Positions 1 through 64,000 of a stretch of 64,000 bases of DNA are shown here, piece after piece; position 1 is the stretch's first letter, and each line of letters begins with the position of its first letter. Under the pieces are notes generated by a model that was not told where the DNA came from, made no database searches, and saw only the letters and a program-made list of their open reading frames with translations. A program made the position numbers and the translations under genes. Source of the DNA: Sphingobium chungbukense (GTDB lineage Bacteria; Pseudomonadota; Alphaproteobacteria; Sphingomonadales; Sphingomonadaceae); the NCBI RefSeq assembly GCF_001005725.1, contig NZ_LBIC01000005.1:174001-238000 (forward strand), read 5' to 3'.

Positions 1-450
1 GATTTCGCGCCGGTCGATCTCAAGGCGCTGGTGGAGGATAGCGTCGAGGCGCTGGAACCCGTGATCGAGGAAAGCGGCCATCGCATCGCCCGGCTGGCGC
101 TGGCGGAGGCGCGGATCGTAGGCGATGGCCAGTTGCTGACGCAGATGGTCGTCAATCTGGTCGAGAATATATTGCGGCACACGCCCGGCGGGACCGAGAT
201 CGGGATCACGCTGGAGGCCGGGGAAGGCGGGACGGTGCTGAGCGTCGCGGATGACGGCCCCGGCATCGCGGAGCAGGACAGGGCGAAGGCGCTGGACCGC
301 TTTGGCCGCTTGTCGGGCGGGGGGCAGGTGAAGGGATATGGCTTCGGACTGCCGCTGGTCGCCGCGATCGCGCGGCTGCACGGCGGCACGCTGGAACTGG
401 AGGATGCGCGGCCAGGCCTGCTGGCGCGGGTGATCCTGCCGGGGGCCTAG
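1..450 (+). CDS. Sensor histidine kinase, C-terminal ATPase part (5' truncated by window)
   Basis: The reading frame is open from the first base, so the start and the sensing and dimerisation parts lie outside the window. What remains is about 149 residues of a GHKL-type ATPase. An N box (VNLVENILRHT) lies near residues 50-61, a G1 box (ADDGPGIAE) near 83-91, an F-box-like DRFGRL near 99-104, and a G2 box (GYGFGLPLV) near 112-120. In the family this domain binds ATP and phosphorylates a conserved His of the dimerisation domain, which then passes the phosphate to a response regulator. No regulator is visible on the right side, so a partner would be expected to the left. The fold is clear, the signal sensed is unknown. 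Confidence 0.9.
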   Translation, partial: DFAPVDLKALVEDSVEALEPVIEESGHRIARLALAEARIVGDGQLLTQMVVNLVENILRHTPGGTEIGITLEAGEGGTVLSVADDGPGIAEQDRAKALDRFGRLSGGGQVKGYGFGLPLVAAIARLHGGTLELEDARPGLLARVILPGA

Positions 451-463
451 GGTCAGGACCCTA

Positions 464-697
464 GACAGCGTGGACAAGTCCGGGATGTCGGGGAATGGCC
501 AGTTGCGGTCATTCTCAGCCGTTAAGCGCATCGTGCTCCTGCGAAGGCAGGAGCCCAGTTCAAACGGTGCGATGATCCACAGACGGCGGGACTGGGCTCC
601 TGCCTTCGCAGGAGCACGGTGTATTTCAAGGAAAGCAGGCGGTCCGCTTCCCACCCAATTCCTCCGTTCAGCGAGTCTTGAATTTGTCCTCGACCAC
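464..697. mobile_element. Miniature palindromic element, copy 1 (no coding capacity)
   Basis: A non-coding unit fills the gap between the kinase and the TonB receptor terminator. Its ends match copy 2 at 39487-39691: the left part begins GCGTGGACAAGTC (468-480) and the right part ends with a block reading GTTCAGCGAGTCTTGAATTT up to about 685. In copy 2 these ends are inverted repeats of each other. Between them is a 28-bp-arm palindrome (532-618) different in sequence from that of copy 2. A CTAG motif lies at 461-464, as at the left side of copy 2. The right terminus here is degenerate and its exact end is uncertain. It is probably mobilised in trans, if at all. Confidence 0.6.
532..618. repeat. 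REP-like palindrome inside miniature element copy 1
   Basis: Perfect 28-bp inverted arms at 532-559 and 591-618, with the core TCCTGCGAAGGCAGGA, are separated by a 31-bp loop. Palindromes with a GCGAAGGC core are common intergenic repeats in sphingomonads (family knowledge). Transcribed from either strand it would form a strong hairpin that could affect transcript ends. Confidence 0.75.
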
Positions 698-710
698 GTC
701 AGAGCGCATA

Positions 711-745
711 AAAAATGGCGCGCTGCTTGTCGCAGCGCGCCATTT
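711..745 (-). terminator. Rho-independent terminator of the TonB receptor gene
   Basis: A 14-bp perfect stem (713-726 with 732-745) has a 5-nt loop and lies about 20 bases past the receptor's stop codon. Read on the minus strand, the stem is followed by a run of T residues (complement of the A run at 710-715), the classic intrinsic terminator layout. Confidence 0.85.
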
Positions 746-765
746 CTTTCTCGATCCGCCTGGGA

Positions 766-3321
766 TCAGAACTTGATCGACGCTTCCACGCCGTAGGTGC
801 GCGGCGCGTTGAAGTTGCCATAGTCGCCCAGCACGTTGGCGATGCTGCCGTTCGACACGCTGGTGGTGGGAGCGGCGGGCAGGCTGTTCGACGGATCGCG
901 GCGGAACACATATTGCTCGTTGAACAGGTTGCGGCCCCAGAGGCTGAGCGTCAGGTTGCGGCCATGGCCGGTGCCGATGTCGGCGAGCGAGATGCGGCCG
1001 TTGAAGATCAGCGAGCTGTCATTCTTCGTGGCGAACTGGTCGAAGGCCTGGGTGGCCTGCGAATAGTTGCCGTCGAAGTGGAACTTCAGCTTCGTGTCGC
1101 CGCCGCCGATCGGCAGGGCATAGTCGATCGACCCGCTCGCGGCGTTGCGCGGCGTGAAGACGATGTAGAAGTTCTGATAGACGCTGGTCGACGCACCCGT
1201 CGTATCCGTGGCGGTGATCTTCACCGGCGGGATCTTCGTATAGGTGTAGGCGTAGGATGCATTCAGCGTCAGCCCGTCGATCGGCTCGACGGTCAGGTCA
1301 GCCTCAATACCGCGGATCTTGGTGATGCCGGGCGCGTTGATGGTGACGAGGTTGTTGAAGCTGCTGGTCCCGACGAACTGGATCGAGCTGATGTCGACCT
1401 GGCTGTTCTTGCGGTCCATGATGTAGCCGGCCAGGTTGAAGCGGGCACGATTGTTCCAGAAGTCCGACTTCAGGCCGACTTCGTAGGACTTCACGTCTTC
1501 AGGGTTGAAGGCCTGATAGTTGGACGTGCGCGAGCTGGCGCCGCCGGCGCGATAGCCGGTCGCATATTTGGCGTAGACATGCAGGCCGTTGCTGACGTCA
1601 TAGGCGACGGTCGCCATCGGGTTGAAGCGGTTCCAGGTGGCGTCCAGCGGCTTGTAGCCGACGCTGGCGGCGGGCGGCGTGGTGTCATAGTTGACGTTGC
1701 GCGAATAGTGCAGGACGCCCTTCTTCTCGTCATGCGTGTAGCGGCCGCCCACGGTGATGTGCAGCGCCTCGGTCGCGTTCCAGGTGACCTGGCCATAGGC
1801 GGCGTAGCTCTTGGACCAGACTTCCGAAGCACGGTCGATCGAGCAGCCGTTCACCGCCGAGCCGACGAAGGCCGGGGTGGATGCGGTGCAGAAGGGGATG
1901 CGGACATAGTTGGCGCCGGTGACCACGCCGGCCGCGTTCTTGACGGCAACGGCGCCCATGGAGCTGGGGGTCGCGGCATCGTCGCTGACATGTTCGTTGA
2001 AGTAGAAGCCGCCCACGACATAGTCGATGCTGCCCACGGTGCCGACAGCCTGCAGTTCCTGGCTGAACTGGCGCTGGCGCAGGTCGGCGAGGCTGTAGCG
2101 GCTGAAGGCGCAGGGTGCGGCTGCGGTGCAGGCGCTGGTGGTCGTGCCGAGGCCCAGATTGACCAGCGGCGGACGGTGGGCGCCGCCGCTATTGTCCCAC
2201 TGGGTCGCGTCGACGCCGCGCCACGCGGTGATCGAGCGCAGTTCGATCTCCGGCGAGACTTCCCACTTCAGCGTGTTGGTGAAGCCGTGGGTCTTGTCGA
2301 CGCTGACCTGCTGCGGCACGCCGATATCGGCGACGCCCATGCGCGTGTCGCCGTTCACGACCACGCCCGGCAGCAGCGGCTTGACCGGGCCGCCGGTCAG
2401 GTTGGTGTAGCTGGTGCCCGGAAGCTTGCAATTGGGCTGCGATGCCTGGGTGCCGTTGATACAATGATTGGGATCATAGTTCAGCAGCTGGCTGTAGAAG
2501 GGCGTATTCTGGTCCTTCGCAATGTCATAGGCGAAGTCGTTGGTGATGCTGCTGGTCGGCTGCCAGCGCACGGCGGCGCGGCCGCCCTTGCGGTTGTAAT
2601 AGTTCCAGCCGACCTGGCCCGCCATCGGGTTGCGGGTGGTCGCGTCCTGATGCTGGATCACGCCGTCCAGCTTGATCGAGAAGCCCGCGATCTTGGGCAG
2701 GTCGATATGGGCATCGGCGGTGCGGCCGCCATAATTGCCCGCGCCAGCCTCCACGCGGCCGCCCCATTCGCCGGTCGGGGCCTTGCTGACGATGCTGAGC
2801 GCGCCGCCTTCGGTGTTGCGGCCGAACAGCGTGCCCTGGGGGCCCTTCAGCACTTCGACGCGCTCGACGTCGAACAGCGCGGCGTTCAGGCCATGCTGGC
2901 GGCCCATGTAGACGCCGTCGACATAGATGCCCACGCCCTGTTCGCGGGCGGGCTGGTTGGCGTCGAGCGGCACGATGCCGCGAATGCCGATGGTGAGGGC
3001 CGACTGGCGCGCTTCGAAGGTCGCGATGCGCAGCGACGGGACGGCGCCGTCGGCGAGGTCGTAAAGGCTGGCGACGTGGCGGTCCTTGAGCGCTTCCGTG
3101 CTCATCACCGCCATGGAGATGGGGGTTTCCTGGAGATTGGTTTCGCGCTTGGTCGCGGTGACGACGATGGTGCCGAGGCCGGCATCTTCGGCGGCGGCGC
3201 TCGCGGCGTCGACGGCAGGCTGATCGGCGGTGGCGGCAAAGGCAAGCGCGGGTGCGGAAACCGACGCCAGCAGCAGGCCGCCCAGCGACATGCGCAGCAA
3301 GCTGGTGGAAGTGCGAATCAT
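766..3321 (-). CDS. TonB-dependent outer-membrane receptor
   Basis: An 851-residue outer-membrane receptor that takes up a ligand using TonB energy. The ATG at 3321 was chosen because it gives a signal peptide (residues 1 to about 30, ending SAPALAFA) and is preceded by an AAGGGG ribosome site. The frame is open 26 codons further upstream, but without signal-peptide character. A TonB-box-like TIVVTATK is at 51-58, followed by a plug domain (LQETPISMAVMS, then GPQGTLFGRNTEGG) and a long beta-barrel ending in Phe (EASIKF), as usual for exported barrels. Sphingomonads carry many such receptors for organic ligands as well as iron chelates. The ligand cannot be told. A palindrome in the upstream region (3394-3408) suggests regulation, and a terminator follows. 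Confidence 0.95.
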   Translation of the reverse strand: MIRTSTSLLRMSLGGLLLASVSAPALAFAATADQPAVDAASAAAEDAGLGTIVVTATKRETNLQETPISMAVMSTEALKDRHVASLYDLADGAVPSLRIATFEARQSALTIGIRGIVPLDANQPAREQGVGIYVDGVYMGRQHGLNAALFDVERVEVLKGPQGTLFGRNTEGGALSIVSKAPTGEWGGRVEAGAGNYGGRTADAHIDLPKIAGFSIKLDGVIQHQDATTRNPMAGQVGWNYYNRKGGRAAVRWQPTSSITNDFAYDIAKDQNTPFYSQLLNYDPNHCINGTQASQPNCKLPGTSYTNLTGGPVKPLLPGVVVNGDTRMGVADIGVPQQVSVDKTHGFTNTLKWEVSPEIELRSITAWRGVDATQWDNSGGAHRPPLVNLGLGTTTSACTAAAPCAFSRYSLADLRQRQFSQELQAVGTVGSIDYVVGGFYFNEHVSDDAATPSSMGAVAVKNAAGVVTGANYVRIPFCTASTPAFVGSAVNGCSIDRASEVWSKSYAAYGQVTWNATEALHITVGGRYTHDEKKGVLHYSRNVNYDTTPPAASVGYKPLDATWNRFNPMATVAYDVSNGLHVYAKYATGYRAGGASSRTSNYQAFNPEDVKSYEVGLKSDFWNNRARFNLAGYIMDRKNSQVDISSIQFVGTSSFNNLVTINAPGITKIRGIEADLTVEPIDGLTLNASYAYTYTKIPPVKITATDTTGASTSVYQNFYIVFTPRNAASGSIDYALPIGGGDTKLKFHFDGNYSQATQAFDQFATKNDSSLIFNGRISLADIGTGHGRNLTLSLWGRNLFNEQYVFRRDPSNSLPAAPTTSVSNGSIANVLGDYGNFNAPRTYGVEASIKF

Positions 3322-3393
3322 GACTGATAACCCCTTTTCTAGTCCATCGAGTGGATGCGGGGCGGCCACTAGGGGCGCATCACAACATTTTTG

Positions 3394-3408
3394 TGACAAT
3401 CATTGTCA
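3394..3408. promoter_or_regulatory. Palindrome upstream of the TonB receptor
   Basis: TGACAAT-C-ATTGTCA is a perfect 7-bp inverted repeat with one central base, about 75 bases upstream of the receptor start and inside an AT-rich stretch (3390-3560) that contrasts with the GC-rich genes. It is placed where a repressor or activator could act on the receptor promoter. The binding protein is unknown. Confidence 0.5.
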
Positions 3409-3602
3409 TAATTAGAATATAACTATGTCATTTTCGGTTCATTTTCGGAAAATATCAGTATTTTCCGGGAGTTTTCGTGGACTATCCACCTATGATACGG
3501 AAAGGGAAAGCAGAAAAATTTTATCGTTTCAGGATGATTTAAAGACGAAAATATAAGATATTGTTTCGACGTTCAATATCATGGGGGCTCGTCTTTCATC
3601 CA

Positions 3603-4631
3603 TCATGTCCGTCGGCCCATGTCAAAGATGGCGGTATAGCCGACATGATCCGAAAGCATGGCGCCGGTAGCGTCATGGCCGAACGGCACCTCTATCCCGC
3701 GCAAAGTCATGTTCGTCGTCGCGCCCGGCGCGAAAAATTCCCAATCGCGGGCGCGTTGGCGGGACAGGAGGGCGTCGGTTGACAGCGCGATTCCGATATT
3801 CCGGGCAGCGTCATAGGCATTGTCGACCATGACGCCTGGCGTCCAGTCCCGGGTGGCATGATCGATCAGCGCCGCGCGCCGGGCGGGCGTCTGTCCGGCG
3901 TTGAAATCGCCCGCGACGACCAGTGGATTGCGGGGGTCGTGATTGTGCCGGATGAACTGGCCGAGATCGGCAAGTTCCTCCGCAAAGGCATGATTGGAGC
4001 GTTCGTCCGCCACGCGGGACGCGCGGCGGCTGTTGAGATGGGTGGTGACGATGTCCACCGGATCGGCCTGTCCCGGCAGCCGGATGCGGGCGAGCAGCGC
4101 GCCCTTGTTCGCGAGGCAGTCGAACCCGGCGCAGGCAAAGGTCGGGAAAACCATGCGGCGGACGTCGACGATCGGATAATCGGACAGGATTTGAAGGCCG
4201 CTGCCCGCATATTTGCCGATTCCTTCGCCATGGAGCCAGCTTTCCCGTGCGGCGAAGCGCAGGTCGGCGGGACCGGGCGTCAGATCGCTGCCGGCGTCGT
4301 CGTCCGCGCCGTACACGACATAGGGGTAGCCTGCTGCCTGCCCTATCGCCTGGGCCTCGCTGGTGAAGGCTTCCTGGAGCACGACGACATGGGGATTGCG
4401 CCCCTGTACCCGGAGCGTGCGCAGCGTTGCGGCGATGCGGGCGAAATCGGCGGGCCGGCCCCAGGCCATCGGCCACGGCAGCCCGTGAATATTGTAGGTC
4501 AGCACCGATAGCTGCCCTGAGAAGGGGACCGGGACGGCGGGCGGCGACAGGCTGTGCGAATCGGTCGATGGGGCCGTCGCGACCAGTGCGATGGTGGCTA
4601 TCATCCGTGCGGCTCGTCCGAAAATGCGCAC
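3603..4631 (-). CDS. Secreted endonuclease/exonuclease/phosphatase-family hydrolase
   Basis: 342 residues. The N-terminus has a basic start and a hydrophobic stretch (MIATIALVATA) typical of an export signal. The EEP fold is shown by LTYNIHG (44-50), the metal-binding Glu in VVLQEAF (E86), TTHLNS, VAGDFNAG, and the C-terminal SDHVGYTAIFD with catalytic His near 329. The family hydrolyses phosphodiesters using a divalent metal and includes DNase I-like nucleases, sphingomyelinases and sugar or lipid phosphatases. Export favours a scavenging or lipid-directed role over DNA repair. Its substrate is not clear. It stands alone, divergent from the glycan-type operon at 4867. Confidence 0.85.
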   Translation of the reverse strand: MRIFGRAARMIATIALVATAPSTDSHSLSPPAVPVPFSGQLSVLTYNIHGLPWPMAWGRPADFARIAATLRTLRVQGRNPHVVVLQEAFTSEAQAIGQAAGYPYVVYGADDDAGSDLTPGPADLRFAARESWLHGEGIGKYAGSGLQILSDYPIVDVRRMVFPTFACAGFDCLANKGALLARIRLPGQADPVDIVTTHLNSRRASRVADERSNHAFAEELADLGQFIRHNHDPRNPLVVAGDFNAGQTPARRAALIDHATRDWTPGVMVDNAYDAARNIGIALSTDALLSRQRARDWEFFAPGATTNMTLRGIEVPFGHDATGAMLSDHVGYTAIFDMGRRT

Positions 4632-4866
4632 CTTCTCTCTCCTGCGGGGACGGGCAGATGACGGCAGGGAAGAGCGGCCGCCGCAGTTGTCGCCGAAGAT
4701 GAAAAAGAGTTCATGAAAGTGACGGGCTGCGGTTGCCGCATGGGGTGTCGTCCTGAATGCAGGAGCGAAAAGCCATGGGCATGATCTGGACTGTCATCAT
4801 CAAGTCATCGGCCGCGACCATAGCGGCGCCTGTAAATGGGTCTGCTTCAGTCTGTGGGGGACAGTC

Positions 4867-5604
4867 GTGAAGAAACTTCTCTTGTCTATTCACGATGTTG
4901 GGCCGCGCTTCGAATCCGAGGTCGACCTGCTGCTGGACCGGCTGGCCCGCCATGTTCCCGTGGGGCGGCTGGCGATGCTGGTCGTGCCGGACCATTGGGG
5001 CGGCCATCCGTTGCGGGCGGACAGTGATTTTGCCGGGCGGCTGCGGCGCTGGTCGGATGCGGGCGTCAGCATGTTCGCCCATGGCTGGTTCCACCGCGAC
5101 ATGGCGACGCATGACGGCGCGGCGGCGCGGTTCAAGGCGCGGCACATGACCGCGGGGGAAGGCGAGTTTCTGGGGCTGGACAAGGCGACCGCGGAACGGC
5201 GCATGATCGATGCGCGCGACCTGATCCAGTCCATCACCGGCCGTCCGGTCGCGGGTTTCGTCGCCCCGGCCTGGCTGTACGGTCCATCGGCGCTGGAGGC
5301 GCTGGCGGAGAGCGGCTTTGCGCTGGCGGAGGACCATATGAAGGTCTGGCAGCCGTCGACGGGCCGGGTGCTGGCGCGGGGGCCGGTGCTGACATGGGCC
5401 AGCCGCAGCCGGGCGCGCATTGCATCGTCCCTGCTGGCGGCGCGGCTGTTGCCGCCGCTGCTGCGCCACGCGGCGGTGGCGCGGGTCGCCGTCCATCCGG
5501 GGGATGCGCATGTGCCGCGCCTGTTGGCGAGTATCGACCGAGCCCTGCGCCGCCTGACGCGGACGCATGAGGCGGGCCGCTATGACGACCTGCTGGCGGG
5601 CTGA
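4867..5604 (+). CDS. DUF2334 / polysaccharide-deacetylase-like protein
   Basis: 245 residues with no signal peptide. The opening LLLSIHDVGP (residues 4-13) is the DUF2334 signature, with Asp10 and the His residues of AHGWFHRD (71-78) as likely metal ligands of a NodB-like deacetylase fold. A VAGFVAPAW motif follows in the middle. The family is thought to remove acyl groups from carbohydrate substrates, but many members are uncharacterised. It is the first gene of a run of five closely spaced genes, ending 4 bases before a GT4 glycosyltransferase. This suggests a role in trimming or modifying the glycan built by that operon. Confidence 0.8.
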   Translation: MKKLLLSIHDVGPRFESEVDLLLDRLARHVPVGRLAMLVVPDHWGGHPLRADSDFAGRLRRWSDAGVSMFAHGWFHRDMATHDGAAARFKARHMTAGEGEFLGLDKATAERRMIDARDLIQSITGRPVAGFVAPAWLYGPSALEALAESGFALAEDHMKVWQPSTGRVLARGPVLTWASRSRARIASSLLAARLLPPLLRHAAVARVAVHPGDAHVPRLLASIDRALRRLTRTHEAGRYDDLLAG

Positions 5605-5608
5605 ATCC

Positions 5609-6829
5609 ATGCGCGTGCTGACCTTCCTCCACAGTTTCGAACCCGGCGGGGTGGAGCGCGTCGCCTTGCGGCTGGTGCGCCGCTGGCGCGAGCAGGGCGT
5701 TGATGCGCCGCTGTTCATGGGACGCGGCGACGGCGCGATGCGGGGGGAGCTGGGCGAGGGGCTGGATGTCATCATGCCCACGCCGCCGCGCTTTTCCATC
5801 GCCTGGTGCGAGACGCTCTGGATGATCGTGACCCTGCCGGGCGTGATCCGGCGGTTGCGGCCCGATATATTGTTCTGCGCGGGCAACAGCTATGCGGTGG
5901 TCGCGGTGGCGATGAAGGGACTGCTCGGCCGCCGCTGCCCGCCGGTCGTCGCCAAGATCAGCAATGATCTGGAACGGCGCGACATGCCCTGGGCGGGGCG
6001 GATATTCTACCGCCTCTGGCTGCGGGTGCAGGGGCGTTTCATCGATCACTTCATCGCCATGGCGCCGGGGCTGGAGGCGGAGATCGCGACGCTCATCCGT
6101 CCGCGCCGCGCCATGACCCGTTATCCCGCGATCAGCGTCATTCCCGACCCCGCGCTGTCGCTGGCGCAGATCGACCGCCTGCGGGCGGGAGCCATGGCCG
6201 GACCGGCGGTGGAGGGGCGGCGCTTCGTCGCCATCGGCCGGTTGGCGCGGCAGAAGAATTTCGCCCTGATGCTGGAGGCCTTCGCGCGGGGCGCGGGGCC
6301 GCAGGACCGGCTCATGCTCTATGGCGATGGCCCCGACCGACGTGGGCTTGAGCGGCTGGCCGACCGGCTGGGCCTTTCGGGGCGCGTGCATTTCGCGGGG
6401 CATGTGCCCGATCCCGCATCCCATATCGGGCATGGCGACATCTTCCTGCTTTCCTCCGACTATGAGGGCGTTCCCGCCGTCCTGTTGGAGGCGCTGGCGA
6501 CCGGGCAGGCGATCATTGCGACCGAGTGCAGCGCGGCGATGCGCGCGCTGCTGGGCGATGGCGCGCTGGGCCGGCTGGTTCCGGTCGGCGACGCCGCGGC
6601 CCTGGCCGATGCCATCGCGCAGGCCGGCGGGATCGTCCAGGACGACGCGGCGAGCCTGGCTCAGGCCCGCCGTTTCACGCTGGAAGCGGCGGCACCCCTT
6701 TACCTTGCCGATTTCACCGCCCTGGCCCGCCTCGGCGGCTCCAGTGAAAAATCGCAGCCGGAACGACTGTGGCTTCCGGCCGGCGGCGACGTCACCCCTT
6801 CCAGCCCATCAAGACGAGCATTTCCATGA
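5609..6829 (+). CDS. Glycosyltransferase family 4
   Basis: A 406-residue GT-B glycosyltransferase. The ATG at 5609 lies just behind the previous stop and starts with the typical MRVLTFLHSFEPGGVERV, where the glycine-rich loop is followed by Glu. The C-terminal donor-binding half contains VAIGRLARQKNF, LYGDGPDR and the EX7E-type segment YEGVPAVLLEALATG (EGVPAVLLE). GT4 enzymes transfer a sugar from a nucleotide-activated donor with retention. The acceptor is unknown. Its stop overlaps the next start by 4 bases (ATGA), so translation is probably coupled. Confidence 0.9.
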   Translation: MRVLTFLHSFEPGGVERVALRLVRRWREQGVDAPLFMGRGDGAMRGELGEGLDVIMPTPPRFSIAWCETLWMIVTLPGVIRRLRPDILFCAGNSYAVVAVAMKGLLGRRCPPVVAKISNDLERRDMPWAGRIFYRLWLRVQGRFIDHFIAMAPGLEAEIATLIRPRRAMTRYPAISVIPDPALSLAQIDRLRAGAMAGPAVEGRRFVAIGRLARQKNFALMLEAFARGAGPQDRLMLYGDGPDRRGLERLADRLGLSGRVHFAGHVPDPASHIGHGDIFLLSSDYEGVPAVLLEALATGQAIIATECSAAMRALLGDGALGRLVPVGDAAALADAIAQAGGIVQDDAASLAQARRFTLEAAAPLYLADFTALARLGGSSEKSQPERLWLPAGGDVTPSSPSRRAFP

Positions 6830-7767
6830 TCGGAGAAACCTCAACCGGCCTCCTCAACCCCACGGTCGCATCACTGGACGGCGCGCTTGATCCCAAGCCG
6901 CTGATCCAATCGGGCCGCAACTGGACCCGATGGGCGGGGCCGCTGGTGTCCGTGCTGATCCTGGTCGTGGCGTTGCACCAGTTCCGCGACATCGACCCGC
7001 GCCGCCTGTGGGCGCTGATGCCGGTGTCGCTGACCTTCTGGTTCGCCTTCGCGCTCTATTATCTGGCTGGGCCGATTTCCGAATGGGTGATCTTCCGGCG
7101 CCTTTGGGCGATCCCGGCGGAAGGTTTCGGCGCGCTGCTGCGCAAGCTGGTCAGCAACGAGATCCTGCTCGGTTATCTGGGTGAGGTCTATTTCTACGCC
7201 TGGGCGCGGCGCAACAGCCGGATCACCACCGCCCCCTTCGGCGCGATCAAGGATGTGACCATCCTGTCCGCGCTGGTCGGCAACGGCGTGACGCTGCTGA
7301 TGGTGGCGCTGGCCCTGCCCTTGCTGGGCGCGGTCGATGCGGGGCTGAACCGCTGGGAGGTCGGCGGGTCGATTCTGTTCGTGCTCGCCTCGTCGCTGGT
7401 GGCGATGCTGCTGCGGCGGCGGCTCTTCACCCTGCCGCGCCGGGATCTGTGGATGGTGTCGGGCATCCACCTGGCGCGCATCGTGGCGACGACCGTGCTG
7501 GCGGCGGTGATGTGGCATCTGCTGCTGCCCGACATTGCGATTAGCTGGTGGATATTGCTCGGCACGCTGCGCCAGCTTGTCTCCCGCCTGCCGTTGTTGC
7601 CCAACAAGGATGTGGTGTTCGCCAGCATGGCGGCCTTCCTGATCGGACGCGACAGCGAGATCGTGTCGGCCATGGCGCTGATGGCGTCGCTGATCCTGGC
7701 CGCGCATCTGCTGGTCGGTATGGTGCTGGGCGTGACCGAATTGCTGCGCGAAAGCCGCACCGCATGA
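6826..7767 (+). CDS. Multi-spanning membrane protein of the glycan-type operon
   Basis: 313 residues starting MIGETSTGLL, at an ATG that overlaps the stop of the glycosyltransferase. Several hydrophobic segments are seen: GPLVSVLILVVALHQF near 30-45, PVSLTFWFAFALYYLAG near 65-81, then further ones near 140-200, around 215-240 and at the C-terminus. The architecture resembles the flippase-like/UPF0104 type of integral membrane protein found in glycan loci, but I see no diagnostic motif, so that is only a possibility. Placed between two glycosyltransferases, it may move or hold a lipid-linked intermediate. Confidence 0.75.
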   Translation: MIGETSTGLLNPTVASLDGALDPKPLIQSGRNWTRWAGPLVSVLILVVALHQFRDIDPRRLWALMPVSLTFWFAFALYYLAGPISEWVIFRRLWAIPAEGFGALLRKLVSNEILLGYLGEVYFYAWARRNSRITTAPFGAIKDVTILSALVGNGVTLLMVALALPLLGAVDAGLNRWEVGGSILFVLASSLVAMLLRRRLFTLPRRDLWMVSGIHLARIVATTVLAAVMWHLLLPDIAISWWILLGTLRQLVSRLPLLPNKDVVFASMAAFLIGRDSEIVSAMALMASLILAAHLLVGMVLGVTELLRESRTA

Positions 7768-8267
7768 TCGCGGTCATCCTTCTGGCGGGCGCGGCCATCC
7801 CGTCGACGCCCGATCTCGGCAAGGCGGAGGGGCAGTGTCGCGCCAATGAGAATGGCCCGGCATTCCTGGTCGAGGTGCTGGGCCTCAAGGATCGCAAGGG
7901 CCGGCTCAAGCTGGAACTCTATCCCGCCAATGACGAGGATTTCCTGGCCGACGACAATATATTGGTCGGGGCGGGAAAGGTTTTCCGCCGGGTGGAGGAG
8001 GCGACGCCTGCCGCCGGTCCGGTGCAGCTTTGCATCCGCGCGCCGGGACCGGGCACCTATGCGCTCAGCCTGATGCACGACCGGGATGCCAATCGCCGCT
8101 TTTCGCTGTCGATCGACGGCATCGGTTTCCCCGGCAATCCCAAGCTGGGCTGGTCCAAGCCCCATGCCGCCGCGGCCCGCGCGACGGTCGGGTCGGGACC
8201 GGCGCGGATCGCCATCACCATGAATTATCGCCGGGGGCTTTTCGCCTTCGGCCCGCTGGAGAAATGA
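7764..8267 (+). CDS. DUF2141-family exported protein
   Basis: 167 residues. The ATG overlaps the previous stop (ATGA). A short hydrophobic leader (MIAVILLAGAAIPS) is followed by a beta-rich domain with LKLELYPANDEDFL and the DUF2141-like motif APGPGTYALSLMHDRDANR (last part ...DVNGNG-like in the family). DUF2141 proteins are small periplasmic beta-sandwich proteins of unknown function, often near glycan or cell-surface genes. It lies within the five-gene run and ends 4 bases before the next glycosyltransferase. Confidence 0.8.
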   Translation: MIAVILLAGAAIPSTPDLGKAEGQCRANENGPAFLVEVLGLKDRKGRLKLELYPANDEDFLADDNILVGAGKVFRRVEEATPAAGPVQLCIRAPGPGTYALSLMHDRDANRRFSLSIDGIGFPGNPKLGWSKPHAAAARATVGSGPARIAITMNYRRGLFAFGPLEK

Positions 8268-8271
8268 CGCG

Positions 8272-9447
8272 ATGCGCATCGTCGATGTCTGCGCCTTTTA
8301 CGCACCGCGCGGCGGCGGGGTGAAAACCTATGTCGAACGCAAGCTCCAGGCCGGGGCGCAGGCGGGACATGAAATCATCATCCTGGCCCCGTCGGACAAT
8401 GACCGGGTGGTCGAAACCCAGGGCGGTGGGCGCATCGTCATGCTGCCCGCGCGCCGCTTTCCGCTCGACCGGCGCTATTCCTATTTCGACGACGAACAGT
8501 CGCTGCACGCCATGCTCGACCGCCTGCAACCCGATCTGGTCGAGGCGTCATCGCCCTGGGGGAGCGCGGCGATGGTGGCGCGTTGGCGGGGCGATGCGCC
8601 ACGCGCGCTGATCATGCATGCCGATCCGCTTTCCGCTTATGCCTATCGCTGGTTCGGGTCGGTGCTGAGCCGCGCGACGATCGACCGGGGGTTCGAATGG
8701 TTCTGGCGCCACCTGCGGCGGCTGGACCAGAGTTTCGACCTGGTGGTGAGCGCCAGCGACAGCCTGTCGCAGCGCCTGTCGGCCGGGCGGCTGGAGCGGG
8801 TCGCCACCCTGCCCATGGGGGTGGAGCCGGGCTATTTCTCGCCGCGCCACCGCAATGAGGCGCTGCGCGCGCGGTTGCTGGAGCGATGCGGTCTGGGGCC
8901 GGATGCGACGCTGCTGCTGGGGGTGGGGCGGCATGCGCCCGAAAAGCGATGGCCCCAGGTGATCGAGGCGGTGACGTCGGCCGGCTATGCCAATCCGGTC
9001 GGGCTGGTGCTGGTCGGCGACGGGCGCGACCGGGCGCGGGTGCGGCGGGCGGCGGCCAACAATCCGCATATCCAGTTGCTGGCGCCGATGCACGACCGGC
9101 CCGCTTTGGCGGAGATGCTGGCGAGCGCCGACGCGCTGGTCCATGGCTGCGAGGCGGAAACCTTCTGCATGGTCGCGGCCGAGGCGCGGGCCAGCGGCAT
9201 TCCCATCATCGTGCCGGACGAGGGGGGCGCGTCCGATCAGGCGGCGCATGGCGTGGGCCTGCGTTACCGGGCGGCACAGACGGACAGCCTGGCAGCGGTC
9301 ATCACCGATTTCCTGAACGGCGATCCGCAGGCGCAGCGCCGGCGGGCGCAGGCGATGGCGGCATCCGTCACGACCATGGACGATCATTTCGCCCAGCTTT
9401 TCGCGGTCTATCGGGAGTTGGAAGGGAGGCGCCGTCATGCTGCTTAG
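8272..9447 (+). CDS. Glycosyltransferase family 4
   Basis: 391 residues of GT-B fold. The N-terminal Rossmann half has FYAPRGGGVKTYVERK, and the C-terminal half has GVGRHAPEKRWPQVIEA, VLVGDGRDR and the EX7E-like CEAETFCMVAAEA (E to E across the donor pocket). It resembles alpha-mannosyltransferase-type GT4 enzymes. It is the last gene of the operon beginning at 4867, so the operon holds two distinct GT4 enzymes that could act in sequence on one acceptor. Confidence 0.9.
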   Translation: MRIVDVCAFYAPRGGGVKTYVERKLQAGAQAGHEIIILAPSDNDRVVETQGGGRIVMLPARRFPLDRRYSYFDDEQSLHAMLDRLQPDLVEASSPWGSAAMVARWRGDAPRALIMHADPLSAYAYRWFGSVLSRATIDRGFEWFWRHLRRLDQSFDLVVSASDSLSQRLSAGRLERVATLPMGVEPGYFSPRHRNEALRARLLERCGLGPDATLLLGVGRHAPEKRWPQVIEAVTSAGYANPVGLVLVGDGRDRARVRRAAANNPHIQLLAPMHDRPALAEMLASADALVHGCEAETFCMVAAEARASGIPIIVPDEGGASDQAAHGVGLRYRAAQTDSLAAVITDFLNGDPQAQRRRAQAMAASVTTMDDHFAQLFAVYRELEGRRRHAA

Positions 9448-9708
9448 GCGGCGCTCCATGGTTCGATCCCTGCCGTTTCTCGCGATCCGCAAACCACCAG
9501 CCGCAATGGCGATGGAACGGGACGCGAAAGAGGAGCATCCCTGCGGCTTGCGGCATGTCCATAGCTGCGGCAACTGGTCCATCATGGCCGCGATCCTATG
9601 GTGGGCGCTGAGGAACCGGGACTGACGCCCGATCGGCCCGGGTTCGCGAATGACGTTACGGGGCCGGATTAACCTTCCGGAAACCCGATTGATGCGAGTA
9701 ACGGGACC

Positions 9709-10446
9709 ATGTCTATTCAAGCCATCGTTGAACAGCCGCCAAAGTCCGAGAACAGGCGTGAAGCCGCTCGCTGGCGTATTCGCCTCGAACTGCCCGGCAC
9801 GTTCGACAAGGCGCAGGCGAATGTCGTGATCCATGATATTTCCACGGCGGGCATGCTGGTGGAAACCCGGACGAATCTGAAGGTCGGACAGGAGATCATC
9901 CTGTCCCTGCCCGAGGCGGACAAGGTCGCCGCCCGCGTCGTCTGGCAGAATGAGCCGCTTTTCGGCTGCCGTTTCGTGGAAGCGCTGCCGCAGGCCGTGG
10001 TGAGTGCGGTGCGGCTGCGCAATCCGGATCGCGATGGTGCAAAGTCCGTCAATGAGTCCGTCCACGGGCCTGCCGAGACCAAGGCCGAAGAGAAAATCGC
10101 GGAAGGTTTGCCGGATCGTCTGCGTCGGTTGCGGCGGGAACGCGGGTTGAGCCGGGTCGCACTGTGCGAGCGGACGGGCTTCAGCAAGCCGACCATCTGG
10201 GGTTGGGAAACCGGCAGGACCACGCCGCGGAAGGACAATCTGCTTGTCCTGGCCGATATTTTCGGGCTGACCGAGCAGCAACTGCTTTTCGGCGAGGGCG
10301 ATTCCACGCTCCGGAAAGCGGCGGCGCCCCTCATCGCCGACGCCAGCGCCGAAACGCTTGCCCATGCGATCCAGTCGGCCAAGGCACGGATCGCGCGGGC
10401 GGCGGGTGTGAATCCGTCGAAGGTTCAGATCCATATAGAATTTTAG
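9709..10446 (+). CDS. PilZ domain fused to an XRE-type helix-turn-helix
   Basis: 245 residues with two domains. Residues about 14-105 form a PilZ domain with the two c-di-GMP-binding motifs visible: RxxxR at R17-R21, and D43-I-S-T-A-G48 (D/NxSxxG). A variable linker (about 108-132) leads to a XRE/Cro HTH at about 134-192 (LRRERGLSRVALCERTGFSK, then WGWETGRTTPR). The simplest reading is a DNA-binding regulator whose activity responds to c-di-GMP. Neighbouring genes are a glycan operon upstream and an MFS transporter downstream, either of which could be a target. The fusion is the unusual part, as PilZ domains more often stand alone or sit on enzymes. Confidence 0.88.
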   Translation: MSIQAIVEQPPKSENRREAARWRIRLELPGTFDKAQANVVIHDISTAGMLVETRTNLKVGQEIILSLPEADKVAARVVWQNEPLFGCRFVEALPQAVVSAVRLRNPDRDGAKSVNESVHGPAETKAEEKIAEGLPDRLRRLRRERGLSRVALCERTGFSKPTIWGWETGRTTPRKDNLLVLADIFGLTEQQLLFGEGDSTLRKAAAPLIADASAETLAHAIQSAKARIARAAGVNPSKVQIHIEF

Positions 10447-10653
10447 GGCATCTCGCGCCAAGGCATGTCCTGGGCCTGTCGAAAGGAGAACCGCGCCTGG
10501 CGCGTGACCCGGTTCAATCCGATCGGATCCTGTTCCAGTATCGCAAGGCACATGCGGCGGAGCGTCACGTCCAGCCGGCTCCCACTGGCCTCTTGACCAG
10601 AGTTATGGCACCCATCATTTAACGCCCCTCCGCCTCTGCCGGAAGGGATCTGC

Positions 10654-11943
10654 ATGTTTTCCGCCGCCGTGGCGCGCGTTCTGAGGGCGCGTCATGTTCA
10701 TTACGGATGGGCGGTGTTGGCCGCGACCTTCCTGACCATGTTGGTGGTTGCGAGCGCCGTCGGTGCGCCGGGTGTGTTCATCGTGCCGTTGCAGAAGGAA
10801 TTCGGCTGGAGCGCGGCGGATATTTCGGGCGCGCTGGCCATCCGTTTCCTGCTTTTTGGCGCGATGGGGCCTTTTGCCGCTGCCTTCATGAACCGCTTCG
10901 GCGTGCGGCGGATCATGCTGGTTTCCTTATCCATCATATGCGGCGGCCTTTTCCTGTCGCTGGGTATGGATCAGCTATGGCAGCTGGTCTGGTTGTGGGG
11001 CGTGGTGATCGGTGTCGGCACGGGCATGACGGCCGTGGTGCTGGGTGCGACCGTGGCGACGCGCTGGTTCACGGCGCGGCGCGGACTGGTGCTGGGGCTG
11101 CTGTCGGCGAGCACCGCGACGGGGCAGTTGGCTTTCCTGCCGCTGATGGCCGCCCTGACGGAAAATTTCGGCTGGCGTGCCGCGATCCTGCTGGTGTGCG
11201 GTGCGATCCTGCTGGCGGCGGTCGTGACTGTTCTGCTGATGCGTGACCGCCCCTCCGATCTGGGCCTGGCGCCTTATGGCGAGAGCGCGATCCATGCCCC
11301 GCCGGTGCAGTCCACCAGCCTTGGCGTGCTGATGATGACGCCGCTTCGGATATTGGCCGAAGCCGCGCGGGTGCCGAGTTTCTGGATACTCTTTTTCTCC
11401 TTCTATATCTGCGGGGCGAGTACCAACGGGCTGGTCCAGACCCACTTCATCTCGCTGTGCGGCGATTACGGGCTGGCGGCGGTGGGTGCCGCGTCGATGC
11501 TGGCGATGATGGGGCTGTTCGATTTTGCGGGTACGCTCGCCTCGGGCTGGCTGTCGGACAGGTTCGACAATCGCTGGCTCCTGTTCTGCTATTACGGCCT
11601 GCGCGGTTTGTCGTTGCTCTATCTGCCCTTCAGCGACTTCTCGCTCTACAGCCTGTCGATCTTTGCCATATTCTACGGGCTGGACTGGGTGGCGACGGTG
11701 CCGCCGACCGTCAAGCTGACGGCGCAGCGCTTCGGGCCGGAACGGGCGAATGTCGTCTTCGGCTGGATATTCGCCGGGCATCAGCTTGGCGCGGCGAGTG
11801 CCGCGCTGGCGGGCGGGCTGTCCCGCACGGCCTGGAACAGCTATATGCCTGCCTTCGTCGCGGCGGGGGTCCTGTGCCTCATCGGTGCGGCGCTGGTGCC
11901 GTTCATCAATCGCGGGCGGGAAAAGTCCCTCGCTCTCGCTTGA
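10654..11943 (+). CDS. MFS transporter (OFA/monocarboxylate-like)
   Basis: 429 residues with about 12 hydrophobic segments in two halves. Features are HYGWAVLAATFLTML at the first helix, the loop motif NRFGVRRIM between helices 2 and 3, TRWFTARRGLVLGLL, and GWLSDRFDNRW between helices 8 and 9. The opening (H-Y-G-W, then EFGWSAADISGA) is typical of the oxalate/formate antiporter-like and monocarboxylate branch of the major facilitator superfamily. It probably moves a small organic acid. No catabolic partner adjoins it. Confidence 0.9.
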   Translation: MFSAAVARVLRARHVHYGWAVLAATFLTMLVVASAVGAPGVFIVPLQKEFGWSAADISGALAIRFLLFGAMGPFAAAFMNRFGVRRIMLVSLSIICGGLFLSLGMDQLWQLVWLWGVVIGVGTGMTAVVLGATVATRWFTARRGLVLGLLSASTATGQLAFLPLMAALTENFGWRAAILLVCGAILLAAVVTVLLMRDRPSDLGLAPYGESAIHAPPVQSTSLGVLMMTPLRILAEAARVPSFWILFFSFYICGASTNGLVQTHFISLCGDYGLAAVGAASMLAMMGLFDFAGTLASGWLSDRFDNRWLLFCYYGLRGLSLLYLPFSDFSLYSLSIFAIFYGLDWVATVPPTVKLTAQRFGPERANVVFGWIFAGHQLGAASAALAGGLSRTAWNSYMPAFVAAGVLCLIGAALVPFINRGREKSLALA

Positions 11944-12035
11944 CATCAGGGCGGGAGATGCCGTTGCATATTCCCGCCTCGTCCGTTCGGGCGATTTGCT
12001 GAAGATCGAATGACGAGGTTTGCGAGCGGTTCGTC

Positions 12036-13667
12036 TCAGCCGCGATAGCGTGCTTCGGCAAGGTCGAGTTCTCGCGTGAGTTTGTGGGCGATCTCACTGC
12101 TCACCTGGCGATCGCGCACGAGCCGGGCCAGCGTTTCGCGCTCGGCCTTGACGGCCACCAGACCGAATTCTCCGGCAAGGCGTTTTCCGGCGCGTACCTC
12201 ATCGACCTGATGTCCGTTCAGGCCTTCGATGCGATCCCGATAAAGGTCCATGACCCGTCCGCCGACCGTGACATAGAGGTCGGCTTCGCCATGATGTTCG
12301 GCCAGGGCATGCTGATGCCGTTCGATCGCCTGGATCGCGGCCTCGGCAGCGGCGATGCGAGCGCTGTCCTCCTCCGCCTGCTTCGACGGTTCCGGCGGCA
12401 TGGTGAGGCCCTTGAGCAGGATCGGCAAGGCGACGCTCGCAACGACGAGTGACACGACGATCACGCCGGCCGCGAGGAAGATCGCGAGATCGCGTGCCGG
12501 AAAGTCGGTCCCGTCGTTCAGCACGAGGGGCAGGGTCAGCACGCCCGCGAGGGTGATCGCACCCCGCACGCCGGCGAAGGATGTCGCCGCGACGAGCCGC
12601 CAGTCGGGGCTGTGCATGGCGGCACCGGGCTGGGCCTTGCGCAGGATCGTGAGGTGGAGCGAGGCCCAGACCCAGGCGAAACGCAGGATGGCGAGGCCGG
12701 CTATGATCGCTATGGTATAGATGGCCAGCCACCAGGGTGAGCTGTGACCCGTCAGTGCCACCGTCTGATGCGCGCCTTCCAATATGGCGGGCAGTTGTTC
12801 GCCCAGAAGAACGAATATGATGCCGTTGAGCGTGAACTGGATCGTGTCCCATACCGAGTTCCGGCGCATCCGGGTGGCGGCCATGGCCTGACGGGAAATC
12901 TCCGCGAAGCTCATCGTGACGCCGGCGCCCACCGCCGCCAATATGCCCGAGGCGTGGACATGTTCGGCGAGCATGTAGGAACCGAAGGGGATGAGGAGGC
13001 TGACGAGGATCTGCGAGCCGGTGTCCTCGCCCCAGCGTTTCGTGACCCATGCCTTGACGCGCGAGACGGCGAGGGTGACGGCAATGCCGATCGCCAGGCC
13101 GGCTCCGGCCACCCAGAGGAAATTGAGTGCGGCGGCCCCGGCGGAGAAGGTGCCCGTCAGCGCCGCTGCAATGGCGAAGCGCAGGCAGACGAGGCCGGAG
13201 GCGTCGTTGAGAAGCGATTCCCCCTCCAATATGTGCATCATCCGCTTGGGGATGGGCACGCGCGCGGCGATGGCGGAAACGGCGATGGGATCGGTCGGCG
13301 ACACGACGGCGGCAAGCGCGAAGGCGACGGCGAGCGGCATGGCCGGGATCATCCAGTGGATGAAGAAACCCATGCCGACGACCGTCAGGAGGACAAGGCC
13401 GAGGGCGAGTTCGACCACCGTCCAGACGTCCTTGAGCAACTCGTCCTTGGGGATGCGCCAGCCGTCGAGAAAAAGGAGCGGAGGGAGGAAAAGGAACAGG
13501 AAGAGTTCGGGGTCGAGCTCGACGCGGTGGGATGTCGACAGACCGATGATGCCGCCGAGCAGGATCTGCACCAGAGGTGTAGGAATGGAGACGGGCAACA
13601 TTCGGGAAACCGCCCCGCTGACGACGACCGCCAGCAGGAGAAATAGCACGATCGAAACTGTCTCCAA
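12036..13667 (-). CDS. Na+/H+ antiporter, CPA1 family
   Basis: 543 residues: about 12 membrane helices followed by a hydrophilic tail (from about 440). Ion-site motifs are SPTDPIAVSA with Asp126 and ESLLNDASG with Asn154-Asp155, the ND pair of electroneutral CPA1 exchangers. The start is a TTG at 13667, preceded by GGAGGGAAG on the minus strand, and no nearby ATG would keep the first helix. The family exports Na+ (or K+) in exchange for H+ and handles salt or alkaline stress. The neighbouring genes do not add to this. Confidence 0.92.
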   Translation of the reverse strand: METVSIVLFLLLAVVVSGAVSRMLPVSIPTPLVQILLGGIIGLSTSHRVELDPELFLFLFLPPLLFLDGWRIPKDELLKDVWTVVELALGLVLLTVVGMGFFIHWMIPAMPLAVAFALAAVVSPTDPIAVSAIAARVPIPKRMMHILEGESLLNDASGLVCLRFAIAAALTGTFSAGAAALNFLWVAGAGLAIGIAVTLAVSRVKAWVTKRWGEDTGSQILVSLLIPFGSYMLAEHVHASGILAAVGAGVTMSFAEISRQAMAATRMRRNSVWDTIQFTLNGIIFVLLGEQLPAILEGAHQTVALTGHSSPWWLAIYTIAIIAGLAILRFAWVWASLHLTILRKAQPGAAMHSPDWRLVAATSFAGVRGAITLAGVLTLPLVLNDGTDFPARDLAIFLAAGVIVVSLVVASVALPILLKGLTMPPEPSKQAEEDSARIAAAEAAIQAIERHQHALAEHHGEADLYVTVGGRVMDLYRDRIEGLNGHQVDEVRAGKRLAGEFGLVAVKAERETLARLVRDRQVSSEIAHKLTRELDLAEARYRG

Positions 13668-13762
13668 TATCTTCCCTCCGTTCCGGAATCCGAAGACCTT
13701 TGGGGGAGGAAGGCGGAAGGGGCAACCCCGTTTGCGGATCGGCCGTTCGTTGGGGCCAATTC

Positions 13763-14647
13763 TCAGACGTAGGAAATTTCGCAGGACCGGCGGAACAGTT
13801 CGGAGATGATCGGGTCGTGATCGCCGCTGCGCATCGCGGTTTGGAGGAGGATCGGCGGAGGCACCTCCTCATCGAGCTTGACGAGGGAGCCCGCCGCGAT
13901 CTTCTCCTCCACCATGTTGAGCGGGAACAGCCCGATGCCCCCGCCGGATTCCACGATGTCGATCAGCGAGCGCACATTGTTGCAGTTATGCACATGCGGA
14001 TGCTGGAAGGACGACTTCCGGATCATGGTGGCCATCAGATCGTGCATGGGCGACGACCGCGCGACCGACCAGAGCGGCACGGTCGATTCTATCTCGCCGC
14101 CCTTTTCGGTGATGCTTTCGCCCAGTTCGCGGCTGGCGAGCCATACCAGTTCGACCTGTCGGATGGTGGCCGCCACTATGCCCGGCATCGTGATCGGCCC
14201 GATGGCAAAGACCATGTCGACGCGGCCGCTGAGCAGATCATCGATCAGATGGGCCGTCAGATCGATTTCGATCTCCAGCGAGATTTTCGGCATGCTCTTC
14301 CCGATGGCGTTGGTGAACACCGGAAGGCAGCTTGCCGCCGCGATCTCGCCGGACCCGACGCGGACTATGCCCGAAGCCCCTCTGAATTCGTCGGGGGACA
14401 GCAGGGTCTGCTGAAGCGTCGTCCACAAAGTTTCGCATCGCTGGACGAATTCCCGGCCGCGAACCGTCAGCATCATGTTCCTGCCCTCGCGCTGGAACAG
14501 CGGAAAGCCGATCTGCCCCTCCAACTCTCTGATGCGCGCGGAAATGGTCGGCTGGCTGGCATTCAGCCGGTCGGCGGCAGCGCCGAACGTTCCCAGACGG
14601 GCAATCCAGAGAAGAGTCTCGATATGATAGAAGGCGATACGATTCAT
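13763..14647 (-). CDS. LysR-family transcriptional regulator
   Basis: 294 residues. The N-terminal winged HTH reads FHIETLLWIARLGTFGAAAD and then LNASQPTISARIREL. The C-terminal two-lobed effector domain runs from about 90. It is divergent from pdhA with about 115 bases between the starts, and that gap holds GGAA/TTCC inverted repeats. LysR regulators usually bind such sites, repress themselves and activate the divergent operon in response to a small molecule. Control of the pyruvate dehydrogenase E1 genes is therefore likely but not proven. Confidence 0.93.
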   Translation of the reverse strand: MNRIAFYHIETLLWIARLGTFGAAADRLNASQPTISARIRELEGQIGFPLFQREGRNMMLTVRGREFVQRCETLWTTLQQTLLSPDEFRGASGIVRVGSGEIAAASCLPVFTNAIGKSMPKISLEIEIDLTAHLIDDLLSGRVDMVFAIGPITMPGIVAATIRQVELVWLASRELGESITEKGGEIESTVPLWSVARSSPMHDLMATMIRKSSFQHPHVHNCNNVRSLIDIVESGGGIGLFPLNMVEEKIAAGSLVKLDEEVPPPILLQTAMRSGDHDPIISELFRRSCEISYV

Positions 14648-14648
14648 C

Positions 14649-14701
14649 GGAAATTTCTATGGAAATTCCAATAAAATAATTATTGGAATTAATCAATTCC
14701 A
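14649..14701. promoter_or_regulatory. LysR-type binding sites between the regulator and pdhA
   Basis: The divergent gap is AT-rich and holds TGGAATT-AATC-AATTCCA (14684-14701), a perfect inverted repeat containing the T-N11-A signature of LysR sites, and two GGAAAT-type boxes at 14649-14657 and 14661-14669 beside the regulator's start. The spaced pair fits a recognition site near the pdhA promoter plus an autoregulatory site. Confidence 0.6.
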
Positions 14702-14762
14702 TTCTTCACACTGTGCCTGATAGCGATAACTGTTCAGCCCGTGCTGGAACAAGGGACAGGAA

Positions 14763-15818
14763 ATGACGGACCAGATTGCCTCTTCCCCACAAGATACGCC
14801 AGCAGGTGCGGATCATAACCGTTTACGGCCTTCGTTGCCTGAGGATTATGAAGCGACGCGAGAGGAGTTGCTGGAATTTTACCGTCAGATGGTGTTGATC
14901 CGTCGTTTCGAGGAGAAGGCGGGGCAGCTTTACGGTCTGGGTCTGATCGGCGGTTTCTGCCATCTGTATATCGGGCAGGAAGCGGTTGCGGTGGGCATCC
15001 AGTCGGCGTTGAAGCCCGGCAAGGACAGCGTGATCACCGGCTATCGCGACCATGGGCACATGCTGGCCTATGGCATCGATCCCAATGTCATCATGGCGGA
15101 ACTGACCGGCCGGGAAGCGGGCATTTCGCGCGGCAAGGGCGGATCGATGCACATGTTCAGCGTCGAGCATAAATTCTACGGCGGCCACGGCATCGTCGGC
15201 GCGCAGGTGTCGCTGGGCGCGGGGCTGGGCTTTGCGCACAAATATAATGGAGACGGCGGCGTGTGCGTCGCCTATTTCGGCGACGGCGCGGCGAACCAGG
15301 GCCAGGTCTATGAAAGCTTCAACATGGCCGAGCTGTGGAAGCTGCCGATCATCTTCGTGATCGAGAACAACCAATATGCCATGGGCACCAGCGTCAACCG
15401 CTCCTCGGCCGAGGACCAACTGTATCGCCGGGGCGAGAGCTTCCGCATTCCGGGCATCCAGGTGAACGGCATGGACGTGCTCGCCGTGCGCGGCGCGACG
15501 GAAGAGGCGCTCAAATGGGTGCAGGCGGGCAATGGCCCGATCCTTCTGGAGATGAAGACCTATCGCTATCGCGGCCACTCGATGTCGGACCCGGCCAAAT
15601 ATCGCTCGCGCGAGGAAGTGCAGTCGATGCGCGAGAAGTCCGATCCGATCGAGGGGGTGAAGAAATATCTCACCGCAGCGGGCGTATCCGAGGACGAACT
15701 CAAGACAATCGACCAGGACATCCGCAAAATCGTCAGCGACGCGGCGGACTTTGCCGAAACCTCTCCCGAACCGGAACTGCACGATCTGTATACCGACGTG
15801 CTGGTGGAGCAATATTGA
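14763..15818 (+). CDS. pdhA: Pyruvate dehydrogenase E1 component, alpha subunit
   Basis: 351 residues, normal length. The thiamine-diphosphate motif GDGAANQG is at 173-180 and ends in IENN further on. Family-typical blocks include [42 protein letters not shown] (active-site loop region) and [11 protein letters not shown] (phosphorylation-loop-like). With PdhB it decarboxylates pyruvate and reductively acetylates a lipoyl group. The stop overlaps the pdhB start (TGATG). No E2 or E3 gene follows, so the complex must be completed by genes elsewhere. I cannot tell from this window whether this is the only copy in the genome. Confidence 0.95.
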
Positions 15819-17209
15819 TGGGTATCGAGATCAAGATGCCGGCGCTGTCGCCGACGATGGAGGAAGGCACGCTGGCGAAATGGCTGGTGAAGGAAGGGGA
15901 CGAGGTCCGCTCGGGCGACATATTGGCGGAGATCGAGACCGACAAGGCGACGATGGAGTTCGAGGCGGTGGATGAGGGCCAGATCGGCCGGATCGTCGTT
16001 CCCGAAGGCACCGAGGGGGTGAAGGTGGGCACCGTCATTGCGACGATGGCGGGCGAAGGGGCGGGCGAAGGGGCGGATGACGCGGCAGCGCCTGTTCCGG
16101 CTCCCAAGGCGGAAGCGCCCAAGGCTGAGGCGGCTCCCGAACCGAAGAAGGCGCAGAGCGGTACGGCGAAGCTGGTCCCTGAGGCGAAGGCGACCGTCAA
16201 GGACCCGGCGCTGCCCGAGGGCACCGAATATCTCAAGACGACGGTTCGCGAAGCGCTGCGCGACGCCATGGCGGAGGAAATGCGCCGCGACGAGCGGGTC
16301 TTCGTGATGGGCGAGGAAGTCGCCGAATATCAGGGCGCCTACAAGGTGACGCAGGGCCTGCTGGAGGAATTTGGCGACAAGCGGGTGATCGACACGCCGA
16401 TCACCGAATATGGCTTTGCCGGGATCGGCGCGGGCGCGGCGATGGGCGGGTTGAAGCCGATCGTCGAGTTCATGACGTTCAACTTCGCGATGCAGGCGAT
16501 CGACCATATCATCAACTCGGCGGCCAAGACCAATTACATGTCGGGCGGCCAGATGCGCTGCCCGATCGTGTTCCGTGGCCCCAACGGCGCGGCGAGCCGG
16601 GTCGCGGCGCAGCACAGCCAGAATTACGGCCCCTGGTATGCGGCGGTTCCCGGCCTGATCGTGATCGCGCCCTATGATGCGGCCGATGCCAAGGGGCTGC
16701 TCAAGGCGGCGATCCGCTCGGACGATCCGGTGGTGTTCCTGGAGAATGAGCTGGTCTACGGCCGCAGCTTCGATGTGCCCAAGGTCGACGATTATGTGTT
16801 GCCGATCGGCAAGGCGCGGATCATGCGCGAGGGCCGGGACGTGACGCTGGTGAGCTATTCGATCGGCGTGGGCGTGGCGCTGGAGGCGGCGGAGGCGCTG
16901 GCGGGCGAGGGCATCGATGCGGAGGTGGTCGACCTGCGCACGCTGCGTCCGTTGGATACCGCGACGGTGTTGCAGAGCCTGAAGAAGACCAACCGCCTGG
17001 TGGTGGTGGAGGAGGGCTGGCCGGTCTGCTCGATCGCCTCGGAGATCGCGGCGGTGGTGATGGAACAGGGCTTCGACGACCTCGACGCCCCGGTGCTGCG
17101 CGTCACCAACGAGGACGTGCCGCTCCCCTATGCCGCCAACCTTGAAAAGGCCGCACTCATCGACCCGTCACGCGTCGTCGCCGCTGTCAAAAAAGTCTGC
17201 TATCGGTAA
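15818..17209 (+). CDS. pdhB: Pyruvate dehydrogenase E1 component, beta subunit with N-terminal lipoyl domain
   Basis: 463 residues. The ATG at 15818 overlaps the pdhA stop. Residues 1-80 are a biotinyl/lipoyl domain with lipoyl Lys43 in [10 protein letters not shown], followed by an Ala/Pro/Lys-rich flexible linker (about 85-125) and the transketolase-like E1 beta body from about 130 ([35 protein letters not shown]). The lipoyl domain on E1 beta is a known feature of alphaproteobacterial complexes such as those of rhizobia and sphingomonads. A hairpin follows the stop. Confidence 0.95.
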
Positions 17210-17231
17210 GGCCGATGGCAAAATCATGGAT

Positions 17232-17268
17232 GGGTGCCTCATCCCTATGAGGGGGATCAGAGGCACCC
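17232..17268 (+). terminator. Hairpin after pdhB
   Basis: GGGTGCCTCATCCC pairs with GGGAT-CA-GAGGCACCC, giving a 14-bp stem with a two-base bulge just past pdhB. The T tract is weak (TTCC), so it may be a transcript-stabilising hairpin rather than a full terminator. Confidence 0.45.
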
Positions 17269-17366
17269 TTCCGATTGTGCGGCAAGGGTTCTCATCTCTT
17301 GAATCGGACACCGAAATAGATTGCTGAACCCGTTGCATGTTGGTGAGGCCGGCATAAGCAAGGCCG

Positions 17367-18725
17367 TCACAGACCTTCGGCTTCGACCCAATGCGCGCCG
17401 GTGATTTCGCGCGCCAATTGCCAGACCTGACGACGAATGTCGGGGACGGCGACGATTTCCCAATGTGCGCCCCGCGTCATCGGACCGACCACGAACAGCC
17501 GCTGTTGGATCGCCCCATCGCGGGCGATGGCGTGGCATTGCCGATCGACATCGATGCCGATCGCCAGCGGATCGGGCCGGATGTCACCCCGCATAGCCAA
17601 TTGACGCAGCAACGGATCATCGGCGCGTCGCAGGTCGCCCAGTGGACCGGTGCAATTGATCACCCGGGCAAAAGACATCGCCTCCGTCCTATCCTGGCCA
17701 CGCCCGCGCAGATGGACATCGAGGCTCCGACCATCGGGGACGGCCTGCACGACCTTGGCCGCATGGATTTGCAGTCGTCCCTCCTTCCGCATTGACGCGA
17801 GCCGTGCCGCCACCTGCGGCGCGATGCGGTGGCGATGGACGTCCCAATAGGGCCGTAAATGGCGAAGGAAACGGCTGCGTTCTTCCGCGCTGGCGGCGCG
17901 CCACATGTCCTGGGTGAAGCGGCGCAACTCATCCACGGCATTTCTCCAGCCGATCTCCACGCTGCGATTGCGCAATGACCGTACCAGCGCTGAGGCACTC
18001 CCCCTCGGACGGTCGTTGCAGGCCGTGTAGGGCACGGTGGCGGCATGACTTTGTGGGGCCAGTCCGCGCCGGGACAGAGCGACGACCCGCCCACGGAACC
18101 CGGTGCTGTCCAGGCTGAGCGCGCAGTCCACGGCGGTCAGGCCACTGCCCAGCAGCAGAACCTGATCCGTGGGCATCAGCCCCTCGGCAATGGTCGCGGA
18201 CCAGGGATCATTGACATAGGCCGGGTTGTCGCCCGGCAGGGCGGCAAATGCGGGCAGATCATGGGGCGGCAGATTGCCGGGCGCCAGCGCCACGATATCG
18301 GCATCCATTCGGGCGCCGGATCGCAGGTCGATGTCGATGCCGTCGCCGCGCTGCCTGAGGTCGACCGCCTCATCCGTTATTACGGTCAGCCTGTCGCTCG
18401 CCAGGACCCGAACTTCGTCGAGCATCGCGCGGAGATAGGCGCCATAGTCGCGCCGCGTGGCAAAGCTGCCTTCCTGTCCCAGACCTTGCCGTTTCAGCCA
18501 GTCGGTGAAGTGATCCGGATCGTCGGGCAGGGCGCTCATATTGGCCGCGCGTACGTTGAGAATATGGCTCGCCTGCGCCGCGCCATAGGCCAGCCCACGG
18601 CCCATGCGGTCGGCATGGCGCTCGACCATCGTCACCCGCAGCGCGCCGTGACGCAGCAGGTTGATCGCCAGCAGGGTGCCGCTGAAGCCTCCTCCGACAA
18701 TGGCAGCGTGATCGACCTTCAGCAT
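17367..18725 (-). CDS. FAD/NAD(P)-binding oxidoreductase (FAD_NAD_binding family)
   Basis: 452 residues. A dinucleotide-binding Rossmann motif AIVGGGFSGTLLAINLLR begins at residue 8, with an acidic end at VERHADRMGRG. Family-typical GLAYGAAQASHILNVRAANM and a second NAD(P)-type site LLLGSGLTAVDCALSLD lie in the middle. Such proteins are related to flavin monooxygenase-like and hydroxyacylglutathione-linked flavoproteins, but most lack an assigned substrate. It is divergent from a substrate-binding lipoprotein, and similar pairs often belong to sulfonate or amine scavenging loci. That link is inference. Confidence 0.8.
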   Translation of the reverse strand: MLKVDHAAIVGGGFSGTLLAINLLRHGALRVTMVERHADRMGRGLAYGAAQASHILNVRAANMSALPDDPDHFTDWLKRQGLGQEGSFATRRDYGAYLRAMLDEVRVLASDRLTVITDEAVDLRQRGDGIDIDLRSGARMDADIVALAPGNLPPHDLPAFAALPGDNPAYVNDPWSATIAEGLMPTDQVLLLGSGLTAVDCALSLDSTGFRGRVVALSRRGLAPQSHAATVPYTACNDRPRGSASALVRSLRNRSVEIGWRNAVDELRRFTQDMWRAASAEERSRFLRHLRPYWDVHRHRIAPQVAARLASMRKEGRLQIHAAKVVQAVPDGRSLDVHLRGRGQDRTEAMSFARVINCTGPLGDLRRADDPLLRQLAMRGDIRPDPLAIGIDVDRQCHAIARDGAIQQRLFVVGPMTRGAHWEIVAVPDIRRQVWQLAREITGAHWVEAEGL

Positions 18726-18822
18726 GAATCAAGCATTTCTAATAGTTGGCGCAGCATTGCTTGCGAGACTTATCTCTACCGAAGAAATAGATAAATAGGC
18801 AAGCTATGCCGGAAGGACAAAT

Positions 18823-18957
18823 ATGAAGCTTGTGCGTTCCCTGATCCAGGGCTGGATCCGCCTGTACGATGCCGCGCGCCATGAATTTTTGCGTGATCCC
18901 ACTGTGGTGCTGTTCGAGCGGGCGGCGACCAATCGGGAAAGTGCCCGTGGTCGCTGA
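18823..18957 (+). CDS. Small ORF (44 aa) overlapping the substrate-binding protein start
   Basis: An ATG at 18823 preceded by a strong GGAAGGAC site opens a 44-residue frame starting MKLVRSLIQGWIRLYDAARH and ending ...ESARGR. The product is basic and amphipathic, with no signal peptide. Its last codons overlap the likely GTG start of the substrate-binding protein, which has only a weak site of its own, so translation of the small ORF may feed the second gene. No family is recognised. Confidence 0.5.
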   Translation: MKLVRSLIQGWIRLYDAARHEFLRDPTVVLFERAATNRESARGR

Positions 18958-19930
18958 ATATTGGTCGCGGCGCGGTTTCCTGGGTGCGGGGGCGGCATCC
19001 GGCTTGCTGTTGGCGGGTTGCGGTGCGGGCCGGGGCGCGCGGCTGCGTGTCGCGGTCACGGGCAAGGGGAGAGGCGATATAAGGCTGCTGTTCAAGGCGG
19101 CCGGGATCGTGCCCAAGGGTCTGGACCTTCAATATAGCGAATTCCAGTCCGGTCATCTGGTGGTGGAGGCGCTGAACGGCGGTTCGCTCGACCTTGGACA
19201 GATGAGCGAGATTCCACCGATCTTCGCGGCCGCCTCAACGATCCAGAGTTTCCGTCAGATCGCCGTCCTCCATGGCGATGTCAACAATCAGGTGGTCCTG
19301 GTGCCCAAGGGGTCCCGGGCGCGCTCCATAGCCGATCTCAAGGGCAAGCGGGTCGGCTATGTGCGGGCCACCACATCGCAATATTTCCTGATCCGGATGT
19401 TGGAGGAAGTGGGTCTGGGCTGGGACGACATCACGCCGGTCGCCATGAGCGTATCCGATGGCGCGGCGGCCTTTTCCCAAGGGGCGCTGGATGCCTGGGC
19501 CATCTATGAATTCCCGATCCAGAGGGCGGTTGCCACCGATGGCGCGCGGGTGCTGCGCACCGCCTATGGCATATTGTCGGGCAATTATCTGGTGTGCGCC
19601 CATGTCGACGCGCTGGCCGATCCGGAGACGGCGGCGGTCATCCGCGAATATCTGGCGCTGATGCAGCAGGCCTTTGGTTGGGCCGCGGCAAACCGCACGG
19701 AATGGGCGGATATCGTCGCGCAGAGTATCGGTGTGCCGCGCGATTATGTGGTGGACCAGTTTCGGCGCCAGAGTGCCAGCTTTGAACTGCGCCCCGTGAC
19801 CGATGCGGCCATCGCCTCCCAGCAGGGGGTGGCGGACCTTTTCTTCGCGCAGAAGATGTTGCCCAAGCCAGTCGATGTGCGGCCGTTATGGGATAGGCGG
19901 TTCAACGATTCCATACCGAAAAGAGACTGA
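18947..19930 (+). CDS. ABC-type substrate-binding lipoprotein (SsuA/NMT1-like)
   Basis: About 327 residues from a GTG at 18947. The frame is open upstream, but this start gives an N-terminus SRRGFLGAGAASGLLLAGC that carries both a twin-arginine motif (R8-R9) and a lipobox ending in Cys25. A GTG at 18941 is equally possible. The body matches the NMT1/SsuA-type periplasmic binding fold, with GGSLDLGQMSEIPPIFAA, IADLKGKRVGYVRATTSQYF and GALDAWAIYEFP. Relatives bind aliphatic sulfonates, nitrate or thiamine precursors. No permease or ATPase gene is next to it, so its ABC partners must be elsewhere. Confidence 0.8.
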   Translation: MVAEYWSRRGFLGAGAASGLLLAGCGAGRGARLRVAVTGKGRGDIRLLFKAAGIVPKGLDLQYSEFQSGHLVVEALNGGSLDLGQMSEIPPIFAAASTIQSFRQIAVLHGDVNNQVVLVPKGSRARSIADLKGKRVGYVRATTSQYFLIRMLEEVGLGWDDITPVAMSVSDGAAAFSQGALDAWAIYEFPIQRAVATDGARVLRTAYGILSGNYLVCAHVDALADPETAAVIREYLALMQQAFGWAAANRTEWADIVAQSIGVPRDYVVDQFRRQSASFELRPVTDAAIASQQGVADLFFAQKMLPKPVDVRPLWDRRFNDSIPKRD

Positions 19931-20150
19931 AGACCATTTGCCTGGCCGGGCATTTGTTCCCGACCCTATCCCAAAAAAGCCGGGACTTGATTTGACCAGC
20001 ATCCTGGCCATCGCTGCCTCCTGCTGACCGGCTTCCTCGACAAGGAAATCGGAGTGGTCGAAGCGTCCGCCTCGGCCCGCCGATCCTTGACCATGACCAT
20101 GTGGAAACGATTGAGCGACGTTCCGCCTCCGGGGAAGCGCAGCACCGCGC

Positions 20151-20184
20151 TTGGCAAAATAGGTCCTTTAAAGTATCTATATTG
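20151..20184 (+). promoter_or_regulatory. Conserved promoter-operator block, copy 1
   Basis: This 34-base block matches 36279-36312 at 27 positions. It contains TTGGCA, then a 21-base spacer with the imperfect palindrome AGGTCCTTTAAAGTATCT, then TATATT, ending 17 bases before the VOC gene start at 20202. The same order and spacing in both copies points to a shared regulator. The 21-base gap is longer than a standard sigma-70 spacer, so the true -35 element may lie within it. Confidence 0.65.
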
Positions 20185-20201
20185 CTCAAAAGGAGAGTGG
20201 G

Positions 20202-20684
20202 ATGCAGAATTTCTTCAAGGGCTTCTTCCAGTTCGGTTATGTGACGCGCGATGTGGAGGCGGCCGTCGCGGCGTTCCGCGCCAAGTTCGGCCCGGTCGAA
20301 TTCGCGGTGAACGAGCCCCCCGCGATCAATGGCCAGCCGGCACCGACACGACGCATCGCGCTTGCCTGGATCGACGATGTGATGACGGAGATCATAGAGC
20401 CCGATCCGATGCAGAAGACGATCTACGACGATCATGTGCCCTCCGCAGCGGGGCCGATCCGGCTGCATCATTTCGGCTATCTGATCGACGATCATCAGGC
20501 GATGATCGATCGGCTTCAGAGCATGGGTTATGATGTGCCGATGGCCGGCTCCATGCCGGGTGCGCTCGACTATAGTTATGCCGATACGCGATGCGACCTG
20601 GGCGTGTGGTCGGAATTCATTCGTCTGGACGAAGGCGGAAAAGCCTTTTTCGGATCCGTGCCGCGCACCGCAACTCGAGATTGA
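20202..20684 (+). CDS. VOC-superfamily (glyoxalase-like) protein
   Basis: 160 residues. Two beta-alpha-beta-beta-beta modules are visible, opening with FFQFGYVTRDVEAAVAAF and again at RLHHFGYLIDDHQAMIDRL. The His of HHFGYLI and Glu residues such as TEIIEPD (first module) and the late EFIRLD are placed as metal ligands. VOC enzymes include isomerases, epimerases and extradiol dioxygenases, and activity cannot be told. It stands alone behind the conserved promoter block and is followed by a TetR-type palindrome, then operon A. Confidence 0.85.
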   Translation: MQNFFKGFFQFGYVTRDVEAAVAAFRAKFGPVEFAVNEPPAINGQPAPTRRIALAWIDDVMTEIIEPDPMQKTIYDDHVPSAAGPIRLHHFGYLIDDHQAMIDRLQSMGYDVPMAGSMPGALDYSYADTRCDLGVWSEFIRLDEGGKAFFGSVPRTATRD

Positions 20685-20703
20685 TAAGAACGATCGTTCT
20701 TAT
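20684..20703. promoter_or_regulatory. 20-bp perfect palindrome before SDR operon A
   Basis: ATAAGAACGATCGTTCTTAT is a perfect palindrome that starts at the last base of the VOC gene and lies about 110 bases before the SDR start at 20815. With no loop it is a DNA site rather than a hairpin, and its AACGATCGTT-type symmetry fits a TetR-family operator. It could control the operon 20815-25022. Confidence 0.6.
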
Positions 20704-20814
20704 TAAGATCCTATGTCGTCGATTTTATACGGAGTAACAGACAAAAAAAGGGCATATTGACTACTCCTCGCGCAATAATGATAAGCCTGGTGAAATATAA
20801 AGCGGGAGAGAGTC

Positions 20815-21642
20815 GTGCGGTCCATGCTGACGGACAAGGTGGCTGTCGTGACGGGGGGTGCTTCGGGCATCGGCAGGGCGACAGCCCAATTGCTGGCATC
20901 ACATGGCGCGGCCGTGGTGATCGCCGATCTTGACGAAAGCCATGCGCTGTCCGCCGCCGACGCGATCGCGGAGACGGGTGGCCAGGCGCTGGCGATGCGC
21001 GTCGACCTGCGCGACGAGACGCAGGCGCGGGCCATGGTGGAAGCGACCGTGGCACGCTTCGGCGGCGTCGACCTGCTCGACAACACCGTCTCCTATAACG
21101 CCCCCGAGCAAACCGGGGCGGACGGCGAAATCCACGAAATGGAGGTGGCGATCTGGAACCGCGCGCTGGAGATCAATCTGCGCGGACCGATGCTGGCGGC
21201 GAAATATTGCATTCCTGAAATGCTGAAGCGCGGAGGCGGCGCGATCGTCAACATATCCTCCACCGCTGGCATATTGTCGCTGGGCACCGTCCCCGCCTAT
21301 GCGGCGTCCAAGGCCGCGGTGCACAGCCTCAGCCAGTCGATCGCCACCGCCTATGGCAAGCGGGGTATCCGCTGCAACACCATAGCGCCGGGCTTCGTCG
21401 ACACGCCCACGACACGCAATATGGGCGACCGGTTCTTTCAGATGACGCTCGACAATAATGTGCTGCCCTATCTGGGGGAGCCGGAGGACATTGCCCAGGC
21501 GGCACTGTTCCTGCTGTCGGATGCGGCGCGCTATATCACCGGGCAGCTCCTGGCCGTGGACGGCGGTCAGACGATCCATCTGCCGGTGGTCGCGGACATG
21601 TGGCGGATGGCGGCGGGCAAGCCGCTGGTCGAAACAGCTTGA
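20815..21642 (+). CDS. Short-chain dehydrogenase/reductase (SDR)
   Basis: 275 residues of classical SDR. The cofactor motif VVTGGASGIGRATA is at about 12-25, with Asp at the end of beta-2 (IADLDES, suggesting NAD preference). Catalytic Ser lies in IVNISSTAG and Tyr/Lys in YAASK. NNAG is replaced by DNTVS. The GTG at 20815 is favoured by GGGAG six bases upstream, and an ATG three codons later is the alternative. It is the first gene of a five-gene run ending in an old-yellow enzyme, and the set suggests alcohol/ketone steps next to enone reduction on one substrate. Confidence 0.9.
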   Translation: MRSMLTDKVAVVTGGASGIGRATAQLLASHGAAVVIADLDESHALSAADAIAETGGQALAMRVDLRDETQARAMVEATVARFGGVDLLDNTVSYNAPEQTGADGEIHEMEVAIWNRALEINLRGPMLAAKYCIPEMLKRGGGAIVNISSTAGILSLGTVPAYAASKAAVHSLSQSIATAYGKRGIRCNTIAPGFVDTPTTRNMGDRFFQMTLDNNVLPYLGEPEDIAQAALFLLSDAARYITGQLLAVDGGQTIHLPVVADMWRMAAGKPLVETA

Positions 21643-21653
21643 GGAGAGAAGAG

Positions 21654-22505
21654 ATGCAGACGCATGGGCGGCTGAACGGCAAGGTGGCGGTCGTCACCGG
21701 AGGCACGAAGGGCATCGGGCAGGGCATCGTGCTGCGTTTCCTGAAGGAAGGCGCGGCGGTGGTCTACTGTTCCCGCAGCGCGGAGAACAACCGGGAGAAT
21801 GAGGCGCTGATCGCGCAGATTCCCGGCGCGGCGGAGCGGGCGCGGTTCGTCGCTGCCGATGTCGGCAACCGGCAGCAGATGGAGGATCTGGTCAACAATG
21901 CCGCCGAACATTTCGGCCGCCTCGACATCGTCGTCAACAATGCGCAGGGGATCGCGCCTGTCCGGTCGATCGAGAACAAGCCCGACGCCGATTACAGCAT
22001 GACGCTGATGACCGGCTTCTACCAGTCGCTCTGGACCAGCCGCGCGGCGGTTCCGCACATGCGCAAGGTCGGAGGCGGGCGGCTGATCTATTTCTCCAGC
22101 CATTGGAATATCTGGGGTCAGCCCTATTCGAGCGACTATAACATCACCAAATCCGCCAATGAGGCGCTGACGCGCAGCGCCGCGCGGGAATTCGGCAAGG
22201 ACAATATCACCGTCAACTGCATCACCCCGGCGGGCGATAGCTGGGCGTACAAGAGCTGGGCCGAGCAGAACAGGGAAATGGCCGAGGCGAGCGTGCGCCA
22301 GTTCCCGATGCGCCGCATGGGCGATTGCGAGATCGACATTGCCGGCGCGGTGCTGGGGCTTTGCAGCGACAATGGCCGCTTCATCACCGGGCAGGTCTTC
22401 TGCGTCGACGGCGGCGTATGGGCGACCGCGCCCCTCCAGATGCATGAGGAAGGCACCGATATTCACAAGGGCCACAGCCAGGCCACCGTCGAGCTGACGG
22501 CCTGA
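21654..22505 (+). CDS. Short-chain dehydrogenase/reductase (SDR)
   Basis: 283 residues. The ATG at 21654 follows GAGGAGAGAAG. The Rossmann motif VVTGGTKGIGQGIV is followed by YCSRSAENNRE, where Ser-Arg after beta-2 suggests NADP preference. Catalytic Ser is in YFSSHWNIWG and Tyr/Lys in YNITK. The C-terminus ends the standard GQVFCVDGGVWA segment. It lies 11 bases after the previous SDR and 16 before the next, in one transcript. Confidence 0.9.
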   Translation: MQTHGRLNGKVAVVTGGTKGIGQGIVLRFLKEGAAVVYCSRSAENNRENEALIAQIPGAAERARFVAADVGNRQQMEDLVNNAAEHFGRLDIVVNNAQGIAPVRSIENKPDADYSMTLMTGFYQSLWTSRAAVPHMRKVGGGRLIYFSSHWNIWGQPYSSDYNITKSANEALTRSAAREFGKDNITVNCITPAGDSWAYKSWAEQNREMAEASVRQFPMRRMGDCEIDIAGAVLGLCSDNGRFITGQVFCVDGGVWATAPLQMHEEGTDIHKGHSQATVELTA

Positions 22506-22521
22506 GCGCGGGGAGGACAGG

Positions 22522-23304
22522 ATGGGATTGATCGAAGGGCAGGTCGCGATCGTTACGGGCGCGGCCAATGAACTGACGCAGGGCATAGCCCGCCGTTTCG
22601 CCCGCGAAGGCGCGAAGGTCGTGCTGGTCGACCGCGATCAGGAGGCGGCGCAGGCGGTGGCGCGCACCATTCCCGGTGCGGAAGCGCGCGGCGCCGATCT
22701 TGCGGATCCCGCCGCGGCGCGGGCGATCGCCGATGCGGTGAAAGAGGCGCATGGCCGGATCGACATATTGCTGAACGGCGCCCACGCGGCGCTGAAGTGG
22801 GAAAGGCTGGCAAAGAAGAATGCGGCGTCCGATTTTACCGCGGCATTCCATGATGTGCTTTTGAATGCGCTCAACATGATGCAGGCGGTTTATCCGCATA
22901 TGAAGGCGGCAGGCGCGGGGCGCATCGTCAATCTGGGATCCATCTATGGTCCCACCGCGAACGAGGGTGTGACGGATGCCGTCACCATGGATTTCGCGCT
23001 GACCGGACTTAGCCGGTCGGCCGGCGTGGAATGGGGGAAGGACGGCATTCTCGTCAATTTCCTCCAGGCAGCCGTGCCGGACATCGGGGTTTTCGCGGAT
23101 TATCGCGCCGGGAAGGGCAAAAGTGTCGAAACGCTGATCGCCAACACGGCCATGCCGCGCCTGGCCGATCCGGTGGAGGATGTCGGCGGGGCGGCCATGT
23201 TCCTCGTCTCCGACGAAGCATGTTTCATCCTGGGCCATCGCGTGCTGGCCGATGGCGGGCAACATCTGACCGCCGCGATCTTCGAACCCGGTGCGGAACG
23301 GTGA
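22522..23304 (+). CDS. SDR-fold protein lacking the catalytic Tyr/Lys
   Basis: 260 residues clearly of SDR fold (VAIVTGAANELTQGIARRFA, LVDRD, IVNLGSIYG, LGHRVLADGGQ), but several active-site features are lost. The glycine motif reads TGAANELTQG instead of TGxxxGxG. NNAG reads NGAH. Thirteen residues after the Ser of IVNLGS, where Tyr is expected, there is Ala, and the Lys position is Asp (AVTMD). It is probably not a conventional dehydrogenase. It may bind a partner SDR or carry another reaction. It sits in the middle of operon A and overlaps the next start. Confidence 0.88.
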   Translation: MGLIEGQVAIVTGAANELTQGIARRFAREGAKVVLVDRDQEAAQAVARTIPGAEARGADLADPAAARAIADAVKEAHGRIDILLNGAHAALKWERLAKKNAASDFTAAFHDVLLNALNMMQAVYPHMKAAGAGRIVNLGSIYGPTANEGVTDAVTMDFALTGLSRSAGVEWGKDGILVNFLQAAVPDIGVFADYRAGKGKSVETLIANTAMPRLADPVEDVGGAAMFLVSDEACFILGHRVLADGGQHLTAAIFEPGAER

Positions 23305-23858
23305 CAAACGACTGGACCAGCATCGCGGCGGAGCAGCCCGGCAAGGTCGTCCAGCTTTGCTATCTGGTGCCCGACATCGCGGCGGCGGTGGCGAACTGGA
23401 CGCGGCGGATGGGGGCGGGACCCTTCTTCCATGCGTGCTTCGACATGGAGGGCCAGCGTTTCGGCGACCTGCCCGCGCGCGGCATGTTGGAGGTCGCGGT
23501 CGGATATCGGCGGGGCATGAATATCGAACTGGCTGCCTATAGCGGCGCAGGGCCGGCGATATATGACCCGGCATCGACCGGCGTGGGTTATGGACTGCAT
23601 CATGTGCAGGTCGCCTGCGAGGACATTGACGCGGCGATCGCAGACCATGCCGCGCGGGACGAAGCCATCGTCACCGACCATGTGGTGCCCGGCTTCGGCC
23701 GGGCGGTGATGGTCGACATGCGGGATATGCTCGGCCATTTCGTCGAATATGGTGCCTGGACTCCGGCCGTTCATGCTGCGCTTGCCGCGATGGAGGCGGC
23801 GCACGGCGAATGGGACGGCCGCGATCCCCTACGCCCCTATCCCCGGCTGGATGACTGA
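23301..23858 (+). CDS. VOC-superfamily (glyoxalase-like) protein
   Basis: 185 residues from a GTG at 23301 that overlaps the previous stop (GTGA). A longer open frame upstream lies inside the SDR gene and is not credible. First module: VVQLCYLVPDIAAAVANWTR; second: GLHHVQVACEDIDAAIADHA, with His of LHHV and Glu of HFVEYG as likely metal ligands. It resembles methylmalonyl-CoA epimerase/dioxygenase-type VOC folds without clear assignment. It is coupled to the degenerate SDR and the old-yellow enzyme. Confidence 0.88.
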   Translation: MTNDWTSIAAEQPGKVVQLCYLVPDIAAAVANWTRRMGAGPFFHACFDMEGQRFGDLPARGMLEVAVGYRRGMNIELAAYSGAGPAIYDPASTGVGYGLHHVQVACEDIDAAIADHAARDEAIVTDHVVPGFGRAVMVDMRDMLGHFVEYGAWTPAVHAALAAMEAAHGEWDGRDPLRPYPRLDD

Positions 23859-23861
23859 AGC

Positions 23862-25022
23862 ATGCGTGACCTTTCCGCGCTGTTCGATCCCTTCGCTCTC
23901 AACGGCCTGACGCTGCCGAACCGCATCGTCATGTCCCCCATGGGGCGTAATTTTGCCGACGATGGCGTTCAGCCGCACGGCTTCGTCGATTATTTCGTCC
24001 GTCGGGTGCGGGGCGGCGTGGGCCTGTGCATCGGCGAGGCGAGCCGGGTCGACCATCCGGTGGCGTCCAGCGACGTGATGCACGCTGCGTTCCATGGCGA
24101 CGCCGCGCTGGCCGCATGGAAGGATGTCGTGGATGCGGTGCATGATGCCGGAGGGGCTTTCATGCCACAGCTTTGGCACGCCGGATTGCTGCGCCCGCCC
24201 GCATCGGACCATCCGCAAATCCCCAATGCCCATCTGCCGCCGGCCGGTCCGTCCGGCTGGGCCGAACCGCTGGTGCATACGACCGGCTGGATCACGCCGA
24301 TCACCCGAGCGGCGCAAATCGGCGTCCCCATGACCGAAAGCGATATCGCCGACGTCATCGATTCCTTCGCACGCGCCGCGGCGGACGCCCGGAGGATCGG
24401 CTGTGACGGGGTCAACATCCATGGCGCACATGGCTATATGATCGACCAGTTCTTCTGGGACCGCACCAACAGGCGGGACGATGGTTATGGCGGCGACCTG
24501 ATCGGACGAGGGCGCTTCGCCGTGGAACTGATCCGTGCCGTGCGCGCGGCAACCGCTCCGGATTTTCCGATCACCTTCCGCTGGTCGCAATGGAAGCAGC
24601 AGGATTATCATTGCAAGATCGCTCACACGCCCCAGGAACTGGAGATGTTCCTGACGCCCATCGCGGAGGCGGGGGTCGACCTGTTCGATTGTTCGACGCG
24701 CCGATTCTGGGAACCCGAATTCGAAGGAAGCAGGCTTAATCTGGCGGGCTGGACAAAGAAGGTGACGGGTGTACCGACCATGACGGTGGGGTCAGTGGGC
24801 CTGGCGCGTTCCAACTGGATGGACGGGGAGGATTTTTCGTTGACCGACAGCGGTCTCGCCAGTCTTGACCCCTTGATGGAGCGGCTGGAGGCGGGTGAGT
24901 TCGATCTGGTCGGTGTGGGCCGGATGCTGATCAGCAATCCCGACTGGCCGAAGCGGCTGCGGGCCGGGCAAACGGACGGCATTCGACCTTATAGCAACGC
25001 GCATCTGATGACGCTGGAGTGA
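23862..25022 (+). CDS. Old-yellow-enzyme family NADH:flavin oxidoreductase
   Basis: 386 residues, starting 3 bases after the previous stop. An FMN-binding TIM barrel is shown by LPNRIVMSPMGR near 20-31, PQLWHAG, the active-site block NIHGAHGYMIDQFFWDRTNR and the late VGVGRMLISNPDWP phosphate-binding segment. There is no C-terminal iron-sulfur/FAD extension, so it is of the short OYE class that reduces C=C bonds next to a carbonyl. A close relative is encoded at 41958 in a similar setting. The last gene of operon A; a hairpin follows. Confidence 0.92.
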   Translation: MRDLSALFDPFALNGLTLPNRIVMSPMGRNFADDGVQPHGFVDYFVRRVRGGVGLCIGEASRVDHPVASSDVMHAAFHGDAALAAWKDVVDAVHDAGGAFMPQLWHAGLLRPPASDHPQIPNAHLPPAGPSGWAEPLVHTTGWITPITRAAQIGVPMTESDIADVIDSFARAAADARRIGCDGVNIHGAHGYMIDQFFWDRTNRRDDGYGGDLIGRGRFAVELIRAVRAATAPDFPITFRWSQWKQQDYHCKIAHTPQELEMFLTPIAEAGVDLFDCSTRRFWEPEFEGSRLNLAGWTKKVTGVPTMTVGSVGLARSNWMDGEDFSLTDSGLASLDPLMERLEAGEFDLVGVGRMLISNPDWPKRLRAGQTDGIRPYSNAHLMTLE

Positions 25023-25024
25023 AG

Positions 25025-25047
25025 GATGCGGGCCGACCACCCGCATC
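25025..25047 (+). terminator. Hairpin ending SDR/OYE operon A
   Basis: GATGCGGG and CCCGCATC form a perfect 8-bp stem with a 7-base loop, 2 bases past the old-yellow-enzyme stop. There is no clear T run, so it is only a probable transcript end. Confidence 0.5.
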
Positions 25048-25068
25048 GCTTCGCCGTTGCGCCGGGAC

Positions 25069-25344
25069 TTAGAGCTTCTTGAGATCGTCGGCGGTCAGGC
25101 TCGTCACCAGGCCCTTATCGCCGTTCGACAGGGTTGCCGCCGGAATCGAAACGAAGCGGCCCTTGTAGATGATCTGCACGGATGTCGGGGCGCCTTCGGC
25201 ATTCTGGAAGACGCGATCGATGAATCCGATCCGCACGCCGTCAGCGGTCTTGACCATGGTGCGGGCCTTGATGGCGGGCGCGTCCTGCGCGACCGCGACG
25301 GCGGAAAAGGACAAAGCGGCAGCCAGAGCGAAAAGATATTTCAT
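25069..25344 (-). CDS. Small secreted protein, hypothetical
   Basis: 91 residues. The ATG at 25344 gives a clear Sec signal peptide (MKYLFALAAALSFSAVAVAQ, cleavage about residue 20). A longer open frame to the left has no leader and overlaps a regulator on the other strand. The mature part is a small beta domain (RIGFIDRVFQNAEG, VQIIYKGRFVSIPAATL) that resembles a PRC-barrel-like pattern, followed by VTSLTADDLKKL. Related short proteins are frequent in sphingomonads without known function. Confidence 0.8.
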   Translation of the reverse strand: MKYLFALAAALSFSAVAVAQDAPAIKARTMVKTADGVRIGFIDRVFQNAEGAPTSVQIIYKGRFVSIPAATLSNGDKGLVTSLTADDLKKL

Positions 25345-25527
25345 ATATGCCTCATGATTAGTCTGGCGGCCCGCTATCATGTTGTCGCGGGGCGAACAAA
25401 ATGAAAGCGACGGCACCCCACAGCGATCACCTATATGAACCCTGTCGCCTTCGGGCTTTTCAGGGGAAGTCGCCGGGCGGCGTCGTCGGCATTGAATCAC
25501 CGCAGCTTTCAGGGCATGGAGCCTTGC

Positions 25528-26250
25528 ATGCAGAATGAACAGCGACATGCCGGTGCGGAGCAGGACGCGTCGGGACATCTCGAACCCCTCGCTCGGCCGG
25601 AAGCGCTGACGGAAATGGTGACGGAGCGGCTTCGCAGTGCGATATTGTCGGGCACCCTGGCGCCGGGCACGCATCTGAGCGTACCTGAAATCGCCAAGCG
25701 GCTGGGCGTTAGCCGCACCCCTGCCCGCGAAGGGCTGATCGCCCTGGAGCGCGAGGGGCTGGTGGAGCCGCGTGCCAGCGCGGGCGTGGCGGTGATCGCG
25801 GGCGGAACCGCGGACATTCTGGACCTGCTGGATATTCGCGAGGGGCTGGAGATCATCACCGTGCGTCGCGCGGCGGAGCGCATGGACGGGGAAGGCATAG
25901 CGCAACTCAAGGCGCTGTTTGCGCAGCATGAGGCGGTGGTGGCGCAAAATGATCTGGCACGCCATGTCGAGCTGGATGCGGCATTTCACGGGATGATCCG
26001 TGACGGCGCGGGCAATGGGCGGCTTGCCCGCCAACTGGTGCAGATCGACCAGCAGTTGCGGGTCCTCAACAGCCGCCTGTCCCGCGCCCAGGGCTGGAGT
26101 GGCCGCGCCGTGCTGCGTGATCACAAGGCGATCATCGATGCCATAGAGGCGGGGAATGCCGATGCGGCCGAGCGCCATATGCGCGCCCATATCGAGCGGA
26201 CCCGCGCCTTCCAGCAGCGTTCGGCGGGCCAGGACCAACCGCCCACCTGA
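25528..26250 (+). CDS. GntR-family regulator with FCD ligand domain
   Basis: About 240 residues from the ATG at 25528, chosen because GGAG lies 7 bases ahead; further in-frame ATGs exist upstream. The winged HTH has LRSAILSGTLAPGTHLSVPE and LGVSRTPAREGLIALEREGL. The C-terminal helical FCD domain runs from about 90, with RHVELDAAFHGMI and later RDHKAIIDAIEAGN carrying the metal/acid-binding residues. FCD regulators commonly sense a small carboxylate and repress. Palindromes of the TTGCATG type upstream of 26363 and 29988 are probable targets. Confidence 0.92.
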   Translation: MQNEQRHAGAEQDASGHLEPLARPEALTEMVTERLRSAILSGTLAPGTHLSVPEIAKRLGVSRTPAREGLIALEREGLVEPRASAGVAVIAGGTADILDLLDIREGLEIITVRRAAERMDGEGIAQLKALFAQHEAVVAQNDLARHVELDAAFHGMIRDGAGNGRLARQLVQIDQQLRVLNSRLSRAQGWSGRAVLRDHKAIIDAIEAGNADAAERHMRAHIERTRAFQQRSAGQDQPPT

Positions 26251-26318
26251 AACGGGTCCGCGCGCCCAACGCATAGGCGATGCTTTCGCGCGCCTGTGCC
26301 CGTATCGTCGATCCTCTG

Positions 26319-26335
26319 CATGTTGCATGTATAAT
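26319..26335 (+). promoter_or_regulatory. TTGCATG-type half-operator at the -10 of SDR operon B
   Basis: CATGTTGCATG at 26319-26329 is identical to 29946-29956, and it touches a perfect -10 hexamer TATAAT (26330-26335) that lies 27 bases before the SDR start. A repressor bound here would cover the promoter. The nearest regulator gene, a GntR/FCD protein, ends about 70 bases upstream. Confidence 0.6.
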
Positions 26336-26362
26336 CATCGGCAACGGGCGAGAGGATTGCGT

Positions 26363-27289
26363 ATGATTCGACTGGACGGGCGCGTGGCCATCGTCACCGG
26401 CGCCGGGCGGGGAATGGGACGGACCCATGCGCTTCTTCTCGCCGCGCGGGGCGCGAAGCTGTTGGTGAACGATTATGGCGGCGCTCAATCGACGCTGGCG
26501 CCCGGCACCATATCGCACGCGCAGGCGGTCGTTGACGAAATCCGCGCGGCAGGGGGCGAAGCCGAAGCGAATGCCGACATGGTGGGCACCGGTGAGGCGG
26601 CGCGGGCCATCGTCGACCATGCGCGGGACGCATTCGGCCGTGTCGACATATTGATCAACAATGCTGGCGGATCGTTGATCGGCGAGCCCGATGCTTTCAC
26701 CGATGAGGAGATTGAAGGGGTTTTGCGGACCAATTTCATCGGTCCCTACATGTTGCTGCGCCGCGTCTGGCCCCTGATGCGCGATCAGGGTTTCGGGCGG
26801 ATCGTCAATGTCATGTCGTCGGCGGTGTTGGGGGCGGGGCATTTGGGACCCTATGCGGCGGGCAAGGCCGGGCTGCTGGGACTGACCCACGACGCGGCGT
26901 TCGACGGTCGGCCGCACAATATATTGGTGAACGGCATTTTCCCCACCGGCGCCTCCCGGCTGACGGAGAGCTCGCACGAGGAGCTGGCGCTCTGGTATCG
27001 TACGCATTTCCAGCCTGAGAAAGTGTCGGCGCTGGTCGCCTATCTCAGCAGCGATGCGTTGGATTTTGGGGGTGAAGTCTTCAATGTGGGCGGCGGTCGC
27101 GTCGCGCGGCTGGCCATCTTCGACAATGACGGGCTGTTCGATCCGGCGATCACGCCGGAAAGCATAGCCACCAATATCGACCTGATCCGCGATCTCAGCA
27201 AACCCACCATCACGCCCACGCTGTGGGCGCAGACGGAGCGCTATTTCAAGCACATCCCCTGGACGGGCGGCAAGTCCGGCCTGTTCTGA
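26363..27289 (+). CDS. Short-chain dehydrogenase (MFE-2-like)
   Basis: 308 residues, ATG at 26363; the frame upstream of it overlaps the GntR gene and is rejected. VAIVTGAGRGMGRTHALLLA opens the fold, NNAG is intact (LINNAGGSL), Ser is in NVMSSAV and Tyr/Lys in YAAGK. The insert NDYGGAQSTLAPGT after beta-2 and the long C-terminal tail resemble the dehydrogenase part of peroxisomal-type multifunctional enzymes that oxidise 3-hydroxyacyl-CoA. First gene of operon B, followed by two more SDRs. Confidence 0.9.
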   Translation: MIRLDGRVAIVTGAGRGMGRTHALLLAARGAKLLVNDYGGAQSTLAPGTISHAQAVVDEIRAAGGEAEANADMVGTGEAARAIVDHARDAFGRVDILINNAGGSLIGEPDAFTDEEIEGVLRTNFIGPYMLLRRVWPLMRDQGFGRIVNVMSSAVLGAGHLGPYAAGKAGLLGLTHDAAFDGRPHNILVNGIFPTGASRLTESSHEELALWYRTHFQPEKVSALVAYLSSDALDFGGEVFNVGGGRVARLAIFDNDGLFDPAITPESIATNIDLIRDLSKPTITPTLWAQTERYFKHIPWTGGKSGLF

Positions 27290-27308
27290 ATTGGCAGAAG
27301 GACAAGAT

Positions 27309-28073
27309 ATGGCAGGACCCCTGGAAGGCAAGGTCGCGCTGATCACGGGCAGCGGGTCCGGCATGGGCGTCGGCATCGCGCTCGCGGTCGCCAAGGCCGG
27401 CGCGGCGGTGGCGCTGGTGGGCAGGACGGTTGAAACGTTGGAGCGCACGCGAACGCAGATCGAAGGGGCCGGAGGACGCGCCATCGTCGCGCCGTGCGAC
27501 ATCACCGACCGGGGGCAGGTGAACGCCACCGTCGCCCGAACGCAGGCGCAGCTCGGCCCCGTCTGGCTGCTGGTCAATAATGCCGTATCGACCGACAACC
27601 GGCCGATCGAGGAAGTGGACGACGCCAATCTGGACCTTGTCCTGCGTTCGTCGATCCACGGATCGCTCTATATGATGCAGGCCTGCTTTCCGACGATGAA
27701 GGAGCGGGGCGGGCGGATCGTGAACTTCGGTTCGGGCGGCGCGACCATGGGGCTGCCGGAGGTCGGCGCCTATGCCATCGCGAAGGAAGGCGTAAGGGGC
27801 CTGACCAAGACGGCGGCGACCGGCTGGGGGAAATATGGGATCACGGTCAACACTGTCTGTCCCATGGTGGCGACGCCGCTGTTCGATGTCTGGTGGCAGA
27901 GCCTGAGCGAAGCGGAGCGCGGGCATCATCTTTCGATGATCCCGATGCGCCGCATGGGCGATGGGGAGCAGGATGTCGGCGGACTGATCGTATTCCTGGG
28001 CAGCGAGGGCGCCGGCTACATCACCAGCCGTACGCTGCATGTCGATGGGGGGCGCGCCTTCTATGACCGTTGA
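27309..28073 (+). CDS. Short-chain dehydrogenase/reductase (SDR)
   Basis: 254 residues. Motifs are VALITGSGSGMGVGIALAVA, LVGRTVETLERT (Arg after beta-2, NADP-type), NNAV in place of NNAG, Ser in IVNFGSGGATMG and Tyr/Lys in YAIAK. Its end overlaps the next gene by 11 bases. It lies in operon B between two MFE-2-like SDRs, and the chemistry within that set is not predictable in detail. Confidence 0.9.
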   Translation: MAGPLEGKVALITGSGSGMGVGIALAVAKAGAAVALVGRTVETLERTRTQIEGAGGRAIVAPCDITDRGQVNATVARTQAQLGPVWLLVNNAVSTDNRPIEEVDDANLDLVLRSSIHGSLYMMQACFPTMKERGGRIVNFGSGGATMGLPEVGAYAIAKEGVRGLTKTAATGWGKYGITVNTVCPMVATPLFDVWWQSLSEAERGHHLSMIPMRRMGDGEQDVGGLIVFLGSEGAGYITSRTLHVDGGRAFYDR

Positions 28074-29016
28074 GAACTGGTTCGAGGGGCGGGTGGCGGT
28101 CGTCACTGGCGGAGGCAATGGCATCGGGCGCGCCCACGCGCTGGCGCTGGGGCGGCACGGCGCGAAGGTCGTCGTCAATGATTTGGGCGGCGCCCCCAAT
28201 GGGCAGGGGGCGTCGCACGAGGCGGCCGATGCCGTCGTGGCGGAGATCAGGGCGATGGGCGGGGAGGCGGTCGCCAATCACGATAATGTCGCCGATCCTG
28301 CAACGGGCGCGAAGCTGACCCAGTGCGCGCTCGACCATTATGGCCGGGTGGACGTTGTGATCCCCAGCGCGGGCATCGTCGTCAACAACCGGTTCGAGGA
28401 CATGACCGCCGACGATTTGGACAGGGTGATCGACGTTCATCTGAAGGGCAGTTTCTTCCTTGCCCAGTCGGCATTCCGGCAGATGCGCGCGCAAGGCTAT
28501 GGTCGCTTCGTCTTCACCGGGTCGGGCACGGGCATGTTCGGCCATGGCTGGATGGGCAATTATGCCATGGCGAAGGCGGGAATCGTCGGTCTGTCGCACA
28601 TTGTCGCCATTGAGGGGGCGCCTCATGGCATCGTCTCCAATGTGCTGATGCCCAACGCTTCAAGCCGGGTTGGCGTCGCCATGGGCAGCGGCTTCCGGGA
28701 ACTGCCTGCTTTCGCGGCAAGCATGGACCGCATTGATTTCGCAGCCAATCGGAAGGGCGATCCGGGCTATAGCGCGGCGCTGGCGCTTTATCTGGCGAGC
28801 GATCGTTGCGCGCGTACGCGCGGCGTCTTCTCCTATGCCTTCGGGCGCTATGGCGAGGTGCCGCTCGCCGTCAGCAGGGGGTGGCAGGTGGAGGGCGATG
28901 AAATGCCCGGACCCGCCGAGATCGAGAAGCATTGGGACGCGATCTGCCGCCGCGACGAACTGGATGAGCCGGCGGACGTCTATGACGAATATGCGTTGGT
29001 GCTGGGTATCCGATGA
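28063..29016 (+). CDS. Short-chain dehydrogenase (MFE-2-like)
   Basis: 317 residues from the ATG at 28063, which overlaps the previous gene by 11 bases. VAVVTGGGNGIGRAHALALG is followed by NDLGGAPNGQGAS, the insert typical of (3R)-hydroxyacyl-CoA dehydrogenase-type SDRs. Catalytic residues are in VFTGSGTG and YAMAK. The NNAG position reads PSAG. The C-terminal region (VPLAVSRGW, then DEYALVLGIR) resembles that of the SDR at 52787. Third SDR of operon B. Confidence 0.9.
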   Translation: MTVENWFEGRVAVVTGGGNGIGRAHALALGRHGAKVVVNDLGGAPNGQGASHEAADAVVAEIRAMGGEAVANHDNVADPATGAKLTQCALDHYGRVDVVIPSAGIVVNNRFEDMTADDLDRVIDVHLKGSFFLAQSAFRQMRAQGYGRFVFTGSGTGMFGHGWMGNYAMAKAGIVGLSHIVAIEGAPHGIVSNVLMPNASSRVGVAMGSGFRELPAFAASMDRIDFAANRKGDPGYSAALALYLASDRCARTRGVFSYAFGRYGEVPLAVSRGWQVEGDEMPGPAEIEKHWDAICRRDELDEPADVYDEYALVLGIR

Positions 29017-29027
29017 AGGAGCGAAGG

Positions 29028-29927
29028 ATGCGGGAGAGGGATGCGACTGTGCGCTGCGTGCTGGACATCAGGGCGGAATCGGGGGAGACGCCGGTCTGGT
29101 CCGTGGCAGAGCAAAAGCTGTTCTGGGTCGATCAGGAAGCGTGCCGGCTCAATGCCTTCGATCCGGCCAGCGGAATCAATGAAAGCTGGCAGATGCCCGC
29201 CCATGTCAGCAGCTTCGCGCTGCGCGGCGCGGGCGATCCGGTTGTCGTGGCGCTGCGCACCGGGCTGTTCGATTTCGACCGGACCAGCGGCACGCTGGAG
29301 CCCATCGCCGCGCCGCCGCCCTATCGCGTCGAGACGCACCGTTATAATGACGGGCGCTGCGACCGGCAGGGCCGCTATCTGATCGGATCGGTCGACCTTT
29401 CCTTTTTCGAGAGCAAGGTGCCTGGAGGCGCAGCCATCTACCGGCTGGATGGCGCCGGGCTGACCGAGGTGATCCGGGACATCACCTGTAGCAACGGCAT
29501 GGCCTTCAGCCCCGATGGGCGGACCCTGTATCTGGCCGATTCCCCGGCCGGGGTGGTCTATGCGTTCGACTATGACATCGAAACGGGAACGCCTTCCAAC
29601 CGGCGCGTCTTCATAGAGCGGGACCGCGGCGACGGGATTTTCGACGGCGCGGAGGTGGATGCGGAGGGCGGCTATTGGGTGTGCCTGCTGATGAAGGGGG
29701 CTGTGGCGCGCTACACGCCGGACGGCAGGCTGGACCGGGAGATTGCCGTGCCGGTGCTGCAACCCACCAAAATCGCCTTTGGCGGGCCGGATATGGCCAC
29801 GCTTTACCTGACGTCCGCGGCGCATCGGCACCTTCCGGGCGACCAGCCGCTGGGCGAGCAGGCGGGGGGCGTCTTTGCGATCGACACGGGTTTCGGCGGG
29901 ATTGCGGAGCCAAATTATCGCTACTGA
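29028..29927 (+). CDS. SMP-30/gluconolactonase-family lactonase
   Basis: About 299 residues. The ATG at 29028 is favoured by AAGGAG six to ten bases ahead; an ATG at 29013 overlapping the previous stop is the alternative. It is a six-bladed beta-propeller: metal Glu in AESGETPVWS, YNDGRCDRQGRYLIGS, Asn of CSNGMAFSPDGRTLYLAD and the Asp of that blade are the divalent-metal ligands. The family opens sugar-type or other lactones. At the end of an SDR operon it suggests that a dehydrogenase product is a lactone that is then hydrolysed. Confidence 0.9.
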   Translation: MRERDATVRCVLDIRAESGETPVWSVAEQKLFWVDQEACRLNAFDPASGINESWQMPAHVSSFALRGAGDPVVVALRTGLFDFDRTSGTLEPIAAPPPYRVETHRYNDGRCDRQGRYLIGSVDLSFFESKVPGGAAIYRLDGAGLTEVIRDITCSNGMAFSPDGRTLYLADSPAGVVYAFDYDIETGTPSNRRVFIERDRGDGIFDGAEVDAEGGYWVCLLMKGAVARYTPDGRLDREIAVPVLQPTKIAFGGPDMATLYLTSAAHRHLPGDQPLGEQAGGVFAIDTGFGGIAEPNYRY

Positions 29928-29941
29928 CGCATCAGGGTTGA

Positions 29942-29970
29942 TTGACATGTTGCATGCAGCATGCAAATTA
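29942..29970 (+). promoter_or_regulatory. TTGACA promoter overlapped by a TTGCATG palindrome, before unit C
   Basis: A consensus -35 (TTGACA, 29942-29947) is followed by the perfect inverted repeat TTGCATG-CAG-CATGCAA (29950-29966) filling the spacer up to a weak -10 (AAATTA, about 29965-29970), 18 bases before the gene at 29988. This is the classic place for a repressor. The sequence type fits GntR/FadR-class proteins, and CATGTTGCATG is shared with 26319-26329. Confidence 0.7.
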
Positions 29971-29987
29971 AGTCGCGAGGTGACGAT

Positions 29988-30545
29988 ATGACGATAATTC
30001 TCGACCCCAGCGCGTCCCTGGCGCACGATATTGCCGATCCCGGCCCCGACGCAGGCGCGCTTGCGGGCAAGAAGATCGCGATCCGCATCGACATGCTGTG
30101 GCGGAGCTGGGACTGGGTCAGCGAAATCTGGGCCGAAGGGCTGCGGGCGGAAGGCGCGGAAGTGACCTTCTGGCGCAGTTGCGGCCGTACCGGCGAGGAA
30201 GGCGTGCAGGCCGACCGTGAATATGGCGCGCTGTTGGAGCGGAGCGACATGGCCATTGTGGGCCTTGGCAATTGCGGGTCCTGCACCAGTTGGACCATCG
30301 CCGACGCGCTGACGGCGGCGGCCACCGGCATACCGACCATTGCCGTGGCGACGGCTCATTTCGAAGGGCTGGCCCATAATCTGGCGAAGCGGGGCGGTCG
30401 ATCGGGCCTGCGCCTGCATATCCTTCCCTATCCACTCGACATTCTACCCAAAGAGCAGGTCCATGACATTGCAAGAAACCACTATCGATCGTTCCTGCGG
30501 AATTTCGGGGTGCGAAGCGGACTGGCTGAGCAGTCGGCGGCATGA
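29988..30545 (+). CDS. UGSC-family protein, cysteine form (CGSC)
   Basis: 185 residues. The signature GNCGSCTSW holds C96-G-S-C99, where the UGSC (seleno)protein family has selenocysteine or cysteine at the first position. Here the codon is TGC, so it is the Cys form. The fold looks like a Rossmann-type alpha/beta domain: KKIAIRIDMLWRSWDWVSE, then DMAIVGLGNCGSC, then PTIAVATAHFEGLAHNL. The CxxC-like pair suggests a redox or thiol-based reaction, but function is not established for the family. It is the first gene of unit C and overlaps the next gene by 83 bases in another frame. Confidence 0.75.
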   Translation: MTIILDPSASLAHDIADPGPDAGALAGKKIAIRIDMLWRSWDWVSEIWAEGLRAEGAEVTFWRSCGRTGEEGVQADREYGALLERSDMAIVGLGNCGSCTSWTIADALTAAATGIPTIAVATAHFEGLAHNLAKRGGRSGLRLHILPYPLDILPKEQVHDIARNHYRSFLRNFGVRSGLAEQSAA

Positions 30546-31563
30546 GGTCGACGACGACATCGTCGCCTTCAACCATTTCGCCATGGCGCAGGGCTGGGGC
30601 GACGGGCTGCCGCTGATCCCGCCGACGCAGGAGCGGGTGCAGGATTTCCTGATCGCCGGCGGGCGCTTTCCCGACGAGCTGATCGCCGTGCTGCCGCCGC
30701 TGCGCGCCGAATGCACGGTCGAGAAGATCGCGATCAACGCCGTCATGGCAGGCTGCACAGGTGATGCCATGCCGCTGCTGTGCGCGGCGATCGCGGCGAT
30801 GGCCGATTCCAAATTCGACCTTGCGGGCCTCAACGCCACCACCGGATCGGTGGTGCCCGCGGTGATCGTCAACGGGCCGATCCGCAACCGGCTGGACATT
30901 CCCTGTCAGGCCGGGTGCCTGGGCGGGGTTGCCGGGCCCGCGGTGGCGATCGGCCGGGCCATCCGCCTGATCATGCGCAATGTGGCGGGCCAGTTGATCG
31001 GTTCGACCTCGCAAAGCGTCTACGGCACGCCGGGACGCGTCGCGGGCATCGTCTTCGGCGAATGGGAGGAACGCTCCCCCTGGACGCCGTTGGCGGAACG
31101 TCGCGGCGTTCCGGGCGATGCCGTCACGGCCTATGGCGCGATGGGCACGGCCAATATCTGCGACGTGGTGGCGAACAGCGCCGACGGTTTCCTCGACATG
31201 ATCGCCAAGTCCATGGCCTATCCGGGGGCGAACGGTTTTCTCCCCTCCTCCGCCTTTGCCGAGACGCTGTGCGTGATCAACCCGATCTGGGCGGAGGTGA
31301 TCGCGAAGGCCTATCCGAAGATCGAGGATGTTCAGGCCTATATCTGGGATAAATGCGCGCTGCCGATCGACTGGTTCCGGCCGGAATATCGCGATCCCAT
31401 CGGGAAGCTGGGCCGGATCAAGCCGGATGGCCGCGTCCATCTGGTGCCCACGCCCGACGACGTGCTGGTGATGGTCGGCGGCGGCGAGGGTGGCCTGCAT
31501 GCCGCCATGATCCATAGCTGGGGCACATGCCTCACCGTCACCAGGCCGGTTTCAGCGCCATGA
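30463..31563 (+). CDS. Partner protein of the CGSC protein, function unknown
   Basis: 366 residues. The ATG at 30463 has GAGCAGG ahead and lies 83 bases inside the previous gene, an unusually long overlap; no later start in frame keeps the conserved opening WGDGLPLIPPTQERV. Other conserved-looking blocks are CTVEKIAINAVMAGCTGDAM, NATTGSVVPAVIVNGPIRN, IGRAIRLIMRNVAGQLIG and GGGEGGLHAAMIHSWG. I recall similar proteins beside or fused with UGSC proteins, so both probably form one enzyme. The Cys of MAGC and of IPCQAGCLGG are candidate functional residues. The stop overlaps the next start. Confidence 0.7.
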   Translation: MTLQETTIDRSCGISGCEADWLSSRRHEVDDDIVAFNHFAMAQGWGDGLPLIPPTQERVQDFLIAGGRFPDELIAVLPPLRAECTVEKIAINAVMAGCTGDAMPLLCAAIAAMADSKFDLAGLNATTGSVVPAVIVNGPIRNRLDIPCQAGCLGGVAGPAVAIGRAIRLIMRNVAGQLIGSTSQSVYGTPGRVAGIVFGEWEERSPWTPLAERRGVPGDAVTAYGAMGTANICDVVANSADGFLDMIAKSMAYPGANGFLPSSAFAETLCVINPIWAEVIAKAYPKIEDVQAYIWDKCALPIDWFRPEYRDPIGKLGRIKPDGRVHLVPTPDDVLVMVGGGEGGLHAAMIHSWGTCLTVTRPVSAP

Positions 31564-33026
31564 GCGGTGACGTGATCATCGGCGAGCGCGTTCGCGCGCG
31601 GGCCGATCTGCTCGACCGGGCGGCGCGGCTGGCGAGCGCGATGGCGGCGGCGGGTGTCGGCCCGGGCGATGCGGTGGCGCTGCTGCTGCGCAACGACTTT
31701 GCGGTGCTGGAAGCCAATCTGGCGGTGCGCAAGCTCGACGCCTATGGCGTGCCCATCAACTGGCACTGGCATGGTGCGGAGATCGGCTATGTGCTGCGCG
31801 ACGCCGCGCCCCGGCTGCTGATCGGCCATGCCGACCTGCTCGACGGCATCGAAGGGGAGATTCCCGACGATCTGCCCGTCGTCGCGCTGGGCGGGAAGGG
31901 CGAGCGTCAGGATTATGACGACTGGATCGCCGCGCATCCGCCCCATGCGGGCGACGGCAACGGCCTTGGTTCCTCCATGGTCTATACGTCGGGCACCACG
32001 GGCAAGCCCAAGGCGGTCAAGCGCCTGCCCGCGACGGGCGAGGAATCCGCGCAGCGCGCGCGGGTCCTGTCCGTCATCCACGACACCGCGCCGGGCAATG
32101 TCGCGCTGGTGACGGGACCGCTTTACCATCTGTTCAGCCAGGCGATCCTGATGGCGACCTTCGGCGCCGGGGGCCGGGTGGTGGTCATGGAGCGCTTCGA
32201 CCCGGAAGAATGCCTTCGCCTGATCGAGAAGCATCGCGTGACCCATAGCGCGCTCGTCCCCACGCTGTTCGTGCGGTTGTTGCGTTTGCCCGAAGAGGTG
32301 AAGGCGCGTTATGATCTTTCCACCCTTCGGCATGTGGTGCATTCCGGTGCGCCCTGCGCGCCCGAAGTCAAAAGGGCCATGCTGAACTGGTGGGGCCCGG
32401 TATTGCATGAAACCTACGGGTCGACCGAGACCGGCGTCGTCACGAAGATCAGTCCTGAGGAATGGCTGGCCCGGCCCGGCAGCGTCGGGCGGCCCGTTCT
32501 GACGGGGGAAGTCCGTATCCGCGGCGAAGACGGCCGGTGGGCAGGTCCGGGACGGACGGGCGACATCTATCTTCGCATTCACGGAACCCCCGACTTCACC
32601 TTTCACGGCGATCCCGAAAAGCGCGCCGCGGTGGAATATGACGGGCTGATCACCTGTGGCGACATAGGATGGCTGGATGAAGACGGCTATCTGTTCCTCT
32701 GCGACCGGCGCGTGGACATGGTGATATCCGGCGGGGTGAATATCTATCCGGCCGAGGTGGAGGCCGCTCTGCTGGAGCATCCGGCGGTGGCCGACTGCGC
32801 CGTGTTCGGCGTGCCCGACCCTGAATTTGGCGAGGCTCTGGTCGCCTATGTCCAGGCCGGCGGGACGCTGGGTCCCGAAGAGATCAAGGCGTTCCTGCGC
32901 GAGCGGATCGCCGGATACAAGGTCCCGCGCCATGTGATCGTGAGCGGTGCGCTGCCGCGCGAGGAGACGGGCAAGATCGTGAAGCGGAGGTTGCGGGAAG
33001 ATTTCCTCGCGGCTGCGCCAGCCTGA
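31560..33026 (+). CDS. AMP-dependent acyl-CoA synthetase/ligase
   Basis: 488 residues, start overlapping the previous stop (ATGA). The phosphate-binding loop MVYTSGTTGKPKAVK lies near 140-154, ETYGSTETGV is the A5 core, the hinge is near CDRRVDMVISGGVNIYPAEVE (shortened here to residues around 395-415) and the C-terminal catalytic Lys is in PREETGKIVKR. The N-terminus is short compared with fatty-acyl-CoA ligases of about 520-550. The family activates a carboxylate as acyl-AMP and transfers it to CoA. In unit C it supplies the CoA thioester that the adjacent CoA transferase could then pass on. Confidence 0.93.
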   Translation: MSGDVIIGERVRARADLLDRAARLASAMAAAGVGPGDAVALLLRNDFAVLEANLAVRKLDAYGVPINWHWHGAEIGYVLRDAAPRLLIGHADLLDGIEGEIPDDLPVVALGGKGERQDYDDWIAAHPPHAGDGNGLGSSMVYTSGTTGKPKAVKRLPATGEESAQRARVLSVIHDTAPGNVALVTGPLYHLFSQAILMATFGAGGRVVVMERFDPEECLRLIEKHRVTHSALVPTLFVRLLRLPEEVKARYDLSTLRHVVHSGAPCAPEVKRAMLNWWGPVLHETYGSTETGVVTKISPEEWLARPGSVGRPVLTGEVRIRGEDGRWAGPGRTGDIYLRIHGTPDFTFHGDPEKRAAVEYDGLITCGDIGWLDEDGYLFLCDRRVDMVISGGVNIYPAEVEAALLEHPAVADCAVFGVPDPEFGEALVAYVQAGGTLGPEEIKAFLRERIAGYKVPRHVIVSGALPREETGKIVKRRLREDFLAAAPA

Positions 33027-33046
33027 ATGGGACAGGAGAGGATGCC

Positions 33047-33874
33047 ATGACCGTAACGGGACAGATCAACTATATCGACCGCAGCGCACCTGCCCCGACC
33101 ACATGGTATGTCGATCCTCCCGCGGGAGTGCCCATCGACAATGTCGTCATCGACGCGCACGACATGACGATCAGGGACCTTCGCGATGACAAGGACGCGC
33201 TTGATCCCGCGACGCTGACGACGGTTCGGTTGACGGACGGTTTCGCTGCGTTCGACGATGATGAAGCGGTGCGCCGCGACCTTGCGCCCGCGATGGCGGC
33301 GGCGGCCCGCGCGTTGCTGTGCGACTGTCTGGTCCTGCCCTGGGACCATGCGGTGCGCCGTCGCCCATCCGGGCCATCCGCCTTTCGCGGATCGGGCACG
33401 CTGCGCCAGCCGCTGCTCCGCGCCCATTGCGATTATACGCCGCGCAGCATCGGTCCGCTGCTGCGGGACAGGCTGGGCGGCAGCGCCGAAGCGCTGGCGG
33501 GGCAACCCTTCATGATCGTCAATTTCTGGCGCGCCATCAGCGGTCCGCTCAGGGACGATCCGCTGGCCATTTGCGCGCCCGAAAGCGTGGCGGCGGAGGA
33601 TCTGGTGCCGATCCGCCACGTCCATGCGCAGGGAGAGAGCGAGATTTATGGCCTGGCCCACAATCCCGCGCATCGCTGGTATTACATGTCGGACATGCAG
33701 CCGGACGAGGCGTTGTTCTTCACCCAATATGATTCGCGCAAACCCGCAACCTCCTGTGCGCCCCACACCGCTTTTTCGCTGCGCAATCCGACAGGGCCGG
33801 TGCCGCCGCGCGAAAGTTTCGAATATCGGCTCATCGTCTTTCCCGACATGACGCCGCAGACAGGAGTGTGTTGA
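33047..33874 (+). CDS. CmcJ/NvfI-family (Fe/2-oxoglutarate oxygenase-like) protein
   Basis: 275 residues. The family pattern is recognisable: an N-terminal sheet (GQINYID), RAHCDYTPRSIGPLLR with a His-x-Asp pair, FMIVNFWRAISGPLRDDPL, WYYMSDMQPDEALFFTQYDS and PHTAFSLRNPTGPVPPRESF, where the second His and Arg lie. Relatives include the cephamycin P8/CmcJ protein and fungal oxygenases of the same fold. The reaction here is probably an oxidation or hydroxylation of an organic substrate, though not every member has proven activity. It sits between the acyl-CoA ligase and CoA transferase. Confidence 0.8.
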   Translation: MTVTGQINYIDRSAPAPTTWYVDPPAGVPIDNVVIDAHDMTIRDLRDDKDALDPATLTTVRLTDGFAAFDDDEAVRRDLAPAMAAAARALLCDCLVLPWDHAVRRRPSGPSAFRGSGTLRQPLLRAHCDYTPRSIGPLLRDRLGGSAEALAGQPFMIVNFWRAISGPLRDDPLAICAPESVAAEDLVPIRHVHAQGESEIYGLAHNPAHRWYYMSDMQPDEALFFTQYDSRKPATSCAPHTAFSLRNPTGPVPPRESFEYRLIVFPDMTPQTGVC

Positions 33875-33877
33875 CGA

Positions 33878-34969
33878 ATGGACGGACAGGGGAGGGGGGG
33901 CATCCCGCCGGGCGCCTTGGCGGGATTGAAGGTCATCGACATGGCGTCGCTCTACGCCGCGCCGCTGGCCGCGACGATCATGGCCGATTTCGGGGCCGAC
34001 GTGCTGAAGATCGAGCCGCCGGAGGGCGATCTGTTCCGCGACAGCAAGATGTGGCCGGTCGTCGCGCGCGGCAAGCGATGCCTGGCGCTCGACTTGCGGT
34101 CGGAAAAAGGGATCGAACGGCTGAAGGCGCTGGTGGCGCAAGCCGACGTGCTGGTGGAAAATTATCCCGCCGCCGTGCTGGCCAAGCGCGGCCTGGGATG
34201 GGATGTCCTCTCCGCGATCAACCCGCGTCTTGTCATGCTGTCCCTATCCTGTTTCGGCGGCACCGGCCCTTATGCGGACCGGCCGGGTTCAGGCACGATT
34301 GGCGAAGGTTTTGGCGGCCTGACCGCGCTGATGGGAACCAGCGACGGGCCGCCGATGCTGCCTTCGGTGGCGTTGGGCGATGCGGTAGGCGCGATGAGCG
34401 CAGTGATCGGCACCCTGTCGGCGCTTTATTGGCGCGACCGCAACGGACGGGGGCAGCAAGTGGACGCCAGCCTCTACGAACCCATCCTCCAGATCGTCGC
34501 CCATGCGGGGCAAAGGTGGGAGCCGGGCCGTTCGCCCGAACGGTGCGGGTCGCGGCTGCCCGGCGTGTTGCGCAATGTCTATCGCACGGCCGATGGTCGT
34601 TATGTCGCCATTTCCGCCAGCACCGCCCGGCACGCCGCTGATCTGGTGGCGCTGGCGGGCGGGGAGGGGGACGATCAGGATGCCCGTGTCGCGGCCTGGA
34701 TCGCCACCGTGCCGCAAGCGGTGCTGATGGAGCAGCTCGTCGCCCGGCGCATTCCGGTGACGCCGGTCAACAGCATCGACGACATGCTGGCGGACCCGCA
34801 TGTAAACGCCCGCGGCAGTCTGGTCCATGTGGCGGATGACGCGCTGGGCGATCTGGCGCTGGCCGCACCCGCGCCGCGCCTGTCGGAGACGCCGGGTCGG
34901 ATCGGTGAAGTGAACCCGCCGCTGGGTACGGATGCGGACGCAGCGCTTGAGCGCTGGACCCAAGGCTGA
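33878..34969 (+). CDS. CaiB/BaiF (family III) CoA transferase
   Basis: 363 residues, 3 bases after the previous stop. VIDMASLYAAPLAATIMADFG, DVLKIEPPEGD, VLVENYPAAVLAKRGLGWD and CFGGTGPYADRPG are family blocks; the Asp of VALGDAVGA is at the position of the catalytic Asp that carries the CoA ester. The family moves CoA between carboxylates and is common in degradation of steroids, bile acids, carnitine and aromatic acids. It is one of two such genes in the window (other at 39740, minus strand), with low resemblance between them. Confidence 0.92.
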   Translation: MDGQGRGGIPPGALAGLKVIDMASLYAAPLAATIMADFGADVLKIEPPEGDLFRDSKMWPVVARGKRCLALDLRSEKGIERLKALVAQADVLVENYPAAVLAKRGLGWDVLSAINPRLVMLSLSCFGGTGPYADRPGSGTIGEGFGGLTALMGTSDGPPMLPSVALGDAVGAMSAVIGTLSALYWRDRNGRGQQVDASLYEPILQIVAHAGQRWEPGRSPERCGSRLPGVLRNVYRTADGRYVAISASTARHAADLVALAGGEGDDQDARVAAWIATVPQAVLMEQLVARRIPVTPVNSIDDMLADPHVNARGSLVHVADDALGDLALAAPAPRLSETPGRIGEVNPPLGTDADAALERWTQG

Positions 34970-34976
34970 CGGCCCC

Positions 34977-35774
34977 ATGCGGATCGCCGCGCATCTTGGC
35001 ATAGCCGATCCTGACGCGCCGTTGCTGGCCGCGACCGCCGGATCGGTCGATCCGGTCGCGCAGATATATTGCGCGGCCGGTCTGGGCTTTGCCGGTATCA
35101 CCGACAATGGTTTGAAGACGCGCGCGCCGGAAGTGCAGCGGCGCATGGGCGCTGCGCTGCGCAGCCATGGGATGGAGATGGGGAGCTTCACCCATAATGT
35201 GCAGGGGATGGAGCCGTCCTTCTTCTGGGGCGCGCCTGTCGCCGACATGGAAATGGCGATGTCGGAGAGCCTGGCGGCTGCGGAGCGCATGGGGGGCGGC
35301 TGCATCAATGCGATCCTGCTGGATTGCGGCGGGCCGCAGGGCGATCAGGTTGCGAGGGCGTCGGAGAATCTCGCTGCCGCGGCCAGGCTTGCTGGGGAGC
35401 GGGGCGTGGCGCTGGCGGTCGAGGCGGTCAGCCGTGCCCGTGTGTCGTTGGCCCTCGTCGAGCGCGTGGCCGACGTTGCCGCTGTCGCGCGGGCGGCCGG
35501 GGTGGGATTGATCCTGGATAGCTGCCATTGCCATTGCGTGGGCGAAGACATGGCAGCGGCGATCGTGGCGCATGCCGACATCCTCTCGGCCGTGCAAATG
35601 GCCGACATGCCTGACCGCGTGCAGCCCGGCGCGGGCGTGATCGACTTTGCGCCGATCATCGCTGCGCTGCGGACAATAGGCTGGCGCGGGCTGGTAGAGG
35701 CGGAACTGATGCCGAAGATGCCGGGCATCAAGGAAGAAGCGGAGGCTGTCGCGGCGCTCAGGGCGCTCGGTTGA
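34977..35774 (+). CDS. TIM-barrel sugar-phosphate isomerase/epimerase-like protein
   Basis: 265 residues of the xylose-isomerase-like/AP-endonuclease-2 barrel. Family blocks are GLGFAGITDNGLKTRAPEVQ, a central ALAVEAVSRARVSLALV with Glu at the first metal position, LILDSCHCHCVG with the Asp/His metal site, AVQMADMPDRVQPGAGVIDF, and WRGLVEAELMP with the last Glu. Members isomerise sugars, hydroxypyruvate or inositol derivatives. The substrate of this one is unknown. Last gene of unit C. Confidence 0.85.
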   Translation: MRIAAHLGIADPDAPLLAATAGSVDPVAQIYCAAGLGFAGITDNGLKTRAPEVQRRMGAALRSHGMEMGSFTHNVQGMEPSFFWGAPVADMEMAMSESLAAAERMGGGCINAILLDCGGPQGDQVARASENLAAAARLAGERGVALAVEAVSRARVSLALVERVADVAAVARAAGVGLILDSCHCHCVGEDMAAAIVAHADILSAVQMADMPDRVQPGAGVIDFAPIIAALRTIGWRGLVEAELMPKMPGIKEEAEAVAALRALG

Positions 35775-35802
35775 CGCTTCGCGTGGCGCGCGCCCTCGCG
35801 CC

Positions 35803-36123
35803 TCAGCCTTGCCGTTCAGGCGTGTAGACGATGAGCCCATCCAGCGACGGGGTCAGGCGGATTTGGCAGGAAAGGCGTGAATCCGACCGTTTGCCATGGG
35901 CGAAATCCAGCATGTCCCACTCATCGTCGGATGGGGGACCCACCCGATCGATCCACGCGGGATCGATATGCACATGGCAGGTCGCGCAGGCGGCGCTGCC
36001 GCCGCATTCGCCGATGATATTCTCGACGCCCGCGCGCTTGCCGATGTCCATCACCGACTGGCCGACGTCTCCGTCCAGCGTGGTCGTGACCCCGGCAGGG
36101 GTGATGAAGGTGACATGGACCAT
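35803..36123 (-). CDS. [2Fe-2S] ferredoxin (adrenodoxin/putidaredoxin type)
   Basis: 106 residues from the ATG at 36123, preceded on its strand by AAAGGGGATC. Cluster ligands C40, C46, C49 and C86 follow the C-x5-C-x2-C pattern (GECGGSAACATCH) with a distant fourth Cys, as in P450-type ferredoxins. It normally delivers single electrons to a P450 or ring-hydroxylating oxygenase. No P450, Rieske protein or ferredoxin reductase lies in this window, so its partners are elsewhere. It converges with unit C and is divergent from the alcohol dehydrogenase at 36341. Confidence 0.92.
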   Translation of the reverse strand: MVHVTFITPAGVTTTLDGDVGQSVMDIGKRAGVENIIGECGGSAACATCHVHIDPAWIDRVGPPSDDEWDMLDFAHGKRSDSRLSCQIRLTPSLDGLIVYTPERQG

Positions 36124-36278
36124 GGTGATCCCCTTTGAACCGGCTTGGCGCGATCGGAAAGCGCTTATGCCGCCGACCGTCCCGGACATCATGTCTGCGA
36201 TCACTCGCCGCCGATCTTCACACCTCTTCCCGCGACGGGCAGGTTCGGCCGCAGGCCGACCATTTCGTGCCACGCGCC

Positions 36279-36312
36279 TTGCCAGTTTAGGTACTTAAAA
36301 GTATCTATAATG
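36279..36312 (+). promoter_or_regulatory. Conserved promoter-operator block, copy 2
   Basis: TTGCCA, a 21-base spacer with the palindrome AGGTACTTAAAAGTATCT (7 of 8 arm bases match), then a perfect TATAAT at 36306-36311, ending 28 bases before the alcohol dehydrogenase start. The block matches 20151-20184 at 27 of 34 positions, including an uninterrupted AAAGTATCTATA. The shared form suggests joint regulation of the two transcripts. Confidence 0.65.
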
Positions 36313-36340
36313 GCATGGTAGAAGATTTTAGGAGAGAGAG

Positions 36341-37354
36341 ATGAGGGCTGCGGTATTCAAGGGCGCGGGAACGCCGCTCGTCGTGGAGACGGTGGACGAT
36401 CCCCAGCCCGGAGAGGGTGAAGCGGTCATCAAGGTCACGCGCTGCGGCGTGTGCGGCACGGACCTGCACATGACGTCCGGGCATGGCAATGATTTCCCCG
36501 TCAACAGTGTGATCGGCCATGAATATTGCGGAGAGGTCGTCGCGCTGGGCAAAGGCGTCGAAAAGCTCAAGGTCGGTCAGTTCGTCACCGCCATGCCGGT
36601 GGCGGGCTGCGGCCGCTGCGCGCCCTGCCTGGCCGGTTATCCGATGGCCTGCGCGCAGATGCAGGGCCTTGTCGGCGGCTTTGGCGAATATATGCGGATA
36701 GCGGCGACGAGTTCGATCGTGCTGCCCGACACGCTGACGCCTGCCGACGGCGCGCTGATCGAACCCCTTGCCGTGGGCCTGCGCGGCGTGCGGCTGGCGC
36801 AGATGCAGCCAGGCGCGAAGGTCGCGGTGCTGGGCGCCGGGTCGATCGGCCTTGCCGCCATCTATTGGGCGCGGTTGTTGGGCGCGGGGAAGATCGTGGC
36901 CATTTCCCGTTCGGCCCGGCGCGCCGATCTGGCGATACAGATGGGCGCCGACGGCTTCGAGGCCCTGGGCGATGGCGAGACGGAGCGCGTTTCGGCCGCG
37001 CTGGGCGGCATGCCCGACATCGTGATGGAATGCGTCGGCGCGGTCGGCATGACGCAGAAGGCGGTCGAACTGGTCGCGCCGGGGGGCACGGTCGTCTCGC
37101 TGGGTTTCTGCACCTCGCCCGATCCGATCCTGCCCTCGTTCGCCACCTGGAAACAGGTCACGATCAAATTCTCGTTCGCCTATGATCTCAGGGAATTCGA
37201 ACATAGCGCCAACGCGCTGGACGCCGGGCATGTCGAGCCGCGCCTGATGGTGTCGCGGACGGTGGGCCTGGACGCCTTCCCCGACCTGTTCGAGCAACTG
37301 CGCGCCGGCGCCAACGAAACCAAGATTCATGTCGATCCGTGGAGCGCAGCCTGA
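36341..37354 (+). CDS. Zinc-dependent alcohol dehydrogenase (MDR family)
   Basis: 337 residues. Catalytic-zinc Cys38 is in CGVCGTDLH and His60-Glu61 in GHEYCGEVV. A structural zinc site with four Cys is present (GCGRCAPCLAGYPMAC near 88-103). The cofactor domain begins VAVLGAGSIGLAAIYWARL, with SRSARRADL suggesting Ser-Arg contacts and thus NADP(H) or relaxed use. It oxidises an alcohol or reduces an aldehyde/ketone. The stop overlaps the sulfotransferase start, and the conserved promoter block precedes it. Confidence 0.92.
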   Translation: MRAAVFKGAGTPLVVETVDDPQPGEGEAVIKVTRCGVCGTDLHMTSGHGNDFPVNSVIGHEYCGEVVALGKGVEKLKVGQFVTAMPVAGCGRCAPCLAGYPMACAQMQGLVGGFGEYMRIAATSSIVLPDTLTPADGALIEPLAVGLRGVRLAQMQPGAKVAVLGAGSIGLAAIYWARLLGAGKIVAISRSARRADLAIQMGADGFEALGDGETERVSAALGGMPDIVMECVGAVGMTQKAVELVAPGGTVVSLGFCTSPDPILPSFATWKQVTIKFSFAYDLREFEHSANALDAGHVEPRLMVSRTVGLDAFPDLFEQLRAGANETKIHVDPWSAA

Positions 37355-38520
37355 TGAACACAGAAACCATTGTCCAGGACCAGCAGATATTGACCCTCGA
37401 CGCCCTGCTGGCTGCCTCGACAGCGCGCACGGGCCTTGACGATTTTGGCGACCCCGGCTTTCGCGAGGGGCTGGACCTGCTGCTGTCGGACATCCGCGCG
37501 CTCGACCTTGATCCCGCGTGCGTGCAGGCGACCGCATGGCGCATCGGCCAGTCGCTCGATACCCGCGCCCTGGCGGTCAAGGGGTTGAAGGAACGGCCGG
37601 AGGTGCTGGAGCAGCCGATCAGCGAGCCGATCATCATCGCCGGTCTCGTCCGTTCGGGCACGACGGCGCTGCACCTGCTGATGTCGCTCGATCCGCAGTT
37701 CCAGGGGCCGGAACATTGGCTGACCGTCTATCCCATGCCGCGCCCGCCGCGGGAGACGTGGGACGGTATTGCCGAATATCGGACGGAGAAGGCATCTTTG
37801 GACGCCTATCTGCAAGCGTCGCCGGAATCGGCCGACGATCATATGATGACGGCGGAGGGGATCGAGGAATCCCTCTTCATCCTCGGCTCTGGCTTTGCCA
37901 GCAATATGTGGCCGTCCATGTGGGAGGTGCCCAATTATGATCGCTGGTACCGCAGCCGCGACGACACCGACAGCTATCGCTGGCTGGCCGACGTGCTGCG
38001 TCTGATCGGCGCGGGGGACGATCGCCGCTGGCTGCTCAAGAACCCGACCGACCTCTTTTCCTTGCAGGAGGTGCTGAACGTCTTTCCCGACGCGAAGATC
38101 ATCCAGACCCATCGCGACCCGGTGGATTCGACGCCTTCGGTCAGCAATCTCATCTTCTCGGCGCGCCGCGCCTTCTGCGGTGACAAGGCCGACCGCGCCG
38201 ATGTCGGGCGGCGCGAGGCGGAGATGTGGGCGCAGGCATTGGAACGCGCCGAGTCGGCTCGGGCGAAAAGCGCCGCGACGTTCATCGATGTCGAGTTCCG
38301 CGACTTCACCCGTGACCAGATGGCGACGATCCGTTCCATCTACGACCAGCTTGGCCTGACGCTGACGGTCGAGACGGAGGGCGCGATGCAGGCCTGGCTC
38401 GATGCCCATCCCCATAAGCCGAGCAAGGGGCCCAAGCATAGGCCGGAGGATTTCGGCCTGACGCGGGAAGGGCTGGAGGAACGCTTCGCCGCCTATCGCG
38501 CGCGGCGCGGCTATATCTGA
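37354..38520 (+). CDS. Sulfotransferase-family protein
   Basis: 388 residues from the ATG at 37354 (overlaps previous TGA). The 5'-phosphosulfate-binding motif is in IIIAGLVRSGTTALHLLMSL, and the 3'-phosphate-binding segment in IQTHRDPVDSTPSVSN. Conserved WPSMWEVPNYDRWYR and LLKNPTDLF blocks are typical of the bacterial sulfotransferase_3-like group often found in sphingomonad and actinobacterial catabolic clusters, where function is mostly unproven. The gene ends one base before the CTAG target used by the insertion sequence at 38524, so its coding region is intact. Confidence 0.85.
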   Translation: MNTETIVQDQQILTLDALLAASTARTGLDDFGDPGFREGLDLLLSDIRALDLDPACVQATAWRIGQSLDTRALAVKGLKERPEVLEQPISEPIIIAGLVRSGTTALHLLMSLDPQFQGPEHWLTVYPMPRPPRETWDGIAEYRTEKASLDAYLQASPESADDHMMTAEGIEESLFILGSGFASNMWPSMWEVPNYDRWYRSRDDTDSYRWLADVLRLIGAGDDRRWLLKNPTDLFSLQEVLNVFPDAKIIQTHRDPVDSTPSVSNLIFSARRAFCGDKADRADVGRREAEMWAQALERAESARAKSAATFIDVEFRDFTRDQMATIRSIYDQLGLTLTVETEGAMQAWLDAHPHKPSKGPKHRPEDFGLTREGLEERFAAYRARRGYI

Positions 38521-38523
38521 CTA

Positions 38524-39364
38524 AGGTCTGTGGACATTTACCGACAAGCGATGAGTGTAGCGATTAGGTTGAGGTTGGCTTTGAAGCTGCCATCGGTTTT
38601 GTCGTATCTGGTTGCGATACCACGAAATTCCTTGATCTTGGCGAAGTAGTTTTCGACGAGGTGGCGCCATTTGTACATTTGGGCGTCGTAGTCGATGCAA
38701 GCTTTGCGATGCTTGCGCGGCGGGATGACGGCTTGCGCCTCTCGTTCGGCGAGTTCCGTGCGTAGCCAATCGGCGTCAAAGGCCTTGTCAGCGAGCAAGG
38801 CGTCGAACGTCAGCCCCTCGATCAACGGCCTGACGCCCATGATATCGTTGCGTTGCCCCGGCATCAGAACAAAACGCACCAGATTGCCCAGCGCATCGAC
38901 CAGAGCCATGATCTTGGTCGTCAGCCCACCCTTCGATCTCCCGATGGCCTGATTGTGAGTCCCCCTTTAGCGCCGGTCGCCTTCTGGTGAACGGAAACAA
39001 TCGTGCCATCGATGAGCGCATATTCCATATCGGGATCGTCCGACACAGCCTCGAAAAGCCGGTCGAACACGCCATCGCGCGCCCAGCGTCGAAACCTGCG
39101 GAAGTTGCTGTTCCAATTGCCAAACCCGGATGGAAGGTCGCGCCACGGCAGACCCGCGCGAACCCGCCAGAATACTGCCTCCAGAAATAAGCGCGTGTCC
39201 GCCGCCGTCACACCACGGTCTGTCACTTTGCCGGGAAGCAACCCCTCAAGTCGTTCCCACATCGCATCACTGATAACAAAACGGTTCGGGTCCATGTTCG
39301 CGCTCCCAAAAGGAGCTTGAATCACTTCTCAGCCAAAAAGAAAATCCCTATTGTCCACAGACCT
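38524..39364 (-). mobile_element. IS5-family (IS427-like) insertion sequence
   Basis: An 841-bp element bounded by perfect 13-bp inverted repeats AGGTCTGTGGACA (38524-38536 and 39352-39364). It is flanked by TA on both sides inside a CTAG target (TA at 38522-38523 and 39365-39366), the duplication expected for the IS427 group. One transposase is encoded on the minus strand through a frameshift. The termini and both reading-frame parts look intact, so it may still be active. Confidence 0.9.
38538..39295 (-). CDS. IS5-family DDE transposase in two frames (programmed -1 frameshift)
   Basis: The first frame starts at the ATG at 39295 (MDPNRFVISDAMWERLEGLL) and runs to 38921. The second frame covers about 38960 to 38538 and ends LNLIATLIACR. 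They join at AAAGGGGGA (complement of 38960-38967), where a -1 slip would restore the family sequence. DDE residues are placed in ALIDGTIVSVHQKATG (first Asp), LLADKAFDADWLR (second Asp) and WRHLVENYFAKIKEFR (Glu). Two frames with a slippery run is the usual IS427-group arrangement, so I regard it as regulated rather than broken. Confidence 0.88.
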
Positions 39365-39366
39365 TA

Positions 39367-39484
39367 GGCAGTATCGACATTCAGCTTAAAAATATAGGCG
39401 ACGTCATGCTGAACTTGTTTCAGCATGACGATTTGAAATGAAGGCGGCTCCAACCGTACGAAATAGCTGAATGTCGATACTGCC
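39367..39484. mobile_element. Miniature inverted-repeat element (MITE), 118 bp
   Basis: Perfect 20-bp terminal inverted repeats, GGCAGTATCGACATTCAGCT at 39367-39386 and its complement at 39465-39484, enclose about 78 bases without a reading frame. Inside is a hairpin TCATGCTGAA-CTTG-TTTCAGCATGA (about 39402-39427), a common alphaproteobacterial REP type. TA flanks both ends (39365-39366 and 39485-39486), and the outer context is CTAG, as expected for mobilisation by an IS5-type transposase with matching ends, which is not in this window. Confidence 0.8.
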
Positions 39485-39486
39485 TA

Positions 39487-39691
39487 GGCCGCGTGGACAA
39501 ATTCGGAATGTCGGAAAATTGGCCAGAAGCGGACGTCAACAATTCGTCATCCCAGCGAAGGCTGGGATCTCGTGAGGCTGGGCTGTCCCCTCTCGCCTGA
39601 GATCCCAGCCTTCGCTGGGATGACGAGTTTGAGTGGCAGCTAACCACCCAAATTACTCAGTTCAGCGAGTCTTGAATTTGTCCACGCCGCC
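39487..39691. mobile_element. Miniature palindromic element, copy 2 (205 bp)
   Basis: Terminal inverted repeats GGCCGCGTGGACAAATTC (39487-39504) and the complement at 39674-39691 match in 17 of 18 positions, and TA flanks both ends (39485-39486 and 39692-39693). The ends resemble those of the insertion sequence at 38524 (GTGGACA in both). A perfect 28-bp-arm palindrome (39544-39571 and 39599-39626, core CCCAGCGAAGGCTGGG) fills the centre. The flanks match copy 1 at 464-697 but the central palindrome differs. No reading frame. Confidence 0.8.
39544..39626. repeat. REP-like palindrome inside miniature element copy 2
   Basis: Arms of 28 bases match perfectly around a 27-base loop. The core CCCAGCGAAGGCTGGGAT is a widespread sphingomonad intergenic repeat type, distinct from the TCCTGCGAAGGCAGGA core of copy 1, though both share GCGAAGGC. 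Confidence 0.75.
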
Positions 39692-39739
39692 TATTCTGCG
39701 CGGGGGCATCTTCAAGGATGGGCCGCCGCGCCTTTCGTT

Positions 39740-40969
39740 TCAGATGATCCCGTCTTCGGCCAGCCCGTTGAGCGCCGCCGCGTCCAGCCCCAATTCCTGC
39801 GCCAGCACGTCGCGGGTATGTTCCCCCAGCATCGGCGGGGCGCGATAGTCGGTGATCGGCGTTTCGGAGAAGTTCAGCGGGCTGCGGATCAGGTCGAGGT
39901 CCGGCTTCAGCGGATGCGGCGCGCGCACGCGCAGGCCCCGGTGCACTGCCTGCGGATAGGCGAACACCTGTTCCAGATCGTTGATCGGACCGCTTGGAAT
40001 GCCGGCCGCCCCGAGCTTCTCCAGCCAATAATCGACGCTGTTCGTCTGGAAGATCGCGTCGAACACCTCGGTGATCTCGTCGCGATTCTTCACCCGTTCG
40101 ACATTGGTGTAGAAGCGCGGATCGTCCTTCAATTCAGGATGGCCGACCGCATCGCACAGCGCGATATATTGCTTGTCATTGCCCGACGTGATCATGATCG
40201 CGCCATCGTTGCACGGGAACATGCTGGTCGGCATGCCGCCATTGCCCTGTGTGCCCCGCCGGACCGGCACTTCGCCCGACGTCAGGTAGATTTGCGCATA
40301 ATGGGACAGCGCCGCCACGCCGCAGTCGAGCAGGGCGACGTCGATATACTGACCCTCCCCGCCATTCGCGTCGCGATGATAGAGGGCGGCCAATATGGCA
40401 TTGGCGACGTTCAGCCCGGTGAAGAGGTCGATGATGCTGGGGCCGACCTTCATCGGCCCCGCGCCCGGCTTGCCCTCCGGCACGCCGGTCACGCTCATCA
40501 GGCCGCATTCGCCCTGGAAGACGGCGTCATAGCCGGGCTTGGTCGCCAGCGGCCCGTCCTGCCCATAGCCGGTGACGGAGCAGTAGATGATGCGGGGATT
40601 GACGGCCTTCAGGCTTTCATAGTCGAGGCCATAGCGTTTGAGGTCGCCAACCTTGTAATTTTCCATCACCACGTCGCAGGACTTGACCAGTTCGCGGATC
40701 AGTTCCTGCCCCCTGGCGCTGGCGATGTTGAGCGCGACCGATCGCTTGTTGCGGTTGACCGACATGTAGAAGGCGTTTTCCCGCGTCGGCCTGCCCTCCG
40801 CATCGCGCAGATAGGGCTCGCCGAAGATGCGGGCGTCGTCGCCCACGACCGGCCGCTCGATCTTGATCACGTCGGCGCCCATGTCGGCCAGCACCTGCGA
40901 TCCGAACGGGCCCGCCAGCACGCGGGTCAGGTCAAGCACGCGGATCTGTTCAAGGGGCAGTCTGGCCAT
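39740..40969 (-). CDS. CaiB/BaiF (family III) CoA transferase
   Basis: 409 residues, full length. Family blocks: IRVLDLTRVLAGPFGSQVLA, DVIKIERPVVGDDAR, MSVNRNKRSVALNI, DVVMENYKVGDLKRYGLDYE, YCSVTGYGQDGPLATKPGYD, and the catalytic Asp in SIIDLFTGLNVANAILAALY. It is close in pattern to the formyl-CoA/succinyl-CoA-type transferases. Divergent from the enoyl-CoA hydratase operon at 41153, and separated from unit D only by the mobile elements. Confidence 0.93.
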   Translation of the reverse strand: MARLPLEQIRVLDLTRVLAGPFGSQVLADMGADVIKIERPVVGDDARIFGEPYLRDAEGRPTRENAFYMSVNRNKRSVALNIASARGQELIRELVKSCDVVMENYKVGDLKRYGLDYESLKAVNPRIIYCSVTGYGQDGPLATKPGYDAVFQGECGLMSVTGVPEGKPGAGPMKVGPSIIDLFTGLNVANAILAALYHRDANGGEGQYIDVALLDCGVAALSHYAQIYLTSGEVPVRRGTQGNGGMPTSMFPCNDGAIMITSGNDKQYIALCDAVGHPELKDDPRFYTNVERVKNRDEITEVFDAIFQTNSVDYWLEKLGAAGIPSGPINDLEQVFAYPQAVHRGLRVRAPHPLKPDLDLIRSPLNFSETPITDYRAPPMLGEHTRDVLAQELGLDAAALNGLAEDGII

Positions 40970-41152
40970 GGATCACCTTGCTGAAATACCCTGTTCCCAT
41001 GCCATCGGCGGGCATGATGACAAGATCGCGGTACGCCTGTTCACAACCATGATATGCTCTGCGCGGGACGCTGTCAGGGGTTCCGCGACCCCCGTCTTTT
41101 GGTCGACTATGGTCCACAACCACGCGGAATGAAAGAAAAGGACGGGAGCCAG

Positions 41153-41956
41153 ATGGGCGACATCTTGCGCGACATGCCGGTCGAGGGCGTCTGCCGACTG
41201 ACGCTGAACCGGCCCGATGCGCTCAATTCACTGACCTATGCCATGTATGCCGAGTTGATCGGCCATCTGGAGGCCGTACGCTACGATCATGATGTGCGGG
41301 TCGTCCTGCTGACCGGCGCGGGGCGGGGCTTCTGCGCGGGTCATGACATTCGCGGCGCGGGCAAGCCCGATTGGGTGCCCGAGGGGCTGGGCAAGGCGCA
41401 GTTCCAGCAGCGCGTCATGGCCAAGCTGGGCCAAATTCCGCTGCTGATGCGCGCCCTGCCGCAGCCGGTGATCTGCGCGGTGAACGGCGTGACGGCGGGC
41501 GCGGGCTATCCGATCGCGATCGCCGCCGACATGACCATCGCGGCGCGTTCCGCCAAGTTCGTCAACGCCTTCCACAATGCGGGGACGGGCCATGAAATGG
41601 GCTTTTCCTACCTGCTGCCGCGCCTTGTCGGATTGCAGCGCGCCGCCGAGCTGATGCTGACGGGCCGCCCGGTGATGGCGGAGGAAGCCGAACGGATCGG
41701 CCTTGTCCTGCGCTGCGTCGAGGATGACGCGCTGATGGAAGAGGCGCTCAAGCTGGCGGAGGCGGTGATGGTCAACAGCCCGATCGGCATCGCCCTCACC
41801 AAAAGCTCGCTCCAGTTCAATGTCGACGCGCCCAGCCTGGAGGCGGCGATCGAAATGGAGAATCGCGCCATCTTCATGAGTCAGTCGACCGCCGACACCG
41901 CCGAAAAGCGGGCCGCCTTCATCGAGAAGCGCAAACCCCTGTTCAAGGGGGAATGA
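41153..41956 (+). CDS. Enoyl-CoA hydratase/isomerase
   Basis: 267 residues from the ATG at 41153, chosen for AAGGACGGGAGCC ahead; an ATG at 41129 is possible. LTLNRPDALNSLTYAMYAEL, LTGAGRGFCAGHDIRGAG (oxyanion-hole and CoA-binding loop) and AVNGVTAGAGYPIAIAADM are crotonase hallmarks. The second catalytic position reads HEMGFSYLLPRLVG, with Glu near the family site. It would hydrate or isomerise an enoyl-CoA. First gene of unit E, followed 1 base later by an old-yellow enzyme. Confidence 0.92.
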   Translation: MGDILRDMPVEGVCRLTLNRPDALNSLTYAMYAELIGHLEAVRYDHDVRVVLLTGAGRGFCAGHDIRGAGKPDWVPEGLGKAQFQQRVMAKLGQIPLLMRALPQPVICAVNGVTAGAGYPIAIAADMTIAARSAKFVNAFHNAGTGHEMGFSYLLPRLVGLQRAAELMLTGRPVMAEEAERIGLVLRCVEDDALMEEALKLAEAVMVNSPIGIALTKSSLQFNVDAPSLEAAIEMENRAIFMSQSTADTAEKRAAFIEKRKPLFKGE

Positions 41957-41957
41957 C

Positions 41958-43088
41958 ATGAGCCTGATCGATCCTCTGCTCAGCCCCTTCGCCCTGCGCG
42001 GCCTGACACTGCCGAACCGGGTGGTGATGGCGCCGATGACCCGTTACCGCTCGCCACTGGGCGTGCCGACCGAGGAGGTGGCGAGCTATTATGGCCGCCG
42101 CGCCGCAACGGGCCTGGGCGCGATCCTGACGGAAGGGGTGGCGCTGCCGCATTATGCCGCGGCCGACCATCCGGACATACCGCGCATCGACGGGGTCGAG
42201 GCGCTGGCCGGCTGGAGCAAGCTGGTCGATGCCGTGCATGACGCGGGCGGGCGGATCATTCCCCAGCTCTGGCATCAGGGACCGATGTGGAATGTCGAAT
42301 ATGCCGGGACCGGCACCGGCAATCCGATGCGGCCGTCGGGCATCTGGGGTCCGCCGGACGGCATCATCTCCTTCCGCGAGGAGGGACGGATGGAGAGCCT
42401 GGCGCCTGTGCCGCCGATGAGCGAAAGCGATATTGCCGACGTCATCGCCGCCTACCGCCAGGCGGCGCGCAATGCGGTGACGCTGGGCGTGGACGGCATC
42501 GCCATCCATGGCGCGCATGGCTATCTGATCGACAGTTTCCTGTGGGACTATACCAACCGGCGCGAAGACCGATGGGGCGAACGCGCCGCCTTCGGCGTGG
42601 CGGTGGTGAAGGCGATCCGGGCGGAGATTGGCGAGGATATGCCGATCGTGCTGCGCTTCTCCCAATTCAAGATGCAGGATTACCGCGCCATGCTGGCGGA
42701 TACGCCGGATGGCCTTGGCGCATTGCTCGGGCCGCTCGCCGATGCGGGGGTCGACCTGTTCGATGCCAGCCAGCGCTATTTCGACACGCCGATCTTCGAC
42801 GGATCGCCGCTCAATCTGGCGGGCTGGGCGAAGAAGCTGACGGGCAAGGCGTCCATGACCGTGGGCGGCGTCGCGCTGGACAAGGCCAAGGGCAAGGCCA
42901 GGCATATCGACGACAGCCAGCAGTCGGTGAACAATCTGCCGCTGCTGATCGAGCGGTTCGAAAAGGGCGAGTTCGATCTGGTCGGCGTCGGCCGGGCGAT
43001 CCTCAACGATCCGGACTGGTTCGGCAAGGCGAAGCGGGACGAACCCTTCCTGCCGTTCGACCCCGCCAATCTGGAGCGGCTGGCATGA
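41958..43088 (+). CDS. Old-yellow-enzyme family NADH:flavin oxidoreductase
   Basis: 376 residues, with the short OYE organisation: LPNRVVMAPMTRYRSPLG (FMN contacts), IIPQLWHQGPMW, AIHGAHGYLIDSFLWDYTNR (His/Asn-type substrate site plus Tyr) and VGVGRAILNDPDWF. Its design and length match the gene at 23862, but the loop after QLWH differs (QGPMW against AGLLR), which suggests different substrates. It probably reduces an activated C=C bond. Its end overlaps the next gene. Confidence 0.92.
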   Translation: MSLIDPLLSPFALRGLTLPNRVVMAPMTRYRSPLGVPTEEVASYYGRRAATGLGAILTEGVALPHYAAADHPDIPRIDGVEALAGWSKLVDAVHDAGGRIIPQLWHQGPMWNVEYAGTGTGNPMRPSGIWGPPDGIISFREEGRMESLAPVPPMSESDIADVIAAYRQAARNAVTLGVDGIAIHGAHGYLIDSFLWDYTNRREDRWGERAAFGVAVVKAIRAEIGEDMPIVLRFSQFKMQDYRAMLADTPDGLGALLGPLADAGVDLFDASQRYFDTPIFDGSPLNLAGWAKKLTGKASMTVGGVALDKAKGKARHIDDSQQSVNNLPLLIERFEKGEFDLVGVGRAILNDPDWFGKAKRDEPFLPFDPANLERLA

Positions 43089-43639
43089 ACGAACTGGAGG
43101 CGCGGATCGACCGGCTGGAATCGCTGGCGGCGATCCAGCAGCTTCCGATCCGTTACGCGATCGCGGTGGACAGCCGGGATATGGACGCCTGGGTCGATCT
43201 GTTCATCCCTGACGTCTATTGCGGGCGGCGTGGCAGCGGGCGCGATGTACTCAAGTCCATCATCACGCCCGCGGTCAGGACTTTCTATCGGTCCATCCAC
43301 CAGATTTGCGGCCATCGGGTCGAATTCGACGATGCCGATCATGCGCATGGCGTGGTCTATTGCCGCGCCGAGCATGAGGATGACGGCAAATGGGTGGTCA
43401 TGGCGATCGCCTATTTCGATACTTATGAACGGCGGGATGGCGAGTGGTTTTTCGTCCGGCGGCGGGAAAAGCACTGGTATTCCGCCGACTGGCAGGAACG
43501 GCCGGCGGCGCCCTTCACCGGCTGGGCCGGGCACGACAATCCGCCCGACCTACCGCAGGATTTCGATAGCTGGGCGCCCTTCTGGGCGGAGGTGGACGGC
43601 CATGAGATCAGCCGCCTGACAGACCAGCCGTCGCATTAA
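43085..43639 (+). CDS. SnoaL-like (NTF2-fold) protein
   Basis: 184 residues from the ATG at 43085 that overlaps the preceding stop; a much longer frame running back into the old-yellow-enzyme gene is not credible. The cone-shaped NTF2 fold is suggested by ESLAAIQQLPIRYAIAVDSR, WVDLFIPDVYCG, HQICGHRVEFDDADHAHGVV and a final ...FVRRREKHWYSADW. In aromatic and steroid-type catabolism such proteins serve as isomerases, dehydratases or cyclases. The catalytic Asp/His pair cannot be assigned surely. Confidence 0.8.
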   Translation: MNELEARIDRLESLAAIQQLPIRYAIAVDSRDMDAWVDLFIPDVYCGRRGSGRDVLKSIITPAVRTFYRSIHQICGHRVEFDDADHAHGVVYCRAEHEDDGKWVVMAIAYFDTYERRDGEWFFVRRREKHWYSADWQERPAAPFTGWAGHDNPPDLPQDFDSWAPFWAEVDGHEISRLTDQPSH

Positions 43640-43668
43640 TCGAGATTGATATCATCAGGAGAGAGAAG

Positions 43669-44436
43669 ATGGGTGACAGGCGGCGTTTCGAGGGGCGATC
43701 GGTTTTCATCACCGGCGCCGGATCGGGCATTGGTGAAGCGACGGCGCATGCCTTTGCCGAGGAAGGTGCGAAGGTGGCGATTGCCGAGCTGGACCCGGCC
43801 AGGGGCGAAGCCGTGCGCGACGCCATCCGGGCCAAGGGCGGCACCGCCCTGTTCGTCGCCACCGACGCCACGGACGAGGCGTCGGTGAAGGCCGCGATCG
43901 CCGCCGCCAACGAGGCGCATGGTCCCATCGCCCACGCCTTCAACAATATCGGCATGTCCCGCCCCGGCAGCATCGAGGAGATGAGCCTGGAGGATTGGAA
44001 CTGGACGATCAGCATCTCGCTGACCAGCACCTTCCTGGCGATGAAATATGAAATCCCGGTGATGAAGGCCCATGGCGGCGGCACCATCGTCAATACCGCG
44101 TCCATGGCGGCGCGGCTTTACACGCCGTCCGCGCCCTGTTCCTATGCGGCGGCGAAGGCGGGGGTGATCCATCTCAGCCATCATGCGAGCTGCGCCTATG
44201 CGGACGACAATATCCGCGTGAACAGTGTGCTTCCGGGGCTGACCGCCACGCCGCAGATCGCATCCATGTTCACGGCCGAGGAACAGGCGGAGATCGCAGG
44301 CGAAAACCAGGTGATCCGCCGCGCGGTCGATCCGCGCGAAATCGCCAATGCGGTGCTGTTCCTGTCCAGCGACGAGGCATCGATGATCACCGGGCGCGGG
44401 ATCGAGGTGTCCGGCGGACGCAGGCACGGAAGCTGA
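43669..44436 (+). CDS. Short-chain dehydrogenase/reductase (SDR)
   Basis: 255 residues. Motifs are VFITGAGSGIGEATAHAFA, IAELDPARGEA (acidic after beta-2, NAD-type), NNIG for NNAG, Ser in VNTASMAARL and Tyr/Lys in YAAAK. The ending GRGIEVSGGRRHGS is slightly shorter than usual. Thirty bases after the SnoaL-like gene, with a GGAGAGAGAAG ribosome site. Part of unit E. Confidence 0.9.
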   Translation: MGDRRRFEGRSVFITGAGSGIGEATAHAFAEEGAKVAIAELDPARGEAVRDAIRAKGGTALFVATDATDEASVKAAIAAANEAHGPIAHAFNNIGMSRPGSIEEMSLEDWNWTISISLTSTFLAMKYEIPVMKAHGGGTIVNTASMAARLYTPSAPCSYAAAKAGVIHLSHHASCAYADDNIRVNSVLPGLTATPQIASMFTAEEQAEIAGENQVIRRAVDPREIANAVLFLSSDEASMITGRGIEVSGGRRHGS

Positions 44437-44492
44437 CGTCAGGCTGGCGGGTGTGCCCTTGGGCTGAGGAATGGACGATATGGAGAAGGAGA

Positions 44493-45803
44493 GTGTCGGA
44501 TGAGGATGCGAACGATTTTACGTTGTCGCGCCGGAGGTTGCTGGGCACCGCGCTCTGGACGATGGTCGGCGGCCTGCTGCCGGCATCCGCGTCGGGCGCA
44601 GTCATGAACAGCGGTGCCGCACCCGCAGCCGCGCTCAAGGACTGGAGCGCCTATGTCGACCTGCTGAAGCCGGCAGGGGCCCTCAACGCCATGACCGGAT
44701 TTCCGGAGGACGACCAGATTCGCGCCGAACTCTATCGCCAATTGGTGATGAACATCGCGCAATCCTATGTCTGGTATTTCCAGTCGACACCCGAACATCC
44801 CGACTGGATGCCGTTCGAGAACAGCATCTTCCTGCTGCAACCCAATCCCGACGCCATTTATCATATCGCGCCGGTCAGCGGCGACGGCGTCTACAAGGTC
44901 AGCGGCTATCGCGGCACCAACAAGGTGATGGGTTTCGCCGTTGGCCGCGGCATGTTCGGCACGCAAGACCCCAAGCCCGGCTTCAACAATTATGATGCCG
45001 ACGGCCTGACGCTGGACAAGGACGGCTATTTCGAGGTGATATTCAGCACCGAGCGGCCCAAGGACTGGACCGGCGACTGGCGTTATCTTGATCCTCAGGC
45101 GGGCGACATCATGATCCGCCAGTTCGCCTATGATTGGGGCGTCGACGTGGATGCCCGGTTCGCGATCGAGCGGCTCGACAAGCCGCCGCTGAAGCCCCGG
45201 CTGACGCAGGAACAGATCGCGGCGCGGCTCGACGCCATCATGGGCGGGTTCGTCGAGCGTTTTTCGCGCATCTGCATCGGCTATCAGAACAAGGTCATCC
45301 ATGATCTTGGTTTGAACGTCATGGAATTGTCGGGCTTTGAAGATCTGGGAAACAGCGGCGAATGGCCGCAAAAATATTTCCGGTGCATCTATGACTATCA
45401 GCCGGGCGAGGCGCTGATCATCGAGACGGAATTGCCGGAGAACTGCAAATATTGGAATGTGCAGCTTAACGACGAACTCTGGAACCAGATCGAGTTCGGT
45501 TATCGCCAGAGCAGCCTCAACGCGATGCAGGCGCAGATCGACAGCGACGGGAAGTTCCGCACCGTGATTGCGTTGGAAGACCCGGGCGTCGCCAACTGGC
45601 TCGATAGCGGCGGGCACACGCGCGGCATGCTGGTCGGTCGCTGGCACGGCGCGGACAGCTATCCGATGCCCACGATCAGGAAGGTGCCCTTCGCCGACAT
45701 CACCGAACATCTTCCCGCCGACACGCGACGGGTGACTCCGGCTGAGCGCGAAGCCGCGCTGCGCAAGCGCAATCTGGGGCTTCAGATGCGGCGGCGCTGG
45801 TAG
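44493..45803 (+). CDS. Tat-exported DUF1214-like protein
   Basis: 436 residues from a GTG at 44493, preceded by GGAGAAGGAG. An N-terminal twin-arginine signal is visible (SRRRLLGTALWTMVGGLLPA near 14-33). The mature part includes the family-like ENCKYWNVQLNDELWNQIEF and a bipartite core with FLLQPNPDAIYHIAPV. DUF1214 and related domains have no settled function. Exported location contrasts with the cytoplasmic enzymes of the same operon and suggests a periplasmic first step or binding. Identity is moderately sure. Confidence 0.7.
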   Translation: MSDEDANDFTLSRRRLLGTALWTMVGGLLPASASGAVMNSGAAPAAALKDWSAYVDLLKPAGALNAMTGFPEDDQIRAELYRQLVMNIAQSYVWYFQSTPEHPDWMPFENSIFLLQPNPDAIYHIAPVSGDGVYKVSGYRGTNKVMGFAVGRGMFGTQDPKPGFNNYDADGLTLDKDGYFEVIFSTERPKDWTGDWRYLDPQAGDIMIRQFAYDWGVDVDARFAIERLDKPPLKPRLTQEQIAARLDAIMGGFVERFSRICIGYQNKVIHDLGLNVMELSGFEDLGNSGEWPQKYFRCIYDYQPGEALIIETELPENCKYWNVQLNDELWNQIEFGYRQSSLNAMQAQIDSDGKFRTVIALEDPGVANWLDSGGHTRGMLVGRWHGADSYPMPTIRKVPFADITEHLPADTRRVTPAEREAALRKRNLGLQMRRRW

Positions 45804-45808
45804 AATCC

Positions 45809-45845
45809 GTTCCGGCGTTCCCTGGTGCAAAGGGGACGCCGGAAC
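45809..45845. terminator. Bidirectional hairpin between unit E and the thiolase gene
   Basis: GTTCCGGCGTTCCC pairs with GGGGACGCCGGAAC (14 pairs, one T-G), loop 9 bases. It lies 5 bases past the DUF1214-like stop and 11 before the convergent thiolase stop, so both transcripts could end here. A T run is absent. Confidence 0.65.
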
Positions 45846-45856
45846 CGCTCGCAACG

Positions 45857-47050
45857 TCAGGCGCGTTCGAAGATCGCCGCCGCGCCCTGGCCACCGCCGA
45901 CGCACATGGTTTCGAGGCCGTAGCGCGCGCCACGCCGCTGCATTTCGTGCAGCATGGAGGCGAGAATGCGCGCCCCGGTCGCGGCGATCGGATGGCCCAG
46001 CGAGATGCCGCCGCCATTGACGTTGAGCTTGGCCGGATCGTTCCAGTCCCAGCCCTTGAGCACGCCCAGAACCTGCGCGGCGAAGGCTTCGTTCAGTTCG
46101 ACAAGGTCGATGTCCTTCCAGCCCAGGCCGGTCTGGCGGAACAGCTTTTCCACCGCGGGCACGGGGCCGATGCCCATGACGCCGGGATGGCATCCGGCAA
46201 CCGCATAGCCCACGAAGCGGCCGATGGGCGTCAGGTCCAGTTCCTTCAATTTCTCTTCGGACACCACCAGGCAGGCGGCGGCGGCGTCATTCTGCTGGCT
46301 GGCATTGCCCGCAGTGACGACGCCATCCTTGATGATCGGCCGCAACGCGCCCATGATTTCGGCGGTCGCATCGGCGCGGATGCCTTCATCCCTGTCCACG
46401 ATCATTTCGCCCTTGCGGGTCTTGACCGTGACCGGCACCAGTTCGTCCGCGAACAGGCCGGCTTCCCAGGCGGCGGCGGCGCGCTGATGACTGCGCGCGG
46501 CATAGGCATCGGCATCGGCGCGGGAGATTTCATAGTCGCGGGCGACATTTTCGGCCGTCTCGATCATGCCGGAAATCCTGCCGAACCGTTCCTCCGGCTG
46601 GGATCGCTCGCGCTGGCGGTCGAGCCGGTCGTACAGCATGCTGTTGCCGGCCCGCATCCCCTTGCGCATGCCGTTCGTATAATATTCGACATTGCTCATG
46701 CTTTCGGCGCCGCCGGCGATGATCACGTCGGCCATGCCGCCTTGCACCATGGCGGCGGCCGTCGCTACCGCCGTCAGACCGCCGGCGCAGCGGCGGTCGA
46801 GCTGCATGCCCGGCACCTCCAGCGGCAGGTCGGCGGCCAGCGCCGCCCAGCGGCCGATGCTGGGCGCTTCGCCATTGGCGTAACTCTGGGCGAGGATGAC
46901 ATCGTCGATCGCCCCCGGGTCGATGCCGCTGCGTGTCACGACGGCGCGGATGACGGCTTCGGCCAGCCGCTCGGCGGGCATATCGGCCAGCGAGCCCAGA
47001 TATTTGCCGACGGGCGTGCGGACGGGGGAAACGATATAGGCAGTACGCAT
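45857..47050 (-). CDS. Acetyl-CoA C-acyltransferase (thiolase)
   Basis: 397 residues, usual length. Nucleophilic Cys88 is in MQLDRRCAGGLTAV, the active-site His353 in SLGHPIAATGAR and the second Cys383 in ETMCVGGGQG; GGAESMSNVEYY is the family signature 2 region. It would split a 3-ketoacyl-CoA with CoA, or catalyse the reverse. With the enoyl-CoA hydratases and 3-hydroxyacyl-type SDRs in the window it completes a beta-oxidation-like cycle, but an acyl-CoA dehydrogenase is missing from this region. Confidence 0.95.
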   Translation of the reverse strand: MRTAYIVSPVRTPVGKYLGSLADMPAERLAEAVIRAVVTRSGIDPGAIDDVILAQSYANGEAPSIGRWAALAADLPLEVPGMQLDRRCAGGLTAVATAAAMVQGGMADVIIAGGAESMSNVEYYTNGMRKGMRAGNSMLYDRLDRQRERSQPEERFGRISGMIETAENVARDYEISRADADAYAARSHQRAAAAWEAGLFADELVPVTVKTRKGEMIVDRDEGIRADATAEIMGALRPIIKDGVVTAGNASQQNDAAAACLVVSEEKLKELDLTPIGRFVGYAVAGCHPGVMGIGPVPAVEKLFRQTGLGWKDIDLVELNEAFAAQVLGVLKGWDWNDPAKLNVNGGGISLGHPIAATGARILASMLHEMQRRGARYGLETMCVGGGQGAAAIFERA

Positions 47051-47193
47051 GATGGACCTCTGACCGGTTATCCCGCTGCCATACAGGGATGCCTTTCATA
47101 AGGGGGAGCGGGGGCCGCCAAGCATCATGATTCTGATGACCGGCGGCCGGCCCGTGCCGTCTTGCGTTCCCTTTGTGTCGACAATCGCCCCGG

Positions 47194-48180
47194 TCAGGAT
47201 ATGGCGATCATGCGCGACCAGTCGTGCAGGCGTCTCCACAATGTCTCGCGCGTGGACGCGAAATTATGCATGTGCGCCATGCGCGGCACGATGAAGAGGG
47301 AGACGTCGGGGGAAGCGGAATAGGCCGCCGGCTCGCGATAAGGTTCCGGACAGGTATCGCGTTCGCCATCGCCGATCAGGACCGGCACGGTGACGCGGGC
47401 GGCATCTTCGGCAAAGACGCCGGGAAGCATCATCTGCACCGCGCAGTTCGGGATGGTGAGGCTGCCGAACAGCGGCGTGGTCTGCCGGATCGGGTATCCG
47501 CCCTTCATATCCTCTTCCAATATGTCGGCGGGAACATCCTCCCAATGGAAGGGATAAACATAGTCGACGCCCTCATGGTCCTGTTCCAGATGGCTTTTGA
47601 CCTGTCCGGTGGCGACCTTGTCGAAGCGGCGCATCCCATGTTCGAAGGCCGCCTTGTCGCGCTGGGGCAGGGCGGTGTGGATCGCGCTGACGCCGAAAGG
47701 CGCGATCGCGTCGAATGTGGCGAACCGGCCCTGCGTCAATATGGTGACGCCGCCGCCCATCGACTGCCCCATCCCCACCAGGAAGAGCGAGGACAAGGCC
47801 GGAAAGCCCTCCGCCGCCGTGCCGTCGCGCAGGGCGGCGGCAATCTGTCTCACGCAGGCATCATGGGTTGCCGCCATCGTCTGGAAATCGATCCTGGACA
47901 GGTCGGGAATGCTGCTTTCGCCGACGCCGACATGGTCGATGGCGATGTGGATCAGGCCTTGGACAGCCTGCCAGACAGCCTCGTCATAATTTTCATGGCC
48001 CTCGAACCGCATCATGAAATAATGGCGTGAATATCCGCCGCCCGGACAGGCGAAGATCGCGATGGGCTGGTCCGGCATGGCGGACGGATCGGGCAAGGTC
48101 AGGGTCACGGCCATCTCGACCTTGTCCCCCAATTCCGGCGCTGCCGCCGTGACATCGATGCGCTTATGCACTCTCAGCAT
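47194..48180 (-). CDS. Alpha/beta hydrolase
   Basis: 328 residues. The nucleophile elbow is GMGQSMGGG (Ser). Oxyanion-side AIFACPGGGYSRHYFM, an acid near VLIGDGERDTC and the His near ARMAHMHNF complete the triad by position. No signal peptide. The family covers esterases, thioesterases and C-C hydrolases. Its open active site with GGGYSR suggests a carboxylesterase-like or C-C bond role. It is a separate gene 140 bases downstream-side of the thiolase gene on the same strand. Confidence 0.85.
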   Translation of the reverse strand: MLRVHKRIDVTAAAPELGDKVEMAVTLTLPDPSAMPDQPIAIFACPGGGYSRHYFMMRFEGHENYDEAVWQAVQGLIHIAIDHVGVGESSIPDLSRIDFQTMAATHDACVRQIAAALRDGTAAEGFPALSSLFLVGMGQSMGGGVTILTQGRFATFDAIAPFGVSAIHTALPQRDKAAFEHGMRRFDKVATGQVKSHLEQDHEGVDYVYPFHWEDVPADILEEDMKGGYPIRQTTPLFGSLTIPNCAVQMMLPGVFAEDAARVTVPVLIGDGERDTCPEPYREPAAYSASPDVSLFIVPRMAHMHNFASTRETLWRRLHDWSRMIAIS

Positions 48181-48276
48181 CTATTCTCTTCCTGCAAACA
48201 TCCCTGACGGGACCGGTGGACCATTTCGTTTATGGGATCGATCGGGCCTTGCCGCCGCTCGTCGAAATCGCGCCGA

Positions 48277-49428
48277 TCAGCCCATGTCCTTCATCGCGAT
48301 CCAGCGCCTTTCGGCATCGGCGCGCTCGACCGCTTCGACCACCCGCTGCACCGCCGCCGCCTCGGTGAAGCTGGGCGATCCTTCCGTCCCGTTGCGAATG
48401 GCATCGACCATATGCCGAAACATCCAGTCCATCGCGGCGAAAGGACGCGGCTCCGCCGTGGCGCCCGCGACGCCGGGAACGGCATAATGGTCGTTCACGG
48501 TCACCTCCTCGCAAGTGCGCTGGCCATAGGTCAGCAACCGCGCATCGCCGGCATAGAGCTTTGCCGAGGGGAAATTGCCGAAGCTGTCGTCGACCAGCAG
48601 CAAACGGCCCCTGTCGCCCCACACCTCCACCCGCCAGCCTTCGGTGTCGGGCACGCACCAGCCCGCCTGCAGGCTGCCGATCGCGCCATTTTCCATGCGC
48701 AGCACCGCGCTGCCCAGATCGTGCGTCTCGGGCCGCAGCACTTCGCCATTGGGCAGGAACCATTCGGGCACGCCGGTCGTCAGCATGCCGGTCGCCTCCG
48801 CCACCGGCCCGATCAGATGCGTCAGGAACAGCAGCGAATGAGTGGCGAAATTGCGCCAGGCGCTGCCGCCGCTGCTCTTTTCCGCCAGCCAATAATAGGG
48901 GTCGGTATGTTCCGAATAGGCGCAATAGGCATAGGGCTTGTCGTTGGCGACGATCAGCGGCAGCATGAGCTGGACGTTGAAGCCCAGCGGGCGTCCGATG
49001 AAGCCTTCATCGATCATGCGCTTCATCTTCTGTGCATGTGGCGACCAGCGGAATTGCGCGTCCACGACGCCGACGACGCCGGCGGCCCGCTGCGCGTCGC
49101 GCATCGCTTCGGCATCGGACAGGCTGACCGCGAAGGGCAGCGCGTCATAGACATGCTTGCCGTTCTTCAGCGCCGCCATGACCATGGGGAAGCGGAAGGA
49201 TGGCCGCGTGCCGACATCGATGATGTGCAGGTCGGGGTCGGCCGACATCTCCTCATGGTTCCAATAGGCTTTGGGAATGTCATATTCCCGCGCGGCCCGT
49301 TCCGCCGTTTCCTGGCGGGAGGTGCAGATGGCGGCGACTTCCACGCCCTCGATCCGCCGCCAGGCCGCGCCATGGACCTTGAGGCTCCAGTTGGCGCTGA
49401 TGATCCCCACCTTGAGCGTATCCGCCAT
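48277..49428 (-). CDS. Gfo/Idh/MocA-family oxidoreductase
   Basis: 383 residues. The N-terminal Rossmann half opens VGIISANWSLKVHGAAWRRI and holds ALPFAVSLSDAEAM in place of the common EKP motif, with Leu-Pro instead of Lys-Pro, so the catalytic Lys seems altered. The C-terminal beta domain follows from about 120. The family oxidises or reduces sugars, inositols and related cyclic alcohols with NAD(P). Divergent from the TetR gene at 49513, with a palindromic operator in between. Confidence 0.88.
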   Translation of the reverse strand: MADTLKVGIISANWSLKVHGAAWRRIEGVEVAAICTSRQETAERAAREYDIPKAYWNHEEMSADPDLHIIDVGTRPSFRFPMVMAALKNGKHVYDALPFAVSLSDAEAMRDAQRAAGVVGVVDAQFRWSPHAQKMKRMIDEGFIGRPLGFNVQLMLPLIVANDKPYAYCAYSEHTDPYYWLAEKSSGGSAWRNFATHSLLFLTHLIGPVAEATGMLTTGVPEWFLPNGEVLRPETHDLGSAVLRMENGAIGSLQAGWCVPDTEGWRVEVWGDRGRLLLVDDSFGNFPSAKLYAGDARLLTYGQRTCEEVTVNDHYAVPGVAGATAEPRPFAAMDWMFRHMVDAIRNGTEGSPSFTEAAAVQRVVEAVERADAERRWIAMKDMG

Positions 49429-49449
49429 TGCCTTGCACCTTCATCCCGA

Positions 49450-49477
49450 TTTAATTGAACCTATGTGTCCAATTAAA
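49450..49477. promoter_or_regulatory. TetR-type operator between Gfo/Idh and TetR genes
   Basis: TTTAATTGAAC (49450-49460) and GTCCAATTAAA (49467-49477) are inverted with 10 of 11 matches and a 6-base spacer. Lying in the 84-base gap between divergent starts, it is well placed for the TetR protein to control itself and the oxidoreductase. Confidence 0.7.
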
Positions 49478-49512
49478 AAGAAGCCCGTGCAAGCGGGAAG
49501 GGGATCAGGAAT

Positions 49513-50154
49513 ATGATCATTGCGCGCCAGGCGCCACGACGACGGGGACGCCCTACAGCGGACGAAAGCCTGGCGCGTGAGCAGGCCGTCATGGAGGTCG
49601 CCGCGGCACTGTTCGAACACCATGGCTTTGCGGGCGTCACGATGGCGGAGGTGGCGCGCCGCGCGCGCATCAGCAAGACGACGCTCTACGCCCGTTACCC
49701 CGACAAGCCGGCGCTGTTTCGGGCGATTTGCAGCTATGCCTGCCGCGTCCCGGCCTATCGTTTCGCGGCGGTCGCGACAGAGGGACGGGAGCCGGAGGCG
49801 GTACTGGCCGACTTTGCCGTCGCGATTGCCGAAGCGACCGCCGATCCCGCCGCCGACCGTTTCCTGCGCCTGGTCATTTTCGAGGCGCGGCGCTTTCCCG
49901 AACTGGCGGGGCAGATCTTGCTGGAAAGCCGCGATGTGGCGTCGCCGCTGGTCGAGTGGCTGGAAGCCATGGCGCGGGAGGGGCGGCTATCGAGCCATGA
50001 CCCCGCCTTGCTCGCGCGGCAGTTCGGCGCCCTCGTGACCGGTGGTCATGACGGCCTGCTGCAATGTTCCGAAGAGGAATCGGGGAAACGGATCGCTTCG
50101 GCGGTCGCATTGCTGCGGCCTCTGTTCCGCCATGAAAAAGACCGGCACGGATAG
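49513..50154 (+). CDS. TetR-family regulator
   Basis: 213 residues. After a basic tail (RQAPRRRGRPTADE) comes the HTH: VMEVAAALFEHHGFAGVTMA followed by ARRARISKTTLYARYPDKPA. The C-terminal ligand-binding half resembles the AefR-like type. It is divergent from the Gfo/Idh gene, with a shared inverted repeat, and its message ends in a strong terminator. The inducer is unknown. Confidence 0.93.
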   Translation: MIIARQAPRRRGRPTADESLAREQAVMEVAAALFEHHGFAGVTMAEVARRARISKTTLYARYPDKPALFRAICSYACRVPAYRFAAVATEGREPEAVLADFAVAIAEATADPAADRFLRLVIFEARRFPELAGQILLESRDVASPLVEWLEAMAREGRLSSHDPALLARQFGALVTGGHDGLLQCSEEESGKRIASAVALLRPLFRHEKDRHG

Positions 50155-50169
50155 GACCGTGCCGGTCTT
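50138..50169. terminator. Bidirectional terminator after the TetR gene
   Basis: A perfect 13-bp stem (AAGACCGGCACGG with CCGTGCCGGTCTT, 50138-50150 and 50157-50169), 6-base loop, starts within the last codons of the regulator. A run of A precedes it on the plus strand (50135-50139), giving a T run for the convergent amidohydrolase gene. Confidence 0.8.
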
Positions 50170-50210
50170 CAGGAGGCCCGCGCGCCCCTTATCCGCGCGG
50201 ACACGCCCTA

Positions 50211-51953
50211 TCAGGCGATTTCATGCTGCCTGGCCTGCGCGGTTGCCGGAGCGCCACGGACGCCGCGCACCAGGCGGCCCGGCAGCGCGTCGGTCGCTTC
50301 GCCGTTGCGGTAGGTCACCGCGCCGCTGACGAGGGTCGCGACATAGCCCTTCGACTTTTGCGACAGGCGCTTGCCGCCCGCCGGCAGGTCCGCGATCACC
50401 TGCGGCCGGTGCAGGATCATGTTGGGGATGTCGAGGACGTTGATGTCCGCCTTGTACCCCACGCCCAGCACGCCGCGATCGCGAAGCCCCACGGAGTTGG
50501 CGGGCTGGCTGGTCAGCGCCTTGATCGCGGTGGGCAGGTCCAGACCGTCCCGGCCCAGCCGCCCGGTCAGCAGATAGGTGGTATAGGCCGCGTCGCAGAT
50601 CATGCCGTAATGCGCCCCGCCATCGCCCAGCGCGACGATCATATTGTCCTGCCCGATGAGGTCGCGGCTTTGGGCGAGATATTCGGGCACGTCGGACGAA
50701 TAGGAACAGAGGATCGCCCGGCCTTCATCCTCCAGCAGCGCGTCGTAGATCATTTCACGCGGATCGACGCCGCGGCGCGCGGCTTCCGCCTGGATGCTGT
50801 CCTCGGCCGCGAAATTATAATCGGCCGGATCACCGATGCGGTAGAGCGCGCTGATCGACTTGATCAGTCCGACGAAGGCGGGGTTCGGATCGTCCGGTTC
50901 CTCGGCGATCAGGCGGGCACGCAGTTCCGGATCGCGCATCCGCGCCACTTTTTCCTCCAGCGGCAGCTTGGCCAGCGGGCGGAAGCTGGGGTTGAGGGAG
51001 AAGGGGTGGTAGCTGAGTTCCAGCCCGTACATGACGCCCATCGGACGCGGCATGAACTGGCAGCGGATGGTCAGGCCGTCGGCCCCCGCCTGGCGCACGC
51101 CTTCGACATAGCGGCCCCAATTTTCCGGCCGCGTCGGCATGGCGATCAGGCTGAAGGTCACGGGAACCCCCGCCTGCTCGGCGATGGTGCGGAAGATCTT
51201 CAGTTCCACCTCGGCATCATTGTCGAGATTGGGGTTGCATTGGAACGTGCCCGCGCCTGCATCCTTGAGACCCTCGGCCAGCGCCAGCACCTCGTCCAGT
51301 TCCGTCGTGACCGACGGCGCGAGTTCGCCGGAACGGAAACGGTGGAAGAGGTTGCGCGAACTGGCGACGCCCAGCGCGCCGGCCTTCACCGCCTCGCTGA
51401 CGCAGCGGCGCATTTCGACCAGATCCTCCAGCGTCGGCGGTTCCAGATTGGCGCCGCGCTCGCCCATGACGAAGACGCGCAGCGGGCTGTGCGGGATTTG
51501 CGCGGCGAAATCGACGTCGGACACGCGCTGGTCCAGCGCATCGAGATAGTCGGGGAAGCTGTTCCAGTTGAACGGCACGCCTTCGGCCATGACGACTTCG
51601 GGAATATCCTCGACCCCCTCCATCAGCTTGATCATCAATTGATGATCGCCGTCCCGCACCGGCGCGAAGCCGACGCCGCAATTGCCCATGACCACGGTGG
51701 TGACGCCATGATTGGACGAAGGGGCCATGCGGCTTTCCCAGGTGATCTGGCCGTCATAATGGGTGTGGACATCGACGAAGCCCGGCGTCACTGTCAGGCC
51801 GCGCGCGTCGATTTCCTCGGCTGCCGACGCGTCGATCGTTCCGATCTGCGCGATGACGCCATCCTTCACGCCGACATCCGCGACATAGGGCTGGGCTCCG
51901 GTGCCATCCACGATCGTTCCGCCGCGGATCACCACATCGAATTGACTGCTCAT
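50211..51953 (-). CDS. D-aminoacylase-type amidohydrolase
   Basis: 580 residues from the ATG at 51953 (MSSQFDVVIRGGTIVDGTGA); a longer upstream frame overlaps the TetR gene and is rejected. The metal site HTHYDGQITWE follows FVDVHTH, and later blocks are NCGVGFAPVR, ASSRNLFHRFRSGE, GDGGAHYGMICDAAY and KADINVLD near the end. The N-acyl-D-amino-acid deacylase/dihydropyrimidinase-like family hydrolyses amides, and many members act on other cyclic or acylated substrates. Divergent from the TetR gene at 52050, with an operator in the gap. Confidence 0.9.
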   Translation of the reverse strand: MSSQFDVVIRGGTIVDGTGAQPYVADVGVKDGVIAQIGTIDASAAEEIDARGLTVTPGFVDVHTHYDGQITWESRMAPSSNHGVTTVVMGNCGVGFAPVRDGDHQLMIKLMEGVEDIPEVVMAEGVPFNWNSFPDYLDALDQRVSDVDFAAQIPHSPLRVFVMGERGANLEPPTLEDLVEMRRCVSEAVKAGALGVASSRNLFHRFRSGELAPSVTTELDEVLALAEGLKDAGAGTFQCNPNLDNDAEVELKIFRTIAEQAGVPVTFSLIAMPTRPENWGRYVEGVRQAGADGLTIRCQFMPRPMGVMYGLELSYHPFSLNPSFRPLAKLPLEEKVARMRDPELRARLIAEEPDDPNPAFVGLIKSISALYRIGDPADYNFAAEDSIQAEAARRGVDPREMIYDALLEDEGRAILCSYSSDVPEYLAQSRDLIGQDNMIVALGDGGAHYGMICDAAYTTYLLTGRLGRDGLDLPTAIKALTSQPANSVGLRDRGVLGVGYKADINVLDIPNMILHRPQVIADLPAGGKRLSQKSKGYVATLVSGAVTYRNGEATDALPGRLVRGVRGAPATAQARQHEIA

Positions 51954-51991
51954 GCCTCTCCTTTCAGAATCGCCGCAACGGAATCGCGTAG

Positions 51992-52013
51992 ATAAATAGT
52001 ATGTGCTATTTAT
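51992..52013. promoter_or_regulatory. TetR-type operator between amidohydrolase and TetR genes
   Basis: ATAAATAG-TATGTG-CTATTTAT is a perfect 8-bp inverted repeat with 6-base spacer in the 96-base gap between divergent starts. Its position about 38 bases from each start fits control of both genes by the adjacent TetR protein. Confidence 0.7.
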
Positions 52014-52049
52014 AGCATCGGCGAAGACAGGACAATGGGGTAGTGACGC

Positions 52050-52688
52050 ATGCATGACATTTCCGACCGGCCCCAGGCTGTTGCCACCCCCCGTCGCGCG
52101 CGGCGGTCCACGGCGGAAATCCGCGCGCTCATCCTTGACGCGGCCCGCGCCATCTTCGCGGAGCGCGGCTTTGCCGGCGCCACCACGCGCCATATCGCCG
52201 CCCGCGCCGAGGTGGCCGAGCCGCTGATCTTCAACAATTTCGGCAGCAAGGAAGCGCTGTTCACCGAAGCGGTGACCGAGCCCTTCAACGCCCGTTTCCG
52301 CGAGTTCCTGACCTATAGCGACACGCTGCCGCCCGACCGTGAGGAACGCAGCATGCGTTTCGTCCAGGCGCTTTATCCCTTCCTGCGCCACCATGCCGAT
52401 CTGTTGCTGGCGATGGTCAAGTCGCGGGGCGATGTCGATTCCGCGGCCATTCATGGGCTGGACGACTATTTCACGCGTGCCGTTGGCCGCGTCCGCTCGC
52501 AATATGAGGAGGCGGGGCTGGAATTCGACGTGCCGCCGGAACTGATGGTCCGCTATGGCTTCGGCATGCTGGCGGGATCGGTCCTGCTGGGCGACTGGTT
52601 CTTTCCCGAAGGTGGGCCGGACACGGACGTCGAGGAAAGCGTGCTGGCGCGGCTGCTTTTCAAGGCGAGCGCGCCCAAGCAGGTTTGA
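52050..52688 (+). CDS. TetR-family regulator
   Basis: 212 residues. The N-terminal HTH reads ILDAARAIFAERGFAGATTR, then IAARAEVAEPLIFNNFGSKE. The ligand domain contains MRFVQALYPFLRHHADLLLA. It is divergent from an amidohydrolase and stands about 100 bases before an SDR and a thioesterase on its own strand, so it may control all of them. Confidence 0.93.
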   Translation: MHDISDRPQAVATPRRARRSTAEIRALILDAARAIFAERGFAGATTRHIAARAEVAEPLIFNNFGSKEALFTEAVTEPFNARFREFLTYSDTLPPDREERSMRFVQALYPFLRHHADLLLAMVKSRGDVDSAAIHGLDDYFTRAVGRVRSQYEEAGLEFDVPPELMVRYGFGMLAGSVLLGDWFFPEGGPDTDVEESVLARLLFKASAPKQV

Positions 52689-52786
52689 GCGCCGCCGTCG
52701 CCATTCATCACATGGCCGAAATTCTGTTCCCCGGCTTGGCGGGAGGCGGTGGCGCCGCCATGGTCGGCTCCCAAAAGGAGTGGCTG

Positions 52787-53752
52787 ATGGCGATCGATTT
52801 CAACGGGCAGGTGGCTGTGGTGACGGGGGCGGGCGGCGCGCTCGGTTCGGCCTTCTGCTGGGAACTGGCGCGCAGAGGCGCCGCCGTGGTCGCCAATGAC
52901 CTGGGGGGAGACCCGACCGGGCAGGGCGGTTCGACCGGCTATGCCGACGCCGTCGTGGAAGAGCTCAGGGGCCTGGGCGCGCGGGCCGTCGCCAATTACG
53001 ACACGGTCGCGACGCAGGCCGGAGGACAGGCCGTGATCGATGCCGCGCTGGCCGCCTTCGGCCGGGTCGACATCGTCATCTCCAATGCCGGCAATCAACG
53101 GAACGGCGCTTTCGGCGCGCTGAGCGAAGAGGATGTCGAATCCGTCCTCGCGGTGCATGTGAAGGGCGCGTTCAACATATGCCAGCCCGCCTATCGCGCC
53201 ATGACGGAACAGGGCTATGGCCGGATCGTGCTGGTCGGTTCGCAATCCGGCGTGTTCGGCAATCCTTATCGTGCCAATTACGGGGCCGCCAAGACGGCGC
53301 TGATCGGCCTGATGAACGTCATCGCGCAGGAGGCGCCGGCGGGGATCGCCGTCAACACGCTTTTCCCCAATGCGCAGGGCGGGCGGCTGGGCGGCACCCC
53401 GATCGAGCAGCGCCCCGACATCGCGTTCCTGAAGGCGGCGGGCGCGCGGACCCGTCATTTCATCGAGGGGATGAAGCCGGAATTCGTCGCTGCCCTGGCC
53501 TGTTATATCGCCAGCCGGGAATGCGATTCCTCCCAGCATATGTATTCGGTGCTGGGCGGCAAATATTCGCGGCTGTTCGTCGGCCTGACGCGGGGGTGGT
53601 ACAGTCCTGGTCCGGACGCGCCGAGCTGTGACGATATCGCCGCCCATATCAGCCAGATCGACGACCGCGCCGACTATGACGTGCCGCTGAGCGGTCTCGA
53701 CGAGATGGATACGGTGCTGGCGGCGCGGCGCGCCCTGGGGCTCGATGCATGA
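52787..53752 (+). CDS. Short-chain dehydrogenase (MFE-2-like)
   Basis: 321 residues from the ATG at 52787 with AAAGGAG ahead; an open frame further upstream has no SDR character. Motifs are VAVVTGAGGALGSAFCWELA, NDLGGDPTGQGGSTG (insert typical of (3R)-hydroxyacyl-CoA dehydrogenase-type SDRs), SNAG, Ser in VLVGSQSGVFG and Tyr/Lys in YGAAK. The C-terminal part (FVGLTRGWYSPG) matches the SDR at 28063 in style. It overlaps the TesB-like gene by 4 bases. Confidence 0.9.
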   Translation: MAIDFNGQVAVVTGAGGALGSAFCWELARRGAAVVANDLGGDPTGQGGSTGYADAVVEELRGLGARAVANYDTVATQAGGQAVIDAALAAFGRVDIVISNAGNQRNGAFGALSEEDVESVLAVHVKGAFNICQPAYRAMTEQGYGRIVLVGSQSGVFGNPYRANYGAAKTALIGLMNVIAQEAPAGIAVNTLFPNAQGGRLGGTPIEQRPDIAFLKAAGARTRHFIEGMKPEFVAALACYIASRECDSSQHMYSVLGGKYSRLFVGLTRGWYSPGPDAPSCDDIAAHISQIDDRADYDVPLSGLDEMDTVLAARRALGLDA

Positions 53753-54654
53753 TCGTAGCGGACGGACCGCTTCATGACGACGGCCCCATGCCGACGCGGG
53801 ATCCGATTTCCGACATACTCGATGTGACGCAGGCGGGGCCGGATCGGTTCACCGGATCGGCCGGGGCGCGTAATCATCTCGGGTCGGTGTTCGGCGGGCG
53901 ATTGCTGGCGCAGGCTCTCCTTTCGGGGATGAAGACGGTGGAGGCGTTGCCCGCCAGCTCGTTCCACGCCTATTTCCTGGCCGCCGGGCGCACGGATCGA
54001 CTGATCGACTATCAGGTGGTGCGTCTGCGCGACAGCCGCCGCTTCGCCAACCGTCAGATCACCGCCTGTCAGGATGGGCAGGCGATCTTCACGATGATGG
54101 CCGAATTCCACGCGCCGGAGGAGGGGTTCGTCCATCAGAATGCGCCGATGCCCGCCGTTCCGCCGCCGGAACTTGTCGCGCCCATCCAGCATTTCGTGCG
54201 AGAGCGGGTGGCCGAACTGGAGCAGGCGGTGACGCATAATTTCGCCGCCGCCCTGGCCATCGAGATGCGGCCGATCGCGCCTGAAAAATATTTCCTGGCA
54301 CGGCCGACCGAAGCGGCGCGATCCTTCTGGTTCCGTCAGTCGGACGCCGCCGCCGTCGAGGACAGCCGGTTGCAGCAATGTCTGCTCGCCTTCGCCAGCG
54401 ACTATTGGCTGGCCGGTGCGGCGGCGATCCCGCACTTCCTGCCCACCAACAGCGGCGAATTCCTGATCACCAGCATGGATCATGCGATGTGGTTCCACCG
54501 CCCTGCCCGCTGCGAGGATTGGATGCTGCACGATACGTCCAGCCCCTCGGCGGGCAATGGCCTGGGCCTCACAACGGGGCGGATTTTCGACCGGGATGGC
54601 CGCCTGATCGCCTCGACCGCGCAGGAATGCCTGATGCGCCGCATAAGGGCCTGA
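53749..54654 (+). CDS. Acyl-CoA thioesterase II (TesB-like)
   Basis: 301 residues with two hot-dog folds. SVFGGRLLAQALLSGMKTVE and SSFHAYFLAAGRTDRLIDYQ mark the first, and ITSMDHAMWFHRPARCEDWM marks the second (Asp of MDHAMWFH is the catalytic site of the family). It hydrolyses acyl-CoA to free acid. It is in a gene pair with the preceding SDR, probably releasing a product of the CoA-linked steps. Confidence 0.92.
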   Translation: MIVADGPLHDDGPMPTRDPISDILDVTQAGPDRFTGSAGARNHLGSVFGGRLLAQALLSGMKTVEALPASSFHAYFLAAGRTDRLIDYQVVRLRDSRRFANRQITACQDGQAIFTMMAEFHAPEEGFVHQNAPMPAVPPPELVAPIQHFVRERVAELEQAVTHNFAAALAIEMRPIAPEKYFLARPTEAARSFWFRQSDAAAVEDSRLQQCLLAFASDYWLAGAAAIPHFLPTNSGEFLITSMDHAMWFHRPARCEDWMLHDTSSPSAGNGLGLTTGRIFDRDGRLIASTAQECLMRRIRA

Positions 54655-54661
54655 GGATGGC

Positions 54662-55912
54662 TCAGTCGGGTTGGCCCCCTTCCGGATAGCGTCCCATCAT
54701 CAGGTAAAATAATGCGGCGAGGAAGAAGCTGCCTGAGCATGCCAGCAGGGCGATATCGTAACTGCCGAAATGATCATAGGCCATGCCGATCAGACTGGCG
54801 CCGACCGCGACGCCCAGCGCGATGCCCAGCGTCGACAGGCTGTAGATGGTGGCATAGCTGCGCAGCCCGAAATAGCGGGCGATCATGAAGGCGACGATGT
54901 CGATCTCCGCCCCCTGGCCGAGACCGATCATCAGCACCGCGCCATAGAAAAGCGCGGGCGGCACATCATGCTGGAGCAACAGGAGGCAACCGATCGCCGG
55001 CGCGAAATTGAGGATGAAGGCGACGGCGGGCGCCCAGAAGCGATCGACCAATATGCCGCTGAGCAGTGCCCCCATGGCGGCGGCCACGCCCATCACCGAT
55101 ACCGCGCCCACGGCGGCGACGGCGTCCAGCCCCTTTTCCACGCCAAGCGGCTTCATCTGGGAGAGCAGCGCCACGACAGGCACATAGTTGAGGACGGACG
55201 CGGCGATCAGGATGCGCACCTTGCCGTTGGCGAGCAGTGAGAGCGCGCTGTCGGCGCGGGGGAGCGCGGTACGTCCGGACCGCAATTCCGCAGTGCGTGA
55301 GGGAACCCAGAACCAGATGAGGGGCAGCGCGATCAACAGGATGAAGGTGGCCAGCAGCAGATAGCCGCCCGCCGACCCGAAGCGCAGGATGATCGGATAG
55401 AGCGCCATCGGCATCAGCGCGCCGGCAACCGCCAGACCCGATCGGCCGATCGCCAGCGCGGTTCCGCGCGTCCGCTCGAACGCGCCGCTCAGGATGCGCG
55501 TGACGGTGATGCCGGTCGTCGCCATGCCGACGAGCGCAAAACCGAAATGCACCGCGTAGAAATAGCCGAGCGATCCGCCCATGGAGGCGAGCAGGCCATA
55601 ACCGATGGCGGTCAGCAGCAGGCCCGCCGACAGGATCGGCCTGACGCCGTAACGGTCCGTCATCCGGCCGATGACGGGCGCGATGAAGGCGATGATCAGA
55701 CCGAAGCTGTGGACGAAGGCGATGTCACCGCGAGACCAGCCGAATTGTTGTTGCAGCGGTTCGACGAACAGGCTGGATACCGCCGAATAGAGGGAATAGC
55801 CCAGCGATCCGGCAAAGAGCGCCGCGACTCCGGGGCGCCAGGCGCGCCGCCATTCCTGAGCGATGAGGCGCAATTGGGATGTGTCGGCGGCGTCGTCATG
55901 GTGCGGGGTCAT
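54662..55912 (-). CDS. MFS transporter
   Basis: 416 residues from the ATG at 55912 (MTPHHDDAAD); an ATG at 55954 would add 14 residues, and neither has a strong ribosome site. About 12 helices: GVAALFAGSLGYSLYSAVSS, VIGRMTDRYGVRPILSAGLL (helix 2-3 motif), and LSGILVDRFW in the second half. Similar to MCT/OFA-like carriers. Divergent from an enoyl-CoA hydratase gene with a palindrome in the gap, so it likely imports a substrate of this region. Confidence 0.9.
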   Translation of the reverse strand: MTPHHDDAADTSQLRLIAQEWRRAWRPGVAALFAGSLGYSLYSAVSSLFVEPLQQQFGWSRGDIAFVHSFGLIIAFIAPVIGRMTDRYGVRPILSAGLLLTAIGYGLLASMGGSLGYFYAVHFGFALVGMATTGITVTRILSGAFERTRGTALAIGRSGLAVAGALMPMALYPIILRFGSAGGYLLLATFILLIALPLIWFWVPSRTAELRSGRTALPRADSALSLLANGKVRILIAASVLNYVPVVALLSQMKPLGVEKGLDAVAAVGAVSVMGVAAAMGALLSGILVDRFWAPAVAFILNFAPAIGCLLLLQHDVPPALFYGAVLMIGLGQGAEIDIVAFMIARYFGLRSYATIYSLSTLGIALGVAVGASLIGMAYDHFGSYDIALLACSGSFFLAALFYLMMGRYPEGGQPD

Positions 55913-55960
55913 GGCCCATTTCTGCGCCAAAGCGGGCGACGGGAACAGTCGCATCCTATT

Positions 55961-55978
55961 TCTACGCATATGTGTAGA
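55961..55978. promoter_or_regulatory. Palindrome between MFS and enoyl-CoA hydratase genes
   Basis: TCTACGCATATGTGTAGA is an 18-bp palindrome with 16 matching positions, inside the divergent gap between the MFS gene (start 55912) and the hydratase (start 56045). It suits a dimeric repressor. Its regulator is not evident from nearby genes. Confidence 0.5.
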
Positions 55979-56044
55979 GACCGTGGCTGTGGCTTGCCAG
56001 CGTGGCGGCGGCGGCGGAACCTTTGCCGTAACGTTGGGGAGAAG

Positions 56045-56860
56045 ATGATGACCGAAGAGGATATTGTCGTCGAACGGCTTGCGGGCGGCGAGGGGATCGT
56101 GCTGGTGACGCTCAATCGCCCGGCGCGGCTGAACGCTTTGCTTCGGGAGACGGTCGCGCGCTTCAATGGGCTGCTGGACGAGCTGGCGGCCGATCCCTCC
56201 TGCCGGGCTGTCATCATCACCGGCGCCGGGCGCGGATTCTGCTCCGGGCAGGACCTCGCGGCATCCAACCAGCGCAACCAGGCTGGCAACAGCGGCGTGG
56301 TCGAGAAGCTGCACTGGCAACAGCAGTTCGCCGGCATGGGCGGGCGCATCCGGTCCATGCCGAAATTGGTGGTGGCGGCCGTCAATGGGCCTGCGGTCGG
56401 CGCTGGCATGGCAATCGCGCTCAGCGCCGATGTGCGGATCGCGACGCCAGCCGCGAAATTTCTGGTGGCGGCGGTGCGAATCGGGCTGACCGGCGGCGAG
56501 AGCGGCATTTCCTATCTGCTGCCGCGCATGATCGGCGCGGCGCGCGCCTTCGACATATTGTTGACCGGCCGCGCGATCGAGGCGGAGGAAGCCGAGCGCA
56601 TCGGTCTCGTGCACTCGCTGTCCGATCCGCAATCGCTGATCGACGACGCCGTCGCCTATGCGCGCTCCGTATTGGCGAACAGTCCCTATTCGGTCGCCCA
56701 TACCAAGGCGTTGATGTGGGCCAATCTGGACGCCAACAGCTATGACGCCGCGATCCAGGCGGAGAACCGTACGCAGATATTGGGCACGATGACCGAGGAT
56801 TATAGCGAGGCGACCGCCGCTTTCATGGACAAGCGGTCACCGCGCTTTTTGGGCCGGTAG
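56045..56860 (+). CDS. Enoyl-CoA hydratase/isomerase
   Basis: 271 residues; ATG at 56045 or the next codon, with GGGGAGAAG ahead. LVTLNRPARLNALLRETVAR, ITGAGRGFCSGQDLAAS and AVNGPAVGAGMAIALSADVR are crotonase blocks. The region normally bearing the catalytic Glu pair reads GGESGISYLLPRMIG. An enoyl-CoA hydratase or isomerase is likely, with the specific substrate open. Divergent from the MFS gene. Confidence 0.92.
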   Translation: MMTEEDIVVERLAGGEGIVLVTLNRPARLNALLRETVARFNGLLDELAADPSCRAVIITGAGRGFCSGQDLAASNQRNQAGNSGVVEKLHWQQQFAGMGGRIRSMPKLVVAAVNGPAVGAGMAIALSADVRIATPAAKFLVAAVRIGLTGGESGISYLLPRMIGAARAFDILLTGRAIEAEEAERIGLVHSLSDPQSLIDDAVAYARSVLANSPYSVAHTKALMWANLDANSYDAAIQAENRTQILGTMTEDYSEATAAFMDKRSPRFLGR

Positions 56861-56912
56861 GCTGAAGCACCCCCTCACGGCCCGAAGGCGGTGACGAGGT
56901 GCTGTCCCGATT

Positions 56913-57896
56913 TCAGTCGACGATCCGCTTGACCGCGCGGTTGCGGTCGAGCGCCGGGTCGAGATAGCGGCCCACCGCATAATCGCCCATGATCGTGGTG
57001 CGGCGGGCGCTGCGCGACACATCCAGCGGCACGCCCTCGGCATGATGGATCATCCGCCAATTGTCCCACACCAGCATGTCGTTCTTCTGCCAGTCGTGGA
57101 AATAGGCATGGCGCTCATCGGTCAGATGTGCCGCCAGTTCGGCCAGCAACGCATCGCTTTCCGCGCGGTCCATGCCCAGAATATACTGTGCCTGTAGTGG
57201 CGAGATCTTCAGTGCCTTGCGGCCGGTCTCCCGCTGGGTGATGACCATCGGGTGGACGACGGGCGGGAAGTCGTACTTCACCCCACCCGAAGGCGTCTCG
57301 CGAGGCAAGGCTTTCAGATCGGCGGGCACACCATATCGGCATTGCAGGAAGTCCGTCACGAAATGATAGACGACCTCCATGCCGTCGATCTTCTCCTTCA
57401 TCTGGGGCGACAGCCGTTCATAGGCCTCGATCGCATCGATGAACCCGGTCCGGCCAAGCTGCGTTGCCGGTTGCTCCATACGAAGCACCGCGCCGCGCAC
57501 GATGGTCGGCATGAAGCTCTGGTCCCAGTGCCAGGGAATATAGCCTGCCCGGTCATGGCCGCCGAAATGATAATCGGTCTGGAACCGGGGTTTGTCGTCC
57601 GTCGGGTCATATTTCAGCGTCATCATGAACTGGTTGTTGGGATCGTTCATGTCCGCCGTGGCCGCCGGCTCCATCTCGCCAAACAGGCGGCTCAGCCGCA
57701 TTTGCGCTTCGTCATCGGCATGGGGATCGCGGAACAGCAGCAGCCCGGCCTCGATCCATATGTCGCGAATGGCGTCGGCGGTGGCATCGTCCAGCGGGCG
57801 CGAGAGATCGGCGCCGATGATCTCCGCGCCGAAACCGGGGCTGAGCGAGCGGACTTTTAATCCCGCCTTCTCCCGAACCTCATGATCTTTCAGCAT
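56913..57896 (-). CDS. TauD/TfdA-family 2-oxoglutarate dioxygenase
   Basis: About 327 residues from the ATG at 57896, which has AAGGAG at the right distance; the frame also has an ATG at 57914. GAEIIGADLSRPLDD begins the fold, the metal His-x-Asp is in IPWHWDQSFM, the second His in MIHHAEGVPLD, and the 2-oxoglutarate Arg in SARRTTIMGDYAVG. It would hydroxylate a substrate carbon using Fe(II), O2 and 2-oxoglutarate, with relatives acting on taurine, 2,4-D and aliphatic sulfonates or sulfates. Divergent from the amidohydrolase at 58184 over a long palindrome. Confidence 0.92.
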   Translation of the reverse strand: MLKDHEVREKAGLKVRSLSPGFGAEIIGADLSRPLDDATADAIRDIWIEAGLLLFRDPHADDEAQMRLSRLFGEMEPAATADMNDPNNQFMMTLKYDPTDDKPRFQTDYHFGGHDRAGYIPWHWDQSFMPTIVRGAVLRMEQPATQLGRTGFIDAIEAYERLSPQMKEKIDGMEVVYHFVTDFLQCRYGVPADLKALPRETPSGGVKYDFPPVVHPMVITQRETGRKALKISPLQAQYILGMDRAESDALLAELAAHLTDERHAYFHDWQKNDMLVWDNWRMIHHAEGVPLDVSRSARRTTIMGDYAVGRYLDPALDRNRAVKRIVD

Positions 57897-57997
57897 CACT
57901 CTCTCCTTGAACATGCGGTCGGGCCATGACGGCGGACCAATGGGGCCATGCTAAACCTTATCCATTATCTCCATAATCGGGCAAATTTCAAAAAAAC

Positions 57998-58029
57998 CAT
58001 TCAGGATCATTGAACAATGATCTTGAATG
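57998..58029. promoter_or_regulatory. 32-bp near-perfect palindrome between dioxygenase and amidohydrolase genes
   Basis: CATTCAGGATCATTG and CAATGATCTTGAATG are 15-base arms with one mismatch and a 2-base centre (AA). The loop is too short for a good RNA hairpin, so a protein-binding DNA site is more likely. It sits about 100 bases from the dioxygenase start and 155 from the amidohydrolase start, in an AT-rich divergent gap (57957-58030). Confidence 0.65.
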
Positions 58030-58183
58030 CACTTCCGGCAACTCATCAGAAATCTGATGACATCGCCCGGAACATGCCCATACCGGCGCCTATTCCTTCG
58101 GCCATGCTATAAGGGCCGCCAAGACGGGGGTCGCGGACGGCAGCCTCGTGTCGGACGATATCCCCAAGAAGGAATGGAAAAGA

Positions 58184-59290
58184 ATGAACAGTTTCACCGC
58201 GACCCCGTGGCCCAAGGACCGCATCATGCCGGCCCGTTCGTGGGAGAGGCCCGCCGGCATGCGCGTTATTTCCAGCGACGATCACCTGATGGAAGAGCCG
58301 GGTCTGTGGGAAAGCCGGCTCAAGGGCGCGGACAAGGATCGCGCGCCCCGCTATTGGAAGGACGAAACCGGTTTCCACCTTGAGGTGGACGGTCAGAATT
58401 ACGACGTTCCCGGCCTGCCGCCGACCTTCCCCGAAGGGCGCGAAGGCTATTGGGATGTCCAGCAGCGCCTGGCCGACATGGATGCGGAGGGTATCGATGC
58501 CGCGATCATCTATCATGGCCGTTTGAACAGCCTGATTCGCATGGCGGACAAGGATTTCTGGTTCCGCTGCGTCGACGTCTGCAACGAATGGGCTGCGGAA
58601 TGGAAGGAGGCGGCGCCCGACCGGCTGTTCCCCGTCGCGCTGCTGCCCACCTTCCTGTGGCCGGAACGGACGAAGGATTATCTCCAGAAGCTGAAGCAGC
58701 TCGGCTACAAGGCGATCGACATTCCCGTCAATCCGAAGGGCGTGCGTTACAACAGCAAGGACATGGACCCGCTCTGGGAAGCGATCCAGGAAAGCGGCTT
58801 TCCCGTCTCCTTCCATATCGGCGCCTATCTGCAATATAGCGGCCGGGGCTCATTGGGCGCGAACCTGAATGCCAATCTGATGCCGTTCACCGGCCTGTTC
58901 GGGCAGCTTGTCTTCTCGGGCGTGTTCGACCGCTTCCCTGGCCTTCGCGTGGTGTTCACGGAGGGCGGCGCGAGCTGGGTGCCCGGCACGCTGGAAAATG
59001 CCGACAAGGTCGCGCGCGACTATGCAAGCGAATTGCGGCCGAAGCTGGCGCAGAAGCCGAGCTGGTACTGGCACAATCACTGCTACACCACCTTCATGGA
59101 AGATGATGTGGCGATGGAGAATATCGCGCGCATCGGCGACGGACGGGTGATGTGGTCGACCGACTATCCGCATCCCGAAGGCGTGATGGGCAGCAGCGAC
59201 GCCATCATGAAGCGCGTCTTCGACACGGTCGGCGAGACGTCCGCACGCAAGGTGCTGGGCGAAACGGCAGCCCAGGTCTGGGGTATCTGA
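58184..59290 (+). CDS. Amidohydrolase (ACMSD-type metal-dependent hydrolase/decarboxylase)
   Basis: 368 residues from the ATG at 58184 with GGAAAAG ahead; a GTG at 58148 is the alternative. The amidohydrolase_2 barrel shows VISSDDHLMEEP (in place of the usual HxH), KQLGYKAIDIPVNP, PVSFHIGAYLQYS with a metal His, and VMWSTDYPHPEGV with the conserved Asp. Members decarboxylate or hydrolyse ring-derived acids, such as aminocarboxymuconate semialdehyde. The replaced first His is unusual in the family but occurs. Terminated by a strong hairpin. Confidence 0.9.
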   Translation: MNSFTATPWPKDRIMPARSWERPAGMRVISSDDHLMEEPGLWESRLKGADKDRAPRYWKDETGFHLEVDGQNYDVPGLPPTFPEGREGYWDVQQRLADMDAEGIDAAIIYHGRLNSLIRMADKDFWFRCVDVCNEWAAEWKEAAPDRLFPVALLPTFLWPERTKDYLQKLKQLGYKAIDIPVNPKGVRYNSKDMDPLWEAIQESGFPVSFHIGAYLQYSGRGSLGANLNANLMPFTGLFGQLVFSGVFDRFPGLRVVFTEGGASWVPGTLENADKVARDYASELRPKLAQKPSWYWHNHCYTTFMEDDVAMENIARIGDGRVMWSTDYPHPEGVMGSSDAIMKRVFDTVGETSARKVLGETAAQVWGI

Positions 59291-59337
59291 TCGGGGCGGC
59301 CCGGTCGTGGGGTGGCGGCCGAGCGAGGGGGTAAGGG

Positions 59338-59370
59338 AAGGGGGAGCGGACCGGCGGTTCGCTCCCCCTT
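59338..59370 (+). terminator. Terminator after the amidohydrolase gene
   Basis: AAGGGGGAGCG pairs with CGCTCCCCCTT (11 bp, further extended with a G-T pair), followed by TTCATTGTT. It lies 48 bases past the stop, before the convergent hydratase gene, and may serve both. Confidence 0.7.
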
Positions 59371-59405
59371 TTCATTGTTCGTCGGCGGATGCGGGCCTGG
59401 TCCGT

Positions 59406-60140
59406 TCAGGCGGGCGTCCCGTTGCCCCATGTCATCGCGCCCATGGCCTTGCGTTGTTGCAGCGTCTCCGTCTCGATCGCCAGCGCATCGGCCAGCGTGC
59501 CTTCCGTTCCGCGATCGACGACGCTCTTGGACATGCGGATGAGACCGGGATCGTGCGCGGCGATCGCTGCGGCAATTTCCATGGCTCTCGGCAGCAGCTC
59601 CTCAGCCCGCAGAAGTTCGTTCACCAGGCCCACGCGCAAAGCGGTGGCGGCATCGATCGGCTGGCAGCTCAATATCATCTGGCGGGCGAAGCGCGCGCCC
59701 ACGGCGCGGGGCAGGCGCGCGCCCATGCCGCTACCTGAAAGTGCGCCGATTTTCGCATGGGTATCGGCAAATCGGGCATTTTCGCTGGCCAGGATGAAGT
59801 CGCAACCCAGCGCCAGTTCAAGGCCGCCGGTATAGGCGGCACCCCCGACGGCGGCGATCATGGGCTTGCCGAGATGCGGAACACGCTGGATCAGGGCCGT
59901 CACGCTGTGGCGCGGTGCATCGGGGGCCGAGAAGGTCTTGAGGTCCAGTCCGGCGCAGAAGGCCGGCGGTGCGCCCGTCAACACGCCCACCCGCCAGCGG
60001 TCGTCGCGGGTGAAGGCGTCGAAGGCGGCGTTCATGGCGTCGAGCAGGGCGAGATCGATCGCATTGCGCTGTGCCGGGCGGTTCATCGTCAGCAGCAATA
60101 TGCCTTCGCCGGCTTCCTCGGCGAGCAGTATGTCGTTCAT
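59406..60140 (-). CDS. Enoyl-CoA hydratase/isomerase
   Basis: 244 residues, slightly short for the family. LLTMNRPAQRNAIDLALLDA, LTGAPPAFCAGLDLKTFSAP and AVGGAAYTGGLELALGCDFI are crotonase blocks. The usual catalytic Glu position reads GALSGSGMGARLPRAVG with no acidic residue, so hydration by the standard mechanism is doubtful and an isomerase or other crotonase reaction is possible. Its start overlaps the epoxide hydrolase stop (ATGA), in a two-gene operon. Confidence 0.88.
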   Translation of the reverse strand: MNDILLAEEAGEGILLLTMNRPAQRNAIDLALLDAMNAAFDAFTRDDRWRVGVLTGAPPAFCAGLDLKTFSAPDAPRHSVTALIQRVPHLGKPMIAAVGGAAYTGGLELALGCDFILASENARFADTHAKIGALSGSGMGARLPRAVGARFARQMILSCQPIDAATALRVGLVNELLRAEELLPRAMEIAAAIAAHDPGLIRMSKSVVDRGTEGTLADALAIETETLQQRKAMGAMTWGNGTPA

Positions 60141-61255
60141 ATCCGGCTCTCGAAAAAGGCGATGACATCGCGGGCGAATGCCTGGGGTTCCTCCATCGCC
60201 GCGAAATGCCCGCCCGCGTCCATCTTCGTCATCCGCACCACATTATATTGGCGTTCGGCCAGCGCGCGGCTGGGCATGGGATAAAATTCGCCGGGGAAAT
60301 GGGCGAGCGCGGTGGGAACCGGCACCGGGCCAGCCGCCAACGTGTCGCCATTCAGGCCGTAATACATCCAGATCGACGACATGACAGTGTCGGTGACCAG
60401 ATAGGACATGAGATTGGTGATCAGATGATCCTTGTCGAACCGGCTCTCTATATCGCCCTTGGTGTCGCCCCATCGCCAGAATTTCTCGACCACCCAGGCC
60501 GCCCAGCCGACCGGATTGTCGTGCAGCGCAAGGCCGATCGTCTGCGGTTTGGTGGCCTGTTCGTGATGATAGCCGCTTTCCACCTCCATCACCGCGCGGA
60601 CCTGCGCCCAATAGTCGAGCAGTTCCGCGTCGGCATGGGCATCCGGCGGCGGCGCCATGAAGAAATTGAGATGGATCGCCGCCACGACATCGGCATGGCT
60701 GATGCCCAATTGCGTCGTCACCGCCGATCCCCAGTCGCCCCCCTGCGCGAAGAAGCGCGGATAGCCCAGCACGTCCACCATCAAGACGCGCCACAAGGCG
60801 GCGACGCGGGCCGGGCCGATCGGCCGCGGCGGCCGGCCCGACCAGCCATAGCCGGGCAGCGATGGGACGACGACGGAAAATCCCGCCTCCACCAGCAGCG
60901 GGATCGCCTTCTGGAACTCCACCACCGATCCCGGCCATCCATGCGTCAGCAGGATCGGCGGCTTGTGCGGATCGCTGCCCCGCACATGATGGAAATGAAT
61001 GGGGATGCCGTCGATCTCCGCCATGAACTGAGGCCAGCGGTTGAGCTTCTCCTCCTCCCGGCGCCAGTCATATGTGGTGCGCCAATAATCGACCAGCTCG
61101 GCCAGATAGCGCGCATCCATGCCGTATTTCCACTGGTCGGGATCGTCGGGCATATAGCCGATGCGACTGTCCGCCAGCCTATGTTGGATACGATCGAGCA
61201 CGGGCTGCGGCACGTCGATGCGGAAGGGGGTAGGGGTCAAAGGGCCTCTCCTCAA
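60137..61255 (-). CDS. Epoxide hydrolase (EHN-domain type)
   Basis: 372 residues. An N-terminal EHN region (FRIDVPQPVLDRIQHRLADS, then YMPDDPDQW) is followed by an alpha/beta hydrolase: oxyanion HGWPGSVVEF, nucleophile Asp in QGGDWGSAVTTQLG and His in DAGGHFAAMEEP. The family opens epoxides to diols, with some members acting as juvenile-hormone or other ester hydrolases. The start is the ATG at 61255, whose next codons contain AGGAG, so a TTG start near 61240 is also possible. First gene of a pair with a crotonase. Confidence 0.9.
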   Translation of the reverse strand: MRRGPLTPTPFRIDVPQPVLDRIQHRLADSRIGYMPDDPDQWKYGMDARYLAELVDYWRTTYDWRREEEKLNRWPQFMAEIDGIPIHFHHVRGSDPHKPPILLTHGWPGSVVEFQKAIPLLVEAGFSVVVPSLPGYGWSGRPPRPIGPARVAALWRVLMVDVLGYPRFFAQGGDWGSAVTTQLGISHADVVAAIHLNFFMAPPPDAHADAELLDYWAQVRAVMEVESGYHHEQATKPQTIGLALHDNPVGWAAWVVEKFWRWGDTKGDIESRFDKDHLITNLMSYLVTDTVMSSIWMYYGLNGDTLAAGPVPVPTALAHFPGEFYPMPSRALAERQYNVVRMTKMDAGGHFAAMEEPQAFARDVIAFFESRI

Positions 61256-61410
61256 TGATCCGCCGATTCATAATCGCTCTGTTCCGCGCCCGAATATCCA
61301 CGGATGGATACATCACAGTCATGATCGGATTCCCGCTGGTCATGACGGGCGAAGAGGCGGGTGGTACGATGACGTATCCTGAATGGAACCGAACGAAGAA
61401 GGGGACGCCA

Positions 61411-62259
61411 GTGGGCATCGTCATACGCTATCCACGCATCGATTTTTCGAAGGTGCGCGCGCATTGGGCGCCCAATATCGCCTTCGCCCAGTTCCAGAAC
61501 GCGACCTCGATCATTCCTGCGCCGGTCGAACCCTGGCTGATCAAGGTGCTGAACATCGCGATGGAACGGCTGCCCGCCGGTTCGGAGCAACTGCGGGAGG
61601 ACATGGCCGCCTTCGTCGGCCAGGAATCGCAGCATTACCGCCAGCATCAGAAGTTCAACAAGGTGATCGCGGCGCAGGGCTATCCCCGGCTGGCCGAGTT
61701 CGAGAAGAAGCTGGCCGACGATCTGGACGCGTTCCTGAAGAACCGCTCGCTCAAATTCATGCTGGCCTATGCCGATGGCTTCGAATCACTGGGCGCGGTG
61801 CAGGGCGGCATCTGGTTCGAGCGGATGGATGCGCTGATCGAAGGCGCCGACGCCAATGCCGTGGCGTTCTGGAAATGGCATATGGCCGAAGAGTTCGAGC
61901 ATCGGGAGGTCTGCTTCCAGATCTATCACCGGATTTACAGTCGCGGCCTGTGGGGCAAGATCTGGAACGGCTATTTCTACCGCGTCTATGGCTGCCTCTA
62001 CGCCATGGTTCATTTGCGGGGTTTCATGGACCGCATGTTCTCCTACCTGATCGAGCAGGACAAGAAGAGCATGACGCCCGCCGAACAAGCCGCACTCGAT
62101 CGCGACATCAAGGCGCTCAACAATTTTCAGCTCAGGGTCTTTTTCCCGCAACTGCTCAAGAATTTGCTGCCCTGGTACGATCCGGGGAAAAAGCCGACCC
62201 CTCCCGGGCTGTTCGATTTTCTCCGCCAGTTCGAAAAATCGGGACCGGCGGAGACCTGA
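61411..62259 (+). CDS. Metal-dependent hydrolase-like protein (PF10118 type)
   Basis: 282 residues from a GTG at 61411 that has AAGGGGA ahead and gives the family-like opening VIRYPRIDFSKVRAHWAPN. ATGs further upstream (61369, 61255) are possible. The helical domain has repeated acid/His clusters: FVGQESQHYRQHQKFNKVI, then WKWHMAEEFEHREVCFQIYH, resembling diiron-type ligands (E..H..H and E..EH..E). Members are called predicted metal-dependent hydrolases without proven activity. The pattern would equally fit a ferritin-like diiron protein. Confidence 0.8.
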   Translation: MGIVIRYPRIDFSKVRAHWAPNIAFAQFQNATSIIPAPVEPWLIKVLNIAMERLPAGSEQLREDMAAFVGQESQHYRQHQKFNKVIAAQGYPRLAEFEKKLADDLDAFLKNRSLKFMLAYADGFESLGAVQGGIWFERMDALIEGADANAVAFWKWHMAEEFEHREVCFQIYHRIYSRGLWGKIWNGYFYRVYGCLYAMVHLRGFMDRMFSYLIEQDKKSMTPAEQAALDRDIKALNNFQLRVFFPQLLKNLLPWYDPGKKPTPPGLFDFLRQFEKSGPAET

Positions 62260-62269
62260 GGGACAGGCC

Positions 62270-63235
62270 CTACGCCGCCGGTTGAGGCGCGCTGGCGCGG
62301 TCGAGCAGGGCGAGATGCTCGTCCGACAGGACAATATCCGCCGCATCGAGCAGATCGTCGAGCTGGGCGATGCTGGTCGCGCTGACGATCGGCGCGGTGA
62401 CGCCCGGCTGCGCGATCAGCCAGGCGATGGCGACCTTTGCCGGGGTTGCGCCGGTCCGCGCCGCCACCTCGTCCAGCGCGTCGAGGATGGCGAGCCCGCG
62501 CGGCGTCAGATAATGGGCGACCATCCCGCCGCGCATGCGGCCCTCCAGATCGGCCTGCGAGCGATATTTGCCGGACAGGAATCCGCTGGCCAGGCCGAAA
62601 TAGGGCACCACGCCCATGCCATGGCGCTGGACGATCGGCAGCAGCACGCTTTCGAACGGTTCCCGATCATGCAGATTATAGCCGGGTTGCAGTACCTCAT
62701 AGCGCGCAAGGCCCTGGTCGCGCGACACGGTCAGCGCTTCTTCCAGCAGCGGCACCGGATAATGGGATGCGCCCAATATCCGCACCTTGCCGCTCTTCAC
62801 CAGCCGGTCGAACGCGTGCATCGTTTCCTCCTGCGGCGTGTCCGGGTCGGCGATATGCGCGAAATAGACGTCGATATGGTCGGTCTGGAGACGGCGAAGG
62901 CTGTCCTCCACCGCTGCCTCGATATTGGCCGCCGAAAGCCCGCGCCGCGCCTGCCATTCGCCTACCTTGGTGGAAATGGCAAGCGCGTCGCGGCGGCCGG
63001 TCTTTGCGATCCAGCGCCCGATGATCTCCTCCGACAGCGCGCCGTTGGGACCGGGCTTTCCGGTCATGCTGTGATGCGGATAGCAATCGGCGGTATCGAC
63101 CGCGTTGAAGCCGCGTTCGACGAAGCGGTCCAAGAGGCGGTGGGCGTCGGCCTCGTTGCAGTTGAGGCCAAAGATGTTCGTGCCCAGCATGATGGGCGCG
63201 ATGGAAATGTCCGTCGACAAGGGGCGGCGTTGCAT
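62270..63235 (-). CDS. Aldo/keto reductase
   Basis: 321 residues. The ATG at 63235 is preceded by GAGAGGAA; a TTG two codons earlier is not needed. AKR barrel with Asp and Tyr of NAVDTADCYPHHSM, Lys in ISTKVGEW and His in VYFAHIADPDTP (the tetrad positions), and the C-terminal TPAKVAIAWLIAQPGVTAPI. It reduces a carbonyl with NADPH. It lies 2 bases after the NmrA-like gene on the minus strand and probably shares its transcript. Confidence 0.9.
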   Translation of the reverse strand: MQRRPLSTDISIAPIMLGTNIFGLNCNEADAHRLLDRFVERGFNAVDTADCYPHHSMTGKPGPNGALSEEIIGRWIAKTGRRDALAISTKVGEWQARRGLSAANIEAAVEDSLRRLQTDHIDVYFAHIADPDTPQEETMHAFDRLVKSGKVRILGASHYPVPLLEEALTVSRDQGLARYEVLQPGYNLHDREPFESVLLPIVQRHGMGVVPYFGLASGFLSGKYRSQADLEGRMRGGMVAHYLTPRGLAILDALDEVAARTGATPAKVAIAWLIAQPGVTAPIVSATSIAQLDDLLDAADIVLSDEHLALLDRASAPQPAA

Positions 63236-63237
63236 CG

Positions 63238-64000
63238 TCAATTCCTCTCATTGTCTTCTTGGGCACCGATGTCGATCATGTCGGCATGGCGTCGCGCCCA
63301 ATCGGTGAAACTCGTGGGTTCTATGCCCCAGTCCAACATTTCCTCGGGCCGCGCGGGATAGTTGACGATGTTCATCCACTCCTGCGTGCGAACCCAGCCG
63401 TCATGCTGGCCACGGGCAATCAAGGCGTCGGCGTTCCAGCTTTCAGAGACGAGCTTCCGTCCCTTGACCGTGGCCAGCACGCCGGCGATTTCCGGCAAGG
63501 TCAGCAGGTCGCCCGCCAATTCGATGATCTGCCCGGCAAAGGCAGGCGGCGCCTCGAACGCGGCGCAGGCCATGCGCGCAATATCATCGGCGGCGATCAG
63601 CACCATCGGCGTTTCGGGCGCAAGGGCGGTGCGGATCGCGCCCTGCGCCAGATCGGGGAACATCCACGCCGCCTTCGGCATGGCGAAATTGTCCATCATG
63701 AAGGCGGGGCGCAAAATGGTGTGAACGCGAAAGCCCGCATCGCCCACAATGGCTTCCGCGTCTTCCTTGCTCTCCCAATAATTGCGTTCCCAGCGGCCCT
63801 CCGCCCAGCCTTCCATGCTGCGGAACGCGCCGCTGTTGGACACGGAGCTATGCACGACATGGCGGACATTTTCGGCGCGCGCCGCATCGATCAGCGCACG
63901 TGCCTGCATCCGTTCGCCGTCGCGCTCGGCGCCGGGAGCGGTCTGGACGGAGAAAAGGGCATCCACACCGGAAAGGGCGGTCCGCAGCGAGGCGCTATCC
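63238..64000 (-). CDS. NmrA/NAD(P)-binding family protein (N-terminus beyond window)
   Basis: The frame runs off the right edge, so about 253 C-terminal residues are seen. SGVDALFSVQTAPGAERDGE and VRHVVHSSVSNSGAFRSM match the middle of NmrA/atypical SDR proteins (Ser-Val-Ser-Asn), followed by ILRPAFMMDNF and PMVLIAADDIARMACAAFE. The N-terminal GxxGxxG motif would be outside. Atypical SDRs act as isomerases, reductases or redox sensors. Co-transcribed with the aldo/keto reductase. Confidence 0.85.
   Translation of the reverse strand, partial: DSASLRTALSGVDALFSVQTAPGAERDGERMQARALIDAARAENVRHVVHSSVSNSGAFRSMEGWAEGRWERNYWESKEDAEAIVGDAGFRVHTILRPAFMMDNFAMPKAAWMFPDLAQGAIRTALAPETPMVLIAADDIARMACAAFEAPPAFAGQIIELAGDLLTLPEIAGVLATVKGRKLVSESWNADALIARGQHDGWVRTQEWMNIVNYPARPEEMLDWGIEPTSFTDWARRHADMIDIGAQEDNERN

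Follow-up and report, generated by a model that had tools for sequence, protein, structure and literature searches.

A UGSC-family protein and its partner in Sphingobium: a near-obligate gene pair that may form a thioredoxin-coupled enzyme related to the glycine and proline reductases

UGSC proteins are among the commonest selenoproteins in ocean surveys, with 8.2% of selenoprotein genes according to the passage concerned (PMC9402790). The passages that deal with UGSC in the literature searched give no function for it, and those that classify it list a protein of thioredoxin-like fold or an unclassified protein. A fusion of UGSC with a domain called Unknown_1 is reported in a passage of the GOS survey (PMC2398784). 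The closest described systems are glycine reductase (Grd) and proline reductase (Prd), in which the GrdB and PrdB proteins bear selenocysteine (Sec) in a C-terminal domain. Grd is fed by thioredoxin in the excerpted account of PMC13188914. GrdB-like proteins of Synergistota have been proposed, in the part of PMC10838667 that treats them, to act in carbon-fluorine cleavage of fluoroacetate; that system, as described there, has other subunits and belongs to an anaerobic organism. A relation between UGSC and GrdB/PrdB is stated nowhere in the passages of the literature searched.

Here we describe a Cys-containing UGSC protein and its partner, P2, encoded in a stretch of 64,000 nucleotides from Sphingobium chungbukense (the window; Table 1). 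The UGSC gene runs from an ATG at 29988 to a TGA stop at 30543-30545, and its product contains ...GLGNCGSCTSWT..., with the motif NCGSCTS. The protein shares the CGSC motif with the UGSC family (PF24696), and the window form is Cys, not Sec; the codons of C96 and C99 are TGC at 30273-30275 and 30282-30284. All four residues (C96, G97, S98, C99) are invariant in the 21 UGSC sequences of alignment A2 and in the 15 of alignment A5, where Sec members are read as C. When coordinates and frames were re-read, they agreed with the initial annotation, which had described a pair with an 83-base overlap and the motif NCGSCTS in UGSC. Its remark that TGC stands at the position of Sec also holds, as many distant members have an in-frame TGA at the first Cys. 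Against the equivalog NF041046 the protein scores 70.9 bits, under the NCBI cut-off of 125. Matches of UGSC to the PDB by sequence are weak, the best being to 3-oxoacyl-ACP reductase (E 0.0076 and 0.0053). P2 has no Pfam or NCBIfam family up to E 0.1 and no match in a PDB sequence search. In viral contigs no relative was confirmed.

Table 1. Positions of the gene pair, its motifs and the neighbouring genes in the window.
Feature	Position	Strand	Remarks
SMP-30/gluconolactonase-like gene, upstream	29013..29927	+	PF08450; equivalent position in L002-L005 and L008
UGSC-family gene, Cys form, 185 aa	29988..30545	+	PF24696, 107.4 bits (cut-off 25)
CGSC motif, C96 and C99	30273..30284	+	C96 corresponds to Sec in distant relatives
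Overlap of 83 bases, probably dual-coding	30463..30545	+	Third-position diversity lowered in both frames; equal length in 9/21 loci
P2, partner protein, 366 aa	30463..31563	+	ATG at 30463; frame differs from that of UGSC
P2 residues 10-24, RSCGISGCEADWLSS, dithiol arm (CGxxGC)	30490..30534	+	Entirely within the overlap
Acyl-CoA ligase	31560..33026	+	PF00501; downstream in L002-L009
CmcJ/NvfI-family oxidoreductase	33047..33874	+	NF041278, 221.7 bits
CoA-transferase family III	33878..34969	+	PF02515; present in L002-L009
Xylose-isomerase-like TIM barrel	34932..35774	+	PF01261; matches in L002-L006, L008 and L009

The UGSC-P2 pair is near-obligate. UGSC lies directly upstream of P2 in 20/20 P2 loci from a search of genome contigs, a set selected by similarity to the window P2, and a genome-wide draw was broader. 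The window's phylum is represented by 398 genomes, of which five have P2 (profile A1) and the same five have UGSC. The phylum of Nocardia is represented by 217, a set centred on a genome that itself carries the pair (G398); P2 (profile A3) was identified in 17 of them and UGSC likewise in 17 (16 of these over cut-off), and 16 genomes have both. For the 615 genomes combined, P2 is present in 22, UGSC over cut-off in 21 and both in 21 (Fisher p 4e-38, kinship ignored). Plasmids yielded 24 records with a P2 relative; 18 of these loci were fetched, and UGSC adjoins P2 in 17. The fixed pair proposed in the initial annotation is thus supported by co-occurrence, adjacency and natural fusions. A pattern of P2 mostly without UGSC was looked for and did not appear, the exceptions being G584 and L119.

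The first of these, G584, has four P2 matches on a 9.2 kb contig, with P2 reaching both ends. On the Haladaptatus halobius plasmid (L119), no UGSC occurs within 13 kb of P2, even reading through stops; this P2 (5974-6981) lies beside genes for a CoA transferase and a CoA ester lyase. P2 also occurs without UGSC in the last 2 kb of a contig (G503:C15:13116). By eye, 21 of the 26 P2 places in genomes of the Nocardia phylum adjoin a UGSC match. UGSC over cut-off without adjacent P2 was found at G447:C612, at a contig end (G503:C23) and as a 60-residue piece (G557:C68); G597 has UGSC at 21.1 bits, below cut-off, and lacks P2. Gene order varies: in L001-L021 (L001 being the locus of the window) UGSC comes before P2, and many Sec loci have the reverse order. 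One-gene UGSC-P2 fusions are encoded at L085 (573 aa), at L083 (with an in-frame TGA) and on plasmids of Vibrio europaeus (L107), Sporomusa termitida (L113) and Variovorax boronicumulans (L114). By description, the GOS fusion of UGSC and an unknown domain, as given in the passage on it (PMC2398784), resembles these five. Genes for aconitase X and a DUF126 protein accompany two of the fusion loci (L107, 3013-4722; L113, 1890-3595). On the haloarchaeal plasmids L110, L111 and L116, two P2 genes flank one UGSC gene.

Across 46 loci, the window's own included, the first motif position is U in 18 and C in 25; L085 has DMGTSS, and no motif could be read in the remaining two, L084 and L078, the latter truncated by a contig end. 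The pattern U/C-G-x-C is kept in 42 of the 46, or 43 if U-D-G-C of L083 is counted. Of the 14 genomes with a motif TGA, all but G437 encode SelB over cut-off (13/14); the ten with Cys or neither, the window genome among them, encode none. SelB is also present in a 25th genome (G584), which is without UGSC. One genome of the Cys form by motif (G277) may have a broken gene, since its UGSC is split over two frames and contains an in-frame TGA away from the motif. In two fusions (L085, 7390-9111; L113, 5287-7044) GDMGTSS replaces CGSC and neither Cys nor Sec remains. Thus, Cys or Sec is not needed in every member, and these fusions warn that some members do other chemistry.

Profile comparison relates the UGSC family, as a distant homologue, to the Sec-bearing C-terminal domain of GrdB/PrdB. 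The UGSC profile was built from 42 sequences (L002-L021 and 22 distant members; the window's own was left out) and the GRDB profile from nine PF07355 C-terminal domains (L087-L090, L092-L094, L096 and L097). In hhalign the two score 49.3 (E 6.7e-7, probability 92), and the alignment places the UGSC Sec/Cys on the GrdB Sec. The match spans a strand, the U/C motif, a helix and the following 'IPT' strand, and the score is still 40-42 when the motif and up to four flanking columns are masked. Controls reached at most 19.3 (100 column shuffles), 18.9 (reversed alignment) and 24.2 (unrelated neighbour clusters); each half of GRDB scores 34.6 and 35.2 against the UGSC profile. The same profile gives 15.4 with AtzD/TrzD and 12.8 with fumarase. 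The 22 distant, mostly Sec sequences score 54.9 against GRDB, and the 20 near Cys relatives (L002-L021) alone 23.8, about the level of unrelated families. Because the signal comes from the distant members, the window protein is tied to GrdB via its own family.

There are also differences from GrdB/PrdB. Pfam does not place UGSC in PF07355: this family is not among the Pfam matches of the window UGSC, and is absent from the eight families found for the 15 members of A5 (E up to 1). Nor does P2 show a relation to GrdE-like sequences; against four GrdB neighbour genes that look GrdE-like, it scores 21.0 (probability 0.6%), at noise level, so we do not claim P2 as a GrdE relative. In the phylum of Nocardia, three loci (L087, L088 and L090) encode a GrdB (PF07355, with Sec, UGTGTRCG); its neighbours there are, by their look, presumably GrdE-like and FabH-like genes. 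The pair occurs in CoA-linked operons of Sphingobium-type bacteria, which are aerobes, and not in Stickland operons.

In the AlphaFold2 (AF2) model of UGSC (pLDDT 90.2), strands and helices alternate in five beta-alpha units, and the CGSC motif opens the helix that follows strand 3. The proteins that match the model best include flavodoxin-like and receiver-like ones (Foldseek E no better than 3e-4; VIA best Z 10.3, 3.3 Å over 131 residues). The five units and the flavodoxin-like matches of the model speak against a thioredoxin fold. The P2 model (pLDDT 82.5) matches class I fumarase with a Foldseek E of 1.8e-4 but a TM of 0.23, and in VIA reaches at most Z 6.0 (3.1 Å, 88 residues), with 7xky_A at Z 5.5 (4.9 Å over 169 residues). 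These fold matches of the modelled P2 may be chance. As profiles, P2 scores 14.4 with class I fumarase and 18.3 with the cyclic amide hydrolases AtzD/TrzD, both at noise, so neither is claimed as a relative. Six P2 residues (D47, G48, P54, G138, R165 and E200) are invariant in 68/68 rows each, and T127 is kept in 64 of the 68.

Several relatives of the pair are accompanied by thioredoxin components. The annotated order is P2-UGSC-trxB on a Roseovarius THAF8 plasmid (L105) and trxB-trxA-P2-UGSC on an Arthrobacter ERGS1:01 plasmid (L108). In Variovorax SRS16 (L106) the order is trxB, a transporter gene, an SDR gene, P2 and UGSC, so that trxB is three genes before P2; here UGSC is annotated as hypothetical and was assigned by profile. 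Elsewhere TrxB lies 2.3 kb from a Trx-P2 fusion (L038), and a divergent TrxB-like frame adjoins a Sec UGSC (L037). At E 1e-20, TrxB-like frames were identified in 10 of 63 loci, six with at least 165 bits (L105, L106, L108, L038, L116 and L120) and four weaker (L037, L114, L115 and L117). The background (37 matches in 22 genomes, about 87 Mb) predicts about 0.4 in the 0.889 Mb concerned. The Poisson p of 3e-6 for six loci is rough, since the two thresholds differ, three of the six loci built the profile, and the 37 matches include two beside the pair. In the window genome, no TrxB match was found beside the pair.

Thiol modules are also attached to the proteins themselves. By pattern, 11 of 68 P2 rows have a fused Trx-like CxxC domain; two of these domains were checked by sequence and match a PDB thioredoxin H (L038, E 4e-4) and YkuV (L040, 4e-4). 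UGSC has a NifU-like domain ahead of it in three loci, namely L015 (E 5.7e-6; 26.8 bits, slightly short of the 27-bit cut-off), L016 (E 0.0012) and L013 (E 0.0028); none was found before UGSC in L019. A CxxC upstream of UGSC is present in L013-L016 and absent from the Frankia loci L017-L021, and one is also upstream of the match in L039 and L084. No thiol module was identified in 45 of the 68 P2 rows (NifU-like domains on UGSC not counted). The arm of P2 (Table 1), the Trx domain and the NifU-like CxxC (L013-L016) never occur in one locus; arm and Trx each need one tree change, so there are few independent events and this mutual exclusion is only suggestive. The redox or thiol-dependent role proposed in the initial annotation is likely, given that SelB tracks the TGA form and that Trx, TrxB or NifU-like partners occur in some relatives.

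The overlap encodes the first 27 residues of P2. The annotated start of P2 required testing, as the next in-frame ATG (30583) is still upstream of the invariant DGLP, by six residues. We calculated mean pairwise diversity at third positions for the nine loci with 83-base overlaps (L001-L009). For the UGSC frame, diversity is 0.091 within the overlap versus 0.458 elsewhere, and the lowest upstream sliding 81-base window gives 0.338. For the P2 frame it is 0.165 within the overlap versus at least 0.279 in the downstream windows tried. Because third-position diversity is lowered in each, both frames look translated and constrained, and we conclude that the two are most likely coding across the overlap. 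Overlap lengths, taken with the P2 start nearest the UGSC stop in 21 loci, are exactly 83 bases in L001-L009; L010-L021 show overlaps of 4 bases or 1 base, or a gap of 1. The long overlap is therefore a trait of a lineage (9/21 loci) and does not by itself point to a fixed pair, contrary to the initial annotation, given that 12 of the 21 loci share at most 4 bases.

The CGxxGC arm is present in all 12 of L001-L012 and in none of the other 34 of the 46 tabulated loci; L010-L012 keep it although they are without the long overlap. In a two-protein tree from which overlap-coded columns were removed, L006, L007 and L009 join L010-L012 (support 99/95). The AU test gives p 0.0255 against a single overlap clade, a post hoc value, as the group was named after the first tree was seen. 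On this branching, the overlap seems to predate the earliest division within the arm clade and to have been lost afterwards, which makes it possible that the arm was born by overprinting of the UGSC 3' end. The reverse order, in which the arm came first and the overlap later through deletion, is weakly disfavoured by the same post hoc test.

The operon described in the initial annotation is conserved in part. L002-L009 all keep the succession UGSC, P2, ligase, CoA transferase, and the likely ATG of the ligase (31560) overlaps the P2 stop by 4 bases. The TIM-barrel gene is retained in most of these loci; in L006, where just 85 residues align, and in L009 it precedes the pair. The CmcJ-like gene does not belong to the conserved set: elsewhere it occurs only as a 46-residue piece in L002 (8612-8749), no match was found in the L003-L009 stretches, and we rejected it as a core member. 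The initial annotation also placed the thiol-dependent step ahead of CoA activation, an order for which the analysis gives no support. Raw counts for 45 P2 loci are 16 for CaiB-type CoA transferase, 10 for an acyl-CoA dehydrogenase-like cluster and 9 for acyl-CoA ligase. Haloarchaeal loci encode a CoA transferase, a CoA ester lyase, TRAP parts and tandem P2 genes. An annotated phosphosulfolactate synthase lies near the pair in Arthrobacter (L108, 3698-4486) and on a haloarchaeal plasmid (L118, 2847-3314). Further downstream in the window, two adjacent short ORFs on the minus strand (38538-39325) follow a sulfotransferase gene; we take them to be a split IS5-type transposase.

We favour, with a little more confidence than doubt, the reading that UGSC and P2 form a thioredoxin-coupled, GrdB/PrdB-like enzyme of two subunits that acts on an organic acid. 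UGSC would be a small flavodoxin-like alpha/beta domain, kin of the catalytic Sec domain of GrdB/PrdB, with C96 (Sec in relatives), at the start of the helix right after the central strand, as nucleophile and C99 as resolving thiol. P2 would provide the other half of the active site and hold the substrate. The thiolate or selenolate of UGSC would attack a carbon of the P2-held substrate, the product would be released, and the resulting disulfide or Se-S bond would be reduced by NADPH, thioredoxin reductase and thioredoxin, or by a thiol module on either subunit; the N-terminal CGxxGC arm of P2 may be such an attached relay in the window clade. The net reaction would be reductive cleavage of an organic acid or CoA ester within a CoA-linked catabolic operon. 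Thioredoxin as the electron source fits the account of Grd in the excerpt from PMC13188914. From the comparisons above we infer complex formation in the window strain, the direction of the chemistry, the role of the arm, the substrate class and the reductive cleavage.

Other readings of the pair differ mainly in what they make of the thiols. A non-redox hydrolase or lyase for cyclic or acyl substrates, in which C96 is a plain nucleophile that thioredoxin only shields from oxidation, would accommodate the Cys-free GDMGTSS fusions, the weak fold signals of the P2 model to class I fumarase and cyclic amide hydrolases, and the amidases near the pair in L075 and L110. We regard it as unlikely, in view of the retention of U/C-G-x-C in nearly all tabulated loci, the recurrence of Trx modules and the noise-level profile scores of P2 with fumarase and AtzD/TrzD. 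It is more doubtful still that UGSC is a general thiol-disulfide protein, such as a redox chaperone or a peroxidase-like protein, that only travels with catabolic genes. The listing of UGSC among proteins of thioredoxin-like fold, in the relevant passages of the surveys (PMC2398784, PMC13188914), would agree with such a role, but the model is flavodoxin-like, and the association of the pair with changing organic-acid transporters, CoA transferases and lyases (raw occurrence) fits a catabolic enzyme better.

The near Cys relatives raise a separate question, namely whether UGSC has become regulatory or structural in the window's clade, with the Sec function lost and the pair itself real. The absence of SelB over cut-off from the window genome, the lack of a TrxB match beside its pair and the weak match of the near members alone to GRDB would suit such a loss, but the invariance of CGSC in both alignments, A2 and A5, argues against it, and we consider it improbable. 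A two-subunit, thioredoxin-coupled enzyme remains our preferred explanation. The wider proposal, which we put forward tentatively and think rather less likely to be right in full than wrong, is that UGSC-P2 may be a third class of Grd/Prd-like reductase, in which the pyruvoyl subunit is replaced by an unrelated partner and which serves aerobic, CoA-linked catabolism with lineage-specific thiol relays; the CGxxGC arm of the window clade would have been born by overprinting the UGSC 3' end and would later have come out of the overlap in the lineage of L010-L012.

In summary, this analysis adds to the initial annotation the match to GrdB, the links to Trx, TrxB and NifU-like proteins, and the CGxxGC arm inside the overlap. 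A dual-coding arm would also give a clear example of overlapping frames in which one encodes a redox module. The fixed partner, with the ties to glycine/proline reductase and to thioredoxin, turns an orphan selenoprotein into a testable two-subunit enzyme, and the Cys pair of the window could be expressed in E. coli without selenium.
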